Source: Telopea speciosissima
Taxonomy: Eukaryota > Streptophyta > Magnoliopsida > Proteales > Proteaceae
Direction of reading: 5' to 3'
Assembly (NCBI RefSeq): GCF_018873765.1
Contig: NC_057922.1
Span: 11,855,563-11,919,562, forward strand
Length of the DNA stretch: 64,000 bases
The translations under genes and the position numbers were made by a program. Positions 1 through 64,000 of this stretch are shown here, one piece after another. The notes under the pieces were generated by a model, which did no database searches, was not told where the DNA came from, and was given only the letters and a program-made list of their open reading frames with translations. Within the stretch, counting starts at the first letter, position 1. Each line of letters opens with the position of its first letter.

Positions 1-689
1 AAGATGACGAAGCCAAGAAAGAAAAGGGGATCAAAGAAAATGAAGTTGAGAATTGCCTTTTTCTCTTCAAGCTTATTGGGTCCAAAGATTTGGAGCCTCT
101 GCTCCCCCTCCTCCGTTGTCAAACCTTCTTTCGTACATTTGAGCTGCTCGAAGACTTCGTCCACGGGGATTCGCTCCTATGATAAAGAGTATAAGACAAA
201 CAAAACTTGGTCTTATCCAGAAAATAATAAATAAAAGAAGGAGATCAAACCAGGATTTGGTCAACTCTTGCAAGTCAAATGGATCAATGTATTTTAAAAA
301 AAAACGGATTAATTTATCTAGAACAAGGGTCCTTAAAATTCTTTAATGCACTTTTCGAGTTGAATTAAGATTTTTCAAATGATCAGATTTGGTGAAGAAA
401 ACAATTAATGTAGATCAAATCATTTTCAGATATAAATGTAGATGAATCATTCTCGAACAAAACAGGGCTCTTGAGAAATCGAAAAATCAAAACGTAAACT
501 AGCTTCAAGTTGGATCAAAATTTCAATTTTTTTTTTATCTCCAGAATCCACCTTACAATTCATTCATCTGCAAAAGAACACCATTGCATTTCAGAACATT
601 AGATGATGAAAAGAAGATGAACAAATACTTACAAGATCGACATTTTCGTTTTTTATTTCTTCCAAGGAAATTGCTTTGTTGGTCGCCAT
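1..689 (-). CDS. Plasma-membrane H+-ATPase (P3A-type), N-terminal exons, partial
   Basis: Start of a proton pump of the AHA/PMA family, which uses ATP to export H+ across the plasma membrane. Exon 1 is 633-689 and begins [19 protein letters not shown]; it ends at a good donor (GTAAGT on the minus strand). Exon 2 is 57-176, 40 codons, beginning [14 protein letters not shown] and ending [10 protein letters not shown], the well-known cytosolic N-terminus before the first membrane helix. The acceptor at 177-178 is AG, and both exons are in phase 0. The rest of the gene (about 900 more residues) lies beyond the left edge. The intron after KLEEKK would begin with GC rather than GT (plus-strand complement at 55-56), and 1-56 reads as intron because it does not continue the family sequence. 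Family identity is strong; whether the full gene is intact cannot be seen. Confidence 0.87.
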
Positions 690-985
690 CGTTTCAGCAG
701 AAGAGATGGAGGAGGAAAATGGTGAAGAAGAGAGAGCTTATTATCTCTGCTTGTAAAAAAGAAGAGTTTTTCAACAAGAAGCTTCTTTTAAGCTCATCGT
801 CGACGTATTTATTCCGATGCTCTCTATCTTTCTTCTTCACACCCACCCTTAGGCGTCCTCCTCCATGACCACCTTAGGGCTGTTTTCTTAACCCTTTATT
901 GTAAAGGGTTGTTGGTTGGTGCTCTTCAGTTTCGGTTATTCTTTTACGGAAGACAAAAAAAACACAGGCTTGCTTATCTCCCTTC

Positions 986-992
986 ATTTATA
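986..992 (-). promoter_or_regulatory. Possible TATA box of the H+-ATPase gene
   Basis: On the minus strand this reads TATAAAT, about 300 bases upstream of the H+-ATPase start codon. The spacing would give a leader of roughly 270 bases, which is ordinary for this family. This rests on sequence match and position only. Confidence 0.35.
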
Positions 993-1165
993 ACGGACTC
1001 TTCCACTGCTAATATTAGCAAACGACCTCTTCTGACCACATCTTCCCACTTTTGACCCTCTGACGTGGTGTTCTGTTCTTTTTTTAATACGGAGACTTCT
1101 CATATAAAGAAATTCTTTCAAATAGGCTATCTATTAAAAGGTTTTGCTTCACGCTAAAATGGGGA

Positions 1166-1374
1166 ATTTTTATCAATCGAGATCTTCTACGGCGCGCCTG
1201 CCCGTAGTGGTGAGAGCGGCGCACTGATAAGGTGATGTGCAATGACCGCCTTACCTCTGCCCGAACGCCTTGCCCAAGCGGGGATAAGGGGGTCATTGCA
1301 TGTCACCTCATTTGTGTGCCGCTCTTGCCACTACGGGCAACGCGCCATAGAAGATCAGGGTCCAATTTTTATCT
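1166..1374. repeat. Foldback MITE with about 80-bp arms
   Basis: An imperfect palindrome: the left arm (1166-1246, with GATCTTCTA, GCCCGTAGTGG and TGCAATGACC) is repeated in reverse complement at about 1292-1374. The loop contains a GCCTTACC...GGGGATAAGGG stem. Hairpins near 32765-32815 and 39170-39215 have a similar loop (CCTTACCCTTG...GGGGGTAAGG in the first), so this is probably a dispersed family. Nothing here codes. Confidence 0.65.
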
Positions 1375-1517
1375 ACTACTGTGCCATCGTGCGGCGCAGC
1401 AGCGGACATGTGTGCACAGTGATGCCGCACAGCAGCACATCCAGTACTGGAGCGGATAAAAATCCATAAAATAGGAGTTCTATGTTTTCTCTTATTTCCA
1501 AGACCCCATAATTAAGG

Positions 1518-1986
1518 GTGTAAATTAAGAACATAAATCGGAACCGACTGTTTAGAATCGAATTAAATCGGTTCATTTTTTTTTTGTTTCAAAATCTGAA
1601 ATCTTTCATGGGTCAAACCGAATCGAATTATCTATTTTCAAACCGAAAATAAATTGAATAAATCATATTCTTTTTTAATGTTCTAATTAACGTGGATGAT
1701 AAATATGTATTCTATTTTAATGTTTGAAAAAAGTTTAGTGAAATGACTAACAAATAAAAAATCTTATAAAAAATTTAGCCAAACACCTAAAATATGGGCT
1801 CAAGCCATATACAAAGTAGGGGGAAAAAACGAACATGAAAACTGAATAGAAATCAAATCGAATTGTATCGGTTCAGTTCTGGTTTGGAAACACATGCTCA
1901 TATTCGATTTTGGTTTTCTCATATTGTATCTTAAACCGAACCAAAACCATATCGAAAAACAAAATGGAACCGATTGACGCCCTTAC
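1518..1986. repeat. Non-autonomous TIR element rich in AACCGA motifs
   Basis: The ends are AAGGGTGTAAATT at the left and GACGCCCTTACC at the right, roughly inverted. The interior carries scattered CGGTTCGGTTT-type motifs on both strands. Related sequence occurs at 22190-22560, 27705-27895 and 45580-45945. No coding capacity is seen. Confidence 0.5.
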
Positions 1987-1989
1987 CCC

Positions 1990-3540
1990 TTCTTTTTTTT
2001 TTTTTTGGTAGAACACCCTTACCTATTTACAATTCATAATGGGGGTTTTCATATGCCCTAATTAGTATTCATGTGTCGTGGGAAATCCTGTCCTTTCTTT
2101 TTAAGGTTAATCTTCATGAAAGATACATGGTGATAGTAAGTTGTCACCTTCCTATGTGGTATAGATAAAACCCTCTTGGATACAATACGAAATATCATAA
2201 TAAATCAATATTTTTTAATATCCAAAATATCTCTTATTGTACGGAGATACGAACCAAAAGGCAGAGCAATCATGACGTAAAGCTTGATGTAATCTCTTCT
2301 TCTTTTTTTTTTAATAAAAGAAACTTGATGTAACCAACCGTGATAGACATAGAAATACAAAGTTAAGTAAAAAGATAAAAGATTGCTACAGTACCTTTGC
2401 ACAGATTCTTTTATATCCTCCTCATAAACAATGAGATCTACACTGACATTTCCCTTTCCAATTCTAACCATGTGGGCCTCATATGGATGATACCATTTTC
2501 CAACTCTTCATTCGTTGTACTATGCAGATTCCTTCTTAAAAAATCATCATTAATTAAAAATAGGGCAAGAGATTGTTGTCCTTATGGGAAATCCTCTCCC
2601 TAATTAAAAACAAGGCAAGAGATTGTTGTCTTGTCGTGTGACCTACATTAGTGCGGGAGCCAATGGAAGCGTGCACAAAGGCATCGATATGGAGGAGATT
2701 TTTTGTTAAGAGAGGGGGGGTGATAGTTTTGTGCACTCTTTTGTCTGGGCGTAGAATCCACGCGACCAAACAACGTCCTTCTTCCCTTACAGATAAGAGA
2801 GATTTCACTATGTCACTATTGAATGGAAACCGTGGAGATAGAATAACGGGTAAGAGTTGTTGCAATAGTTTTTTATTTTATTTTTTTACTTTCCTATCCT
2901 AACCAAAGTAATAAACATCATAAAAAACAAATTTTTCTTTTTTTATTTCATATATTTTTAAATTTTTTTTCATTTAGTTTGAATTTTTTTTTTAATCCAT
3001 TTCTATCAAAACAAATACAACCTAATTGTACAAGTGAATAGAAAACATCACACAAGAAGGTAAAGCAGATCCAGGGACGCCGGACACCTGGAAAAGTCCA
3101 GCATCAAGAAGTTTCATCAGTTCATAAGGAAGTCAGAGCAAACATATCATAGTACCCTGTTGGCCTTCTTCCCATGTTGTTTGATAAGGCACGTCCACTA
3201 TCGACATATAGGACAATCAATCCATAAGGGTATTTTGGTTATTTGCAAATTTATTATGACCTGCTAACCGCCTAACATCATCATTTAACATGTACAAAAT
3301 GAGTATTCCGTCAGTCTCAGGGTCTACAAGTAAGGTTTTAAAAAGAAAATGGTGTACAAGTTATTGGGACAAACCTCACGAGATGTACAAACACTTTACC
3401 TTTTTTAGAATTAGCCAATAAAAATCTTCTTTTGAGGTTCAATCACCTTGTCGGATCTATAACTTTAAAATTAGGCAAGAGAACGCTAACTGGTCATGTA
3501 GCCTTTGCACCAAAAATCTTATTTTGAGGTTCGACAACGT
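1990..3540. other. Intergenic AT-rich spacer
   Basis: I see no gene. Within it, 2554-2640 has a short direct repeat (GGCAAGAGATTGTTGTC twice). The stretch 3421-3545 has two copies of an approximately 40-bp unit around CTTTTGAGGTTC and GGATCTATA about 90 bp apart. These look like transposon footprints. Confidence 0.4.
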
Positions 3541-3550
3541 TGGATCTATA

Positions 3551-5347
3551 GGCCCCGTTTCTTTAGAGGGAAGAGTGGGATGAGATTGTTGAGAAAATGG
3601 GACCCACATATTGGTTGAATTTTGTTGGGGTGAAAATGTGGAACTTTAGATAGCAAAGACTGGGGTGAGATTTTGAAGTGCCATATTAGTAAATAAAACA
3701 ATTAATGATATTTTATCAACTTTTTTACCACCATAAATTAACTAAATAAGGTTGGGGTGAAATTTTGAAGTGCCACATCATGATTTCCCACCCCACCTAA
3801 GTCCCCTCTAAGGCCCCGTTTGTTTAGAAAGAACTTAGGTGGGGTGGGATTGTTGGACGATGGGACCCACATGTTGGTGGGGGGTTTTGTTAGAGTGAAA
3901 ATGTCGAGCTAAAATAATTTTTTCCACCAAAGTCGGGACTTTGGATAGCAAAGGAGTGGGATTTTGAAGTGTCATGTTTGTTTAGAGGGGACTTAAGTGG
4001 GGTGGGAAAATGGTGATGTGACACTTTAAAATCCCATCCCAACATTGTTTGATTAATTTGGGGTAATGAACATACAAAAACCGAGTGAACATCATTAATT
4101 GGTCTGTCTGTTGATGTGACACTTCAAAATCCTACTCCTTTGTTTTTATTTGGTGGAAATTTGGTAGAAAAAATAATTTTACTTCAATATTTTCATTCCA
4201 ACAAAACCCCATCACAAGTGGGTCCCAGCTTCCCCTCTAAACAAGGATTTGGCTCCTCTAGTGCCAAAGCTGGTACTTCTATCCTACTTTCGTGCGCTTT
4301 CAGTGTGCCACCTGGCTTGACAACCATCCAACGATTGATATTGAAAAAATTCAAATTAATTTGAAAACCACATGAGATGTGTTTGAACCATCTTAAACCC
4401 TAAACCAAACCTACTTGGTTCAAACACATCAAAAATTCCAAACCTAAACCCAACCCATTTCACTTTCACCTGTGTCCAAGGGTTTTAAATCGTTTTGAAA
4501 TCCCCAAATTCCCAAACCTCGACCTTCTTCATCCCTCGCTCTCTTCTTCAACTAATTTACCGGAACCACACCATTGGAACCCTATATCCGAATCGCATTC
4601 AATTCATAACTTTTGATTGCCCAACTTCCTAGCCTTATGAAGACTAAAAGTAAGACCATCAAATTATCAGATTGAAGTGACGAAAGCCGACGAAGGTGGA
4701 AGAAGAGGAGTAGGGAGCTTGGTGGAAGAAGAGGAATGTAAGCTACTTCTAGTGCCAACTCTGGCAGCTATTGTTGATCGAAATGTGCGCTACCCCCCGG
4801 TGTGAGTCCTAAACCAAGAGGAGAAGGAGCGATGGAGGTTGGATTTGGGAATTTTTCGTTTTCCTAAACAATTTGTAACCTTAGCCAAATGAGTGTTAAT
4901 TTGAGCGAAATGAGTTTGGTTTGATGTGTTTGAACCAGACAGGTGGGTTTGATTTAGGGTTTAAGGTGGTTTTCAAATTAATTTGAATTTTTTCAATATC
5001 AACCATTGGATGGTTGTCAAGCCAAGTGACGCATTGAGAGCGCACAGAAGTAGGATGAAAGTACCAGCTTTGGAAATAGAGGAACCGAATCCCTCTAAAC
5101 CATGGTTTGAGGTATTGGATCGGTATTGGCCGAGACTGATTCAATCTAGTTGTACAGACAAAGGTAAAAATATAAAAAAATTAGTTTTTCAATAAGAAAA
5201 CAGAGATAAAAGTGTCATATTTGCCCGAGTTTGGGCGATCCCGATCCGTATCGGTCGAACCGATCCGATCCGATCCAGCCGATACCGAGATCACGGACCA
5301 TGCTCTAAACAAACGGGGCGTAGAAGAAGGGGCTAAACAAACGGGGC
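3551..5347. mobile_element. Nested cluster of TIR elements with GGCCCCGTTTGTTTAG ends
   Basis: GGCCCCGTTTSTTTAG occurs in plus orientation at 3551 and 3812, and the reverse CTAAACAAACGGGGC occurs twice at 5306-5347. Sub-terminal motifs (ACTTAGGTGGGGTGGGA, GGGACCCACATNTTGG, TTTTGAAGTGYCA) recur in both orientations between 3560 and 4240. This fits stacked copies of one non-autonomous DNA transposon family (hAT- or PIF/Harbinger-like; I cannot decide). A long-TIR element is inserted at 4243-5091. A third repeat with GATCGGTATCGG motifs fills 5105-5300. The cluster ends about 100 bp before the HYD1 start codon. Confidence 0.65.
4243..5091. mobile_element. Long-TIR Mutator-like element with 9-bp target duplication
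   Basis: The arms at about 4246-4440 and 4915-5091 are inverted copies of some 180-190 bp, sharing CCAAAGCTGGTACTT, CTTGACAACCATCCAA and TTGAAAAAATTCAAATTAA. CCTCTAAAC directly flanks both sides (4234-4242 and 5092-5100), a perfect 9-bp duplication typical of MULEs. The target is the terminal region of the older GGCCCC element. The middle (4440-4915) has no recognisable gene fragment. The outermost 2-3 bases of the arms do not pair well. Confidence 0.72.
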
Positions 5348-5445
5348 CGTAGAAGAAGGTCTGCAACACTCCACGTTCGCAACCCTAATACGAATAGTTC
5401 TCCTCTAAAAGTCTTTTTGAGATCCCAATCACTTTGCAGACGGAA

Positions 5446-8400
5446 ATGGCGGGAGCTGAGACCTTCTCCCACAGACATCCATACGTTCCGAGAGATCTGA
5501 ACCTTCCTGCTTTTGTGCCTGGCACTCTCTCTCAAAGCACCATTCTCAGCGTTTACGGCGTTTCTTCTCTACTTGTCGTCTCTCTCATGTGGTTCATTTC
5601 AGGTAATAATATACTTACACTGTGACCCGATTGAAGTGGATGATGCAATGTGATAATCATCTTTATGTATTTGCTGTGCATTTTCGGTTCCTCGTCAAAT
5701 GTTTTTGTTTGTTTTTCTGAATTTATTATATTATTTTAATTAAATTCTACAGTTCGCAGTTAATTATGTTCTTCAGTGACGATTGGCTTTCCCATGATCT
5801 AAGAATGTAGTTCTGTTTTCAGAGTAATGAAGTTTATTTTTAATCTGATCGACGGAAAAGCTTCGCAGGAAAATATGCGGTTAATAATGCACGAACATGA
5901 GGCACAAAGTCATGAATTGGTACTCTGAAGTGTGATCCCTTATATGTTACATGTTAAGCTCTATCAGTTCCTCCTAGACAGTGTTATCCATTGTTTCAAA
6001 CAGCTCTTTGAAGCTGAATAAATGTAAGGAAAATATTTTAGCCGCTCTTATCGCTGATGCTTGAGATCTGGATGATTCATTTGGCCTGTTAGCCCTGTTT
6101 GTGGCTCCAGATTGTTCTTGCTGTCATTAGTGAATCCCTTTTCTGAAACTGTCAGCGTCTCAATTAGTTGCCTTGGCTTATGGGCCAGAAAAATATTCAG
6201 TAGGAGACGAGGAGGCCAGATTTCAGGCACTGGAAAACAGTTATGTATAATTGTTGTATTTGACTCTCCTATTCAAAACCTAGGATTGGACTTGTGGGCT
6301 TTTTCTGTCTTGGGGCTCTACATTTCATCTGGGATAGGACATTTTCTATTTTAAATCCTGAACGTGTCTCAAAAATAATTTGTATGTAATCTATAGAAAG
6401 AAAAGTTATGTACAAACTATCAAAAAAAAAAAAAAAAGTTATATGTCCATGCTGGTGCTCAGCAAACCTTGGCGTAGATCAAATATCTAGTTGCTGAGGT
6501 GCTTGAGCATCAGGTTTTATGGTTTGTTGGAAAAATAAGAGGCTGCAGGGTGGGCACTCTAAACTGCTCCAAACAGAAATGGTTTGCAGTCTGTTTTTCA
6601 CCACCTGTTATAATAATGATATAAAAGAAGCAAAGTTGATCTCCTTGGTTTATGCATCAATTCTTAATATGGATGCTTGCTTGCCCACTACATTTGCAAG
6701 TAAATGAACACAAGATTGGAATATGGACAATTCCCGCTCCTCCCTCTCTCTCATGAGGGAGAAAGGAGGAATAAGTAACCAAACTTTTATTGAGAAAGAG
6801 AATAAATAAATAAAAGGAGGACAGGAAAGAAACCATCGAGAATGGAAAAGAACCTACAAAGAAAAGCAACCCACTTATTCTCATGAGTCATGACAGCATG
6901 GCATAGGAAGACCTGAACATACAGAGATCTTAATGAATTCCTCTTGGCTAAAATACCAAAACTGCTTTGTCATAACTCTAAAATTAATTTTACCTAGATT
7001 CAACATCTGAAGCTATTTTTGGTAGAATACCTCTGTTCGCTACCATTTAACCTAAAAGCTTGAACTGTTAGGGAAGGGCAGCGGCAATGTATACATCAAT
7101 AACCTCTATGTTAATGGTCTTAGCAATGCCAACTTTATGCATGGTGACAATAAACTTTTCAGTAATTAGTATAACATGTCCATGCATAAATATAAGTATT
7201 AAGAGAATAAAAGAGGAAATAAACACTAGATGCACCATCTTTCGTGCTCATTAACTCTAAAGTTCATTTTTCAGTAATCTTGCATGATCTTAGCAGAGAA
7301 TCAACTCTTAAGCCATCTGTTAATAACCTCACTGCCTATCATAAACAAGAAACTGGATAAAGAAATCTATGAACATTGGAAGATTTGTTCCATGTACAAA
7401 TAATCCTCATTTCCCCCCTCTTCCCTGATAGGTAACTTAACTGCAAAGTTCTGATGGAATCTGGTACATTAGTGCTGGTATGATTGCATCCAAATATCTT
7501 CCGTTTTACGAAAGTAGACGCTCAATTCCCTTAACTAATGGTAGTAACCTTCAAGAACCTCCTATTACAAACAAAGTAAGCTTGGGGAATTACATTTACT
7601 AGTAGACATCTGAAAGGTATTTGCTAATATGTAACACCTATTTACAGAGCTTTCATTGCACTTTATGTCCTTGGATCCGACCAAAGAAGAGAACGCTTGC
7701 GAATCTTCTCACAATCGTTTAATTGACTTCTTCAGAATTCCACCCTTCTCTTGTTCTATATATTGATGTGTATTAATATTTTATTGGTGCTTGTTGGAAA
7801 GAGTTTGATTTATCAAATGCATGGTGGAACAGGAATTCTGCCCGCTGACCCTGTGTAGTTGGGATAAGGCTTAGTGAGTTGAGTTAAATCAAGGAAATAA
7901 TATTACAAGAAGTATCTCTGATGGTAATCTATTTTGATGGTTGGTTCGGCTTTAAATTATACCATTTAGGGTTATCTCACGTTCTTCAACTACAGAATCA
8001 CCTATTGTAGTTACTATAAAATTAAAGTGATCTGCTAAGGTAGACATATTATACAGTCAATAACTATTTCTATTTGTTACAGATCAAATCTGGAAGAATT
8101 TAGATTCTAAATGGTGCTTGTACTGATCATATATTAGTGTACTATTATTACTAGTATTTACCTCCAGTGGCATTTGGTTCTTGTGATTGCCAATATTTAC
8201 ATTGATATGAGTTATGTGGCTCAGAATATTCTTTTCTCTTTGTAATTTTGAAGTGTGGGAACTATATGATTTATGTTTTAGTTGCACCTGCAAATGTCAT
8301 CTGGCATGTCTTACTTGATAGAAACGCTAGTGGCTCATTATGACTGCACAAGTGTGCTATGTGATAGTCACATGATTGGGACTTGTGATTAGTGCACTAG

Positions 8401-11400
8401 CATACTCATGTCTATTTGTTTTTATCTAAAGTTGGAGTTCAGTACTTTCTGTTTTTGTTATCTAGAATTTTGATGAGCTGAAAAATTAATGTGGTACCTT
8501 AGTTTTGGAGATATATTTTGTTGACACTAGGGCGATCCAAAGTATCAAAGACTGATAGACTGCTCATGTGCTGGTGGGCATTTACGGGGCTGACACACAT
8601 TGTCCTTGAGGGTTACTTCGTTTTCTCTCCGGAGTTCTACAAGGAGAAGACTCCCCATTATCTGGCAGAAGTTTGTGAGTTATTTCTATACTTTTTAACT
8701 CTCATCTCTGACCATGAAAATTTGGGTGCATTAGGTTGATCTTGTGAATAATACTTGATAGAAACATTTGTCAGGGAAAGAGTACAGTAAAGGTGACTCA
8801 AGATATGCATCAAGGAATTCTGCAATTGTTGCTATTGAAGGGCTTACTGCAGTTCTGGAGGGTCCAGCTTCCCTTTTAGCTGTGTAAGGGATCAATTGTT
8901 TAGAGTAGCATTACTCATTGACAGTGCCTTGATTGCTGCTTTTATGTTGATGCTGAAATGAATGAATGACTGTTACACCATCAAATGATATGCTTTTAAA
9001 TATAGTCTTTTGTTGATTTCCTAACAGAAATTCCTAAAATTCTGTTAGGCTGTAGACTAGAAAAAAAATGATGTCCCTTTATAAGCAGTCCGTATTTGAT
9101 TGCCCTCCGAAATGTAAATTTCTTCTGGAGAAGTTTGTGATGAGTTGTTAGAGAGGTGGAAATTAACTAACTGTAAGCATAATCTGGTGGAAAGGGAAAG
9201 AAAAATCAGATTTTAAGATTTAGGTCTACCTGAATCATCCAATTTCAAACGTTTAGAGTGATGTTAGAACTTTCAAAACCTTAGTTGCTGTTGGAGAGTG
9301 GAGGACAAATAATTAAACATTTGATTGGCTTTCAACTAGTGTTAATATAATGATATAGGCCACATTTGAGGTGGTAATTGTCCTTTGTTCAGATCAGTGA
9401 GGTGATGATGCAGATCAGAGGTACTCTCTGAAGTACCAACGCTGGAGAAAGAAGACCAGATCAGAGCCATAGCTTGCGGTTCTGGTTTGGACCACTTTGG
9501 GCCAGTTTTAACTATCTTGCCGTTCAGGTTTCTGGTTTACCTAACGAACCAGGACGTGGGGCTTAGTTAGAACCTTTATTTTATTGTTTTATTTCTTATT
9601 TGTTTGCTTATAAAGGCTGGAATGTCCCTTATTAATCCCACTCCCGTTGGTATTCTATTTCTCTCAGTTTGATAGAGTCCTAGTCTGTTTAGAAATTCTC
9701 TTGTCCAGCTTGTGCATGGGAGAATTCCTGTTCTGTTTTGGCTTTTATTTTCATGCTTCATTAAGGTTTGATTCCTATTGGCTTAAAGACTTTCCTTAAA
9801 CTAATATGACTCAGTCTATTTAGAATCTATTTAAATAAGTTCAAGGCTTGACAAAAAAAAAAGGTGTACCCAGTGCACGAGGCTCCTGCCACTGTGGGGA
9901 TGGGGAGGGTCATAATGTACGCAGCCTTACCCCTGCTTTCGCAGAGAGGTTGTTTCCAGACTCAAACCCATGACCACTTGGTCACAATGGAGCAACCTTA
10001 CCGTTGCACCAAGGTCCGCCCTCAAGTTTAAGGCTTGACTGCCGCCCTCCCACAAATTTTTTGTCGAATGAAGCTTGGCTTTGCCTGCGAATTCCACGGT
10101 GTTTTACAATAGCCACTGCGGGGATTTAGTAGTAGGGCTGGTGGTAATTCCAGTCTAGTGTTTCAGGTGGTGATTCCTGAACACATATCCTTCTTCTTAT
10201 ACTGTTCATCTTTAACATTCAGGTCAGTTTCTTCTTGTGCATTGTAGTTTTTTTATTCTGATTCGGTTTTGTTCTGTTAGTAGTTTATTTCACTTCAGTT
10301 CATCCCCTACATTCGGTTTTCTCTTCTTCTTCTCTTCCACTCTTGCGTGGTTACTGGTTGTTAATTCCTCATATTTTATAGAGCTGATTGGAGAACTAGG
10401 ATCCATGTAGCCGACCTCATTTAGTTGGGATAAGGCTGAGTTGAGTTGAGATAGAGTTTTGCATTCAAACTTGTTTTCAGTTTTAGACTCTAGTTAGGGC
10501 ACTTTATTTTCTTTATAAACTGGCATGTAACCTACGATTGAGCATTGGAGATTGAATGAAAGTTTTACCGTGTTGCTGCCAAGAGCTGTGTGCGCAGGTC
10601 TATCCCCTCTCCTCTCTTCAGGTGTGATCTTCCATGCCCCTTTCTCCCTTATTCTTCTTCTTTCCAATACCTTACTACTGGTTCAATAAGAGAGCTCGAT
10701 CTCTCTCTGCCTTTTTCTTTTAGCTTCAAACTCAAGGGTTTGAATTAACGCTTAGGGGCGGCCAAAACCCTAGAACGTTGGCCCGCAATGCTTCCCCCAC
10801 TGTGAGAATCGAAACCATAGTCAGATCTGGTTTCTGAATCATCTCCCAGATCTGTTTCAGCAATTTACTATCAACACACTGCCTGATTCTTGGGTCTGCT
10901 ATGGGGTGTTTCCAAGAGCCCTAGGTGTTACAAATATTGCCTGAAATTTGAGGTTGAACAAAGTTGAGTTGAGTGACCTCTCCCACTCGAAAACCAGCAT
11001 AGGTCTCCGTTGGTTCATTGCTCTACTGTGGGTTGAAGAAGGTATATTCTTTAAAATTACAAGGGAGGCCTAATTGATATTTTTAAATGTCCTTCGGTTT
11101 CTCAATTCAATTCTGTTTTGCCCTATATTTATTTAAATTTCCAGGACAGCCCTCTTAAAAAATTTATTTCCGATTAGGTCCAGATTCTGTTTTCTTCGTA
11201 TTCAAGGCCCTTACTTCCATTTAATGCAGTTTTGCTTCTAAACTCTTAATTTGAATTATCTATCATTCTTGTGGGCGCATAGCGAACCCGTAATCAAGGT
11301 ATTGAACCCGGGATCACATCATGAGTTTATGTTGATTTATGTTTGTTGTTTTGTTTTTTAATGACATTACTAGTATAATTATAGGGAAAAAGATCTCTGT

Positions 11401-12382
11401 CTGGGAGTGTGGCGGCTGTGGCCTAGGCCATCACTCCCATGAGTCTATCTCTCTCATCCAATGTGAAAAGACACCTCTGCCCCCTTGTTTTAAGGAGGAG
11501 AGAGATAGACACATGGGAGTGCTGGCGTAGGCTACACTCCCAGACAGAAAACTGCTTCCCATGATTCTAGTATTATACTAGTAATGACCTAATATGAGAA
11601 AACCAATATATAATAGACAAAGCATAGGATATTATATAAACATATTCATTATAGTCATTGCTATATTAGATATAGTCATATACTGCACACCTAGGGCGCC
11701 TTGTCGCCTAGGTGCCCCTCCAACGCCTTTGATCCCCTAGTTGCTGTGACAACTATGGATCCAAGTCAAACTTTGAGGAACTGTTCTCTATTTATTTGAC
11801 ATTCGACCAACATATTAGCCACATATGAATTGTCAGTTTTCTGATTGTAAAACCACTACAATGTACATCAACACATTACAACATCCCCCAACATGTGCGA
11901 TTCTGATTTTCTGTTGGTTTCTGAAAACAAACAGAACCACGTTAGTTGGTTTGACATGTGTACACAACTGCTTCTTTTCTTGACTTGTTTATATGGTATT
12001 AATTTTCTTTGAAGATATATGTTTTGGCCATATTTTTAGGAGAAATTGAATATAACCCATTTTTTTTTCCTCCTTCCCTCTTGTGGTGTCTGATTAATGT
12101 TTCCATTAACTTGGCAGGTTTGCTATAGCCACGAAAAGTTCATACAGCTACATTCTTCAGTTTGCTGTCTCTTTGGGACAACTATATGGAACTGCGGCAT
12201 ACTTCATTACTTCTTACTTGGATGGGGACGACTTTGCTGCAAGCCCATATTATTACTATGCATATTATGTTTTTGCAAATTTCTGGTGGGTCGTTATACC
12301 TTCACTAATTTCCATTAGGTGTTGGAAAAAAATAAGTGCAGCATTCCAAGTCCAAGTCCAGAAAAAGAGCAAAATACGTTGA
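5446..12382 (+). CDS. HYD1: Sterol delta8-delta7 isomerase (EBP family, HYDRA1)
   Basis: Converts delta8- to delta7-sterols in the ER during phytosterol synthesis. Exons 5446-5602, 8531-8674, 8775-8883 and 12118-12382 join in frame with GT-AG introns to give 224 residues, close to the usual plant length. The start begins [20 protein letters not shown]; an upstream in-frame TTG at 5434 is not needed. Four hydrophobic segments fit the EBP fold. H75, E79, E122 and T125, plus N191 and W194 near the C-terminus, match the residues known to matter in human EBP. The lysine-rich tail (KKSKIR) suits ER retention. Intron 1 (2.9 kb) and intron 3 (3.2 kb) are large; intron 3 carries a SINE (9853-10023) and a foldback MITE (11360-11588). 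The near upstream region is transposon-derived. Identity is clear from sequence. Confidence 0.95.
9837..10039 (-). mobile_element. Au-like SINE in HYD1 intron 3
   Basis: The SINE is 9853-10023, read on the minus strand. It has a tRNA-like A box (TTGGTGCAACGGTAAGG) and B box (GGTTTGAGTCTGG), the conserved GTGGCAGGAGCCTCGTGCAC near the 3' end, and a tail giving the T/A run at 9853. It is flanked by a target duplication AAGTTCAAGGCTTGAC / AAGTTTAAGGCTTGAC (9837-9852 and 10024-10039, 15 of 16 identical). Family name from general knowledge of plant Au SINEs. Confidence 0.85.
11360..11588. repeat. Foldback MITE in HYD1 intron 3
   Basis: A near-palindrome: outer arms with CATTACTAGTATAAT on both sides in inverted orientation, inner arms GTCTGGGAGTGTGG / CTACACTCCCAGAC, and a central ATCTCTCTC stretch. 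A second copy is at 36841-37001. Confidence 0.75.
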
Positions 12383-12733
12383 GATAGAATTAACGGAAAA
12401 GACTCTGAGCCTAAGGCGTACGCTGCATCTACTCATCCTATTTTTTATTGTTTATTCTCTCTTTCAATAAATAAATAAATAATGTTTATGTGAGAGAGTA
12501 GAGAGAATCTTGTTTGCTCAGAGAACCCGCTCGCTAGAATTAATTATTGATTCTTCTGACATTTGAACAATTTCTTTCTTTCTTTATTTATTTATTTTTG
12601 ACTGTTTTGGATTAGTTGAAAAACTAGTGATGATGAATTGGTGTTGGGTAGTAGTTTCTGGTACTTTATTTCTGCTTGTTTATGAGTTCGAATCGCTTTG
12701 ATCTTTTTCATGTGGTTGTTTGAATTGCTTCAG

Positions 12734-13015
12734 GCATCACTTCTAGAGAGATGTTTGGAGCTGTGACCAAGTTTAACCCAGACGAAACCATACGGTGCTA
12801 TTACTCTTCAACCAAATGCTTGGAAATCAAGGTATTTCATTGTTATGCTGAAGGGAAGGAAAATATTGACTTGTAAACTCACCAATATGACCAGGAACAC
12901 ATCCACTAAATAAAACTAGTAAAAAAACTTGAGTTTCTTCTAAATTGACAAGATCTTATTGCAGGTCTGGCCAAGCCTCAGCCCAAATTTTGCTATTGGC
13001 TGGCTGATACGACTG
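12734..13015 (+). other. Unassigned pair of exon-like blocks after HYD1
   Basis: Blocks 12734-12831 and 12965-13015 are bounded by good AG and GT sites and stay open in one continuous frame. The first ends ...YYSSTKCLEIK and the second reads VWPSLSPNFAIGWLIRL, with a phase-0 junction. They start about 350 bases after the HYD1 stop on the same strand. They could be spliced 3' sequence of HYD1 transcripts, a fragment of another gene, or chance. I do not recognise the peptide. Confidence 0.3.
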
Positions 13016-15400
13016 GTAACCTGCCAAATGAAATGCTCAGTTTTATGAATATTTTTCAAAAATGATCACTTTAGAATGGAGCATAATTGGTATGTTGTGC
13101 AAAGTATTTATAATAGGCATGGTGATTCTTCAGCCGATAATGATTTAACAAATTTTAATCTTGGTTCTAGGGTTTTCTTGAGCCTGTTTGCCTAACCATT
13201 TACTAAACCTTCTATAGTTGTCTAGTGGCTAAGTTGAGGGGTTTTTTTTGTTTTTTTTTGTTTTTTGGGATTGAAAGGATTCATTTAAGTTTAAATAGCA
13301 TTGAAAATACGGTTAACTTCAGAAATAACATTGATGGTCCCGAAGTGAAATGGTGGACGCTACCACCCATATTTTATATTATACTAAAGTCAGTAACAAG
13401 TTACACTTCAAGTGAAGAAATCAAAATAAGTAATCCAGAAAAAGGGAGGGGGGGTTGTGTGGGTTGGGGAGACGAATCAAAAATACAAGAATTAGACAGG
13501 ACACTAGTGCTGTGTTTAGGTATGTATTCTTGGAATACATACCAAACGAGGCCTAGAATTAGATAGATAAAACTCAAGCTTCTGTCCTCTAAAATGGCAT
13601 TGTGGACTAGGGCTGGAGAGTCCAACAGTCTTTAGCAGCATATATCATAATTAAATTAAACGCAATAGTTATTATACAAATTAAATATAACATCTAATTA
13701 ATGAAATATAATGATATATGGATGTAATATGATAAAAAAATATCATGTCTGTAATTCACAATTTTTTTATACGAAGTAATGTCGCATTCAAAGATGGCAT
13801 CCTATAAATGTTAGTTACAAGTTAAGGAAAACGTTCTCCCACCTCTCTCTCTTTCATGAATACATAAAATGACCACTCAGCCTCCTATTTACGAAGTCAT
13901 CTTTTGTCCCTTGTTGGTTTGTATCCCTATGCCACTTGCTCAAAGAATCTTATCCCTACAAATTAATACAAAATAGTAAGGGTTGCATGAGCAACATAGA
14001 TGAACCGTGTACACAATGTACTAAGTATGCGGTCAATGAGATTCCTTAATAGTTATTTAAGAAAAATTTATTAAAAAAAAAAACTCATTTGAACAATCCA
14101 GCTTTGATAAAATTATTAATGTAACCCATCTAATTGTGACACATGGGATAATGATGTGAGAGTTTTAACAGTTGGATAGCTAGCACATCCCTTCGATGAG
14201 TCACATGTCAAATATCAATGTCTAATTCAATCAGATACCTTTCCGTACATAGCATGCATTTCCATGTATGTCTGTACACGCGTACTCCAACCACTATTGT
14301 GCTCTCTCTCATAGTCTTGATTTTCAAACTAATTTTACCACTTGGTTGCCTTACATGTGAACGAGGCGCTTGGGGCCTGCTTGCCCATAAAATTTGAGCC
14401 CTATTGAATCTGATACATGGAAAATATTTTGGGCTGCCTTGATAAACTTAGCAAGGTAGGCTATAAGTTTTGCCCATAATGAAATCATCATACAAATAAA
14501 ATAGAAGTTACATTGACTTGATAAGTTGTATGTTTAATATATATATATTTTTATAAAGAGTTGTATGTTTAATATTGCTGAACCGTTATTCAGAGACATG
14601 CATTTTGAGCCAATTGAGCCATAATATCTCCACACATTGTCAGCATGATATTTGTTTACAACAACTCATCACCTCCTATGTATTCAACAGACACCGCTTA
14701 TCTGGTTTCCTCTCTCAACCTAGATGCATATTGAGCATATGAGAAAGAATTATGCTGAAGAAACTTTGAATGACAAGAATAAGATATTGGAGGAGACCAA
14801 TCATAAGAATTTGTTTGGTAAATATACTTATTACTTATTATAAAATTTTAATTTCTTTCTATTAATCTTATTAGGTTTAGTATGTACAATCCATGTAATC
14901 AGGTAGAATCTTAGCTGAGGCATCCGTTGCAATACAAAACTTTGTTAATGCAAATTTGCTTAGTGGTTTTGATAGCTTATTGTTAGATTCTTCTAAATCT
15001 CTACCATGGGTGAGATGACTGCAGCTCTAATACGGTCATAAAAATACCAACCCATTCTTTGATCCCACATGTAACTAAATATTCTATAACAGTTGACTCG
15101 TGTACTACTACTACTTAGAAAAAAAAATTATGTAGAAAGGTAAGGATGAAAACAACACACTGGCACAAGCATATTTAAGACAAACTAGATGATGAATTGA
15201 TGGATGGACGAATACCCAAGTTGTAATGTTTTAAACATGTATCTTGTTATTTAGTTGATTGGGTAAATTAATAATTTTTCCCACCTTGTGTCTGTCAAAG
15301 CACTCAATAATACAAACTATGAGGAATCAAATAGGTTGTGTCTTATAATAATAAGACATACTATTGAAAAGATTACCAGAGAGCATTGTTGAACAAAAGA
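13016..15400. other. Intergenic spacer, no gene seen
   Basis: AT-rich sequence. A small palindrome (GTATGTATTCTTGGAATACATAC, near 13517-13545) lies beside GCCTAG-type ends and may be a MITE remnant. I support no gene here. Confidence 0.4.
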
Positions 15401-15549
15401 AGGCAAAAGTTGGGAAATAGTTGCAAAAACATGACAAGGCAGAGAGAGATACATATCTGGAGTTGTTCACAACTACAAGGTAAAATGGAATAAGTAGGGT
15501 TTGCAATCACATTTTGAAAATGACCAAGTATATTAACAAACTATCTACT

Positions 15550-15960
15550 ATGGATGTAAAAATTTCAGAAGTATGGAACGTCATACAGTCTCTTCCTACT
15601 TAGTTTGAGGCCTTCAAGACATCTTACAATGCTAATAATCTGTAATGGTACAGAGAGCAGATGACCTCCATCCTTGTGCAAGAGGAGGAATCAAAGAAGA
15701 AGAAAGGCAACACAATGTAGTTTGTCATTCATGAAGCTAACAAAATTACTCTCAAGTTTAAGAAGAAAGGCAAGAAGTCTAGAGGAGAGTTTGGAAAATT
15801 CAAGAAAATTGACCACTTTCATAAATTAATTAGCCTAGGCATGAGAGCTTCAAAGGCCAAGGGTCCGAGGGCTCTAAAGGCAAGTATAATTACTGCAAGG
15901 TCGGCCATAAGAAATCTGATTGTTACAACTTCAAGAATATGAACAGAATGCCACCTTAAT
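15550..15960 (+). pseudogene. Copia-type retrotransposon gag remnant
   Basis: In one frame with stops it reads EVWNVIQSLPT, then LVQEEESKKKKGNTM, KFKKKGKKSRG and YCKVGHKKSDCYNFK. This is the order seen in Copia gag (RNA-binding basic stretch followed by a CCHC knuckle). The first cysteine of the knuckle is lost (N in place of C), and there are several stops. It is a dead fragment; no LTR or pol is visible next to it. Confidence 0.65.
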
Positions 15961-16306
15961 TTGTAATTTCTCATCTTCAGGATCTCTTGATAGGATCTAA
16001 GAAACAAGAGGAAACCAAGTGATGGGGAGTTGCACATTTAAGTAGGGAATGATGAGAGGATGTAAATAGATTTTGTTGGAGTAGTTCATTAAGTTTTATC
16101 TTTTGGTTTTGTTTTGGAGTTGGACAATGTTGTTTTTGTACCATCACTTAGATGGAAACTAATTTCGGTTTCAAGATTGGATAGCAAAGGTTTTGTTGTT
16201 TTGTTTTTATTATTGCTAAAAATAAAATGGTGCATATTTTGGATCCCACATAGTTGATTCTGGTTTTTTATTTATTTTTTAAAATCTAACGGCCTTTATA
16301 AGCTTG

Positions 16307-16456
16307 ATTTACATAGTACTCCTACTCCACCTATTAATAATTCCTTTACTGTAGTAGTCAGTAAGATATATCTAACCCACAATTTACATAGTACTCCTAC
16401 TCCACCTATTAATAATTCCTTTACTGTAGTAGTCACTAAGATATATCTAACCCACA
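16307..16456. repeat. Tandem duplication, two 75-bp units
   Basis: Units 16307-16381 and 16382-16456 are almost identical (start ATTTACATAGTACTCCTACT). The 75-bp period keeps reading frame, which is why a minus-strand frame shows a 25-residue peptide repeat. I see no other sign of coding. Confidence 0.85.
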
Positions 16457-16576
16457 GTCTAATACAACCCACACTACGATGATTCTTGACTAAGCAATGC
16501 AATTTTTACATGTTATTAATCCTTCCAATAGTGTAAAAATAGCAATTTATGGAAGTTCAATCCCACCCTTTTTTTG

Positions 16577-16631
16577 GAGGGTGGGGGTGGGGGTGGGGGT
16601 GGGGGGGGGTGGGGCTGGGGGAGGGGGAAGG
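16577..16631 (+). repeat. G-rich GGGGGT array
   Basis: At least eight runs of three or more G separated by single T or short spacers, on the plus strand. The pattern can form G-quadruplexes. Confidence 0.85.
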
Positions 16632-17353
16632 AAAGAAATAGATTGTATTATATATATATTTGATAAAAGTGAGACATAAAGAAATTACAGCCATATAGAA
16701 CTCTGACCAGAGGAATTCCTGTTTAGAAATTGAGAGCCAGAGGAAGGCTATCAACAGTTGCAACCCAAGTTATCATGCTTGTAAGTGGAGATTCCCAAAC
16801 AATCTAAGTAGGCACCCCTCCCTTTTTGGTGTCAATGTAGGCAATCAAAATAGTTTAGGTAGGTAGATGGATTGGATTGTCTGCCATTCCAATACCAGTA
16901 GCAGCATCCAATTTACAAACCCATTGAATCATCTCCAGTGGACAAAATTTTCAGGAAAATATAACTGATGGAAAGATCAAACCCCGAAATATAATTGATG
17001 ACAAAATTTCGTATCCCAGATTTTTAGGACATAAAACTGATGGGTGAAACAATCCCCAACATTTCAATACAGGGTAGCTTATCACGACCTTAATGGTTAA
17101 TAGGTACAACCAAGCTAGATTATCAGCAAATAAGCTTAACCTAGATGATCCTAATCCAAAAGCAACTTCAGATCTCTATTTTAGTATTTTAACAAATGTA
17201 TTAATAATTAAATGTCTCCATTTTTATTGCTGTATTATACTTGTGGATTTAAACCCAGAGAGCATGGTATTCAACTCAGTTATGGCCTAGATTTCAACAT
17301 CTACCAGAGAACAATTTTAAAACTTTCCTTGACATAATTTTTGGGTCATACAG

Positions 17354-17786
17354 GTTGTTCCTCATGGTCTCAAAAAGTATGGCAAAGGGAACTGGAGAAA
17401 TATTTGTTGGAATTTTTCAAGAGGGATAGATAAGAGAAGATCCGACATACATGGCATAACAACTGTTAATATCACACAATCTAGACCAACTTCACCAGAA
17501 AACAGGCATCCATCTATAGATCAGACTACTGTATATCCTCAACAGACCAATGTGGCTAGCAGCACCCAAAAACACTATTTGATTGGAACCAACCCAACAA
17601 TGAACAAGGCATAGTTTTCAACTCAATGCATGGCAACATGTTCATTCATTTTTCTTATGGGGTGATACTTATGGGCTTAAGCTGTAGGGGAAAATCAATA
17701 GAGAGTGGCTCTTAGTAAATATCACAGCATGGTGTTGACTCTTAGTGAATCTCACAACATGGTGTTTCAGATGCAGTCCTCATGAC
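17354..17786 (+). pseudogene. Decayed DIVARICATA/SRM1-type MYB gene copy
   Basis: Plant DIV-type MYBs bind DNA through a second SANT/MYB repeat. The frame from 17354 reads VPHGLKKYGKGNWRNIC, the third-helix region of that repeat. It then jumps straight to DKRRSDIHGITTVNIT and PSIDQTTVYPQQTN, the post-domain tail of DIV proteins. The segment that normally carries SHAQKYF between them is missing. The frame ends at a TAG about 17612, yet the tail motif MVFQMQSS is still readable at 17757-17785 in another frame. An AG precedes the block, suggesting an old exon 2. No exon 1 is seen upstream. It is a pseudogene or transposed fragment. Confidence 0.75.
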
Positions 17787-17789
17787 TCC

Positions 17790-19962
17790 AGTTTCATGGA
17801 ATGGGAGAATTGTTTTGGGGTTCTTAATAGAAGTGCCCAATGTTATTTTTGTTCAGTAGGAGAGTTCTTTCTGTGTTTTTGTTGTGGTTTTATGTGAATA
17901 TTGGGGACTTAAAAGTAGTACTTCATAGTATGTGATATTCAGTATGAACCTCAGAGAGAGAATATTTGCAGAGATAAAGTCAATATTTCTATTGTAATTT
18001 TCCTCGTGTATTCATTCATTTGTTGCTGAAAAAGCAACGATACCCATCAAGTATGAACTTTAGGAGAGAGAGAGAGACAGAGAGACTAATGATACGGCCC
18101 CCTCAATGGCTTAGCAGTGAACACAGCACATGTGCATGGTAAGACAACAAGCTTATCGGAGTCACCATGCCTTCAATGCTCCCAAGCTGAACAGGTGAAG
18201 GTGATCTCCAATAGTGAAATTGCTGCAACTGTTAGCAAAAAGGAGGGTCAAACCTGAGTTGGTTAAGGGATTTATATAAAACTGAATGGAGATCATATCA
18301 TTTAAGGGCTCAATCCTTGTTTTACCTGATTTATTAATCTAGTATTTAATCAGTTGTAATTGACATACAAAACAAGCATGGAACTGTCCTGTTCAATGTG
18401 GCATTGAACAAATCCTGCTAAAGGTCTTTGAACTGAGACAATTCCAGATTAACCAACCCTACAGTGCAAGTCACAATTCTTTGGGAGTACACACAATGGA
18501 TAATGTAATCAGTTCGGAGAGATTAATGTTAGATGTTCATCCTTCGGTTACTTGACAACCAATTTTCACAACATCCCAACTGAAACAAGGATTTGGGCAC
18601 ACATATCCAAAGGTGTATTCCCTTTCTTCTGGTGTTGGCTTAGCCGTTCTTATCTCTTAACTTTTCTTCTGTAGTAATCTATTAAGTTTTTCCACACCAT
18701 CCAACTTCAACAGTATTGTGTGAAAGGGTATGTTAATTGGGTTAGCTCATACACTGGCCATCAAACTCTCAAGAGTCTCAAAAGTATTAGGTTTTGCTTC
18801 CCCAGGCCGTAACCTAGGTTTCTGGTAAACAGTAGGTAGGGAAACTCCAAAAGCTTGATAGAAGAACATATAATGCCCAGATCTAATTTCCATTCTTGGA
18901 AAAGGTAAATAGAGAAATAAAAACAGTACATGATTGGGGCCTCAAGTTTAAAAGATCCCACTAGAAGGAAACAAAGAAAAAAGGGCAAAAAAGGAAAAAA
19001 ACAGGGACTTGCTCTGCGTTTTGAGAAGAAATCCAAATGCTCTTAACGTAACATACATAACGCTAGCAAATGGCAAAACAGATCCATAGCATGAGACAAA
19101 CAACGGCTTCATTTCAGTATGAGACACCGAGAGAAAGGAGTCTTTGTAGAGTGCTCAACTGAGATTCTCAGAGGTGAGACCTGTATCTGGGTTCTTAGCC
19201 CAGATACAGAGAACCCACGACGTTAGAGAGAGAGAGAGAGAGAGAGAGAGAACTTACAACTATCGAGCTAAACCCAGTGGAAGACGCTCTCCTTGACGCC
19301 TGAAACCAACCCAGGGAGATGATGCTTTCTTCGAACCTGAAACTAGTTGGAGATCTGTCAATTATATCGGAATCGGCCGGGACCAAAATAAATGGTTTGG
19401 GTCCAAGTTTTCCAACACCCACGATCAAGATAGAATCTATTCAACCACTTTTTTGGGAGATATCAGATTAGAATTATTAAATCATGCCGTTAAAAATTAA
19501 GTACATGTACTATGAGATACAATGTAATTATACTATATACTAACATGTATATAATATATCTACATATGGAGACATCCTAATACAATATGGTGTATTGGAT
19601 CCAAAATAAGGAAAATCTTCACGCCATTATTGGTTCTTGTTGTAAGGAGGAAAGTTGTACAACCTATTGAAGAACAGTGGTATGACAACTAACTGGGAAG
19701 GGACGCTCAAAGGAGAAAGAATAAGAAGAACGTCAAACTGATTTTGCAGGAGACTGTGATACACATTAGCAGTGATCTGAAATTTGGGTTTCTTATATCT
19801 CTTTCTTTCTTGCAAGTTGAATGTCTGCCCATGCAATACATTAGCGGTGAATTGTGACATGAGTGTTAAAAATTACCTAAATTAGGGTTTGATAGAAATC
19901 ATAATCTTCTATTAATGTTGTAAGTATGTTTTCCTACACTGTATCTCTCACTCTTTTGTTAA
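17790..19962. other. Spacer with GA microsatellite
   Basis: No gene is supported. A (GA)n run occupies 19225-19251. Minus-strand open frames at 18761-19036 and 19195-19428 have no recognisable content; the second is partly translated microsatellite. Confidence 0.4.
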
Positions 19963-20325
19963 TAAAGTAAAGGGAAAATATAGCTGAAATTTACCATATT
20001 TTGACAAAAAGGCACAGACTACTCTTATTTTATGAAGATATATGAACTTAGTCCACTCCGTTAGGTTTTTAAGATTAAGTTGCTGTTAGTTTGATCATAA
20101 TAGTCAAATTAATCTTCGAAAGAATAAATGTACCATAATACCCCTTAACGGTAAAACCACCGCTGGGCTGAAGGAAGAAGACGCTCGAACGCTGGCTGTC
20201 GGAGTTCAACGAGGGCTTTCACGGTGCTTTCTGGTTCGGAATCAGTGACCCTGGCACAAGACACTGGAATCTCACCTCAAGCCATCGAAGAAGAAAAGGG
20301 ATTGGTGATCCAGAAGCTGATTGCA

Positions 20326-20560
20326 TTGATAATGAGATCCCTACAACCTTCAACTTCAGATTTGCCATCAAGAAGCAATTTTCCAACCTAGCAAGGCGAT
20401 TGAAGCTCTTATCGCCGTGTTCGAAGAGCTCAGGGACAGCAAAGACCCCATCCCTGAGGACGCTCTGTGTCCCCTCACATCTTTGAAGGATGCCCTGCAA
20501 TCAACTGAGGAGCTCCTCAGATTGGGTATTCAAGGGAGCAAATTCTCTATTAACTTCCCA
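20326..20560 (+). pseudogene. Captured U-box (PUB) N-terminal domain fragment
   Basis: Reads FRFAIKKQFSNLARRLKLL in one frame. After a one-base frameshift near 20412 it continues FEELRDSKDPIPEDALC, SLKDALQSTEELLRLG and QGSK. This is the helical N-terminal domain found before the U-box in plant PUB-ARM ubiquitin ligases. No U-box or ARM repeats follow. The frameshift shows it is not a working copy. It lies wholly inside the 19972-21648 element. Confidence 0.8.
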
Positions 20561-20749
20561 TCATTTTTGTTCTTTTTTTTCTTTCCCTCCTTCTGTTTGC
20601 CTTTACGGAGGATGCTTGTCTGGTGGAGGAGAGTCGTCAATCGCCGCTAGTGCTGGTGGTTGTGTCAGTGGTGGCGGATGTGGCAATAGGGGTCCATGTA
20701 GGTAATTGAGCTTGAAGAGAAGAGGGGTTTTTCTGGGTGTCCGAGAAGA

Positions 20750-21400
20750 TGAGCCGATTTAGATCAGAGGGAGGGGATGAAGAGAGGTTGAGTCGACTCG
20801 AACAGGATAGGAAGGGATCACCACCCGAGAACTCGGAGTTGCAAGAAATTCAAGGAAAGCTTAGCGGATGCACCTTGAGAAAGAGAAGACTGAAGAGCTC
20901 TTGAAGGTCAGAGAGGAGATGTTGAAGCAGAAAGAGGAAGAACTTGAAAACGGTGGAAGAGAGCAGGAGAAGCTGCAGTTGGAGTGGAAGAAGATGCAGA
21001 AATGGAAGGAGTTCAAATCCCCCGTGGTATGTCCTGTTTATTCCCATTTTTATTTTTTTGGGGTTTATTTCCACTTGAGCTTGATGTCTGATTTGATCTT
21101 TACTCCTCTCTCTGTTTACCTTTCCCCTGGTTCAATCTCTAAGAGAAAAGGAGCAAGAAAAGAACGTTAAGAGAAAGTAAAAGGCGGGTCCACTGTGGTG
21201 CAAAGACCAATGGAACGAGGTCAACAGGGGGAAGAAATAGCTTCACATATTTAGCAATTTCTTGCTTGATTTCTCCAGAAATTGTTCTTCAAGGATGTCG
21301 ATACAGGTAAAGAAAGAGAACCCACAGTCGGAATTCAAAGAAATCTCAAACATATTGGGATCGAAATGGAAGAACCTCAACCCTTGGAGTTGCTGCGCCA
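20750..21400 (+). pseudogene. Captured 3xHMG-box protein fragment
   Basis: A coiled-coil part reads EKTEELLKVREEMLKQKEEE and EQEKLQLEWKKMQKWKEFK (20868-21020). HMG-box pieces LWCKDQWNEV (about 21190-21225) and KKENPQSEFKEISNILGSKW (about 21310-21370) follow. The order and wording match plant 3xHMG-box chromosomal proteins (a coiled stretch, then HMG boxes). The piece at 21025-21140 looks like a retained intron (GTATGT...AG), so the capture was from genomic DNA rather than cDNA. Frames change between blocks; it is not intact. It sits inside the same element as the PUB fragment. Confidence 0.8.
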
Positions 21401-21862
21401 TGTTTCGCAGCCGGATGGAAGCTCTGAGCTTTTCGTCAACTCTCCAGAGCAGGTGATGGTCGCCGGAACCGGAGCAGGTGATGATGAAATGACAATTTTT
21501 TTATTTAAATAATTTGGGGGTTAAAATGGACATTTCAACTTTAGGTGCTAACTGTGCTTAACGTTAGGGGTGTCTGTGCCTTTTTGTCAAAATATGGTAA
21601 GTTTCAGCTATATTGGATAGTTTTAGGGGGTGTCCGTGAAATTTTTCCTAAAGTAAATATATTTTCCTATTCTCTCTATATTTGTTGTAGAGGTCTAGAA
21701 TTTGTTTTATGTTTTTTTATAATAATTGTAAAATTATAATTATTTGTATATTTTAATTCAAATATATGTAAACTTAACATTGAATTGAATTAATTACTAT
21801 TATATGTTTTTTTATAATAGTTGTAAGGTTCTAATTGTTTATATGTTTTAGATTTGGTTAAA

Positions 21863-21984
21863 TGTTTTCTGTGCAGCAGTGCAAGCTGCGCCCAGACACG
21901 AGGGTGAAAAAAATGACCACCCTACCCCCCTGAATGGGCAGCCCATGTGTCTGGGTGTAGCCTGCACTGCTGCATAGAAAACTT
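21863..21984. repeat. MITE of the TTTTCTGTG-CAGCAGTGCA family
   Basis: Inverted ends GTTTTCTGTGCAGCAGTGCA and TGCACTGCTGCATAGAAAAC with a GACCACCCTACCCCC centre. Relatives at 29320-29445, 37086-37230 and 46153-46284 share the ends and the CCCATGTGYCTRGG motif. Confidence 0.75.
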
Positions 21985-22864
21985 CCGCCCTTTAGATTTT
22001 TATTCAAAAGATTTGAATGTCTCTTAATCTATTAGTGGGATTTGTTTTTTTTACTATAGTTGTTTTCTTTATCATGAATGACTTAACTTATTATGTATAT
22101 ATTAATCGATTGTAAACAGTTTACATAAATGGTTTATCGTTGATTTAAACAGTTCGATTCAATTTAAACCGTTTAACTAAACAGCCTCATATTTGAAACC
22201 AAAATGGAACCATTTATTGAACGGTTTCATAGTTTTAGTGTAAACGGTTTAGTTCGATTTTGGTTTGATTTTGACACCTTTACATATATATGTCAAACCA
22301 AATCCAAATTAGACAGAAACCAACACAATAACAAAAACGATAAGAACCCAAAACCAATACCAAAACTTTCCTTATTGATTTGGTTTCAGATTCACCCTTA
22401 TTACCACATCAAAACCGATTCAACCCAAATCAAAACTGGCCCAAATTGATCGATTGCCATGCCGGATTCAGTTTTGTTAGTCTTTCTTATCCTGGTGAGA
22501 TCCAAGACCCCAATAAAGACCAACTGAAACCGACCAAACCCAAACTGCTGCCACCCTAACCATCAGAGCCGTACTTTGTTGGTCATGCATGTGATTGTGA
22601 GTAGGGGCCAAGCACACAGTATGTGTGTATTGGATCCTCCTCGCATAACATACACATTTCTTAAAGCCGTTATTAATGCCTCAAATTCTCTCCAAAATAG
22701 ATAAACAAAACATAGAAAGATACAAGGAAGACTATCGCAGAAAACATTGAAGCATTGAGGTGATAGAGTCTCTATATATATTTTATCCATTTTAATTAAA
22801 TGTCCATTCTCTATTAATATATTTCTTTTTTTTTCTTTTTCTTTGTAATAAGCCAATTATAGCT

Positions 22865-23937
22865 ATGGATTGGGTTTCGATAATAGAGGGAAAAATTCAA
22901 GGCCTTAGGTTGGAATTGCTTGGCCAGGGTATGAATACTATAGATGTTCCACTTTGGCATTTTGTTGCTTTCCGTTACAGAAAAAAAGGTATTAGACCCC
23001 GGAAGCTAATCGATAATTAATCATTTTAATTAGCTTATTATTTTATGATGTATATTTTTTTAATTTTTAATTTTAATATAATATGGAGTGTTTGATTTAA
23101 TACTAATTAATATAACCAGAGAAATGTCATCTGTGTGAAATGCCTTTCGAGACTGATAATTTGACGGAAATGCTGAAATGGGAAGAAGTCAAAGATCATT
23201 ATCAGAACAAACACGAGGACTATATTTCCCAAAGAATTGTAGCTGAAGATGTATGTAATGTCTTACTAATCATGTTTATCTTAGTGATCTATTTTAATTT
23301 TTTTTTGGGTAGCTAATTTTGTATATTATTGATAATTTTTATAATTATTTCTCTTCAAAACTCGATTAGTATGTAGGTTATATACGAGCAATTCAATACC
23401 TTTATTTGCTTCATGGTGTGGCTATCAATTTAGTGGAGAAATCGCGTGAAGCTGTGCAAATGTGGGAGACGATAAAAAATGCACAAACAATTCAAGAAAG
23501 CGAAAAGAGGGGAGTTTTTAATCAACTTGAAAGAATAAAAAGTACAATGACGATACTAGAGGTTAACATGGATGCAATGCATGCATTGTGTAGACAAGGA
23601 CTTTCAAGGGGAGATTTTGATTCTTATGAGACTGATCGAATCTATGAATTTTGTATGCCTTATCAGACTACTGTTGCGGACGCTTTGAACAAAATTACAA
23701 TTACTCATAACAATCATGTACGTGATCAGTGTTACACATTTTGATATATATACAAATGTGTTACCCTAATAGTAATTTTTTTTTCTTCCATCTCTCTAAT
23801 TCTCTCTTTTCTTATTTTTTTTTATTTGCATTGTCTGGTTTAGTTCGGACCAGCTTGAGGTTGAAGAAGCTAAGTTTGGGATGCCATTGTCTTTACCTGC
23901 AATGGATTCATCTAGTGGGTTTGAAAGCTGCTGCTGA
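22865..23937 (+). CDS. Unrecognised C2H2-like finger protein, four exons (copy A)
   Basis: Exons 22865-22988, 23120-23250, 23370-23717 and 23854-23937 join in frame with GT-AG introns to give 228 residues. The start reads MDWVSIIEGKIQGLRLELLG. Exon 2 carries CHLC followed by 20 residues and HYQNKH, a C-x2-C-x20-H-x4-H pattern that could bind zinc, though the spacing is longer than in a classical C2H2 finger. Exon 3 is helical and rich in charged residues (YIRAIQ..., ERIKSTMTILEVNMDAMHAL). The protein ends ...SSGFESCC. I do not recognise the family and propose no function. A decayed paralogue lies at 28247-29660. Splice sites, phases and an intact frame support a real gene; expression is unknown. 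Confidence 0.65.
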
Positions 23938-24957
23938 GGAGGTCATAGCATGGTGGGTTTTTTTTGAAGCACTAATTTATTGATCAAGAAAAAACAGTTA
24001 TATATAGTTCTTGATGGTTATTTTTATACGAAATCACTTACTTTATATGAAGTTTGATAAATAATTTTCTTTTACATGAGGTTATGGTACTTTATTGAAG
24101 CTTTTTATGGATAGTTTTCCATTTAACAATGGAAGGTGATGTTTTCGAAAATCACTAGATAAATTTGATTCATCCATTTTTATGATTATTACCTGTATTT
24201 GATTTTCTATGCCCTTCTTACTGTTAGAGTATATTGTTTAGATTGAATGGGGCCCGACAAAGACCCACAAGGGGCAAGCAGGGGGCCCAATGGGCCACAC
24301 TTAGTAGTACACTACACTACTACTACTATTACTATTACAAGAGAGGGTGAGGGGCAGGAGGGTCGAACACACGACTTTCCTTGGACTTATGCTAGATCCC
24401 ACTGGCTATCGGCGTGCCACCTTGCTAGAAGCGCTTCCCCTTGCTTAAAACTTCTTTGTTTCCATCACTATAATGAATACATATACTGCTTTTATCAGAA
24501 TTATCATCGTATTAGAGCGAGTTTTCTCCAACCCCATAGTAGGTGTCTCTATAGACGACTTGTCTCCATTCATACGTGCATGTGTATGTAGTTTTGTCTA
24601 TCCTACACGCGAGGGAAAGGGTTGGGAGAAAAGCCCATCGGTTACCCTCTGGGTCATTCACCATCTAATATACTTGTGAGTCCCTCCAGCCAAAAGTTCA
24701 AGGTGTTGGGTTGGATATTTGTAGTCCCAACATCTTCATCTTATTAATGCTCAATCCATGGTTGAATTGCATGTTGCTTGCACAATATTATGCTTCCTGA
24801 AGCATTTTTTATCTACAATCATCTCATAAAATTACCATTTCAATTCGATGTCATATATTTATTAGTCATGAAAAAAAATAATGCTGACAAAGTTGGGGAA
24901 ACAATTGACTAAAAAGTGGAGGAAGGTCCTGATGTAACTGGTTCAAGAATGCACTAA

Positions 24958-25331
24958 AATAATAAAGGGTAAATTACACGTCACCCCTTGATTTTCAAAA
25001 CGAAACTCAAATCACCCCTTGGTTTTTGAAAATACTTAAATCATCCCTTGTATTGGACCCCATTATGACAAATTAGTCCCTACCGTTAGTTTTATGCTGT
25101 TAAGTGATGATGTCAGCTAGTTAAATAAATTTAAATCCTTAAACTACCCTTGACCAATGTTAATTCTAATATTTTAGTACAAGGGTAAAATAGTCCTTTC
25201 ATACTAATAACTAACAGTAGACTAACACCGTTACTATTGAGGGGGACGAATGAATATTTTCAAAAAATTAGGGGATGATTTGAGTTTCATTTGAAAACTA
25301 AGGGGTGATGTGTAAGTTACTGTAAAATAAA
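24958..25331. mobile_element. Mutator-like MITE, 356 bp
   Basis: The element is 24967-25322. The ends GGGTAAATTACACGTCACCCC and CAGTAACTTACACATCACCCC (reverse complement of the right end) pair over some 70 bp with AAACTCAAATCA shared. The flanks AATAATAAA and TAAAATAAA agree at 7 of 9 bases. The sister segment keeps the unoccupied site AAAAATAAA at 30990-30998, one base different from each flank, which confirms the insertion boundaries. Confidence 0.85.
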
Positions 25332-26125
25332 CTTTAATGCAACTAATCTCTATGACAGTTCTTATGTTGGTGTGGGATATAATTAGAAATCTCTAACCAT
25401 TGGAAAGAGAATATAGTTAATGTTAGTACCCACACGCAGTACTTCTTAGGGAACTTAGCCCTTCTACAACAAAGCAATAACATAGGAATTCTTTGTAGTA
25501 AATCTGCTCGTAAACAATGAATTACTCACAAATTTTACTAACTATTAGGGTTCAAAAACCCTCGCTTCACTTCTCTGTATATAAGTAGAAGGTGAGAGAG
25601 AAGGCAAGAGAAGAATTAAAGAGAGAGAAGATGGAAGGATGGTTCAAGACTTGGGGCTCATACTACAAAATATATTATATGGTGTTGGGATACAATCCAA
25701 TCAAATAACTAAAATACTAAAAATGAAGAATTTTAGAGATTTGAGTATTTTATTTTGGCCATGGATACCAAATATTTTGGAATTTTCATCAAAATTAAAC
25801 AAAATTTACAACTTAAGGGACAATATTTTTTCACACTTGATTTCACTCCTTGCGAGGCTATAACGAACCATAACATCATGAATTTAATTGGTACTATGGA
25901 TTCGTCAAAGAACTATTAATGTATCTAACAATTAAGTCCAAATAAATTTTATTTTCTTACCTTCTAGTTAACTATCACAATGTCCACAGACACGATTGTA
26001 TTGGAGTTGCAAAACCGATTTCATAAAAAATCTCGTGACACTGGAAAACTCTAAATAAAACATCAATATTTAATTTAATAGAATTTGGCATCTACTATGG
26101 CTGCATTAATGTGGGATTGACCCAC

Positions 26126-26265
26126 AGAAAAAGAACAAGTCAGGATGATCATCAAGAACCTTCAGCATTCGGATAGGAAGCACTTGTTTGCCCAACTCCT
26201 GACCACTTTTGACGTCCTACTAGAAGTGGGCCATCAGGTGAAAGATGCTTTGAACCCACATGACT
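26126..26265 (+). pseudogene. Possible Gypsy gag fragment
   Basis: Reads KEQVRMIIKNLQHSDRKHLF then TFDVLLEVGHQVKDALN, which resembles the capsid part of plant Gypsy gag proteins. It is short, and no LTR or pol was found nearby. Confidence 0.4.
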
Positions 26266-26699
26266 TTTTTTTTTGCCCTTTTCATGATTGAACAAGATAG
26301 CACATTAGCACCTCCAAACAAAGGAGACAGTTCACCAACTTAGGACTTAGGAGTTAGGAATGCCCTTGAGTTTAGTATTTACAAAATTACTTCAAAAGGG
26401 GCTCATAATCATGGTTGAACCAAGATGTACCAATCCCATTACGTACCAAGGTGGTATAAACCGGAGTTATAGTTTATATACCACCGACAACATGGGCATA
26501 CCACTGATAGTTGTTTCCCATTGAAGCACGGAAATAGGCAGATCCGATCCACAAAGTGGATTCCATCTAAACAGCTGGGAGTAGTTCTCGTACGCTCACG
26601 TACGTAAACATGAGCTCAACTCAAAAAAAAAAAAATAGAGAAAGAGAGAAGCTTTCATGAGGAGGCTACGTACAAAAGCTGAATCCTCAGAATTACAAG

Positions 26700-26960
26700 G
26701 CATAGGCTTTCCTATGACAGCGGTTTATAATGACCGCTGCTAAATAATTATACTACGATGGCTGCCATAATAGGTTTATTCAATGGCAGCGGTTTGGAGA
26801 ACCTACCACTACATAATTTATACCATGGTGATAATATTATCGCCGTAATAGGTTTATTCAATAGAAACGGTTTAGGAAAACCATCACTAAATAGTTGATA
26901 CACGGTCGGACTATTAAACCGCAGTGATTCAAATATGGTGGTCTATTTGGCGATAGAATT
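26700..26960. repeat. CACTA-like subterminal repeat array
   Basis: Three degenerate units of about 75-80 bp, each with AGCGGTTT (or AACGGTTT), a CCRCYRCTAAATA-like segment, then ATAATAGGTTTATTCAATRG. Such arrays of short motifs in both orientations are typical just inside CACTA (En/Spm) element ends. I could not locate the CACTA termini. Confidence 0.5.
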
Positions 26961-28246
26961 TTGGGGGACAAAAAACCATGGCTAGTGTTAAGGCCATAGA
27001 TGCCACCTATCGTGCAATCTAATTATGCGAATCAACCTTCAAGATGAAACAATCCTAGAGACTCTTTGAGCAATTGTTGTACTCACTTATTGGACCATGT
27101 CCAAAAACACTTGGGTTGTGTTCAATCACAAAAGAAAGGGACTATAAAGAATTCTCAAAAAAACTCATAGAAATGGCAAAACCAATGAGGGGGTCAAAGA
27201 TGGAGAAAAGAAAAAGAAAATAATTGAAACAACCACCCAAATGGCTAGCTTGGACAACCTCTATTTATAGAGGACATATGCCTCTTGAACACATTGCCCA
27301 CGTCGATGTTCTCTACTGATCCTAAAATTGTTTCTTTGTTTTTGACCTGTGCCTACTAGCTATAACTTGATTTGTGGTTCAAAATTTTCTAGTTCTTGGA
27401 TTGATCAAATCTTCATTATTACTAGTTTTCTTACCTAAATGGGTTCTTTGATCAAGAACTTTGGTTTCCTTTTTAATATCCCAACTTTAATGGGAAGTGA
27501 ATATTTGTTATGGTGGCTGTAACTTAATTTCATTTTGGTCTTAAAGTTTCAGTTTTGGAACCGGATCCGACGGCTGGTGTTGTCTTTGGGATGTGTGTTA
27601 GCCCGTTCTGCCATTTGATGCACGTTGGAGAGGATCTGAATTCTTCAGTTTTGGTCATTTTTTGGTATTTACCCTAGTGAGACCCGAAACTAAATAAAGA
27701 CTAAGGATGTTAAACGGTTCGATTTGGTTTAAACCGTTTAATTAAATGACCTTAATTTTAAAACTATAATCAAACCATTTATTAAACGATTTCATAGTTT
27801 CTGTTTAAACAATTCGATTCGATTTCGATAAATTGTTTCAATTTGATTTTGACACCGTCAAACTGAAACCGACCAAACCCGACCCACTGCCACCCTTACC
27901 ACCGGTGCTGCCGTACTTTTTTGGTCATCATGTGATTGTGAGCAGCGGCCGAGCACGCAGTATATGTGGACTGGATCCTCCTCTCATAATATACACATTT
28001 CATCAATTTGTCACACGTTTCTTAAAGCTATCTCTTGTTTTCTCTCGAAAATACATAAATAAAACATACCGAGACACAAGGAAGATTCCAACAGAACACA
28101 GATATTGAAGCATTGAGGTGATATAGTCTATATTATTATTGTTATTGCCCATCTTAATTAAATGCCACTCTCTATTAATGTTATACTAATTATCTATTAA
28201 TATATTTTCTTTTCTTTGTAATTATAGGTTAGTTAATAAAATAGCT

Positions 28247-29660
28247 ATGGATTGGGTTTCGTTAATAGGGGGAAAAATTCAAGGCCTTAGGGTGGAATTG
28301 CAAAGCCAGGGTATGGATGCGTTGTCTGTTTCACGCTGGCATTTTGTTGTTTTCCGTTACAGAAAAGAAGGTATGAGAACCCATCTGATCGATAATTAGT
28401 TATTAATTTTAGCTTATTATTGTAACATATTAATTTTTTTAGGGGCAAGAGATCTCTACTTGGTTGCATGGTCTCTACACTAGTGTTTGGGCTAAATGGG
28501 TGAGCATGCCTGGGTAAATCTATCCAGGAGCAGAGGTGTCATCTCACGATGCCCTGTGAAAAAGCGTAGGAATCACCATCAAGTAGAGGTTTTTTTTCCC
28601 TTTTTTTTTAAAAACATTAAATTTTTTGATATAATATGGAGTGTTTTAATGCAAATTAATATATCCAGAGAGATATCATTTGTGTGGAAGGCCTTTCATG
28701 ACTGCTAACTCTTTGGAAGTTTCGAAATGGGAAGAAGTAAAAAAAAAACATAAGAAGGAACACGATGACTATATTGACAAAAGAATTATAGATGAAAGAT
28801 GTATGAAATGTCATCTTGATCATCTATTTCAAAAAAAAAAATTTTCTATTTTTCATATTAATGATACTAATTTGTATTATTATTTCTCTTCAAAAAATCC
28901 ATTTTAGTATATAGGTTAGTTACGGGTGATTCAAAACGTAGTTTCGCCTCATTCTGTGGCTATCCATTTGTTGGAGAAAACACATGAAGCCATGCAAAAG
29001 AGGGAGATGATAAAAAATGCTCATGCTCCACCAATTCCAAATAACCAAAAGGGGGAAGCTTCTAACCAAATTGAAAAAATAAAAGATGCAATGACGATGC
29101 TAGAGGTTGATATGGATGCAATGCATCAAGCATGTAGACGGGCGCTCTCAAGGGGAGATTTTGATTCTCATGAAACTGATCGGATTTTTGAAATTTCATT
29201 AATGCCTTATCAGACTGTTGTTATGGAAGCTTTGAATAAAATTACAATTATCCATAACAATCGTGTAAGTCTATGTTTGTTAATTAACATGAGAGGTCCT
29301 TAATTTTGACATGGGAGAATGTTTTCTGTGTCGCAGCGCAGGCTGCGCCTAGGCACATAGGTCTGTCACTCAAGAGGTAGAGTGATCATTACATCCACCC
29401 CATGTGCCTGGGCATAGCCTGTACTGCGGCACAGTGAACAAAACCCTTTTGATATATATAGCTCCAAATCCTACCAAATAAAAAGATATATACAGCTACA
29501 AATGTGTAGTGTTGTACTTACAGTATTGTTTTTTTCACTTTTATGTTTTTTATTTGTATGGTGTAGTTAGGACCAGATTGAGGTTGAAGAAGCTAAGGCG
29601 ATTGGTCTGCCATCCTTACATGCAATGGATTCATTCATTGGATTTGACAGCTGCTGCAGA
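28247..29660 (+). pseudogene. Decayed paralogue of the finger gene (copy B)
   Basis: Corresponds exon by exon to 22865-23937. Exon 1 (28247-28370) has the same length and reads MDWVSLIGGKIQGLRVELQS. In exon 2 (28669-28800) the first finger cysteine has become tyrosine (YHLC), and the exon is one base longer (132 against 131), shifting the frame. Exon 3 (28908-29264) has a TAG as its fourth codon in the homologous frame but is otherwise open (HLLEKTHEAMQKREMI...). In exon 4 (from 29577) the equivalent of the stop codon is AGA. These four faults together point to a pseudogene. Intron 3 carries a MITE (29320-29445). Confidence 0.8.
29320..29445. repeat. MITE in intron 3 of copy B
   Basis: Inverted ends GTTTTCTGTGTCGCAGCGCA and CTGCGGCACAGTGAACAAAA, with CACCCCATGTGCCTGGGC inside. 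The matching intron of copy A lacks it, so it arrived after the segment was duplicated (or was lost from A). Confidence 0.75.
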
Positions 29661-31566
29661 GGAGGTCATAGCATAGTGGATCTTTTGAAGCACTTTATTG
29701 ATCGAGAAGATAAAACAATTATACTAAACCACTACTTACTTTTATATGTTATTTGATTTGATAAATAATTTTCTTAAGAGTTTTTACATGAGACGTGGTT
29801 GCCTTATGATCAAACAAAACAATGTGGTTATGGTATTTTATTGAAGTTTTTTATAAGTAGTTATCGATTTACCAATGGAAATTGATGTTTTTGAAAATCA
29901 CAAAATATATCTAAGTCATCTATTTTTATGTTTTTTTTTTGTTGAAAAAAAATATATAATTCTATTTTTTCCCATTTAGAATTAAGAGATTGCATGATAA
30001 ATAACTATTACACATGCTTGGATATACTTAAGATATGCGCCAATAAGAAGGGGAGTATTTGATTGAATTAAATTTTAAATTTTAAAATATGGATAATCTA
30101 AATCATGTACTTTCTATCTAAGAATTGAGAAGACGTATCATCTATTGTTTTTAAATTGGTATTAATGACAAAATTTTCAAAATAGCTTTTAAACCATTCC
30201 ATAAGTGTTTTGGTTAAGTAAGATGGGTAAGATGGGTGTCTTAACTCACATGTGTAAGAAAGTAAAAGGTAATGGAACACCTTTAGTCCTAAATTGCTTA
30301 GCTACAAGAGAGGGGACAAGCTTATATATATTTACGGGTATATTATAAGGCATAGAGTTCCTAGAAGATCTCTTCTCTAACCAATCTACACATGAGATTC
30401 TTGGCATCCTATCCGTTATAATGAAGCTTGGCCAAAGTGGCGAGTAAGACGATTAATTTGAAACAAAGGAAAAGCGCGGGGGGGGGGGGGGGTGACTCAG
30501 TAGGGTTTTGGAGTCAACCAGTCCGATTCACCGCAAACTTGTACGGGTTGACTCAAAAAGCCTGGGTTGAGGCCCCGCCGGCCAGTCAATGACCCGACCC
30601 GGTGACACAAAACCTGGATCTAACAATCTAAACCGACCCAAACTGGGTTGATCCGCAAATTGGACCGGTGTTAGGAGAATAATCCATCGGTTACCCCTGG
30701 GGCCTTTCGTCCCCCAATATACTTGTGCGTCCGTCAGCCTTACGTTTGAGCTATTGGGTTGGATAGTTATAATCCTAACATCTTTATCTTATTAATGCTC
30801 ACTCCATGGTTGAATTGCATGTTTCTCTCACAATATTATGCTTTCTGAAGCATATTTGATCTACTATTATCTCATATATTATGAACAAAACGAATACTAA
30901 CAAAGCCGGGGATCAAAACAATTGACTACAATTCTTGAAAAAAAAATGTGGAGGAAGCGCTTGATGGAGCTATTTCAAAAATGCAATGGAAAAATAAATT
31001 TTAATGTGACTAATCCCTATGACCAGTCCTTATAGTATTTTTTTGGTAAAAAATTTAATTAAAAATTTTTAACCATTGAATACAGAGATTATTTATCATG
31101 AAAAGCGACACAGTTGTGTGAGCAACCTGAGCGGTGCAGACATAGGACCGTGTGCAATAACCACCTTACCCCCCCGTAGGGAACTTAGTAACTCTTCCAC
31201 AACAAAACAACATAGGAATTCTCTGTAGTAAATCGATCCGCTCGACAACGTTTGCACGAACGATGAATTACTCAAACTTTTTAATCACTAACTACACTAG
31301 GGTTCAAAAACCGAGACCTCCCTCTGATTCAAACCATAATAATTAAAAGAGGTTTTTTAATAAAACATGCCATTTTAGCAAGTAGGGAAACCTTTAGTGC
31401 CTTAACAAATGTTGCAGTACACAAAACCATGTGGTAGCCGTGACATTTTATGTTTCATGGAATGATCATCTTATGTTTGCCCGAAAATAGAAAGATTAGC
31501 AAACATAAAAAATAGAAAGAGAAGAAAGAAAGAAAAAAAAGAAAAAAGATGGGGGAAGGTGAGAGA

Positions 31567-32190
31567 TTAGCGCGAAGAGAGAGGGTATCCAATTCCATGA
31601 CGAGTGGTAGGGAATGAAACGAAAAATGCACTGCCAAGCACACCGATCCCAACAGGCAATGCTGTGAGGACTTCCATTGTCTCTTCAGATGGTTTTGGGT
31701 AGAAACAATTCACCACATTCTGATCGAACAGTGCGATTGCTGCAAAAACCAGAGTTGACATGAAAGCATGCAAGAAATCAATAAACTTAATCCGAAATTC
31801 TGAAGCTTGTTCAGGAGGAATGGTGACAGACCCATCGATGATCCATAATCCTTTAAAGGTTGCTATTCCATAATGAACTTCCCCTTTATCATCCCTGAAG
31901 CTATCAGTAAAGCATGATAGAAAGCATGAAAGACCACAAATGATCACAAGACCTGCTGTCATGTACCGACTGGCGTCATCACACTCACCTTCGTTACTGA
32001 AGATTGGAGATAGAAGATGGAATGCAAACACTGTCCCTGTGGGAAGGAGATTGGCCAAATTGGCTGTGCTTTGAAATGTTAAGCTAATGGCCTTTTGAAT
32101 AAGGCTCTTCCGATCTGTCTCCGGCGACGAACGTCGCCGGAGGAGAGGCCGATGTTGTTGATCATGATCATTCTGTGATTCTTCATCCAT
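31567..32190 (-). CDS. DMP family membrane protein (DUF679)
   Basis: Single-exon 207-residue protein, the normal size and structure for the family. The soluble N-terminus holds a dileucine-like RPLL. Four membrane segments lie near residues 43-63, 77-98, 138-157 and 174-193. Family motifs STANLANLLPTGTVFAF, YGIATFKGLWIIDGS, ALFDQNVVNCF and VGIGVLGSAFFVSFPTTRHG are present, ending GYPLSSR. Wording is closest to the Arabidopsis DMP3-DMP6 group rather than the sperm DMP8/9 pair. Family members sit in tonoplast or ER membranes and have been tied to membrane remodelling during senescence and cell death; this copy's role is inferred only from family. The start is the first ATG of the open frame. 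No neighbour is functionally linked. Confidence 0.93.
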   Translation of the reverse strand: MDEESQNDHDQQHRPLLRRRSSPETDRKSLIQKAISLTFQSTANLANLLPTGTVFAFHLLSPIFSNEGECDDASRYMTAGLVIICGLSCFLSCFTDSFRDDKGEVHYGIATFKGLWIIDGSVTIPPEQASEFRIKFIDFLHAFMSTLVFAAIALFDQNVVNCFYPKPSEETMEVLTALPVGIGVLGSAFFVSFPTTRHGIGYPLSSR

Positions 32191-32194
32191 GATG

Positions 32195-34500
32195 ATCCTC
32201 TTCTTCTGTCCTTCAAATTTCTCTATTGGAAGGAAGGGGGGAAGGAATACGTATAAGTAATGGGGAGAAGAGAAGTGGCTTCAAGTCATTTGTTTTCCCT
32301 ACCGTAACGTACTGGAAAATTTAATGCCCACGGCAACGTTGTTTAACATTTCAGTATTATAAGTAAGGGGTATTTTGAAAAATACAAAAAATAAGGGGAG
32401 GGGATTATTCCATTTCAACGCCTGCGATTACGTGCATTAGGAAAATTCTTCCTACTCGATTCGTAGGATTTTTTTTTTCCCTCTATGACTATGTTGATGG
32501 ATGATTAATTAATCCACATTCCGCGTTCTAAGTCTAACACGGCAAATTATTTTAATAACCCTGCAAAAAAAAAAATGTGATTTGTTTTTCTATTTTTTTT
32601 GGGTTGAGCTTATTACTTGCTGGTTAAGAAATATAATATTATTACTTTAATAAGACTTATGTAAGTAGGACTATAAAATTAAACTCATATTTTATCTATA
32701 TTTATCTCAATTTGACGATTCTACTTTGCCTGCCCCTATTGCTGTGTGCATCCCACACACAAGCAAGGCAGAATGTACCGCCTTACCCTTGTCTGAGCGG
32801 GGGTAAGGCATTACTTTTTGCCACAATTGTGTATAGGAGCATACGACAGGACCGAGCAAGTGGAAGTAGAGGAGTTGGATCCATCATCCATGTTTGTCTT
32901 GTGGTCCTAAGTCTCTAGCTAACCTTTATTTTGTAAATTTATTTAATCAAAAGATTTTTGCACAGCCATGTACACGATTTGCATTAAATGTAGTTAGATT
33001 GACATAAATACTAATCCAAAATAATATAAAAACCATTGCCGTATTTGATGGAGTTGTGATAACCTCCCGTGTACTCATCTTCTCCAAAAGGCCTGAAACT
33101 AGGCACGGCTGTTGTCATACTCTTAGCCTATTAATTATTGGATTAAAAATGCTTGTAAAGTAATTAATTATATTTTTAAACCAAATTAAATCTCTCCCCA
33201 AAATCAACCCTGTACCCTTACCTAAAACCACATGCCATTTGTCATTTGATATGCTCAGCCTTTCAATAATTTCAAGTTTTGTCTTATTGTCATTATTCTG
33301 TACCCTTGTGTGTCCACTTGAAGCACCATAGTTTTACTCCTTCCAAACATTGACCTAGATCATATTGTATTTGTTTTTTTAATAAAGATAGTAATCTCCT
33401 TTTCCATACCTAATCTTTTTATCCTTTGATCTCTTACATTGCTAGTACCTATTCTGTTCTCTGTATTGATTATTTTATGAAACTTTTACTCTTATTAATT
33501 TCTGTGAAAGCTCCACTTGCATATAATGGACTAAGTGTTCTTTCACACGCAAGGGCTTCAACAATCACTTTTTTTGTTACAAATATTTGGTAAGATCAAG
33601 TTTTTCTCCACCCATGGTGAGAAATCATTTCATCATTGTCTTTGGTCCCATCGATCAGATTAGGAAAAGACGTTTTGGATTCTATACAATAAAGGTACCG
33701 TGGAAATTAATAATAATAATAGAATCCAATCATAGGATCAAATCACCGGTGTGAAAGGATTCTTCCTTCTCTATAGGTGAAAGAAAATTTTTGCATATTC
33801 AATTACATTGTAATTTTATAGATATATATTTTTTTTTTCTGAGAAAACTACTAGACTCTGTGGTGTATATTATTGTACATTAGATCAAATACGACCTGCC
33901 TAATCTCATAACTATGATTAGTAATAAATTAATGATCAAAGAAAGAAATATAAAAAAAAAATGTTTTTTCCTTCCTATTGCTCCTATGTTTATTTGCTCT
34001 TGCAGGATAGGACTAAGGCTCCCTTCACCCACACTGAAGAGAAAACTCTTTAGCCATCACATCTGACCATAGTTAATTAAAACAGGAATGGAAAAGTGCG
34101 AATGGATTTTAAATGTCTTAGGATGTGAGCGGGACGATAAAAATAAAAAATTTCAAGAATGACAAAAAAAAAAAAAAAAAAAAACCCGATGGTACAGGTT
34201 TTAAACTTTTAAATGTGAACAATATAGTAAAAAAAAAAAAGGACAATATACATGCATATATTGACGAATTATTAGTTAAATACCCTTGATCCAAAGTTAA
34301 ATCTAAAATGAATTTAAGGCATTAAGCATTTTAAATACATTAAATATGATTTTTTTTATTATATATATCTTCATAGCACATGAAGTCTTTCACTATATCA
34401 AGAAAAGAACGAAGGGCAAGAAACGTTTCTTAACTCTCAAATTGGGTAGGAGGAAGACGTATGACCGAATGGAGTGGAATTTTGTAGAACGATGCTTCTT
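32195..34500. other. Spacer with a foldback repeat at its left side
   Basis: 32705-32890 is a hairpin-type repeat (CCTTACCCTTGTCTGAGCGG and GGGGTAAGGC) related to the one at 1166-1374. The remainder is AT-rich with no gene seen. Confidence 0.45.
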
Positions 34501-34539
34501 CATTTAGGTTTTAGAACCAAGTTTGTCACTCTTATTATG

Positions 34540-35450
34540 ACCTATATCTAGTTGATACACTATTCTTTCATGATCAATGGTCCTGAGAGAGGCTTGATTG
34601 CCCCATCCCGGGGTATTCATCAGGGGGATCCACTATCTCTGGTATTATTTATTCACTCTTCTCAGGACCTTGGTAATTTTCTGGCCAGCACTACTGACGA
34701 AAGTCTTATTCACAAAATCAAGGAACTTAATAGAGGAAACCCAATTGCACATCTCTTTTTTTTGCAGATGATTGTTTGCTTTTTTCAAAGGTGAACCTCT
34801 GTGAAGTAACTTGCTTGAAGCAATGCCTTTAATTATATTGCCGTTCAAGTGGGGAGGAGATTAATTTGAAGAAATCTATTACATTTAGTCCTAACACGGC
34901 AGCCCGTTTTAAAAAATGGTTATGTACGGTGCTCAAGATTCTTTATAACGATGGGCCAAGGAAGTATTTGGGGTTTCCAATAGAATTTGTGTCTCAAAAG
35001 CTTGTCTTTTTAGGAGATTAGCTAGTGTACAAATCAACGTTTGCATGGCTAGATTCAACAATTTCTATCTCATGTTGGGAAAGAGATTCTGCTCAAATCG
35101 GTTGCCCTCTCTATAACAAAATTCACATGATCTAACTTTAAATTTCCAGCATCTTTTTTACAAACATCTTTATAAGGTTTCAACTCGGTTCTTCTGGGGA
35201 ATAAGGAGGAATCTTCTAACATTCACTAGATATCTCAGTAGTGCCTATGTCTTTCAAAAGACATTGGTGGACTTGATTTTAGAGATCCTTTGTTACATAA
35301 TTGTGCCATGTTTTCTTAAGTGGCATGACATCTTTTTTAAGATCCAATCTCAAATTGGGTCATGTTTATGAAAGTTGTGTATTTCCCTCATAGTGATTTT
35401 CTTCATGCAACATTGGGTAGTCAAACATCTTAGTTTTAGAGAACCTTTGT
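34540..35450 (+). pseudogene. LINE (L1-type) reverse transcriptase remnant
   Basis: Reads YSFMINGPERGLIAPSRGIH followed by QGDPLS, the RT finger/palm motif of plant LINEs. Then come HKIKELNRGNPIAHLFF with a broken FADD box, NLKKSITFSPNT and RKYLGFPIEF, each in order but in shifting frames. The order of motifs matches plant L1 elements. Only part of the RT and its C-terminal region remains; there is no endonuclease domain or poly(A) tail that I can place. Confidence 0.75.
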
Positions 35451-35459
35451 TACATAATT

Positions 35460-36830
35460 AAATGTCTCTCTCTCTCTCTCTCTTTATTCTCTTCTATTTT
35501 CTTTTTTCCTGTGATTAATTTCTCTTTCACCCACACCTTCCATGACTATCTTTGCAATCCTTTCATGGATTTCCTACCCTTTTATAAAAATACTTGTTTC
35601 TCTTTTTAGTTGATTTTTGCTCTTGGGAATTCGATCATTCATGGTCATGAAGGAGCAGCAGTGGCAACAGAAGAAGAAAGCACAGTTGGGCTAGCAAATG
35701 AAGGAGGCAACAAGGAATATTTTGTTTAGAGTGTATGTGTTGTATTATTATTTTATAGAAGCACTTTGGGTCAAAGCACTTGTTTCAAAAAGCACTTTTT
35801 CAAGTGTCCCCAGCCCGGAAGAGTCAATGGGAGAGGGCATCTAAAGGAAGGGAGTCGAGGAAGTGCTTCTCCACTTGTTTCACTTCTTACTATTTATTAT
35901 TTTTTTGCGTCTGCATATGCCTAATCTACGAGAGAGAGAGATGGTGATGTCAAGGGAGAAGGAAGCTGCACATTGATCTGGATTCTTTACTATATTATTT
36001 TGATCATGGCCAAATGTTCTTGTCAAGGGTGAAGGCAGCACCCACATGGAGTGAACAAAATGATCATCGCTTTGAATCGCGACCTATGTCTGGACTCAGC
36101 TCAGAGAACATCAGCCCTTTCTTTATATATGCAATATTTTGTTCATTTTATGAGAAAAATTGTGCACAATGTATGCTCAAAAATAAAATTACACCCCGCT
36201 TACATATCACTGTTGACATGAGAAAAACTTTGAATCTCTATTATGATCCATAATAAAGGTCTTCATTTGGTTTTAGGACTTGAAATCTGAGTAGGAAGGG
36301 TAGGAGTAGGACCTACCAGTTGTTAAACTTTGAATCCACAAGATCTGCCATGTGCCTTGGTAAGTAGCGGTAGGAGCGCCGTGACTCAGTCCGATTCATC
36401 ATGGAACATTGAACCGAGGCCAGGTAACGGTCGTACGTAAAACAGGGGAAAGGTCCGGAAGGGGACAGGGATCATCGGTCATCACCCCCATGTGACCCCG
36501 GATCTCAAGGGACAAGAATCAAACCCTTGGTGGGTCCCGTCTCCACGCGGTTCATTACTTGGTCCCATAACCAGATAACATCACACTCGCCCTTTTGACA
36601 AATTTTTTGTGTTTTGATCCTCTTTTTCTTAATCTGTTAGCTGTAATCCAAACTTTAAAATGTTTTTATTTTCTCCCAAAGAAGATCAGAAAGACCCCAA
36701 TCAGATTTTCATTCATGAATCATCATCACCTTCACACGCCAGAGTCCAGACACATCCCTACAAGTCTGACTTGAGATGTCCATTATTTTATTCGTATTTT
36801 ATTTTTACTATTTACCTTCTTTAGATATAT
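35460..36830. other. Spacer, no gene seen
   Basis: Contains a (TC)n run near 35466-35483. No coding or transposon structure is recognised. Confidence 0.4.
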
Positions 36831-36840
36831 TGTGAGAAGA

Positions 36841-37001
36841 AGTTTTCTGTCCGGGAGTGTGGTCTACACCAGCACTCCCATGTGTGATGTGTCTATCTCT
36901 CTCCTCCTCAAAACAAAAGGTTAGAGATGTCTTTTCATATGGAAATGAGAGAGATAGACTCATAGGAGTACTGGTGTAGGCCACACTCTCGGATAGAGTT
37001 C
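36841..37001. repeat. Foldback MITE, second copy of the 11360 family
   Basis: GTCCGGGAGTGTGGTCTACACC at the left is inverted as GGTGTAGGCCACACTCTCGGA at the right, with ATCTCTCTCCTCCTC in the centre. It matches the inner arms of the repeat at 11360-11588. Confidence 0.75.
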
Positions 37002-37085
37002 TTTTTTCTATATATTATTTTGACAAATAAAAAAAAATAGGTCATGTTTTAGGTTTTTTTTTATTATTATTATTTTTTTTTACGA

Positions 37086-37445
37086 GAAAATTTTCTCTGT
37101 ACTGGAGCTGAGCTGAGATGCACCCAAACACATAGGGTAGACGAAATGACCTGCCTGCCTCTAAATGACCAAAATGATGCTTCCGTCTTGGCCCATGTGT
37201 CTAGGCACCACTTGTGCCCCTATGTGGTCCCAAACAAAGAATATTATTATTTTTTTTTTATTTTTAATTTTTATGGAAAGAATTTTCTCTCCAGGAGCAT
37301 GGATCCTACACCAACTTGGGGCCAATGGAAGTGCACAAGGAAACATCCACTGAGGCGGCATTTCTGCATTTCATGATGGGGTGGGGTGGTCATTTTGCCA
37401 CTTTTTTGTCTAGACACAGGAGTCATGCTCTGGGCAGAGTCCTAT
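37086..37445. repeat. Two adjacent degenerate MITEs
   Basis: 37086-37230 begins AAAATTTTCTCTGTACTGG and contains GGCCCATGTGTCTAGGCAC. 37275-37445 begins AGAATTTTCTCTCCAGGAGC and contains GTCTAGACACAGGAGTCATG. Both match the TTTTCTSTG MITE family at 21863, 29320 and 46153, with more divergence. Confidence 0.55.
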
Positions 37446-38470
37446 TTCCCTATTTTTATATATGGGAGAGGATTCCCTACACTGCCTGAGTGTAATTTCG
37501 GGCAAATAAGGGAACCCCCTTTGCAATCTGATAAAAGAAGAGGGGCATTTATGACATATCATCCCCTCACATGAACATTGATACGTGAGGGGGTGTGCAA
37601 TTTCATTTTTGAGCTAAGCGTTGTACAAAACTTTTTTTCTTTTATATATAGACCCTCTTATGTTTGTGGGACCCACATTCTTATTCTTTGAAATACCATT
37701 CGTCTCATGGGCAATCATTTTGATTTTGATGGTTAGGATTAACTGGTGGGGATGACCCACATTAGAATTTTCCTGATTTTGAGAGGGGTAAATTTTTTAT
37801 TAGAAGTGTCATTCACTTTTATATTTGTATTTGGTATTTGATACCCTTGTCTTAAACTTAAAAGGTTTTTAAGACAGAGATATAAAAGTGTTTTCAAATA
37901 TAAGTAGAAAGTGATATTATCATTAAGTCACCATCAAAAGATGTCAACTTTACCCCTAAAAAATTAAAAATATCATTATATGCATAAGAAATGACACTAT
38001 TACCTTCATTATAAAAAAATTATCATCTGAAAAAAATAAAAAATAAAAAAATTACAAATTATTTGACATGTTGAAAGGTTTGGATAAGAATTTTTTTTTA
38101 ATTGATAAGAATGATGATCTGAACTGTATATGAGTGAGAGCCTCTACTTACTTGAGTGAATGCAAGAACATAACCGCACAAAAAAGGCAAAATTTAGTCC
38201 TTTTTGACTAATATCTTTCAATAATCGAACCAGGTGTTTCCCTATGCAGGTACCAAAGAATCTACTTATAAAAACAAAACAAAACAAAACAAAAGAATCT
38301 TCAAGTTTTGGATGAAGTGTAGGGAAAAGTGAAGATGTATCTGCCTGCTTCCAAACCTTACCTTCATTATCTTACTCTTCTAGAGATCACACAGATCAGG
38401 AATACAATTTTGTTTGATACCTTCAATATTATCTTACATATCTTGAAAACAGTGATTAATGCAATCCAAT
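37446..38470. other. Spacer, no gene seen
   Basis: AT-rich sequence with several GATATTATCA-type runs and an (AAAAC)n stretch near 38272-38293. Nothing codes. Confidence 0.35.
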
Positions 38471-38676
38471 TGTATTAGATCACACAAAAAAAAAAAAGGT
38501 ACTTAGTGCACGAGGTTCCTATCACTGTAGGATTTGGGGAAGATCATATTGTATACAGGCTTACTTCTACTTAGCGGAAAGATAATTTCCAAAGACTCAA
38601 ACCAATGACTACTTAATCACAATGGAGCAACCTTAATTACCACTGCACCAATTGTGTTTGATTGTGTTTGATCACA
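38471..38676 (-). mobile_element. Au-like SINE, diverged copy
   Basis: The SINE is about 38485-38662 on the minus strand and aligns with the one at 9853-10023 (GTGCACGAGGYTCCT, CACTGTRGGRAT, CACAATGGAGCAACCTTA on the plus strand). Flanks TGTATTAGATCACA (38471-38484) and TGTGTTTGATCACA (38663-38676) form an imperfect target duplication. Confidence 0.75.
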
Positions 38677-39109
38677 TGATCCCTCAAATGGTTGATAGAT
38701 CAAACATTTTTGAAGCCTTAAAAAAAATCATAGAAAGCTACCCAATATGCTTTTTATACCCTTGGAACAATTATCAGTGAGAAACCTTCTTCAAATATCA
38801 TAACTAATTAATGCACACGTGGAATAAAATGAGATGAATCATGGTTTCATGTAGATGGGTCCCACATATGGCCCTCCATAGTAACTGTCCCGAACCATAA
38901 TACCTTCCCACCATAAAGGCAACTAACCCATTTTGGTAGACATGGTAAGTCAAGTGGTATTTGATAGCCTAGCTATCTATCATGTAGCAATGAACAAAAC
39001 TGACTGAATGAGGTACAGGACATTTATTTCTCAACAGGATTGAATAGAGCTCTATTATCAATTTTGAGAGAGAGGGTGAATAATAGATAGGGGCATGTAG
39101 CCTATGGCA

Positions 39110-39290
39110 CTGGGTCCTCTATTGTCGAACTGTTTCTACTGCCGTATGCACCTCAGACACAGTAAGGTGGCAAAAAGATCGCCTTGGGCAGGGGTGAGAC
39201 GATCTTTTCCACCTTACTGTGTGTGAAGCGCATGAAAATAGAAAATAAGGGCAGGTCGGAAGTAGATGATCTAGATCCAGATCCAGCCAT
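39110..39290. repeat. Foldback repeat with CACAGTAAGGTGG arms
   Basis: CAGACACAGTAAGGTGGCAAAAAGATCG is followed after a short loop by CGATCTTTTCCACCTTACTGTGTG in inverted orientation. It resembles the foldback families at 1166 and 32705. Confidence 0.6.
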
Positions 39291-39953
39291 GGCTTTGCTT
39301 CCAAAACATGAAATACTGTTTGTGTCCTCACCTTAGAGTGAGGGATAGGTGATTATGTGTAGGTTTCCGTGTCTAGTAAGTATGATGTGAGCTATGTACA
39401 CAGCCCACCACAGAAACAATAATAAATACAAAAGCTCACAAGACCCCCTCCCCACAGGGTGCCATAAGATTTATCACCCACTCACTACATGTGATGAAGT
39501 TAAAAGAAAAATACAATACAAAAACTTTGGAAGACGCCCACCTTATGTTTGTAGAAAGATCCAGTGCACGTGGTCATCATATCAGACTATTAGTCCCATG
39601 ATTTTAAGAGCATTCACAAATTTTGAATTCTTATGGGTTTGTGTTTTCTAAGAGAAATAATTACACTTCCAAAACAAAGCTTGTGAAACTTCAATCAAGC
39701 GATGCACCTCTAGTTTGTTTCATGTGTGAGTTTTTTTTGGTAACTTTCGTGTGAGTTTGGTTTATAATCGGCATAAGCCTGGTTGATTGTAGTTATTGTA
39801 GAGTTCTTATATTTTGATTTGAAATGAGAAATACAAAAGTTATTAATTCTATTTAAAATTTACTTAACAAAGAATAAATTAAGGTAACAAGAACGCTAAT
39901 CGGCCATGTGGTTCCTGTCTCTAGATATAGGACCATGTGAAATTACCTATCAG

Positions 39954-40353
39954 CCCAGTGTTACACTCGATCTTGAGTCCCACATCGGTTGCCTTGGTGA
40001 TTTGATGTGTACTTATAAGACTTTGGACTCTCCCTCTCAAATTAGTTTTTGGGCTGGGTCTCCTAAAGTCTTGTAACAGTGGTGCTTTTATTGACCCTAT
40101 CTTCTACGGTTGACTACTTGGAAGGGGCGACCTAGAGGGGAGCAGGACTACCTAACAAGAAGGTCAGAATGGAGCCATCTCTCTACCTAGAGTAGGCCGA
40201 CGAGGATCGTCGTTTAAGCGTGGATGAATGTTATACTCTTGAGTCCCACATCGGTTGTCTCGGTGACTTAATGTGTGCTTATAAGACTTTGGGCTCTCCT
40301 TCCTCTCAAACTAGCTTTTGGGTTGGGTTCTCCTGAAGTCTTGTAACACCCAC
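39954..40353. mobile_element. TRIM retrotransposon, complete
   Basis: Two direct repeats of exactly 120 bp (39959-40078 and 40229-40348), each TGTTA...TGTAACA and each containing GAGTCCCACATCGGTTG and CTTATAAGACTTTGG. They flank a 150-bp interior with GTAGGCCGACGAGGATCGTC, a motif common in plant TRIMs. The element is 390 bp and has no coding capacity. The primer-binding site after the first repeat (GTGGTGCTTTTATTG) matches initiator tRNA only in part. Flanks CCCAG and CCCAC agree at 4 of 5 bases. It may sit in an older MITE whose ends are near 39888 and 40450. Confidence 0.88.
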
Positions 40354-41022
40354 TGAACTAAAAAACTCATTCACTTAAATGCTCTTGCACTCGCTCTTAT
40401 TGGCCCCCACGCTAGTACAGAGTGCAGACGCTACGCGACTGGTTAACATTCTCAAACCCATTAATTAATTACTCATAGACTCTTAATAGGATTTTAATGG
40501 AATTTAAAATTCAAAAATGGATGAACAAATAAAGATTGCAAGCCCTGAACATGGCCATAGATTTTCCTTGGTAGTCAAGGAGAAAAATTGGAGATAAAAT
40601 TGACCCAATTAATTAATTATATGGGCTCCTGTCATTTCATATACCAACAATTTAGAAATATGTTTCATGAAAAAATAAATGTTAAAATAATGGGCGTGAA
40701 TTGCATTTGGTCTATAAACTTAGCCAGTTAACTCAATTACTGGTAATCAATTTCTAAGCCAACTGTTTAAGTGAAAAGAGTTTTTTAATTAAAGAAAAAG
40801 CCAAACACCCCCAAGTGGGCCCATTTGCTTGAGTTGTTTCCAGTAGGCAAAAGACGAACACTCCAGTCATCCCCAAGTGTTTGTTTCAACAAGCCCAACT
40901 ACAAAAACCCTTCAACCCCCTCACTCCAAACCCCCTCTCTCAACCTCCCTCAGTGTTCCCATTCTTTCTCACGCATTTTCACAAACGCTTTTGCAATTCT
41001 AAACGTTTCTCATACAGTATAC
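40354..41022 (+). promoter_or_regulatory. Upstream region and 5' leader of the ERF003-like gene
   Basis: No other gene lies here. The last 200 bases are C/T-rich and purine-poor, as in many plant leaders. I see no convincing TATA box and do not place the transcription start. Confidence 0.35.
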
Positions 41023-41702
41023 ATGGCCAGGCAGCAGCAGCGATATCGAGGCGTTCGTCAGAGGCATTGGGGCTCCTGGGTCTCTGAGATTCGCCACCCA
41101 TTATTGTAAGTTAAACAAGTTTTGTTTATTCGGATTCCCAGAACAAATGTTCCTTAGTTTTCAGTGTTTCTTTTTGGAACAAAATATTTTAAAAAGAATG
41201 GTCTCCTCGTGAACACAGGAAGACTAGAATTTGGCTCGGCACGTTCGAGACGGCCGAAGACGCGGCCCGTGCCTACGACGAAGCTGCGAGGCTCATGTGC
41301 GGCCCAAGAGCGAGAACCAACTTCCCTTACAACCCCAATGCGCCTCAATCTTCTTCTTCAAAACTTCTCTCTGCAACTTTGACAGCAAAATTACATCGTT
41401 GCCATTTGGCGTCTCTCCAAGTCAGCAATCCTGTCGTGAAAGAGCCTCAAAGAGCTCCCTCATCCGCGGTCATTCCTAGTAATGCCATTGCCCAAGACTC
41501 CAAGGAAATAGGTGTTTGGTCGCCAGAGAAGAGGCATGCTGTGCAACAGTCTCAGACGAATTGGGTTGTTAAGAAAGCCCAAATGGAGAATACCCAGCAA
41601 TTCAAACCACTCGAAGATGATCATATAGAGCAGATGATAGAGGAGCTGCTTGATTATGGGTCTGTCGAGCTCTGCTCTGTTCTTCCATCTCAGGCTCTGT
41701 AA
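41023..41702 (+). CDS. ERF003: AP2/ERF transcription factor, group V, ERF003-like
   Basis: Nuclear DNA-binding factor of the AP2/ERF family. Exons 41023-41105 and 41219-41702 splice in frame (GT-AG, split leucine codon) to give 188 residues. The AP2 domain covers about residues 7-64, with [40 protein letters not shown] and RTNFPYN all intact. The intron inside the AP2 domain is a group V trait. The C-terminal [18 protein letters not shown] motif is the hallmark shared by SHINE/WIN and ERF003 proteins. The wording [10 protein letters not shown] and [14 protein letters not shown] is nearest to Arabidopsis ERF003 rather than WIN1/SHN1. SHINE relatives control cuticle and cell-wall genes; the role of ERF003 itself is less settled, so function is inferred at family level. 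Confidence 0.94.
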
Positions 41703-43470
41703 TGTAGCCTTTTGCCACCCATCGCGTTCTCTCCCATCTTCTCTGCTAATGTAACACATTTTTTTCTTTAACTGCTCAGAGTAAGAAGTCTCTCCTGAAG
41801 GGTCTCTAGGTGGTGTCTCGTCTAGGTTTCAACCTTAGGTTCTTGGTCCAAGTCACTCATCATGTTTGTCTGATCTGATCTTATGATGTTAGAATGTACA
41901 CTAAGAAAATCCGTAATATATATTGAGAAGGTAAGCTTTTGTCATTCTAAACTTAATCTCTTCATGAGCTCTCAAATTAGGTGTAAAAGGAATAAGATTA
42001 AATTGTAGAAAGGTGAGGAATTAGAAGTTTCAATTCTTCTGCCTTTAAAACAGAACTTTTGTGGCTGTACCCTTGGGAGGAAGAGAGGGAAAAAAGAAAA
42101 GTTGAAAACTTTTTTGGATTTTTGGGGGCCTGCATAGGATTTTGGCTTCATGTGTAGAATTGAGTGGAGCTGTGCTTAATGACTCTTGATTATGATGATA
42201 ATGGTGGGTTCCTCTTTCCCACTTTCTTTGTTTCTTTCTGAAATTTGGTGGGCATGTGAGTTCACATGCCTTCCAATATTAACACTATTTGACTGATTTT
42301 GCAGTCGATGATGATGATGATGAATCGCGGGCTGCCACATCCACATCACAGCCCATTTTTCTCCTTCTCTGTGTGTTTGTGTGCTTCTGCAGTTCATTCA
42401 AGTTCCCACCTGCTTTAAATTGAAATGGCTTTGTAGTTCTTCCAAATAAGAGTCTTTGACTGATCTCTCTCGATCCCTCTTTCCCTCCCTCTCTGGTACC
42501 TAATTTGATAACTCGTGAATTGGTCTTTCCAACAGGATGGATCCCACAAGAAGCTTTGTTGGGCTGTCATGCTGTCACCAAATGCAAAAATGTTCATTGC
42601 TCGCGTCAACACGGCTTAGACGACGCCCTGATTGCGGGATCCATGGCGTTGGAAGCTCGAACTTGCTAGACCAGTTTAGCATTCCTGTTGATGTTTGGAC
42701 TTGAAAGTCACTTTCATTGGATTGTACCACATATTGAGTAATTTAATTAAGGAGGAGAAAGTTTTCCTCCGCTAGTGGCCAATAGGGTTGTTCAAGTTCT
42801 TCAGCCATCTAGGATCATTATTATTCTATCCCTATTGTACGAAATCGATAATACCCTTTCAATTGTTCCCAATATCCATCTCGAGATTAGGGAAATAAAC
42901 AGATTGGATTGGATTCGAATAATGTTATATCCGCATCCGTATCCGATTAGCTTTCGGACGGATTTAGATAGTGCTAAATGGATACGGACACCGATATGGA
43001 TTGGATATTTTATCCTTTTTTACATGTAAATATAGCTTTTCGGATAGCTATAGCCTGTTTGTATCCGTATCCATTTAATTTTCGGACGGATTCAGATAGT
43101 GCTAAATAGATACACAGACATGAATACGGAAATGAATTTCGGCTATTCATTTACATCCCCACTCAAGATATACAAACCTATGAGCAAAGGTGAATGGAGA
43201 ATCTGAATCTAGGTGTTCACTAAGTCATAAGCATATGGGTGGGTCACCACTTGAATGTGATTGGGCTTAAAGCAATATCAGCCGTCAGATGTTATTACTC
43301 GTTCGATAAACCATAGGATAATTTGTGCAATCGAAAATCATATGATGGATAGGTTTAGGCAGAGCCTTCGATTGAGGGGTAATTCATTGGATCAATGCCC
43401 ATCAATGAAAAATATGCGGCTCAATTAATTTAATGTCAAGCAATTGACAAGCCACCAATGTAGTATAGAA
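41703..43470. other. 3' flank and spacer
   Basis: 41703-42170 probably holds the ERF 3' untranslated region. From about 42880 to 43165 there is a repeat made of ATCCGTATCCG and TTTTCGGACGGATT units in two copies, likely a diverged TIR element. No gene is seen. Confidence 0.4.
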
Positions 43471-43579
43471 TCTTTCATGCCAAGTCAATAGGAGCATGGA
43501 CTGAGGTATTGCTCGGTTTGTATGCAGGAGGCACACATGTTAGGGAGGTGACAGAGTGTGTGAGGATGCATGATACCAA

Positions 43580-43685
43580 CAAAGCCCAAATCAGGTCCAC
43601 GTATGTGGTCCGACCTTGGGACCTGATCTGTACCCACATGGAATCCAAGGTGGGCCACATACGTGGACATGATCTGGGCTCATAC
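43580..43685. repeat. Foldback repeat
   Basis: AGCCCAAATCAGGTCCACGT and its partner ACGTGGACATGATCTGGGCT pair as inverted arms of about 37 bp with few mismatches, enclosing CCTGATCTGTACCCACATGG. Confidence 0.7.
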
Positions 43686-44429
43686 TGGCAGCGTAGCCAT
43701 AATTTTCCCATTTATTTAAACTTCTTAAGGAGTTAATATATATGGAAATGCTCCATAACTATATTTGGTAAAGCAAGATGCACTCTTGAGATCATATTAC
43801 AGAGGCATGGGTATACAAGTGCTGAAAACCTAATCCTTATCAAAGAATAATGGTTGAAAAAGGTCATAAACATAGTGTATTTACATTGGTACCCCTTGAA
43901 TGCCAATCCAGCCACAGATATATAGCTCCATAGCAGCTGGTAGCATTCCCCCCCCCCCCCCCACCTTTTTTTTTCTGGGCTTGTTTGAATTGATTTGGTT
44001 TCATTAATATCATTTCCTTCCCCAAATTTTGTCAATTTTCATTGATATTGAGATGTAGCTTTATAATTGCTTGATTCTTACAGTAACCCAAATCTGGAAT
44101 TTACAATCCCTTTTATATTCTTTCTTCTTTTAAATTAGTTTCTCTGCGATTCCACTCATTTAGGGGTCCCAGCCTCTAAATCTATTAATGAGTATTCAGC
44201 TGTTTGGAAATTGATTCTGTCCCCCACAACCATCAAGATTAAAGTTGATATCTCATTATTTGCTCCTACTTTTAATTCAGGAAAGCTGGTTTAAGGGATC
44301 ATATTGAGTTTATACATGATGGCTAGTTTGAATTTCTTAACTAACAAAACAATTTACTCTTGATCAATCTTTTGCAAGACTAAAGTTTTTCTAAAGGAGC
44401 TCAACAGAGAACTAGTTAACAGGTGAGGA

Positions 44430-45115
44430 TGGATTTTGAACTTCTTCTTCATTGTGACTAAGTGGTCACGGATTTGAGTCTCTGGAAACAGTCTTTTTGC
44501 GAAGCGGAGGTAAGATTGCGTACATTATGATCCTTCCCAAACCCCAATGGCAGGAGCCTCGTGTTAGAATTCTATTTAGAATATAATTATTATTTTCTAT
44601 TATAGATTAATATTAAATAATCTAAAACTCAAGTTAATTATGGTATTGGTCTAATTAAGAGGGTCATTGGGTTATATTAGGAATCCTATGTGGACTGATT
44701 TTAGTGTGGCAGATAGATTCCTATTGGGACTGTGATGAGTCAGGCCTTATAAGAATTACTATATAAAGAGAGTTAGGTCCCCCATCTACCTATCACAACT
44801 AATTATTTTCAATTTCTATTGAGGAATGCATTCTGGAAAGAGATGGAAATATTTAGTGTTCATCATCCCTGTGCATAGGGTATTCTCATTAAATTAGTTA
44901 TTTTGGGAATAGAGAGGAAACACCTAGATCTTTAGTGTTTATTTTTCATTGCGATCACCTTGTCACTATGGATGCGAAACAAGGTTATTGGTTCTATTCC
45001 TGTTATCTATTATTTATATAATTATATTTTTAAACACCCTATAAAGATCTTGGCTTTTAAGAATTTATCCCTATTCGAATCAAATTTATCTAACACCTTG
45101 TACATTGGGTACGTT
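44430..45115 (+). mobile_element. Au-like SINE split by a solo LTR
   Basis: Left part 44430-44561 carries the SINE body (GACTAAGTGGTCACGGATTT, GCGTACATTATGA, GGCAGGAGCCTCG). The SINE 3' end resumes at about 45101 with TACATTGGGTACG then a T run. The intervening 44562-45095 is a solo LTR. Compare the uninterrupted SINE at 9853-10023, where CCTCGTGCACTGGGTAC is contiguous. Confidence 0.8.
44562..45095 (+). mobile_element. Solo LTR, 534 bp
   Basis: Begins TGTTAGAATTC and ends ATTTATCTAACA, so the outer 7 bases are perfect inverted repeats (TGTTAGA/TCTAACA). The flanks CCTCG (44557-44561) and CCTTG (45096-45100) match at 4 of 5 bases. A TATA-like ACTATATAAAGAGAG at about 44758-44772 fits an LTR promoter. 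No internal retrotransposon domain is present on either side. Confidence 0.8.
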
Positions 45116-45579
45116 TTTTTTGCCTTCTAATCTTCTTTTCCATATATAGAGAAATTTGAACCAAAATCACAGTATGGGATCAGAGTCCAATTGGGTTCCA
45201 TCGGCACATGTGTTTACATAAAGACCCCTAACCCTATCTAGCTATGGTGTTGTCATTCACTCTGAATCATAATCCACGTAATTTTTTATAGTGTCACCTG
45301 TCTTAGGTCAACTCAATGCTTAATTTTATTTAAGTGTTCAGAACCCTTTTCTAGATCAGATCCCATTCAATAAGCCATTGAATATACTATGTAGCAGCTG
45401 TTATGCTTTTGGTTTAAAAAAACAAAAAAAAGCAAAGAAAGTGAAGAAGACCAATGAGAAGACTTTATTCTGACAACTCAGAACCATTGATGAAGCATAA
45501 GTGCTTGTGCCACCATCAAATTAAGAAGTGGAAGGCCAGTCAGAGACTGATCAGTACCAGCAGCTACACCTAATACTCT

Positions 45580-45945
45580 GTGGGTCTCAATCAGTCCGTT
45601 TGAATCAGTTTTGGTTCGATTTCATCGATTTTGATGTGAGATTAAATGAGTCCAAAACATTATCCAACATGGGTGCGTTAGTTTCGATTTTTTTTTGTCG
45701 GTTTGGGTTTGATTTATCATGTAAATTACCTTCGTAAATATTGTAATTATGTTTTTTCTTATGATTTGGGTTGATATTGAATTATCGATTTCATCCGGTT
45801 TTCTAAGATCCATTTGGCATCTTATTGATTTTAATACGATTTAATTTGGATTTAGTATTGCAAAGCCTAAATCTGAAACATGATCCAATAAACTCATATC
45901 AGTTTTGATCAATTTGTTTCGAAGCACCTTTTGACACCCCTACTT
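45580..45945. repeat. TIR-like element with CGGTTT/GGTTCG motifs
   Basis: Begins TGGGTCTCAATCAGTCCG and ends CCTTTTGACACCCCTAC. It shares the style and motif content of the repeat at 1518-1986. The end pairing is weak. Confidence 0.4.
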
Positions 45946-46152
45946 AATACCAAAGGATTAAAAAAATGGAATCAAAAGGGGTCCAAGGAGAGATCTTCCT
46001 TAATAAAGGCAGTCAAAACCAATCATGATGAATAGAATCAAAGGTAGAATTGTTGGGGGACAATCATATGGACCTAACAAGCAGGCTCTTATATAACCTC
46101 CAAAACATATTTTAATTTCTCATTAATTGATTTCTAAATAATTGAATGGCCA

Positions 46153-46284
46153 AATTTTCTCTGTGCTGGGGATACAGTCTACGCCTAGAGACACATGGGG
46201 GTGGGCGAAATAACCACCCTGCCCTCCTGAATTGTAAGCCCATGTGTCTAGGTGCATGCTACGCTGCGGCAAAGAGAACATCAA
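46153..46284. repeat. MITE of the TTTTCTSTG family
   Basis: Ends AAATTTTCTCTGTGCTGGGG and CTGCGGCAAAGAGAACATC, with AGCCCATGTGTCTAGGTGC inside, as in 21863-21984 and 29320-29445. Confidence 0.65.
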
Positions 46285-46289
46285 GCCTA

Positions 46290-49200
46290 ATTGAGTTTAG
46301 TTAATTGGAGTGAAGGTGCTGTAATGACTCATGCAGGATCCAAAGCTTTGTAAGTGTTGGTGGCCTGACTAACAACAAACCAAAACACTTTAATTATTTC
46401 TTCGTATTAATCTCTCTCTCTCTGCTCTATCTCCTTAGCTATGTTGAGGATGGATTTTATGCATACATAAATCTATACTATAGCTAGCCAAGGTAATAAC
46501 AAAATTTTATCCCTTAAAAAACTAGATGGGCATGTGTCACACACCTTCTTATCCTCCTCTTTCCCATCCCCTTCACATGGGCTTGCAGCCTTGCACCTTA
46601 GAAAATGCCCTTGTCCATGTGAAGCTGAAGCACTAGAAGAAGGGCTTTCTCTACCTATTTGAACGAATCTCTCTCTCTCTCTCTCATGTCAGAGACCCAT
46701 GAGATGATGATAGGATCAATCTTGTTGAATATTGCAATTTTCAAACCTCCTTTTGAGTTTGTCAGGGATCCTTTATATCTGAAGGAAGAAAAGAAAGAAG
46801 GAGAGTTACGTTGGCGGCCGTTGTAAAACTTTATAGGCAAATAGTCTTTTTCATATGATGAATGATTGAACTTTGAGTATCCGAGGAATGAAAATCATAA
46901 TAAGAGATCAATACGTACCTTCTAGCTTGTTGCTACCATATGTAGCTCCATAATGCATATAAGGAGAGATAGAGTGAAAATGAAAACTCAATATGTCAGT
47001 GCATGGCCGGTTTGCTTGGATTTTCCTGTCTTCTCTCAGGCAAGCAAGGCCAGAGAGATAATGTGGAAGTACTTATAAGAGGAGAGGCAAAATAGAGATC
47101 ATGGCAACTGATCATGCTTTGTCGCATCAGGTCATGGCGATCTTTGTAAGGACTGGTAATGGTGGTTGATCAGACATTCCGACTTGGCTTTGTTCAGTCT
47201 CCACCCATCAGCCATGATGATCAAGGTGGTTCATCAGGCAGGGTTGCTGGGAATCAAACAATTTTTCAGAATATGGACCTAAGTTTGACTGGTCGTTCAT
47301 GGGCGGGGCCAAACCATGCCGGCAGTCTGGTGTGTTCAGTTGAGCACGGATCATGTCCTTGTACAAGTACTGTCCAAGGCCCTCCAAGGCCACTCACATG
47401 GAATCCATCCACTCCTCTAGAGTGGTGCATCCATCCTATGAATTACAAGTTTTACTTGAAATTTATAAGGATTTTCTAATAGACACACCTTGAGGGCATG
47501 AGGTATCAAATAATTTGTAACGCTATTTTTTCACCCTCTTAGTAAAATATATATATTTTTAATGAGGGTAAAATCTCCTCATTTCACATATGTACTAGAA
47601 AAAACATTCGAGACAATAACATTATGGTAGTACACTCTCAAATTGTTTTGAAAACTCTTTTTTACCCTTAACTTAAAGAATATTTAGGAATACCCTACAC
47701 CTACGTGAGGCATGATCATAGAGGACTAAATTTTATTTTCTACTTTGTTTCCCATTAAACTTTTTCAGGTTTCCCTAACAGTTGGATTCGTTAAAATTTA
47801 ACACCAATTTTGCTACTTAGCCAAATCCTAATTAGAAATGTAAAGACAGATCAATTAATTGGATGATCGATTAATAGCCCATCTAATTGCCTAGCTTGGG
47901 CTTAAAATTGAAGCGCTTGTTCAGCCCATCAGTTTGTGGTCTGGAAGCTGATTGGGTCTCAGTGGTGGGAGTCATAATACATGCTTAAGTATAAATCTAG
48001 CTTATGAGTGATTTAGAATTATAATTACGTTTCTAGTGTGTTATATCTCAAACCGCAACTGAAGTTCAACCCGGCCATTTGTTTACGTCACAAACTAGTA
48101 ACGTGTCCTCAAGTCCAATCCCTTGAGAATTGTTTGAAAAGTTAGATCTCTTTGAAGAATTTGGATTATTGGTAAACAAGGGTTGAACCTTATAATGATG
48201 GGCCTTGCAATTTGATGGGTTATTAAATTTAAAAGGTGATGTGTTGTGTGAGAATATTGTATCTATTTTATTTATAGGCTAGAGATCATTGTCTTATCAT
48301 ATAGTCTTGCATCAGCATACGGACCAATGAAAGTGCATCTAAGGGCATTAATATAGATATGATTTTTTACTTTTTATTTCAAAATGGCAGGGTGGTACTT
48401 TTGGTGTTCTGTCTAGGCACAGGAACCACACGACGAAGTAGTGTTCCTTTTCCCTCAGGCATACACATGGCACAAATAGCTAGTAAGGTAGAAATTATTC
48501 AAGCACAATTGATATCGGAAATCTTTTCCAAAAACTTTAAAAAAAAATAGTTTATACCAAACAAGAAAGTAAAAGCATGAAGAATTTTTTTTTCTCCCCA
48601 AAAATAAAAAACATGTAAAAGGTAAATTCTAATGTTTGCCTTAATTGAACTTTAAGATTCATCCCACTTTTGGAACTTGTCATGTGACAAATATAAATAG
48701 ACGTTTGCTGCCGTGAACATCTTCAGGGGATGACAAAATGGGTATTATATGTGTCTCGAATTCTTGTATCTGTTGTTCCAACTTCCAACATTTTTTGGTG
48801 GTAACTTGAATGAGATATTTTTTGAGGTATGTGATATCAGTTCATGCCCGGAGCGCATCACTGATCTTGGAAAATCGTAAAAGAAGTTCGTGGTAAGGAA
48901 ACTCAGAGAAAATTTTCCTAGTGGGATGAGAATGAATAATGTAGCAATTTTCCCAGGAGCATAGTAATTTGAAGATGTTTGAATCTTGGGGGGGTGAGAC
49001 AATGGCCAAACAAACTCGAATATTAGACTTTCCTTATGGGTGCTTTGTCTTCTCCACCTTGTCCCCTCTTACATTCCCGTCGACTTTGGTAGGATTTTTG
49101 GAGAAGTAGAAGGAAATTTGCAATGGTTTGCTTCTCTCTCTCCCACTCTCTCATGTTCAAACATATGAGAACAACAAATGACGATAACAAGCAAAGACAG

Positions 49201-50097
49201 AAGAGGAAAGGGTCTCCTCCGCAATCCATAATCTCAACACTCTCCTTTTTGTTGTAAAAATAACAATGACATGAGAAATAAACTTATCTTTTACCAAAAA
49301 TGTAATGATGATTCATGAACAGTCATATGCATGTCTACTACAACAATCAAACTTGTAATTGTTGCAAAAGAACAATGGGCTTGAGTCGTGTCACCAATCA
49401 TTCTCCTTAAGACTGTAGACATCCTCTACCGGTACAATTTGGGTAACGCAAATAATCCTTCAAGATGAAACAACCCTAGCAAGACCCGGCCACATCGACA
49501 CATACTCGGGTTCCGCTCAATCATCAAGGACAAGAGTATGAGAACACTTTTCAAAACCGTAAAAACTAGAGTAGGATTTTGAGAGAGTATGTGTGCGTGT
49601 GAGAGAGAGAGAGTGAGAGAGAGAGAGCACTTAGAATCATACTCTAGAGTGTATGGATGTCTTATCTATTTATAGAAGAGAGATTCCCTTTGGAAACACT
49701 TGTGCAAAGGTTCCAAAAGATGTATCTATTTAAGAGAGAACACACAAAAAAAACTAGCTGATACCGACGCCCAATGTATTCTAGTGTACAACATGCCAAA
49801 CAAGATCATTGACGCTAGTGATGCATTGGACGATGCTCATCTGACGTTAGTAAAGCCCTGTTTAACTTTGGATAAAACGTATTGCATGTTAGTAAAGTTC
49901 TTGACAAACCCTAACTTAGAACCTACTTTGGTTGAAGTTCAACATTCAATAGACAACGTCAAAAAAAAGACAACCAACATCGAAAAACCTTATCCTAACC
50001 ATACATAAGATTTAATATAAAAATATATAGGGGTATTCCTAAAAATTTAATAAAACTCGAGACTAATTTATCTACTGAATATGGAAAAAGATTCGGG
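46290..50097. other. Intergenic spacer, no gene supported
   Basis: Has (TC)n at 46668-46685 and (GA)n at 49601-49627. 48300-48470 looks like one end of a foldback MITE (GGCAGGGTGGTACTTTTGGT, CTGTCTAGGCACAGGAACC). The longest open frame, 47159-47479, has no recognisable content. Confidence 0.4.
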
Positions 50098-50104
50098 TCA
50101 AGAT

Positions 50105-50245
50105 CGTCTCCAGGGTGCTGCCAAGGGGCATCCAACGGCTGAGCTGTGCCACACACATCTCAACGCACGCCTAGGGATGTGTTTGGCATAGCTCAACGGC
50201 TGGTAGTACTCTGGGCGTGCTGGGCTCCCTAGAGACAATCTAAAT
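50105..50245. repeat. Foldback MITE
   Basis: GATCGTCTCCAGGGTGCTGC and CAACGGCTGAGCTGTGCC at the left pair with GGCATAGCTCAACGGCTGG and CTCCCTAGAGACAATC at the right. It lies just before the 50322 element. Confidence 0.65.
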
Positions 50246-50312
50246 ATAAATGACCCCACGCTAACCAAACATGTTTCGAGTGAAAAAAATATATAACTTT
50301 CCCATCATTTTA

Positions 50313-51442
50313 TTATTTTTAGGGTAAAGTACACGTACTCCTTTAGAATCCACCCAATATTCCTCGTACCCCCCTAAGCGGCTCAATATTCCACGTACCA
50401 TTCCTGCTTTATACCCCAAATGCCATTTAAGTCCACACCAGGTATTAGATACTATAAAATGATCAAACTACCCTTTTTTCTATCTCTTCTAAAATTTGAA
50501 AAGACTTAATTTGGCCTGACCTATTTGCTAAAATTTGAAAAGACTAAAATGCCTTCATCTTCCCCAAATCATCATCTTCTTTTACATACCACACCACCAC
50601 CACCACCACCACCACCACCATCACCACTCCAAGTTCTGAACTTCTTAATCGCACCTCCCTCCCCTCCTTCAACGGCTCAACCTTCTCAATTTTCACAGGT
50701 ACCGATCTGTGTCACCCACCATAGTCCGGAACCAAAAAAATTGTCGGAATCCACTCCTTCACGGGTTCAATTCCTTTACTGCCTCAATCTCCTCCAGATT
50801 TTTCTCAAAAGCAAGAATTGATTGGCGGAGACATGGAAGAGAGCATTGGAGAGATTGAAGCTGGTCGAAGACAAAGTACGGAAATGGATACGTACCAAAT
50901 GATTGCCCTTCTGCTTGATCTCGAATTCGTAATTGGAGGGTTTCGTGAAAACCCTAGCCGTGTGGTAAAGAGGGGAGGAAAAACCCAAAGAGGGGCTTTG
51001 ATCTTCGACAGAAATGCTTCGAGTAGCAAGCAAGAAAACCAATCCGAGCTTGGAGTGGTCACCAACGAACTACCGGTTATCAACGTCGACGGTAAGAACA
51101 CCGTTGGATCCGCAATCAATGAGATAGTTGTCTACTGGAGAGAAGGCGGAGGAAAGAATGAAGGAGACTAATAGTTGAAGAAAGAAAAACAGGAGAAGAA
51201 GATAAAATTTGGAATTTTGTGGAAGATAATCCATCTGAGAAGCTGAAATTTCGAGGTTTTGGACCACCAACCAAACCAAAAGCCAAAGTTTCAGCGAGGA
51301 GGTGATGATTTATTGTGTTTCTCAGATTAAATTATAGATGAATCGAATTAATTACAGTATTTATCCAGGGAATTGGGGGAGAAGAAATTCTCATGCATCG
51401 TCTTCGGCTAAACCGCTAACTGCAACTCTGCCTGACGAAACA

Positions 51443-51473
<31 letters not shown>

Positions 51474-51869
51474 CCACTCCGCACTCATCATTTACATGAC
51501 TTACTGTCTTATGAAAAATCTGGAGGAGTTGGAAGTGGGGCTTTACGGTGGTGATGTGTTAATGGTGGGTGGTGGTGGTGGTGGTGGTGGTATTGGGTAT
51601 TTACATTGTAAGAAGATGATGATTTGGGGAAGATGAAGGCATTTTAGTCTTTTCAAATTTTAACAAATAGAAGGCAATTAGGTCTTTTCAAATTTTAGAA
51701 AAGATAGAAGAAAGGGTAGTTTGGTCATTTTATAACATTTAATACCTGTTGTGGACTTGGCATTTAGGGTGTAAAGCAGGGGTGGTACGTGGAATATTGA
51801 GCCGCTTAGAAGGGTACGAGGAATATTGGGTGCATTCTAGGGGATACGTGTATTTTACCCTTATTTTTA
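50313..51869 (-). mobile_element. Pack-MULE candidate with CrRLK1L ectodomain fragment
   Basis: The element is 50322-51860. A perfect 9-bp duplication TTATTTTTA flanks it (50313-50321 and 51861-51869). The terminal inverted repeats are long, about 300 bp each (50322-50625 and 51560-51860), both starting GGGTAAARTACACGTA and sharing CACCCAATATTCCTCGTACC, TAAGCGGCTCAATATTCCAC and CCTTCATCTTCCCCAAATCA. Each arm ends inward in a (CCA)n or (GGT)n run. No transposase is present. The interior carries a receptor-kinase gene fragment on the minus strand. Confidence 0.92.
50776..51225 (-). pseudogene. Captured malectin-like receptor kinase (CrRLK1L) N-terminus
   Basis: Read from 51225 downward: a hydrophobic signal peptide (FYLLLLFFFLQLLVSFILSS), then AFSPVDNYLIDCGSNG, the usual start of the mature CrRLK1L (FERONIA/THESEUS group) ectodomain. 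After a frameshift near 51070 it continues GRSIS-like TRSISVEDQSPSLGFSSPLY, HTARVFTKPSNYEFEIKQKG, HLVRIHFRTLSS, FNLSNALFHVSANQFLLL, the first malectin-like domain in order. Kinase and second malectin domains are absent. The plus-strand frame at 50818-51171 is the shadow of this. Lies fully inside the 50322-51860 element. Confidence 0.82.
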
Positions 51870-51884
51870 TCGTGATTCAACCCT

Positions 51885-52100
51885 TCAACATATGGGAATT
51901 TTATCTCGCTCTATCGAGGCGCTATGTGCATCGTGCACGCAAGCGCCATGTGTGCAAGGGATTTTATCTGTTGCTATAACGAGTGTTGTTGTGCACATCG
52001 TGTGGCGCATCAGCGTCCATGTGTGCACAGCGGGCCCCACTGTGCACACATGGATGCTGCTACGCCGCATGATGCGCACAGCAGTGCTCCAGTTAGAGCA
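51885..52100. repeat. GC-rich foldback repeat
   Basis: Several inverted pairs around TGTGTGCACAGCGGGCCCCACTGTGCACACA (51-52 kb, centred near 52037) and outer GCGCATCA / TGATGCGC motifs. It lies directly outside the 50322 element. Confidence 0.5.
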
Positions 52101-52109
52101 ACGAATAAA

Positions 52110-53442
52110 GGTCCGACATATGGAATATGATCTCCAACTTTCTTATCCCAGGCTACCCACTAAACAAACCGGCCTTAAACATAGACTTAGTGACAATATC
52201 GGATCAGGTATTGACCATCCCGAAAATGGATATGATATCGATGCAGATTCGTTCATATCGGTCAAATTTACCCTTAATTTTCCTTAAAAATCAGTTTTTT
52301 TTACTCTTACCCCGGGTCTATACCATTCCATTGATACGATACAAATCGATCAGCGAAACCGATACAAATCCACCGATCTGATACCTCAAACCGAGGTCTC
52401 AAATAAAATCCAAGAAATGGCGGGCACCCATTTAATTGCCCCCAGGCCCCAGCATACCATCACTATCAGTCTATCACCATCAATCAAAATCCATCCGGGT
52501 GTTTGATTTTTTTTTTGATAAAACCCAACCGGGTGTTTGATGGTAAGGCTTGGCTTGGCTTGGCTTCAGCTTGGCATCGGCTTCGCTTTGGCTTCCTTGG
52601 TATTAATGGTATTGGACTATTGGTTTTGGTTAGCTGTCTTGGGTCACGGTCTTTTTGTCATTTTGTATGGCTTTGTGTTTGGGTACAGTAGGCATGCGTT
52701 GCATGCAATTAGGTAACATTCTTTTTTGTTAAAAAATAAAATAAAAACGAAAAAAAAAGGAGATTCAGATCCTCTCCAACGCACTTGTACGTCACATGGC
52801 GTGCAACGCATATCGTGCGGCTAGGGAGCTCCGATCCACACATCAACACACATCCTGACGTGTTGGCATATGAATTGAGGCCTTCCCAACCGCACGATGT
52901 ACACTACACACCGTGCCATGTGGGAGAGGAGCCCAATCCAACACATATGATGCCCTTGGCAAATCAAGCTCCTCTCCAACGCTAGTGCCTCTCCAATAGG
53001 CATCCAACTTGCTGGGTTAGGTGGATGCGCGTGGGATGACACCGTCCGATGCACAAGTGCGCTGGAGTGGAGCCAGATCCTCCAATTGTTGAACGGCCCC
53101 ACACAATTGCACATCCCCACATGCCCAGCAGCCCAGCAGCCCAGCCGCCCAGCCGTTGGATGCCTCACTGGCCAGTGCCCACCCGCTGGGCGGTGGCCTC
53201 GCAGGAGAGGAGCCCGAGCCCTTTTTCAATGGCGTCGCTCTTTATCTCACTCTCGCAACTTTAAAAGCAAAAGCCGGAGACTGGGCATTTTCTTCTCTAT
53301 TCTTTCTTGCCATTTGAAAACGAAAGCTCAAATCATTATTAGCGTTTTCTACAAGCTTTCGAGCGACGAAGCTTCTTCGCCTCTCGCTCGCTCGAGGTTG
53401 CTTGAAACGTTCTATAATTGAAATTTGTATTAATTATAAGCC
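52110..53442. other. Spacer with repeats, then DCN1-like 5' flank
   Basis: 52140-52400 contains GATATCGGATCAG and GATCTGATACCTCAAACCG, related to the repeat at 5105-5300. 52770-53010 is a foldback repeat (CCTCTCCAACGC, GTGCGGCTAGGGAG and inverses). 53130-53442 is GC-richer and probably includes the promoter and leader of the next gene. Confidence 0.45.
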
Positions 53443-56400
53443 ATGATGCGTCGTTCATCCACCAGGAAAACTGGGTCGCAGAACTCCGCCTCCTCCATGA
53501 ATTCCTCACCCGTTGATCTCTTTCGCTCCGGTAATCTACTCCTCTCTCTTCTTACACTTATTCTGATATGATTCATACCGAGCAAGTTCGCCAATTCTGT
53601 TTATTTTTCTTTGATTTGTGGCATGTCAGTGTACTGATCTTGCTTTGACACAGAAAGGTTTCCATAATTACAAGATTGAATTATTTTTTTGATCTTGGAG
53701 GGGTTAAATTCAATTCGAATTATTCTCTTGCATACTTTCTCCTTTTCGGATGTCGCGGGGGACGTATAAGCTTTTGCTTTCTGGGGAAATTTTGGAAATT
53801 GGAGAATTTTTTGTGAGGCCTTGAAATTCACGACGATTCAATCAATCGGTACTTAGATGAAAAAATAAGATATGGGTAGTGGGAGACTCGGGTATTGCGT
53901 TGATGGTTTTCTCGTGGTTTAGGAGTCTGAGTGAATTTGTTTTTTTTCTTTCTGTCTTATTTTTTAAATTTGCACCTCACTTTATTACATATTAGAAAGA
54001 TGAGTAGGGATGGTGCGGATAAGTTCCTTACTCTTCTTGGAGATCTACTTCCATGCATGTCACTTTTTTTTTTTTTTGAGAGAGGGGGGGGGGGGTGGTG
54101 GTGATGTGGGGTTGTTGAAGGAAGGGGAGAAAATTCAAATACATAAGGAAAGAGCAGTATTTCTGATTGACACATCTGTTTAAGAGATCTATTTCATCAG
54201 TCAAACCATCACCTGACTTCTTGTGAGACATTATCAAAAAGAATATGAAATCACCCAATTGGTTGATTGTGTTGTAACGGATCTTTGTTTTTAATTGGAT
54301 GAACTGACTCTGGATTCTCCTTTCAGTTTCTTTTTTCTGGTATAGTTGAAATAAAAATTAGAGATCCAGGAATGAGAATTAAAAAAGAAAAAGAGAAAAG
54401 ATTGAGCTTATTAGTAGCCACGATTCGTGGAGGTTGGGGGAGTTTTCATATATCCAGCTCTTTGAGCTGAATTTCTACACTGAACCTTACAGAATTATGT
54501 TCCCTTTGCAACCCATTTTCAGACTCCCTCATTTATTGTCTGTCCTTTACTGAATAGAGACATATGTAGAATTAGGTCTCCCTTTGGCTTGTAAACAATT
54601 TCTTACTGATTTTGACCTTGATGCTGATTTCTCGTGAATGATGTTATTGTAGAATTATGGGTTTCCATCTTGAGGGAGGACTTCAGCATCTTTAAACCAT
54701 AAAAATTATCAGTAGATGGTTTATGCCTCATTGCCTCTACTTAGCTCCTTGGCTTATTAGTTGGCTAACCTTTCTTTTGGTTGTGGCTTAGAGTGAAAGA
54801 TTTACATTATTGTCATAGCTATCTGTCCCTTTCACTTGCATCCTTTGTTAGGTATTGGTTAATGTAACCATTCTAAATTTGAATTCTATGGTAGAAAATT
54901 TTGGGAGTCAGTTGTCAGCTTTCAGGAGGTTAATGAAGACTTCTACGAGGTTCTAGCTCTAGTGTTAACAAGGGCCACTATCTTAAATAAAATCTAGCAA
55001 GTAGAGTTTTTGAAGCCCCCCCCCCCCCCCCCTTCTCTCTTGGGGAAAGTTGATTTGTGATATGTTAATTGTGCCTATGGATAGTTTTAAACTGCAGGGT
55101 CCAATTTTCCTACTTGTCTGTATTATTAGTGGGCATATTTGGAAGGAGATGAACCCGTTAATCTTTGAGGCAAATATGGGCAGAATGGCCACAATATTGC
55201 TCAAAGACACAGTATGATTTCTTTTGGTCCTTAATTCTTAGATGATGGATTGATAGTTTTGTGATCTGCATTGAATTATTGTTGCGATTCTTTCTTCTGT
55301 ATGGAAATATTTTGTACACTTAAGGCATGTGTCAGTACTTTGAATCTACAAGAGCCTACAACTTTTCTTGGAGCAAGATTCCATGGGTTGAGAACAGATT
55401 ACTTCTACACCACCACTACTGCAAAACCATCCCTTCCCCCCTCCCTCAGTAAAGGTCTGCATTCTTGATTCATGTTCCATGTACACCATTCTTAAACTGG
55501 TTTTATATCTGATGAATTGCAGTTTTGCAAATTCTGCCATGTCAGACACCAACAGTCTCTTTACATATAAGCCCATATATTTCCAGAGTAGGTGCGCTGA
55601 CACCTTAGCCATTTCTGCACCCTTTTGAATGGTAAATCTAGAGCTCTTGAAGGAAAAAAAAAAATCAAATTTTTTTACGAGTGGATATGCTCCATATATG
55701 TGTTGGAGCCAAATTTTAATTCAGGGATTTTATGTTTTTGATTCTATTAAGACTTTCTCTGTTTTTGTTCTCCATTCTTTTCTGCAGATTATTTATGCCT
55801 TTGTTTTCACTTAAATGAGCTGTTTAGATTTGCAGCCTTGTCATTATATCACATAATTGGTTCTGACCAATTGACACCATGTTTTTCAGCCTCTAGTAAA
55901 GCCATTGTCAAGGAGCTGGAGCGGATTGATCAGCTATTTAATTCATACATGAATAAGTCCTCTGGCATGATTGAGTAAGTTTGTTCAATCCAAATGTATA
56001 TCTGTAAATGGTTTTCTTTTAGGGCACTAGACAAAAGTTCACTGAAAAAGTGAAGATCAACATCAAATAATGTTCCACTTATGATGCCTGAGGACCTTTC
56101 TATTAATATCCTTAAGATCCCTTGGAACTCACATGCCCAATCAAGTAAATTAGAGACAATATCCACCACAAATTCTAGTAGCTCCCAAATACTTGTGGCC
56201 GTTGGGGAAGGTTTGAATACTAGGTTCAGCTGTAAAGATAAATTTCAAATCTGGATGTGCGGACAAGTCCTCCCATAAACGTGGAATTGTAGTTCCACAT
56301 GATAAGGGCGATTCGATAAAGATAATGTAACAAAATAGTAAGAGCCCTGCTGATTTTTCTACATGTAAGCATGAGTATCAAGGGCTTGCGAGTTTGCATC

Positions 56401-59400
56401 GCTTTCTTTTGAACTGATCGAGCATCAACAACCTTTCAATGGAAGTGATGTAGTTGGTTAAATCTTTGAGAGTTTGTGACATTGCATGACTCAACCAAGT
56501 GGGTTCTTATTGATTGCATTTATTCTAGGCAATTAGTTGATCAACTAAATGTTGCTTTTTATTTTACTTAAAAAATCAGTATTTTTTTGTTAAGAGCATG
56601 TAAATCCTGTACGACCCACACAGGTACGTCTTCCTAGGTGGCCCAAATATTTGCCATGTGGCACCTCAGTTGGGCCCAAATTTTGTGGACATGTAGACCT
56701 GAAGGTGCCTGTTCACATATCAAATCCAGCTGGAACGGAGTTTGCAAAGTGGCTAAACAGAGCTTTGAAAAATTAGGACTATGGTAGAATTCACTGTAGT
56801 GCTCAGAGTACTGTAGACGTATGTGGACATACTTAGGGATGCATGCCAATACATAGGTGTATGTTATTGAATTATGCTTGAATTTGACATGTTTCTAGTC
56901 CAGACCATGTACTTACTCTCCAATGATCAGAATTGCCACATCATCATTTCATGTGGCACAATAAGGACTGTCTAGAAAGCCTTTCCCATGTGCGCCGTGC
57001 AAAAACATTTATCCTTTGTTGTCATTGTACTCCTGCTGCGTATTACTTACGACGTACTTTCATCGCTCATTTCTGCTCTCTTTGATGGTGTCGTTTGCTG
57101 GTGTATTTCGATGCTGTGCCTTCTATCTTTTGCCACTGATCTTATTCCTGCTTGGGTTTCTGATACGATCCTGGATCTCAGCCCACAAAACCGGTTCAGT
57201 AGGTGAGGGTGCCTAGGACTATATTAGCTCACACCAGAGTTCATTACTTTCTGATGTGGGATACCCACCAGAGTTCATTACTCTTGGGTGGGACAGCAGG
57301 ATCGTAACAGTTTCCCACTCTTGCCGTTGCTGCGACCCCCCATATTCAGCAGCCTCCCAAGTCATGCCTCTACACCTTCGGGTGTTCTGCAAGGCAGTTC
57401 TGTTCCGTGAGTTAACTTGCGGAAGGTTGAAGACAAGCTCATATCGTGGGTCTTTATTTCCTTCTTCATTAATCCCCGATATTTCAGTTCCATAAATACC
57501 CATTCTCACTTTCTCTTCTCTTTCAAGAATTGCCTTACTAATTTTTTTATTTTCATATGTACCCCTCCACTTAAAGTTGCTCTCAATATTCCCTTCCATT
57601 AGTACTTTCCAGTCTACCCCCATTTGTTTTGTTCACTTCCATCCAAGTCCACTTTTATTTCTTATTAGATTTTGAACTTCCACATAATTACAATACTGCC
57701 ACTACATCTTGATTATTGAGCTGTTCACATTTGGGTGGAGCCCCAGAGAATCCATTTCTGTTATGATATTGTTTCTATACTATTGTGACGTGGTCGGCTT
57801 GCTGTTTGATATCTTTGATGGATCTCTATGGCTTGTGCATGACATGTATTGCATACAAGCTCTGCTCTTGATTTTGGGCTTTATGGGTTGCTCATCCTTC
57901 ATGATGCTGGTTACTATTACTAATACTATTTTTATTTGAAGATTATTATTATTATCTGTTCGTGTCTGCAACAACAATTTTATCTTATAAAGATGGTTAC
58001 TTGTTTGCAGCAACAAGATTGTTACCTTGTGCTTCCCATCAACCTTATGTTGTGAATTGTGATATGTGATTTCCAGCAACCTTATGCTGTGTTATGTGGT
58101 TCACAACAACCTTATGCTGTTACTTGTGGTTCACAGCTATTTATGCTGCTCTTTTATCTGTGGTTTGCAACAACCTATGCTGCACTGTTATCAGTGGTTC
58201 GCAGCAACTTATGTTGCACTCTTGTCTGTCTTCTTTGTTAAGATTACTACTTGCCTTCCTTGAGAAGGGCTTATGATGTTGATGTTGGTATGCTATTTTG
58301 ATTTGCGGTTGGTATTCTCTACCGCTTTTTTTTCTCGTTGTTCTTTGGATTTATTTGACATGGAGATTTTTCTCCACTGGTGTGCTGATGGCTGATGTGC
58401 TTATGATTGTATTGCAACCGGAAGGTGGTGTTGCAGACTACTTGCTTCTACATATGGTTATCTATTCAGGTTGGGTTCTGCTGGTTATGTCTATTATTGC
58501 TGTTCCAAGTTGGAGCCTAGGATATATCCGGCTTGAGGGAGAGTGTTAATATTGTACCATAAGGGGGAGTGCTTGTGAAGTCGAAAGTGGGAGTCTATGT
58601 TAAGTCACAGTTTATGTTAAGTCATTTGTATTTACTTTAGTTGTCTTTGGTTGTAATTAACCTTCAATAGGACACTTGATATAAGCAATGGACCTAGGCC
58701 ATGGCTACGATAGAGATTATTCTGAATCATAATGAGGCTTTAGGATTCGCTCCGCTTTTCTCCTATCGTGGCCTTTCTCTTCTTTCTTTCTCTCTCTCTC
58801 TCTATTCTCTTCTTCTTCTTCTTAGATTCTGGTTGCTGATATCTGATTTTGTTACAAGTTCTATGAGAAAATTAGAAGCCTTGAACAAAAAAGCTTCGTT
58901 GTTTGTTGCCTTCGCTTCGTCACATAGCAATTGAGAATCATTTATCCACTTTATCTATCCTGCTTTAATTCTATGTTCAACATTTTCTTTAATCTCGGTC
59001 TCCTTATGGAGGACTGAGAAAAGATGAAGGAAATGGTTGCTTAGGTGTATCTTTTGGTTCTCAATCTTCAATAGCTCCTTCATTTCTACTCATTTTATTT
59101 ACATTGCCGTCTCTATTGATCTTAAGTTGCTCTGATTCTGAATATCCTTCTGTAGTTTTTGGTAGACATTTACTCCTTCCCTAGCCTCATCAATAAAAAC
59201 TACATTTTAGGCAAGCAGCCGACACATGGGACCTCTTGAATGTGCCTTGTTGACTCATTTATAAATAGTACGAAGAGATACAGCTCCAATGCCAATTTTT
59301 GTCGTAAAACTATTGTAATTGAAAACTCAATCATTTCTCTCCTAGTTATTGTGCGTTTATTACTTTAGTTGTAAATTTCATTTTGTTTCACCCGAAAAAC

Positions 59401-62400
59401 CTTGAAACATTTCGTTTATGGTGGCCAAAACAAAGCACCTGTTTCAATGAGATTTTTTTCGTTTAAATATTTTGATAATTTTCTCTGTTTCAGTCATTTT
59501 GGAGTGTTTTGGTTTTTTCAGCTGAAATAAATGAGACTCGTGGGTTTAAAATCTTTTTGTGTTTGGTTAAAACTGTTAGTTTATTGGTCCAAAATCAAAG
59601 TTCATTATAAATAAGCTTCAACATGCCCACTTTATGGTCCAACTACATTTTTGGAACCAAAGCGAAACAGCCACTGAGGCGAAATTGACAGTTTATTGCT
59701 ACATCTTACATAACCTTTACTGGGTGGGATTTACTTGAGATGGTTTCATTTCTAAAACCTACTAGCTGATCTCCTTGGTAGCCCATCATTTGTTCCCTGA
59801 CTTAATAAAGATCATGTCAATGCAAGTATGCTTCATTTCATTCTTCCTCATTAGGCTACCCTATTATGGTGCTTCTTTAATTTTTTTTTTTCGTGTTGTC
59901 CTTGACTCTCAGATGCTTGCTAAACTACAATTTTTTAGTTGACATTGTCATTTCAGTTAAGTTTGTCTCTAAACTGAAACAATATGGGTCATGGGATATT
60001 TTTTTTGTTCCATATTTAAAAAGAGAGAAACTGAACTTAAAAATTGTTTGGGGGCTGGAACAGAAATACCTCCATAGGACTATTTAAAGGAAAGACCAGA
60101 TGTCGTGCCCATGTATAAAAATCGACTTTCAATTACATATTTCATTGTAATGTGTAAACTATAGGGAGGGTTCTCTGAGCAAGTGCCATAGAGGAGCGTA
60201 CCAATGAGGTGTAAAGGAATGGTTTTGTGCATAGGAGGGCAGCAAGGTCATTTCATGAGAGAGTACCCTCCCCTGGTGGCTTTTGAGAACCTTTTTCCTT
60301 GTAATATAGTATGTATATGCATATACTTTTTGTAACATTTGTAGATATTCTCCAAGAAGTTAGACTGAAATGCCTGAATGAAATGCCAAAAATTTCATTT
60401 CATTGATGGGACTATATTGCCCACCCAAAAGTAATAAACAACTAAGATACATTGTCATGATTATCTATTTATCCCTTGGGACTAAAAACATTTATCATTG
60501 TTGCAGTTAAGTCAACTAAATGAATTATTTTATTAAAAATAAGCTTTGGGTTGGGTTATTTAAGTGTTGGGCCTATGATCCAATGTGTTTTCATTTTAAT
60601 GGGCCTATAATATAGGTAGAGGCTAGGCATACGGGATTAGCAAAGTAAGTGCCTTTATTTCTTTATATTTATTGTTATAAGTGTTTTAGTTAGGCTGGAT
60701 TAAGATTCTTGAAGTCCAGTCCTGTTTTGAGTCTGTTTCCTAGTCAGTTTATGTTACCTTATCAGTTAATAATTGGGTTTGACCTTTCCTTTCTAGTGTT
60801 TTGAGTCTATTTTTGAATCTTCTGTTTGCGGTTGTAAGGGGGTCCAGCCTTGTACACAAATTTGAATAATGAGATTTTAGCTTGAGTATTGTCTTTATCC
60901 TGTGAGATTCAGATTTGCTGTGAAACTCAGTGAAGGGTGGGAAATGCTTGGGATCAGTGGGATTCTGGTGCAGGTTATTGGTGGGAAGCCATTGGTTACT
61001 TTATCCTTTCTCTATATACTCTGTTTTCCCTTCGAGCAAGTACTGGTTCTGATTGTTATTGTTCAAGCTTGCTGGAGGGTTATTTGATATCGAGATTTAT
61101 AGTTGTTAATTGTTATGCTGCTGTTATTACTGATTCAAAGGAAACACCAGAAAACCCGGCGGCAGCTGTTTTGGGCTTGGTTTTGCTGAGATATATTGTG
61201 GTGACCAAGAGATCTGGCTAGTAGATAATCCCTTTCTTTTGGGGATATTCAAGGCCTTTCTAAAAGCGGTATTCGATCAAGATTTGGGTCAGATAAGATT
61301 TGCTGATCTGTGATTTTGTGATTTCTCCCAAATCTGTCCAATCTTATATTCCCGAATTGGTTGTTTATTTGTTGACCTCAATGCAGCCATTAGATTCTTA
61401 ATAGCCTTTGGGAATCTGTTCTACTATTGTCTTACTGTTTTCAGCCAGAATTTGGTATCCATCTAAGCCATTGATTCACTGATATCTGAGTTCCTAGATT
61501 TTTGGAACCTTACTTGCTTATTCTGGATATACCCCAAGGTTTACAATCTAAGTGTTTGAACATTGCAGTATTTTGGAGTTGGGTTATTGTATTGGTTTGT
61601 GAACCGTAGTCAAATTCTGACCATCAGAAAAGGTTGACTTTTACCTTTCTGTTGACTTAAAATATGTTTTGGGTTTTACTTGTGATCTTGTTACAGGGGT
61701 GTATAATTCTGAACCTAGGCTTCATCCTACATATGCCCACCTCTCATACTTTTATTTGCGTGAGCAGCCCAGAGGGAATTGAGGCACTTTGTTCAGATCT
61801 GGAAGTGGAGCATACTGATGTCAGGATACTGATGCTTGCTTGGTAAGTCATTTGTTGTTGACATGTGACGCATTTACTTGTGCTTCAAGTCCTTGCTGCA
61901 AAACTAATTCTGCATCTATCAGGAAAATGAAAGCTGAAAAGCAAGGATATTTTACCCTGGTATGACATATTTACTCACTTGTGCTTCAAGTCCATGCTAG
62001 TGTTCATGTCTGGGTGGGGATGGGGGTGTTAAGACCTAATGTACTGCTCAGCCATTGTGGCATGTATGATTGCTTAATATAGTTCTGTCAGATCTCCTAG
62101 ATGGAAGTGGAACTATGGATGCAACTTGGGTTGCAGTCATTTAATCCCCACTACCTATTGAGTGACCTTTAGTTTGGTTACATTGGCCTTTTGAAGTGTA
62201 GGATTGCCTTGGAGGAAACAAAGCAACAGAAGTCAAGGTTGGGGTTGGTTTGATACATGCGACCAATCTGAGCCCAATGATATGTAGTTTGGTATGAGTT
62301 ATTTGTGTGTTTTTTTTTAAATATTTTTTATGACATTAACTGACCTAACTTGGAGCAACCAAACCAAACCGATTGGGGTTGGATTAGAGTTTTAAGTTGA

Positions 62401-63461
62401 TTGGCTTGGGTTTGGCTGAGGTTATTGGTTGTCCCCGTAGTTCTTAGGGTTGGTCTCAGATCAACCCTTATCCCAAGCAGCCTCACCTGGGATCCAACCT
62501 TGGTGAGACCAATACTGTGTATGTGTTCCTCATGAACTGGAATGTGTTTTTGAATATACCCCGGGGGGGAGGGTGTTGGATTAGTGCAAATGTCCTTCTC
62601 TATTCGTTCATTGTTTGACTTGGTATCTCAAATCCCCTTCTCAACAGGATGAGTGGAGAAGAGGCCTCAAAGCACTTCGAGCTGACACTATCAACAAATT
62701 AAAGAAGGCGCTCCCGGAGCTAGAGAAAGAGGTATTATTTTCCTTATCGAAGATCTATTGGAGTTTGATGGGTTTTATTACTAATACTCCTTACTGAGCA
62801 AAGGATTGATATCACAGTTTTGATGTTTTTAATGCTCTTAAAAGGTCAGGAGGCCACCAAATTTTGTGGATTTTTATTCCTATGCATTTCGATACTGCCT
62901 AACTGGTAACTCTTCAAGCACTTGTTTTGACTGGGCTCCAAGGTAAGTGCAATTTTGGCTTTGCCACTGTTAGTTGATCTCTTGTTTTGTTGTCTACAGA
63001 GGAGAAGCAAAAGAGCATTGACATTGATAGCATTTGTGAGTTGCTGGATCTTGTTTTAGGATCCCAGTTCCATGCACAGGTTGATTTGCTTGTTGAGTAC
63101 TTAAAGGTGAATGACCACTTTTATCTTAAGTGGCTTCTGAAATTGTGATGTCGGTTAAGTCGTGGCTTCTGAAATTGTGATGCTGGTTCAGTCCTGAATC
63201 ATATCTTTATGTATACATTATAAAACTTGAGGAAAGATTTGGTCCTGTTGGAAATTCCTGATCTCTAGTGTTGTCTTCTGTATTTTTTTCCCCCCATTTC
63301 TTTAGTATGTGATGCTGAATATCTTATTTCACAGTTAATACAATGAACCATTTTGCATGCTGCTTAATTGAATATATACATGTCTAATTTTGCAGACCCA
63401 GAATGATTACAAGGTAATTAACATGGACCAATGGATGGGCTTTCTCCGGTTCTGCAATGAG
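53443..63461 (+). CDS. DCN1-like neddylation cofactor (DCUN1 domain), partial at 3' end
   Basis: DCN1-like proteins help attach NEDD8/RUB to cullins. Eight exons join in frame: 53443-53530, 55890-55974, 61768-61842, 61923-61959, 62648-62731, 62845-62905, 63000-63106 and 63396-63461, all GT-AG, giving 201 residues so far. The start reads MMRRSSTRKTGSQN (the second ATG at 53446 is equally possible). Then come ELERIDQLFNSYMNKSSGMI, PEGIEALCSDLEVEHTDVRI, MLAWKMKAEKQGYFTLDEW, LKALRADTINKLKKALPELE and VINMDQWMGFLRFCNE, the DCUN1 (PONY) domain. The last exon, about 35 residues, lies beyond the window. Wording is closest to Arabidopsis At1g15860. Intron 2 (5.8 kb) is full of repeats. The gene looks intact where visible. 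Confidence 0.93.
58062..58226 (+). repeat. Minisatellite, five degenerate units of 30-35 bp
   Basis: Repeated pattern GTGGTTYRCARCAACYTATGCTG with a variable tail, five times, inside intron 2 of the DCN1-like gene. Single-base changes and small indels separate the units. The surrounding 57200-58860 has features of a degraded retroelement (TTGAGGGAGAGTG followed by TGTTAATATTG at 58544), but I find no paired LTR. Confidence 0.7.
58544..58856 (+). mobile_element. Possible degenerate LTR
   Basis: Starts TGTTAATATTG after a purine-rich GGCTTGAGGGAGAG and ends GATTTTGTTACA, with a pyrimidine-rich stretch (TTTCTCTCTCTCTCT) before the end. TG...CA ends and a preceding purine tract suggest a 3' LTR. 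No matching upstream LTR and no target duplication were found. Confidence 0.35.
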
Positions 63462-63619
63462 GTAAGCTGAACTTTTTCAATTTCTTGTACTCATCTTTTG
63501 GCTTTTTTAGTTTATGAAAATTAGGATGCACATCAGGAGTGTCAAACTTACTGTCCAGTTATACTTACTTAAAGCAGATCATGTAAATTGATCTTATTTA
63601 TCTCTTTAAAAACAAGATA

Positions 63620-63784
63620 AATAAAGATTGTGAACAAGTGCATAATGCATTTGGTAGCATGTGGTGTTTGGAAGCCTATTGCTACCAGGAGGTCTTGGGT
63701 TCAAGTCTCCCGGTTCACACCTCCCCTCCTCCCATAGAATAGAATAAAGTACGACCCATCCAAAAAAAGAAGTTGAATAAAGAT
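63620..63784 (+). mobile_element. tRNA-derived SINE, second family
   Basis: Body at 63629-63775. It has an A-box-like TGGTAGCATGTGG and a B box GGTTCAAGTCTCC, then a C-rich stretch and a CAAAAAAAG tail. The flanks AATAAAGAT (63620-63628 and 63776-63784) are identical. It lies after exon 8 of the DCN1-like gene, in what should be its last intron. Confidence 0.75.
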
Positions 63785-64000
63785 CGGCATAATTGGTTCT
63801 TCCTGCATCTGCTATAACTGTTGTCCCTATGCAGGCTCACCAGTTGGCATTAGTCAGGGTGTCTGCTGACCATTTCATCTGGTTCCTTTGAACTAAAGAA
63901 AAAGGGCAAAGGTTGGGCATGCCGCCCGCTCCAGGTATGCAGTTGTCCTTGACCAATGGGTAGGCTGGGATGGGAGGGGCTGGGTGCTCCTTTCCATGGG
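63785..64000. other. Intron sequence to window end
   Basis: No exon of the DCN1-like gene is found here; its last exon should lie further right. The sequence is GC-richer than the rest of the intron and could be another repeat. Confidence 0.4.

Follow-up and report, generated by a model that had tools for sequence, protein, structure and literature searches.

A Pack-MULE of Telopea speciosissima with fragments of three host genes, very probably gained in successive steps

The window analyzed here is a 64,000-nucleotide stretch of the genome of Telopea speciosissima (C7:11855563-11919562 in an 823-Mb genome whose chromosome-like contigs C1-C11 measure 57-88 Mb apiece). It contains an element of 1,677 bp (19972-21648; Table 1) that is flanked by perfect copies of a 9-bp duplication (TSD; TAAAGTAAA), as an earlier note on this DNA had claimed. 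The inverted arms described in that note were also found, matching at 42 of 43 positions (19977-20019 and 21572-21614); a second inverted-repeat comparison gave 88% over 56 nt. The distances of the arms from the element ends are unequal (the left starts at nt 6, the right at nt 35), as some 30 bp that the related copies C3, C4, and C5p retain are missing from the left arm.

Two of the gene fragments carried by the element, from a PUB gene and a 3xHMG-box gene, had been recognized earlier as lying in the same orientation. Both are indeed on the forward strand, and they match genes encoding PUB10_N (PF25368, E 3.7e-11) and HMG_box (PF00505, E 2.3e-19, for a peptide with exons joined by hand) domains. 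The earlier count of "two unrelated genes" must be raised to three, a GRAS fragment having been overlooked that is present in antisense as pieces of 75, 245, and 64 bp. Its closest gene (L041; C5:8668500-8673500, at C5:8.67 Mb) has an intact 639-aa open reading frame (PF03514, E 1.7e-109). The GRAS fragment is the frame of the cargo, with the PUB and HMG fragments set inside it on the opposite strand, and a plain reading of the window copy undercounts its sources.

Table 1. Features of the element (window positions) and cargo of the copies in its lineage (GRAS positions are those of the closest gene, L041)
Feature	Position	Strand	Remarks
Left TSD, TAAAGTAAA	19963-19971		Contiguous at a related element-free place
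Left TIR and subterminal region	19972-20161	+	~30 bp missing near tip
Subterminal remnant	20163-20190	+	Common to C6, C8, C1; 96% to L040 1307-1334, 93-97% to L046/L047
GRAS piece 1	20185-20259	-	Antisense; L041 2108-2182
PUB fragment	20260-20598	+	Inserted in GRAS
GRAS piece 2	20598-20842	-	Antisense; L041 2264-2513
CTCGGAGTTGC	20832-20842		GRAS-derived; last 8 bp (GGAGTTGC) are microhomology with HMG donor
3xHMG-box fragment	20835-21383	+	Inserted in GRAS; two intron-like parts; closest gene in L044
CTTGGAGTTGC	21383-21393		Repeat of GRAS target bases CTCGGAGTTGC: 8 bp exact, 10/11 alike
GRAS piece 3	21383-21446	-	Antisense; L041 2503-2566
Right subterminal region and TIR	21447-21648	+	
Right TSD, TAAAGTAAA	21649-21657		Directly adjoins element end
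Copies C8, C1	GRAS 1873-1974, ~555 bp Y, GRAS 2428-2565/2566		No PUB, no HMG
Copy C6	GRAS 1873-2264, PUB, GRAS 2264-2566		No HMG
Copies C7, C3, C4	GRAS 2108-2182 (C4 to 2180), PUB, GRAS 2264-2513 (C4 from 2272), HMG, GRAS 2503-2565/2566		
Copy C5p	GRAS 2108-2182, PUB start, then 962 bp		962 bp with pieces of other repeats

With TIRs of MULE type, a 9-bp TSD, host gene fragments, and no transposase of its own, the element is a Pack-MULE, as had been claimed. Scanning 10 of its 35 listed stop-to-stop open reading frames (the longest listed being 104 aa) revealed no transposase, and the sole domain match was to PUB10_N, below its cut-off. TIR relatives, on which the earlier reading depended, are abundant: a genome search for the outermost 24 bp of its TIR, allowing two mismatches, gave 563 + 566 occurrences, and 0 for a reversed control, so the tip is not a chance sequence. 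Aligned arms measure 60-83 nt in the copies C3, C4, C5p, C6, and C8. MULE domain matches were found in the genome at all 150 places scored, out of 827 candidates.

Two places were found with the flanks joined into one query: C1005:6859-7094 (78%), which aligns through the TSD point without a gap, and C8:21883161-21883399 (72%), where the alignment has small gaps near that point. These are paralogous element-free places, not the orthologous site, and they fit insertion by transposition. The flanks (19770-19962 and 21658-21900) are themselves repeated, and matches to the left one include three places at C4:61.37-61.40 Mb. The same arrangement of PUB and HMG at a nonmobile locus, proposed earlier as a contrary outcome, was not seen in searches of the T. 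speciosissima genome.

A search of the same genome for the parental PUB and 3xHMG-box genes had been proposed in the earlier note. A likely donor is still present for both the GRAS and the HMG fragments, and the HMG piece forms one alignment with the genomic DNA of its closest gene (549 bp against 590 bp, four gap openings) that runs through the intron-like parts. This upholds the earlier claim of capture at the DNA level. The closest extant PUB gene is a poorer match, being 10-13% different. Capture of spliced RNA was considered since GRAS piece 1 abuts PUB exactly, as against 97 bp between them in C6; it was ruled out because the 97 bp consist of GRAS sequence and filler, with no intron. The fusion is broken, as reported before: frames are disrupted in the window copy, a frameshift in PUB is common to C7, C3, and C4, and the HMG piece still holds intron-like parts. 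No intact protein was found among the 10 of 35 reading frames scanned or on aligning PUB and HMG to their closest genes. The likeliest present role of the element, judged from its sequence, is that of passenger DNA, putatively transcribed or feeding small RNAs. The earlier interpretation thus stands as to Pack-MULE identity, DNA-level capture, and a broken fusion, and fails as to the number of genes.

The lineage was read in seven copies: C7 (the window copy), C3, C4, C5p (C5:22.31 Mb), C6, C8, and C1. Six of the seven have their own perfect 9-bp TSD, the ends of C1 being damaged. The six TSD strings differ, those of C3 and C4 being AT-rich reverse complements of each other. Identity of these two insertion sites was considered on that account and rejected, as the flanks have just one 78% repeat in common, at unequal distances. 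C7, C3, and C4 diverge from one another by 3-7% over GRAS, PUB, and HMG.

We conclude that this nonautonomous Mutator-like element very probably gained host DNA in successive steps, moving between them. An ancestor would first have gained a 694-bp stretch of the GRAS gene in antisense, into which the PUB fragment would then have been set. In one branch, the element would then have lost two internal stretches and changed its outer arms; the 3xHMG-box fragment, with its introns, would next have been set into GRAS at a second point, and the resulting three-gene element would have transposed to give C7, C3, and C4. Each uptake may have come from templated DNA repair, by gap repair or a switch of template, of a break in the resident element, and the copies would have spread by cut-and-paste using the transposase of another element. 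Among the places listed for the TIR tip and for MULE domains, an unsystematic comparison brought out no transposase source bearing the element's TIR, which counts against this history.

The outer boundaries of GRAS are identical among copies, at 1873 in C6, C8, and C1 and at 2565 or 2566 in these three and in C7, C3, and C4, indicating a single GRAS uptake. In six copies, GRAS differs from its closest gene by 5.9-8.0% of ungapped positions; in C5p, the figure is 9.3% (7/75). The stretch Y that takes the place of mid-GRAS in C8 and C1 (558 and 553 bp; L046 and L047) has 27 matches genome-wide, itself included. By eye, it resembles a receptor-kinase exon-intron-exon; neither of two peptides picked by hand matched Pfam, and we class it simply as a repeated piece. 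The 962-bp stretch of C5p (L039 1389-2350) is a mosaic of repeat families, with direct and inverted repeats of 35-60 bp and 605 bp that recur at 86-92% in ten other places.

PUB was taken up before HMG, as C6 holds GRAS and PUB without HMG, which is confined to C7, C3, and C4. PUB and HMG were accordingly not brought together in one event, and a single capture of two genes is contradicted by the GRAS scaffold and the intermediate copies. In C6, PUB interrupts GRAS with no loss of GRAS bases: with PUB set aside, 1873-2264 and 2264-2566 align gap-free (392 and 303 columns), and the sides rejoin with an overlap of 0-1 bp. C6, C7, C3, and C4 have the right PUB-GRAS junction in common, a few bases of it differing in C4. 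At the left PUB junction, C6 has approximately 14 unmatched nt, for which the GRAS, PUB, and HMG loci compared gave no match of at least 9 nt; C7, C3, C4, and C5p share a different left junction and a deletion adjoining the left subterminal region. One secondary change must be assumed here, and this counts against the stepwise model. So does the divergence of PUB from its closest extant gene, which exceeds that of the older GRAS scaffold and would misfit the order of uptake if that gene were the donor; we therefore take the true donor to be lost, missed, or fast-evolving. The PUB of C6 also contains a 6,118-bp insert (L040 1968-8085), apparently flanked by GCTCT, in which BLAST found no terminal direct repeats.

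The left HMG junction lies at 8 bp (GGAGTTGC) common to the element and the HMG gene; among 200,000 random junctions, at least 8 bp were common at a frequency of 2.25e-4. All six copies that cover the site have an A within GGAGTTGC where the GRAS gene has a G, with which the common run would be 5 bp. By lengthening the microhomology, this element-common base gives the strongest indication that HMG uptake probably took place within an element that already differed from the GRAS gene, although the GRAS donor may instead have carried the A as an old allele. Capture would most likely have been by template-switch repair, with the microhomology as guide. At ungapped positions, HMG differs from its closest gene by 4.4-5.7% in C7, C3, and C4, and in each of them it is less diverged than GRAS (6.2-7.7%). 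In C7 alone the two values are nearly equal, at 5.7% and 6.2% with gaps left out, and this counts against the model.

The characters fit one tree, arranged by hand without a tree program, in which (C8, C1) are followed by C6, then C5p, then C3 and (C4, C7); a 30-bp loss in HMG is common to C7 and C4 and is not found in C3. Arms and cargo differ in their relationships. In the left outer 90 nt, the identity of C7, C3, C4, and C5p is 72-83% with C6 and C8 and 90-99% with L007 and L008, which are TIR-family members outside the lineage (L005 and L006 were not part of this alignment); that of C6 with L007 and L008 is 78-79%. C3 and C6 show 91-93% identity in their GRAS and PUB cargo. Since the arms of the C7 group have diverged from C6 and C8 more than the cargo has, either the cargo came to lie between other arms or conversion altered the arms, and the need for this added step counts against stepwise growth.

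One mechanistic extension is conceivable but rather unlikely: that a staggered cut by MULE transposase inside a resident Pack-MULE starts capture, the 8-11-bp repeat being the filled-in overhang, and that drift of the cargo creates the microhomologies that choose the next donor. If this were so, the cargo would seed further growth of itself.

Among the alternatives to stepwise gain, a single uptake of all three fragments, with later deletion of HMG (and PUB) from C6, C8, and C1, is improbable. The 8-11-bp repeats that flank HMG are indeed present, and recombination between them could have removed the fragment; if precise, such a deletion would mimic the uninserted state. Such a loss, with exact restoration of GRAS, is however required at least twice (in C6 and in C8/C1); HMG is also the least diverged fragment in each of C7, C3, and C4, and the PUB region of GRAS in C8 and C1 has been replaced and is unreadable.

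The neighboring-insertion model (Catoni et al. 2019), in which elements lying side by side are mobilized as one unit together with the intervening DNA, is very improbable here. In PMC8903248, where the model is described, it serves to explain stepwise Pack-PIF additions and fused Pack-Mariner elements, and C5p does contain pieces of other repeat families. Against it, both PUB and HMG lie within one GRAS fragment whose sides rejoin with an overlap of 0-1 bp (PUB) or an 8-11-bp repeat (HMG), and the one inverted pair found besides the arms, of 18 nt, is within HMG, not at its ends. A reading just as doubtful takes the HMG piece for a small mobile unit in its own right, with the 8-11-bp repeat as its TSD. 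The TSDs of MULEs are 8-9 bp long, and the length of the repeat falls in this range; however, no inverted ends were found on the HMG piece, the HMG gene itself has 8 bp of the repeat right at the boundary, and L044 and L045, the two loci compared, are alike past both ends of the fragment, as in paralogous genes. An assembly artefact or chance joining has a negligible probability: one assembly was examined, but the junctions are common to three copies on three chromosomes that are 3-7% apart and have different TSDs.

Earlier work has already described Pack-MULEs, multigene Pack-MULEs, and, for other Pack-TYPE elements, stepwise additions; the lineage described here is a well-resolved new case. 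MULE-derived genes and gene capture are treated in PMC4858842, PMC13317346, and PMC2836002. Like the Pack-MULEs of rice and other plants, our copies are TIR-bounded and nonautonomous, with a 9-bp TSD, intron-bearing gene fragments, several copies, and chimeric cargo; here the order of uptake can be read from intermediates, and the rice surveys may hold equal series. The titles and abstract openings of the literature searched describe no ordered nested series in a Pack-MULE, and we do not claim that none exists. In the section of PMC8903248 on maize Zm-Pack-PIF cluster #18, 163 bp from one gene are present in group B and 58 bp more from another in four elements, and fusion of neighboring insertions is favored for such stepwise addition. 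The T. speciosissima lineage shares the stepwise addition but belongs to another superfamily and has larger pieces from three genes, two of them nested in the first, and no TIRs were found at its inner junctions. For animal Pack-TIRs, PMC8277862 reports 190 cases (67.6%) in which at least one breakpoint has microhomology (1-36 bp, median 2), along with short new insertions, and gives gap filling or FoSTeST as the mechanism. Captured DNA in a resident TIR element, microhomology, and short new insertions are common to both systems; ours differs in being a plant MULE, in repeated uptake, and in a microhomology that includes an element-common base absent from the gene.

Opinion in the literature covered here is divided on the way in which MULEs acquire host DNA, and a lineage with intermediates and junctions lets the models be tested. 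The nested, TIR-free junctions and the element-specific microhomology favor repair templating over fusion of neighboring elements. A chimera of unrelated domains can, on the stepwise reading, be built gradually.

Other pieces of the GRAS gene are scattered through the genome. Five other copies (L061-L065, on C20, C9, C3 twice, and C2) hold a different stretch, L041 2533-2856, and in L062, the one of these that was read, the right subterminal region resembles that of the window element's family. Either the GRAS gene was captured more than once or one longer capture was split. At C3:31814850-31815320 (L069), a GRAS piece ends at approximately L041 2106, next to sequence unlike the TIR family. 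This piece (C3:31814967) was considered as one lost from the C7 lineage and rejected, as its GRAS match, by eye, runs past the left boundary of the lineage; we read it, likewise by eye, as a separate GRAS capture. Another GRAS piece, of approximately 99 bp, lies at C8:5062974-5063072.
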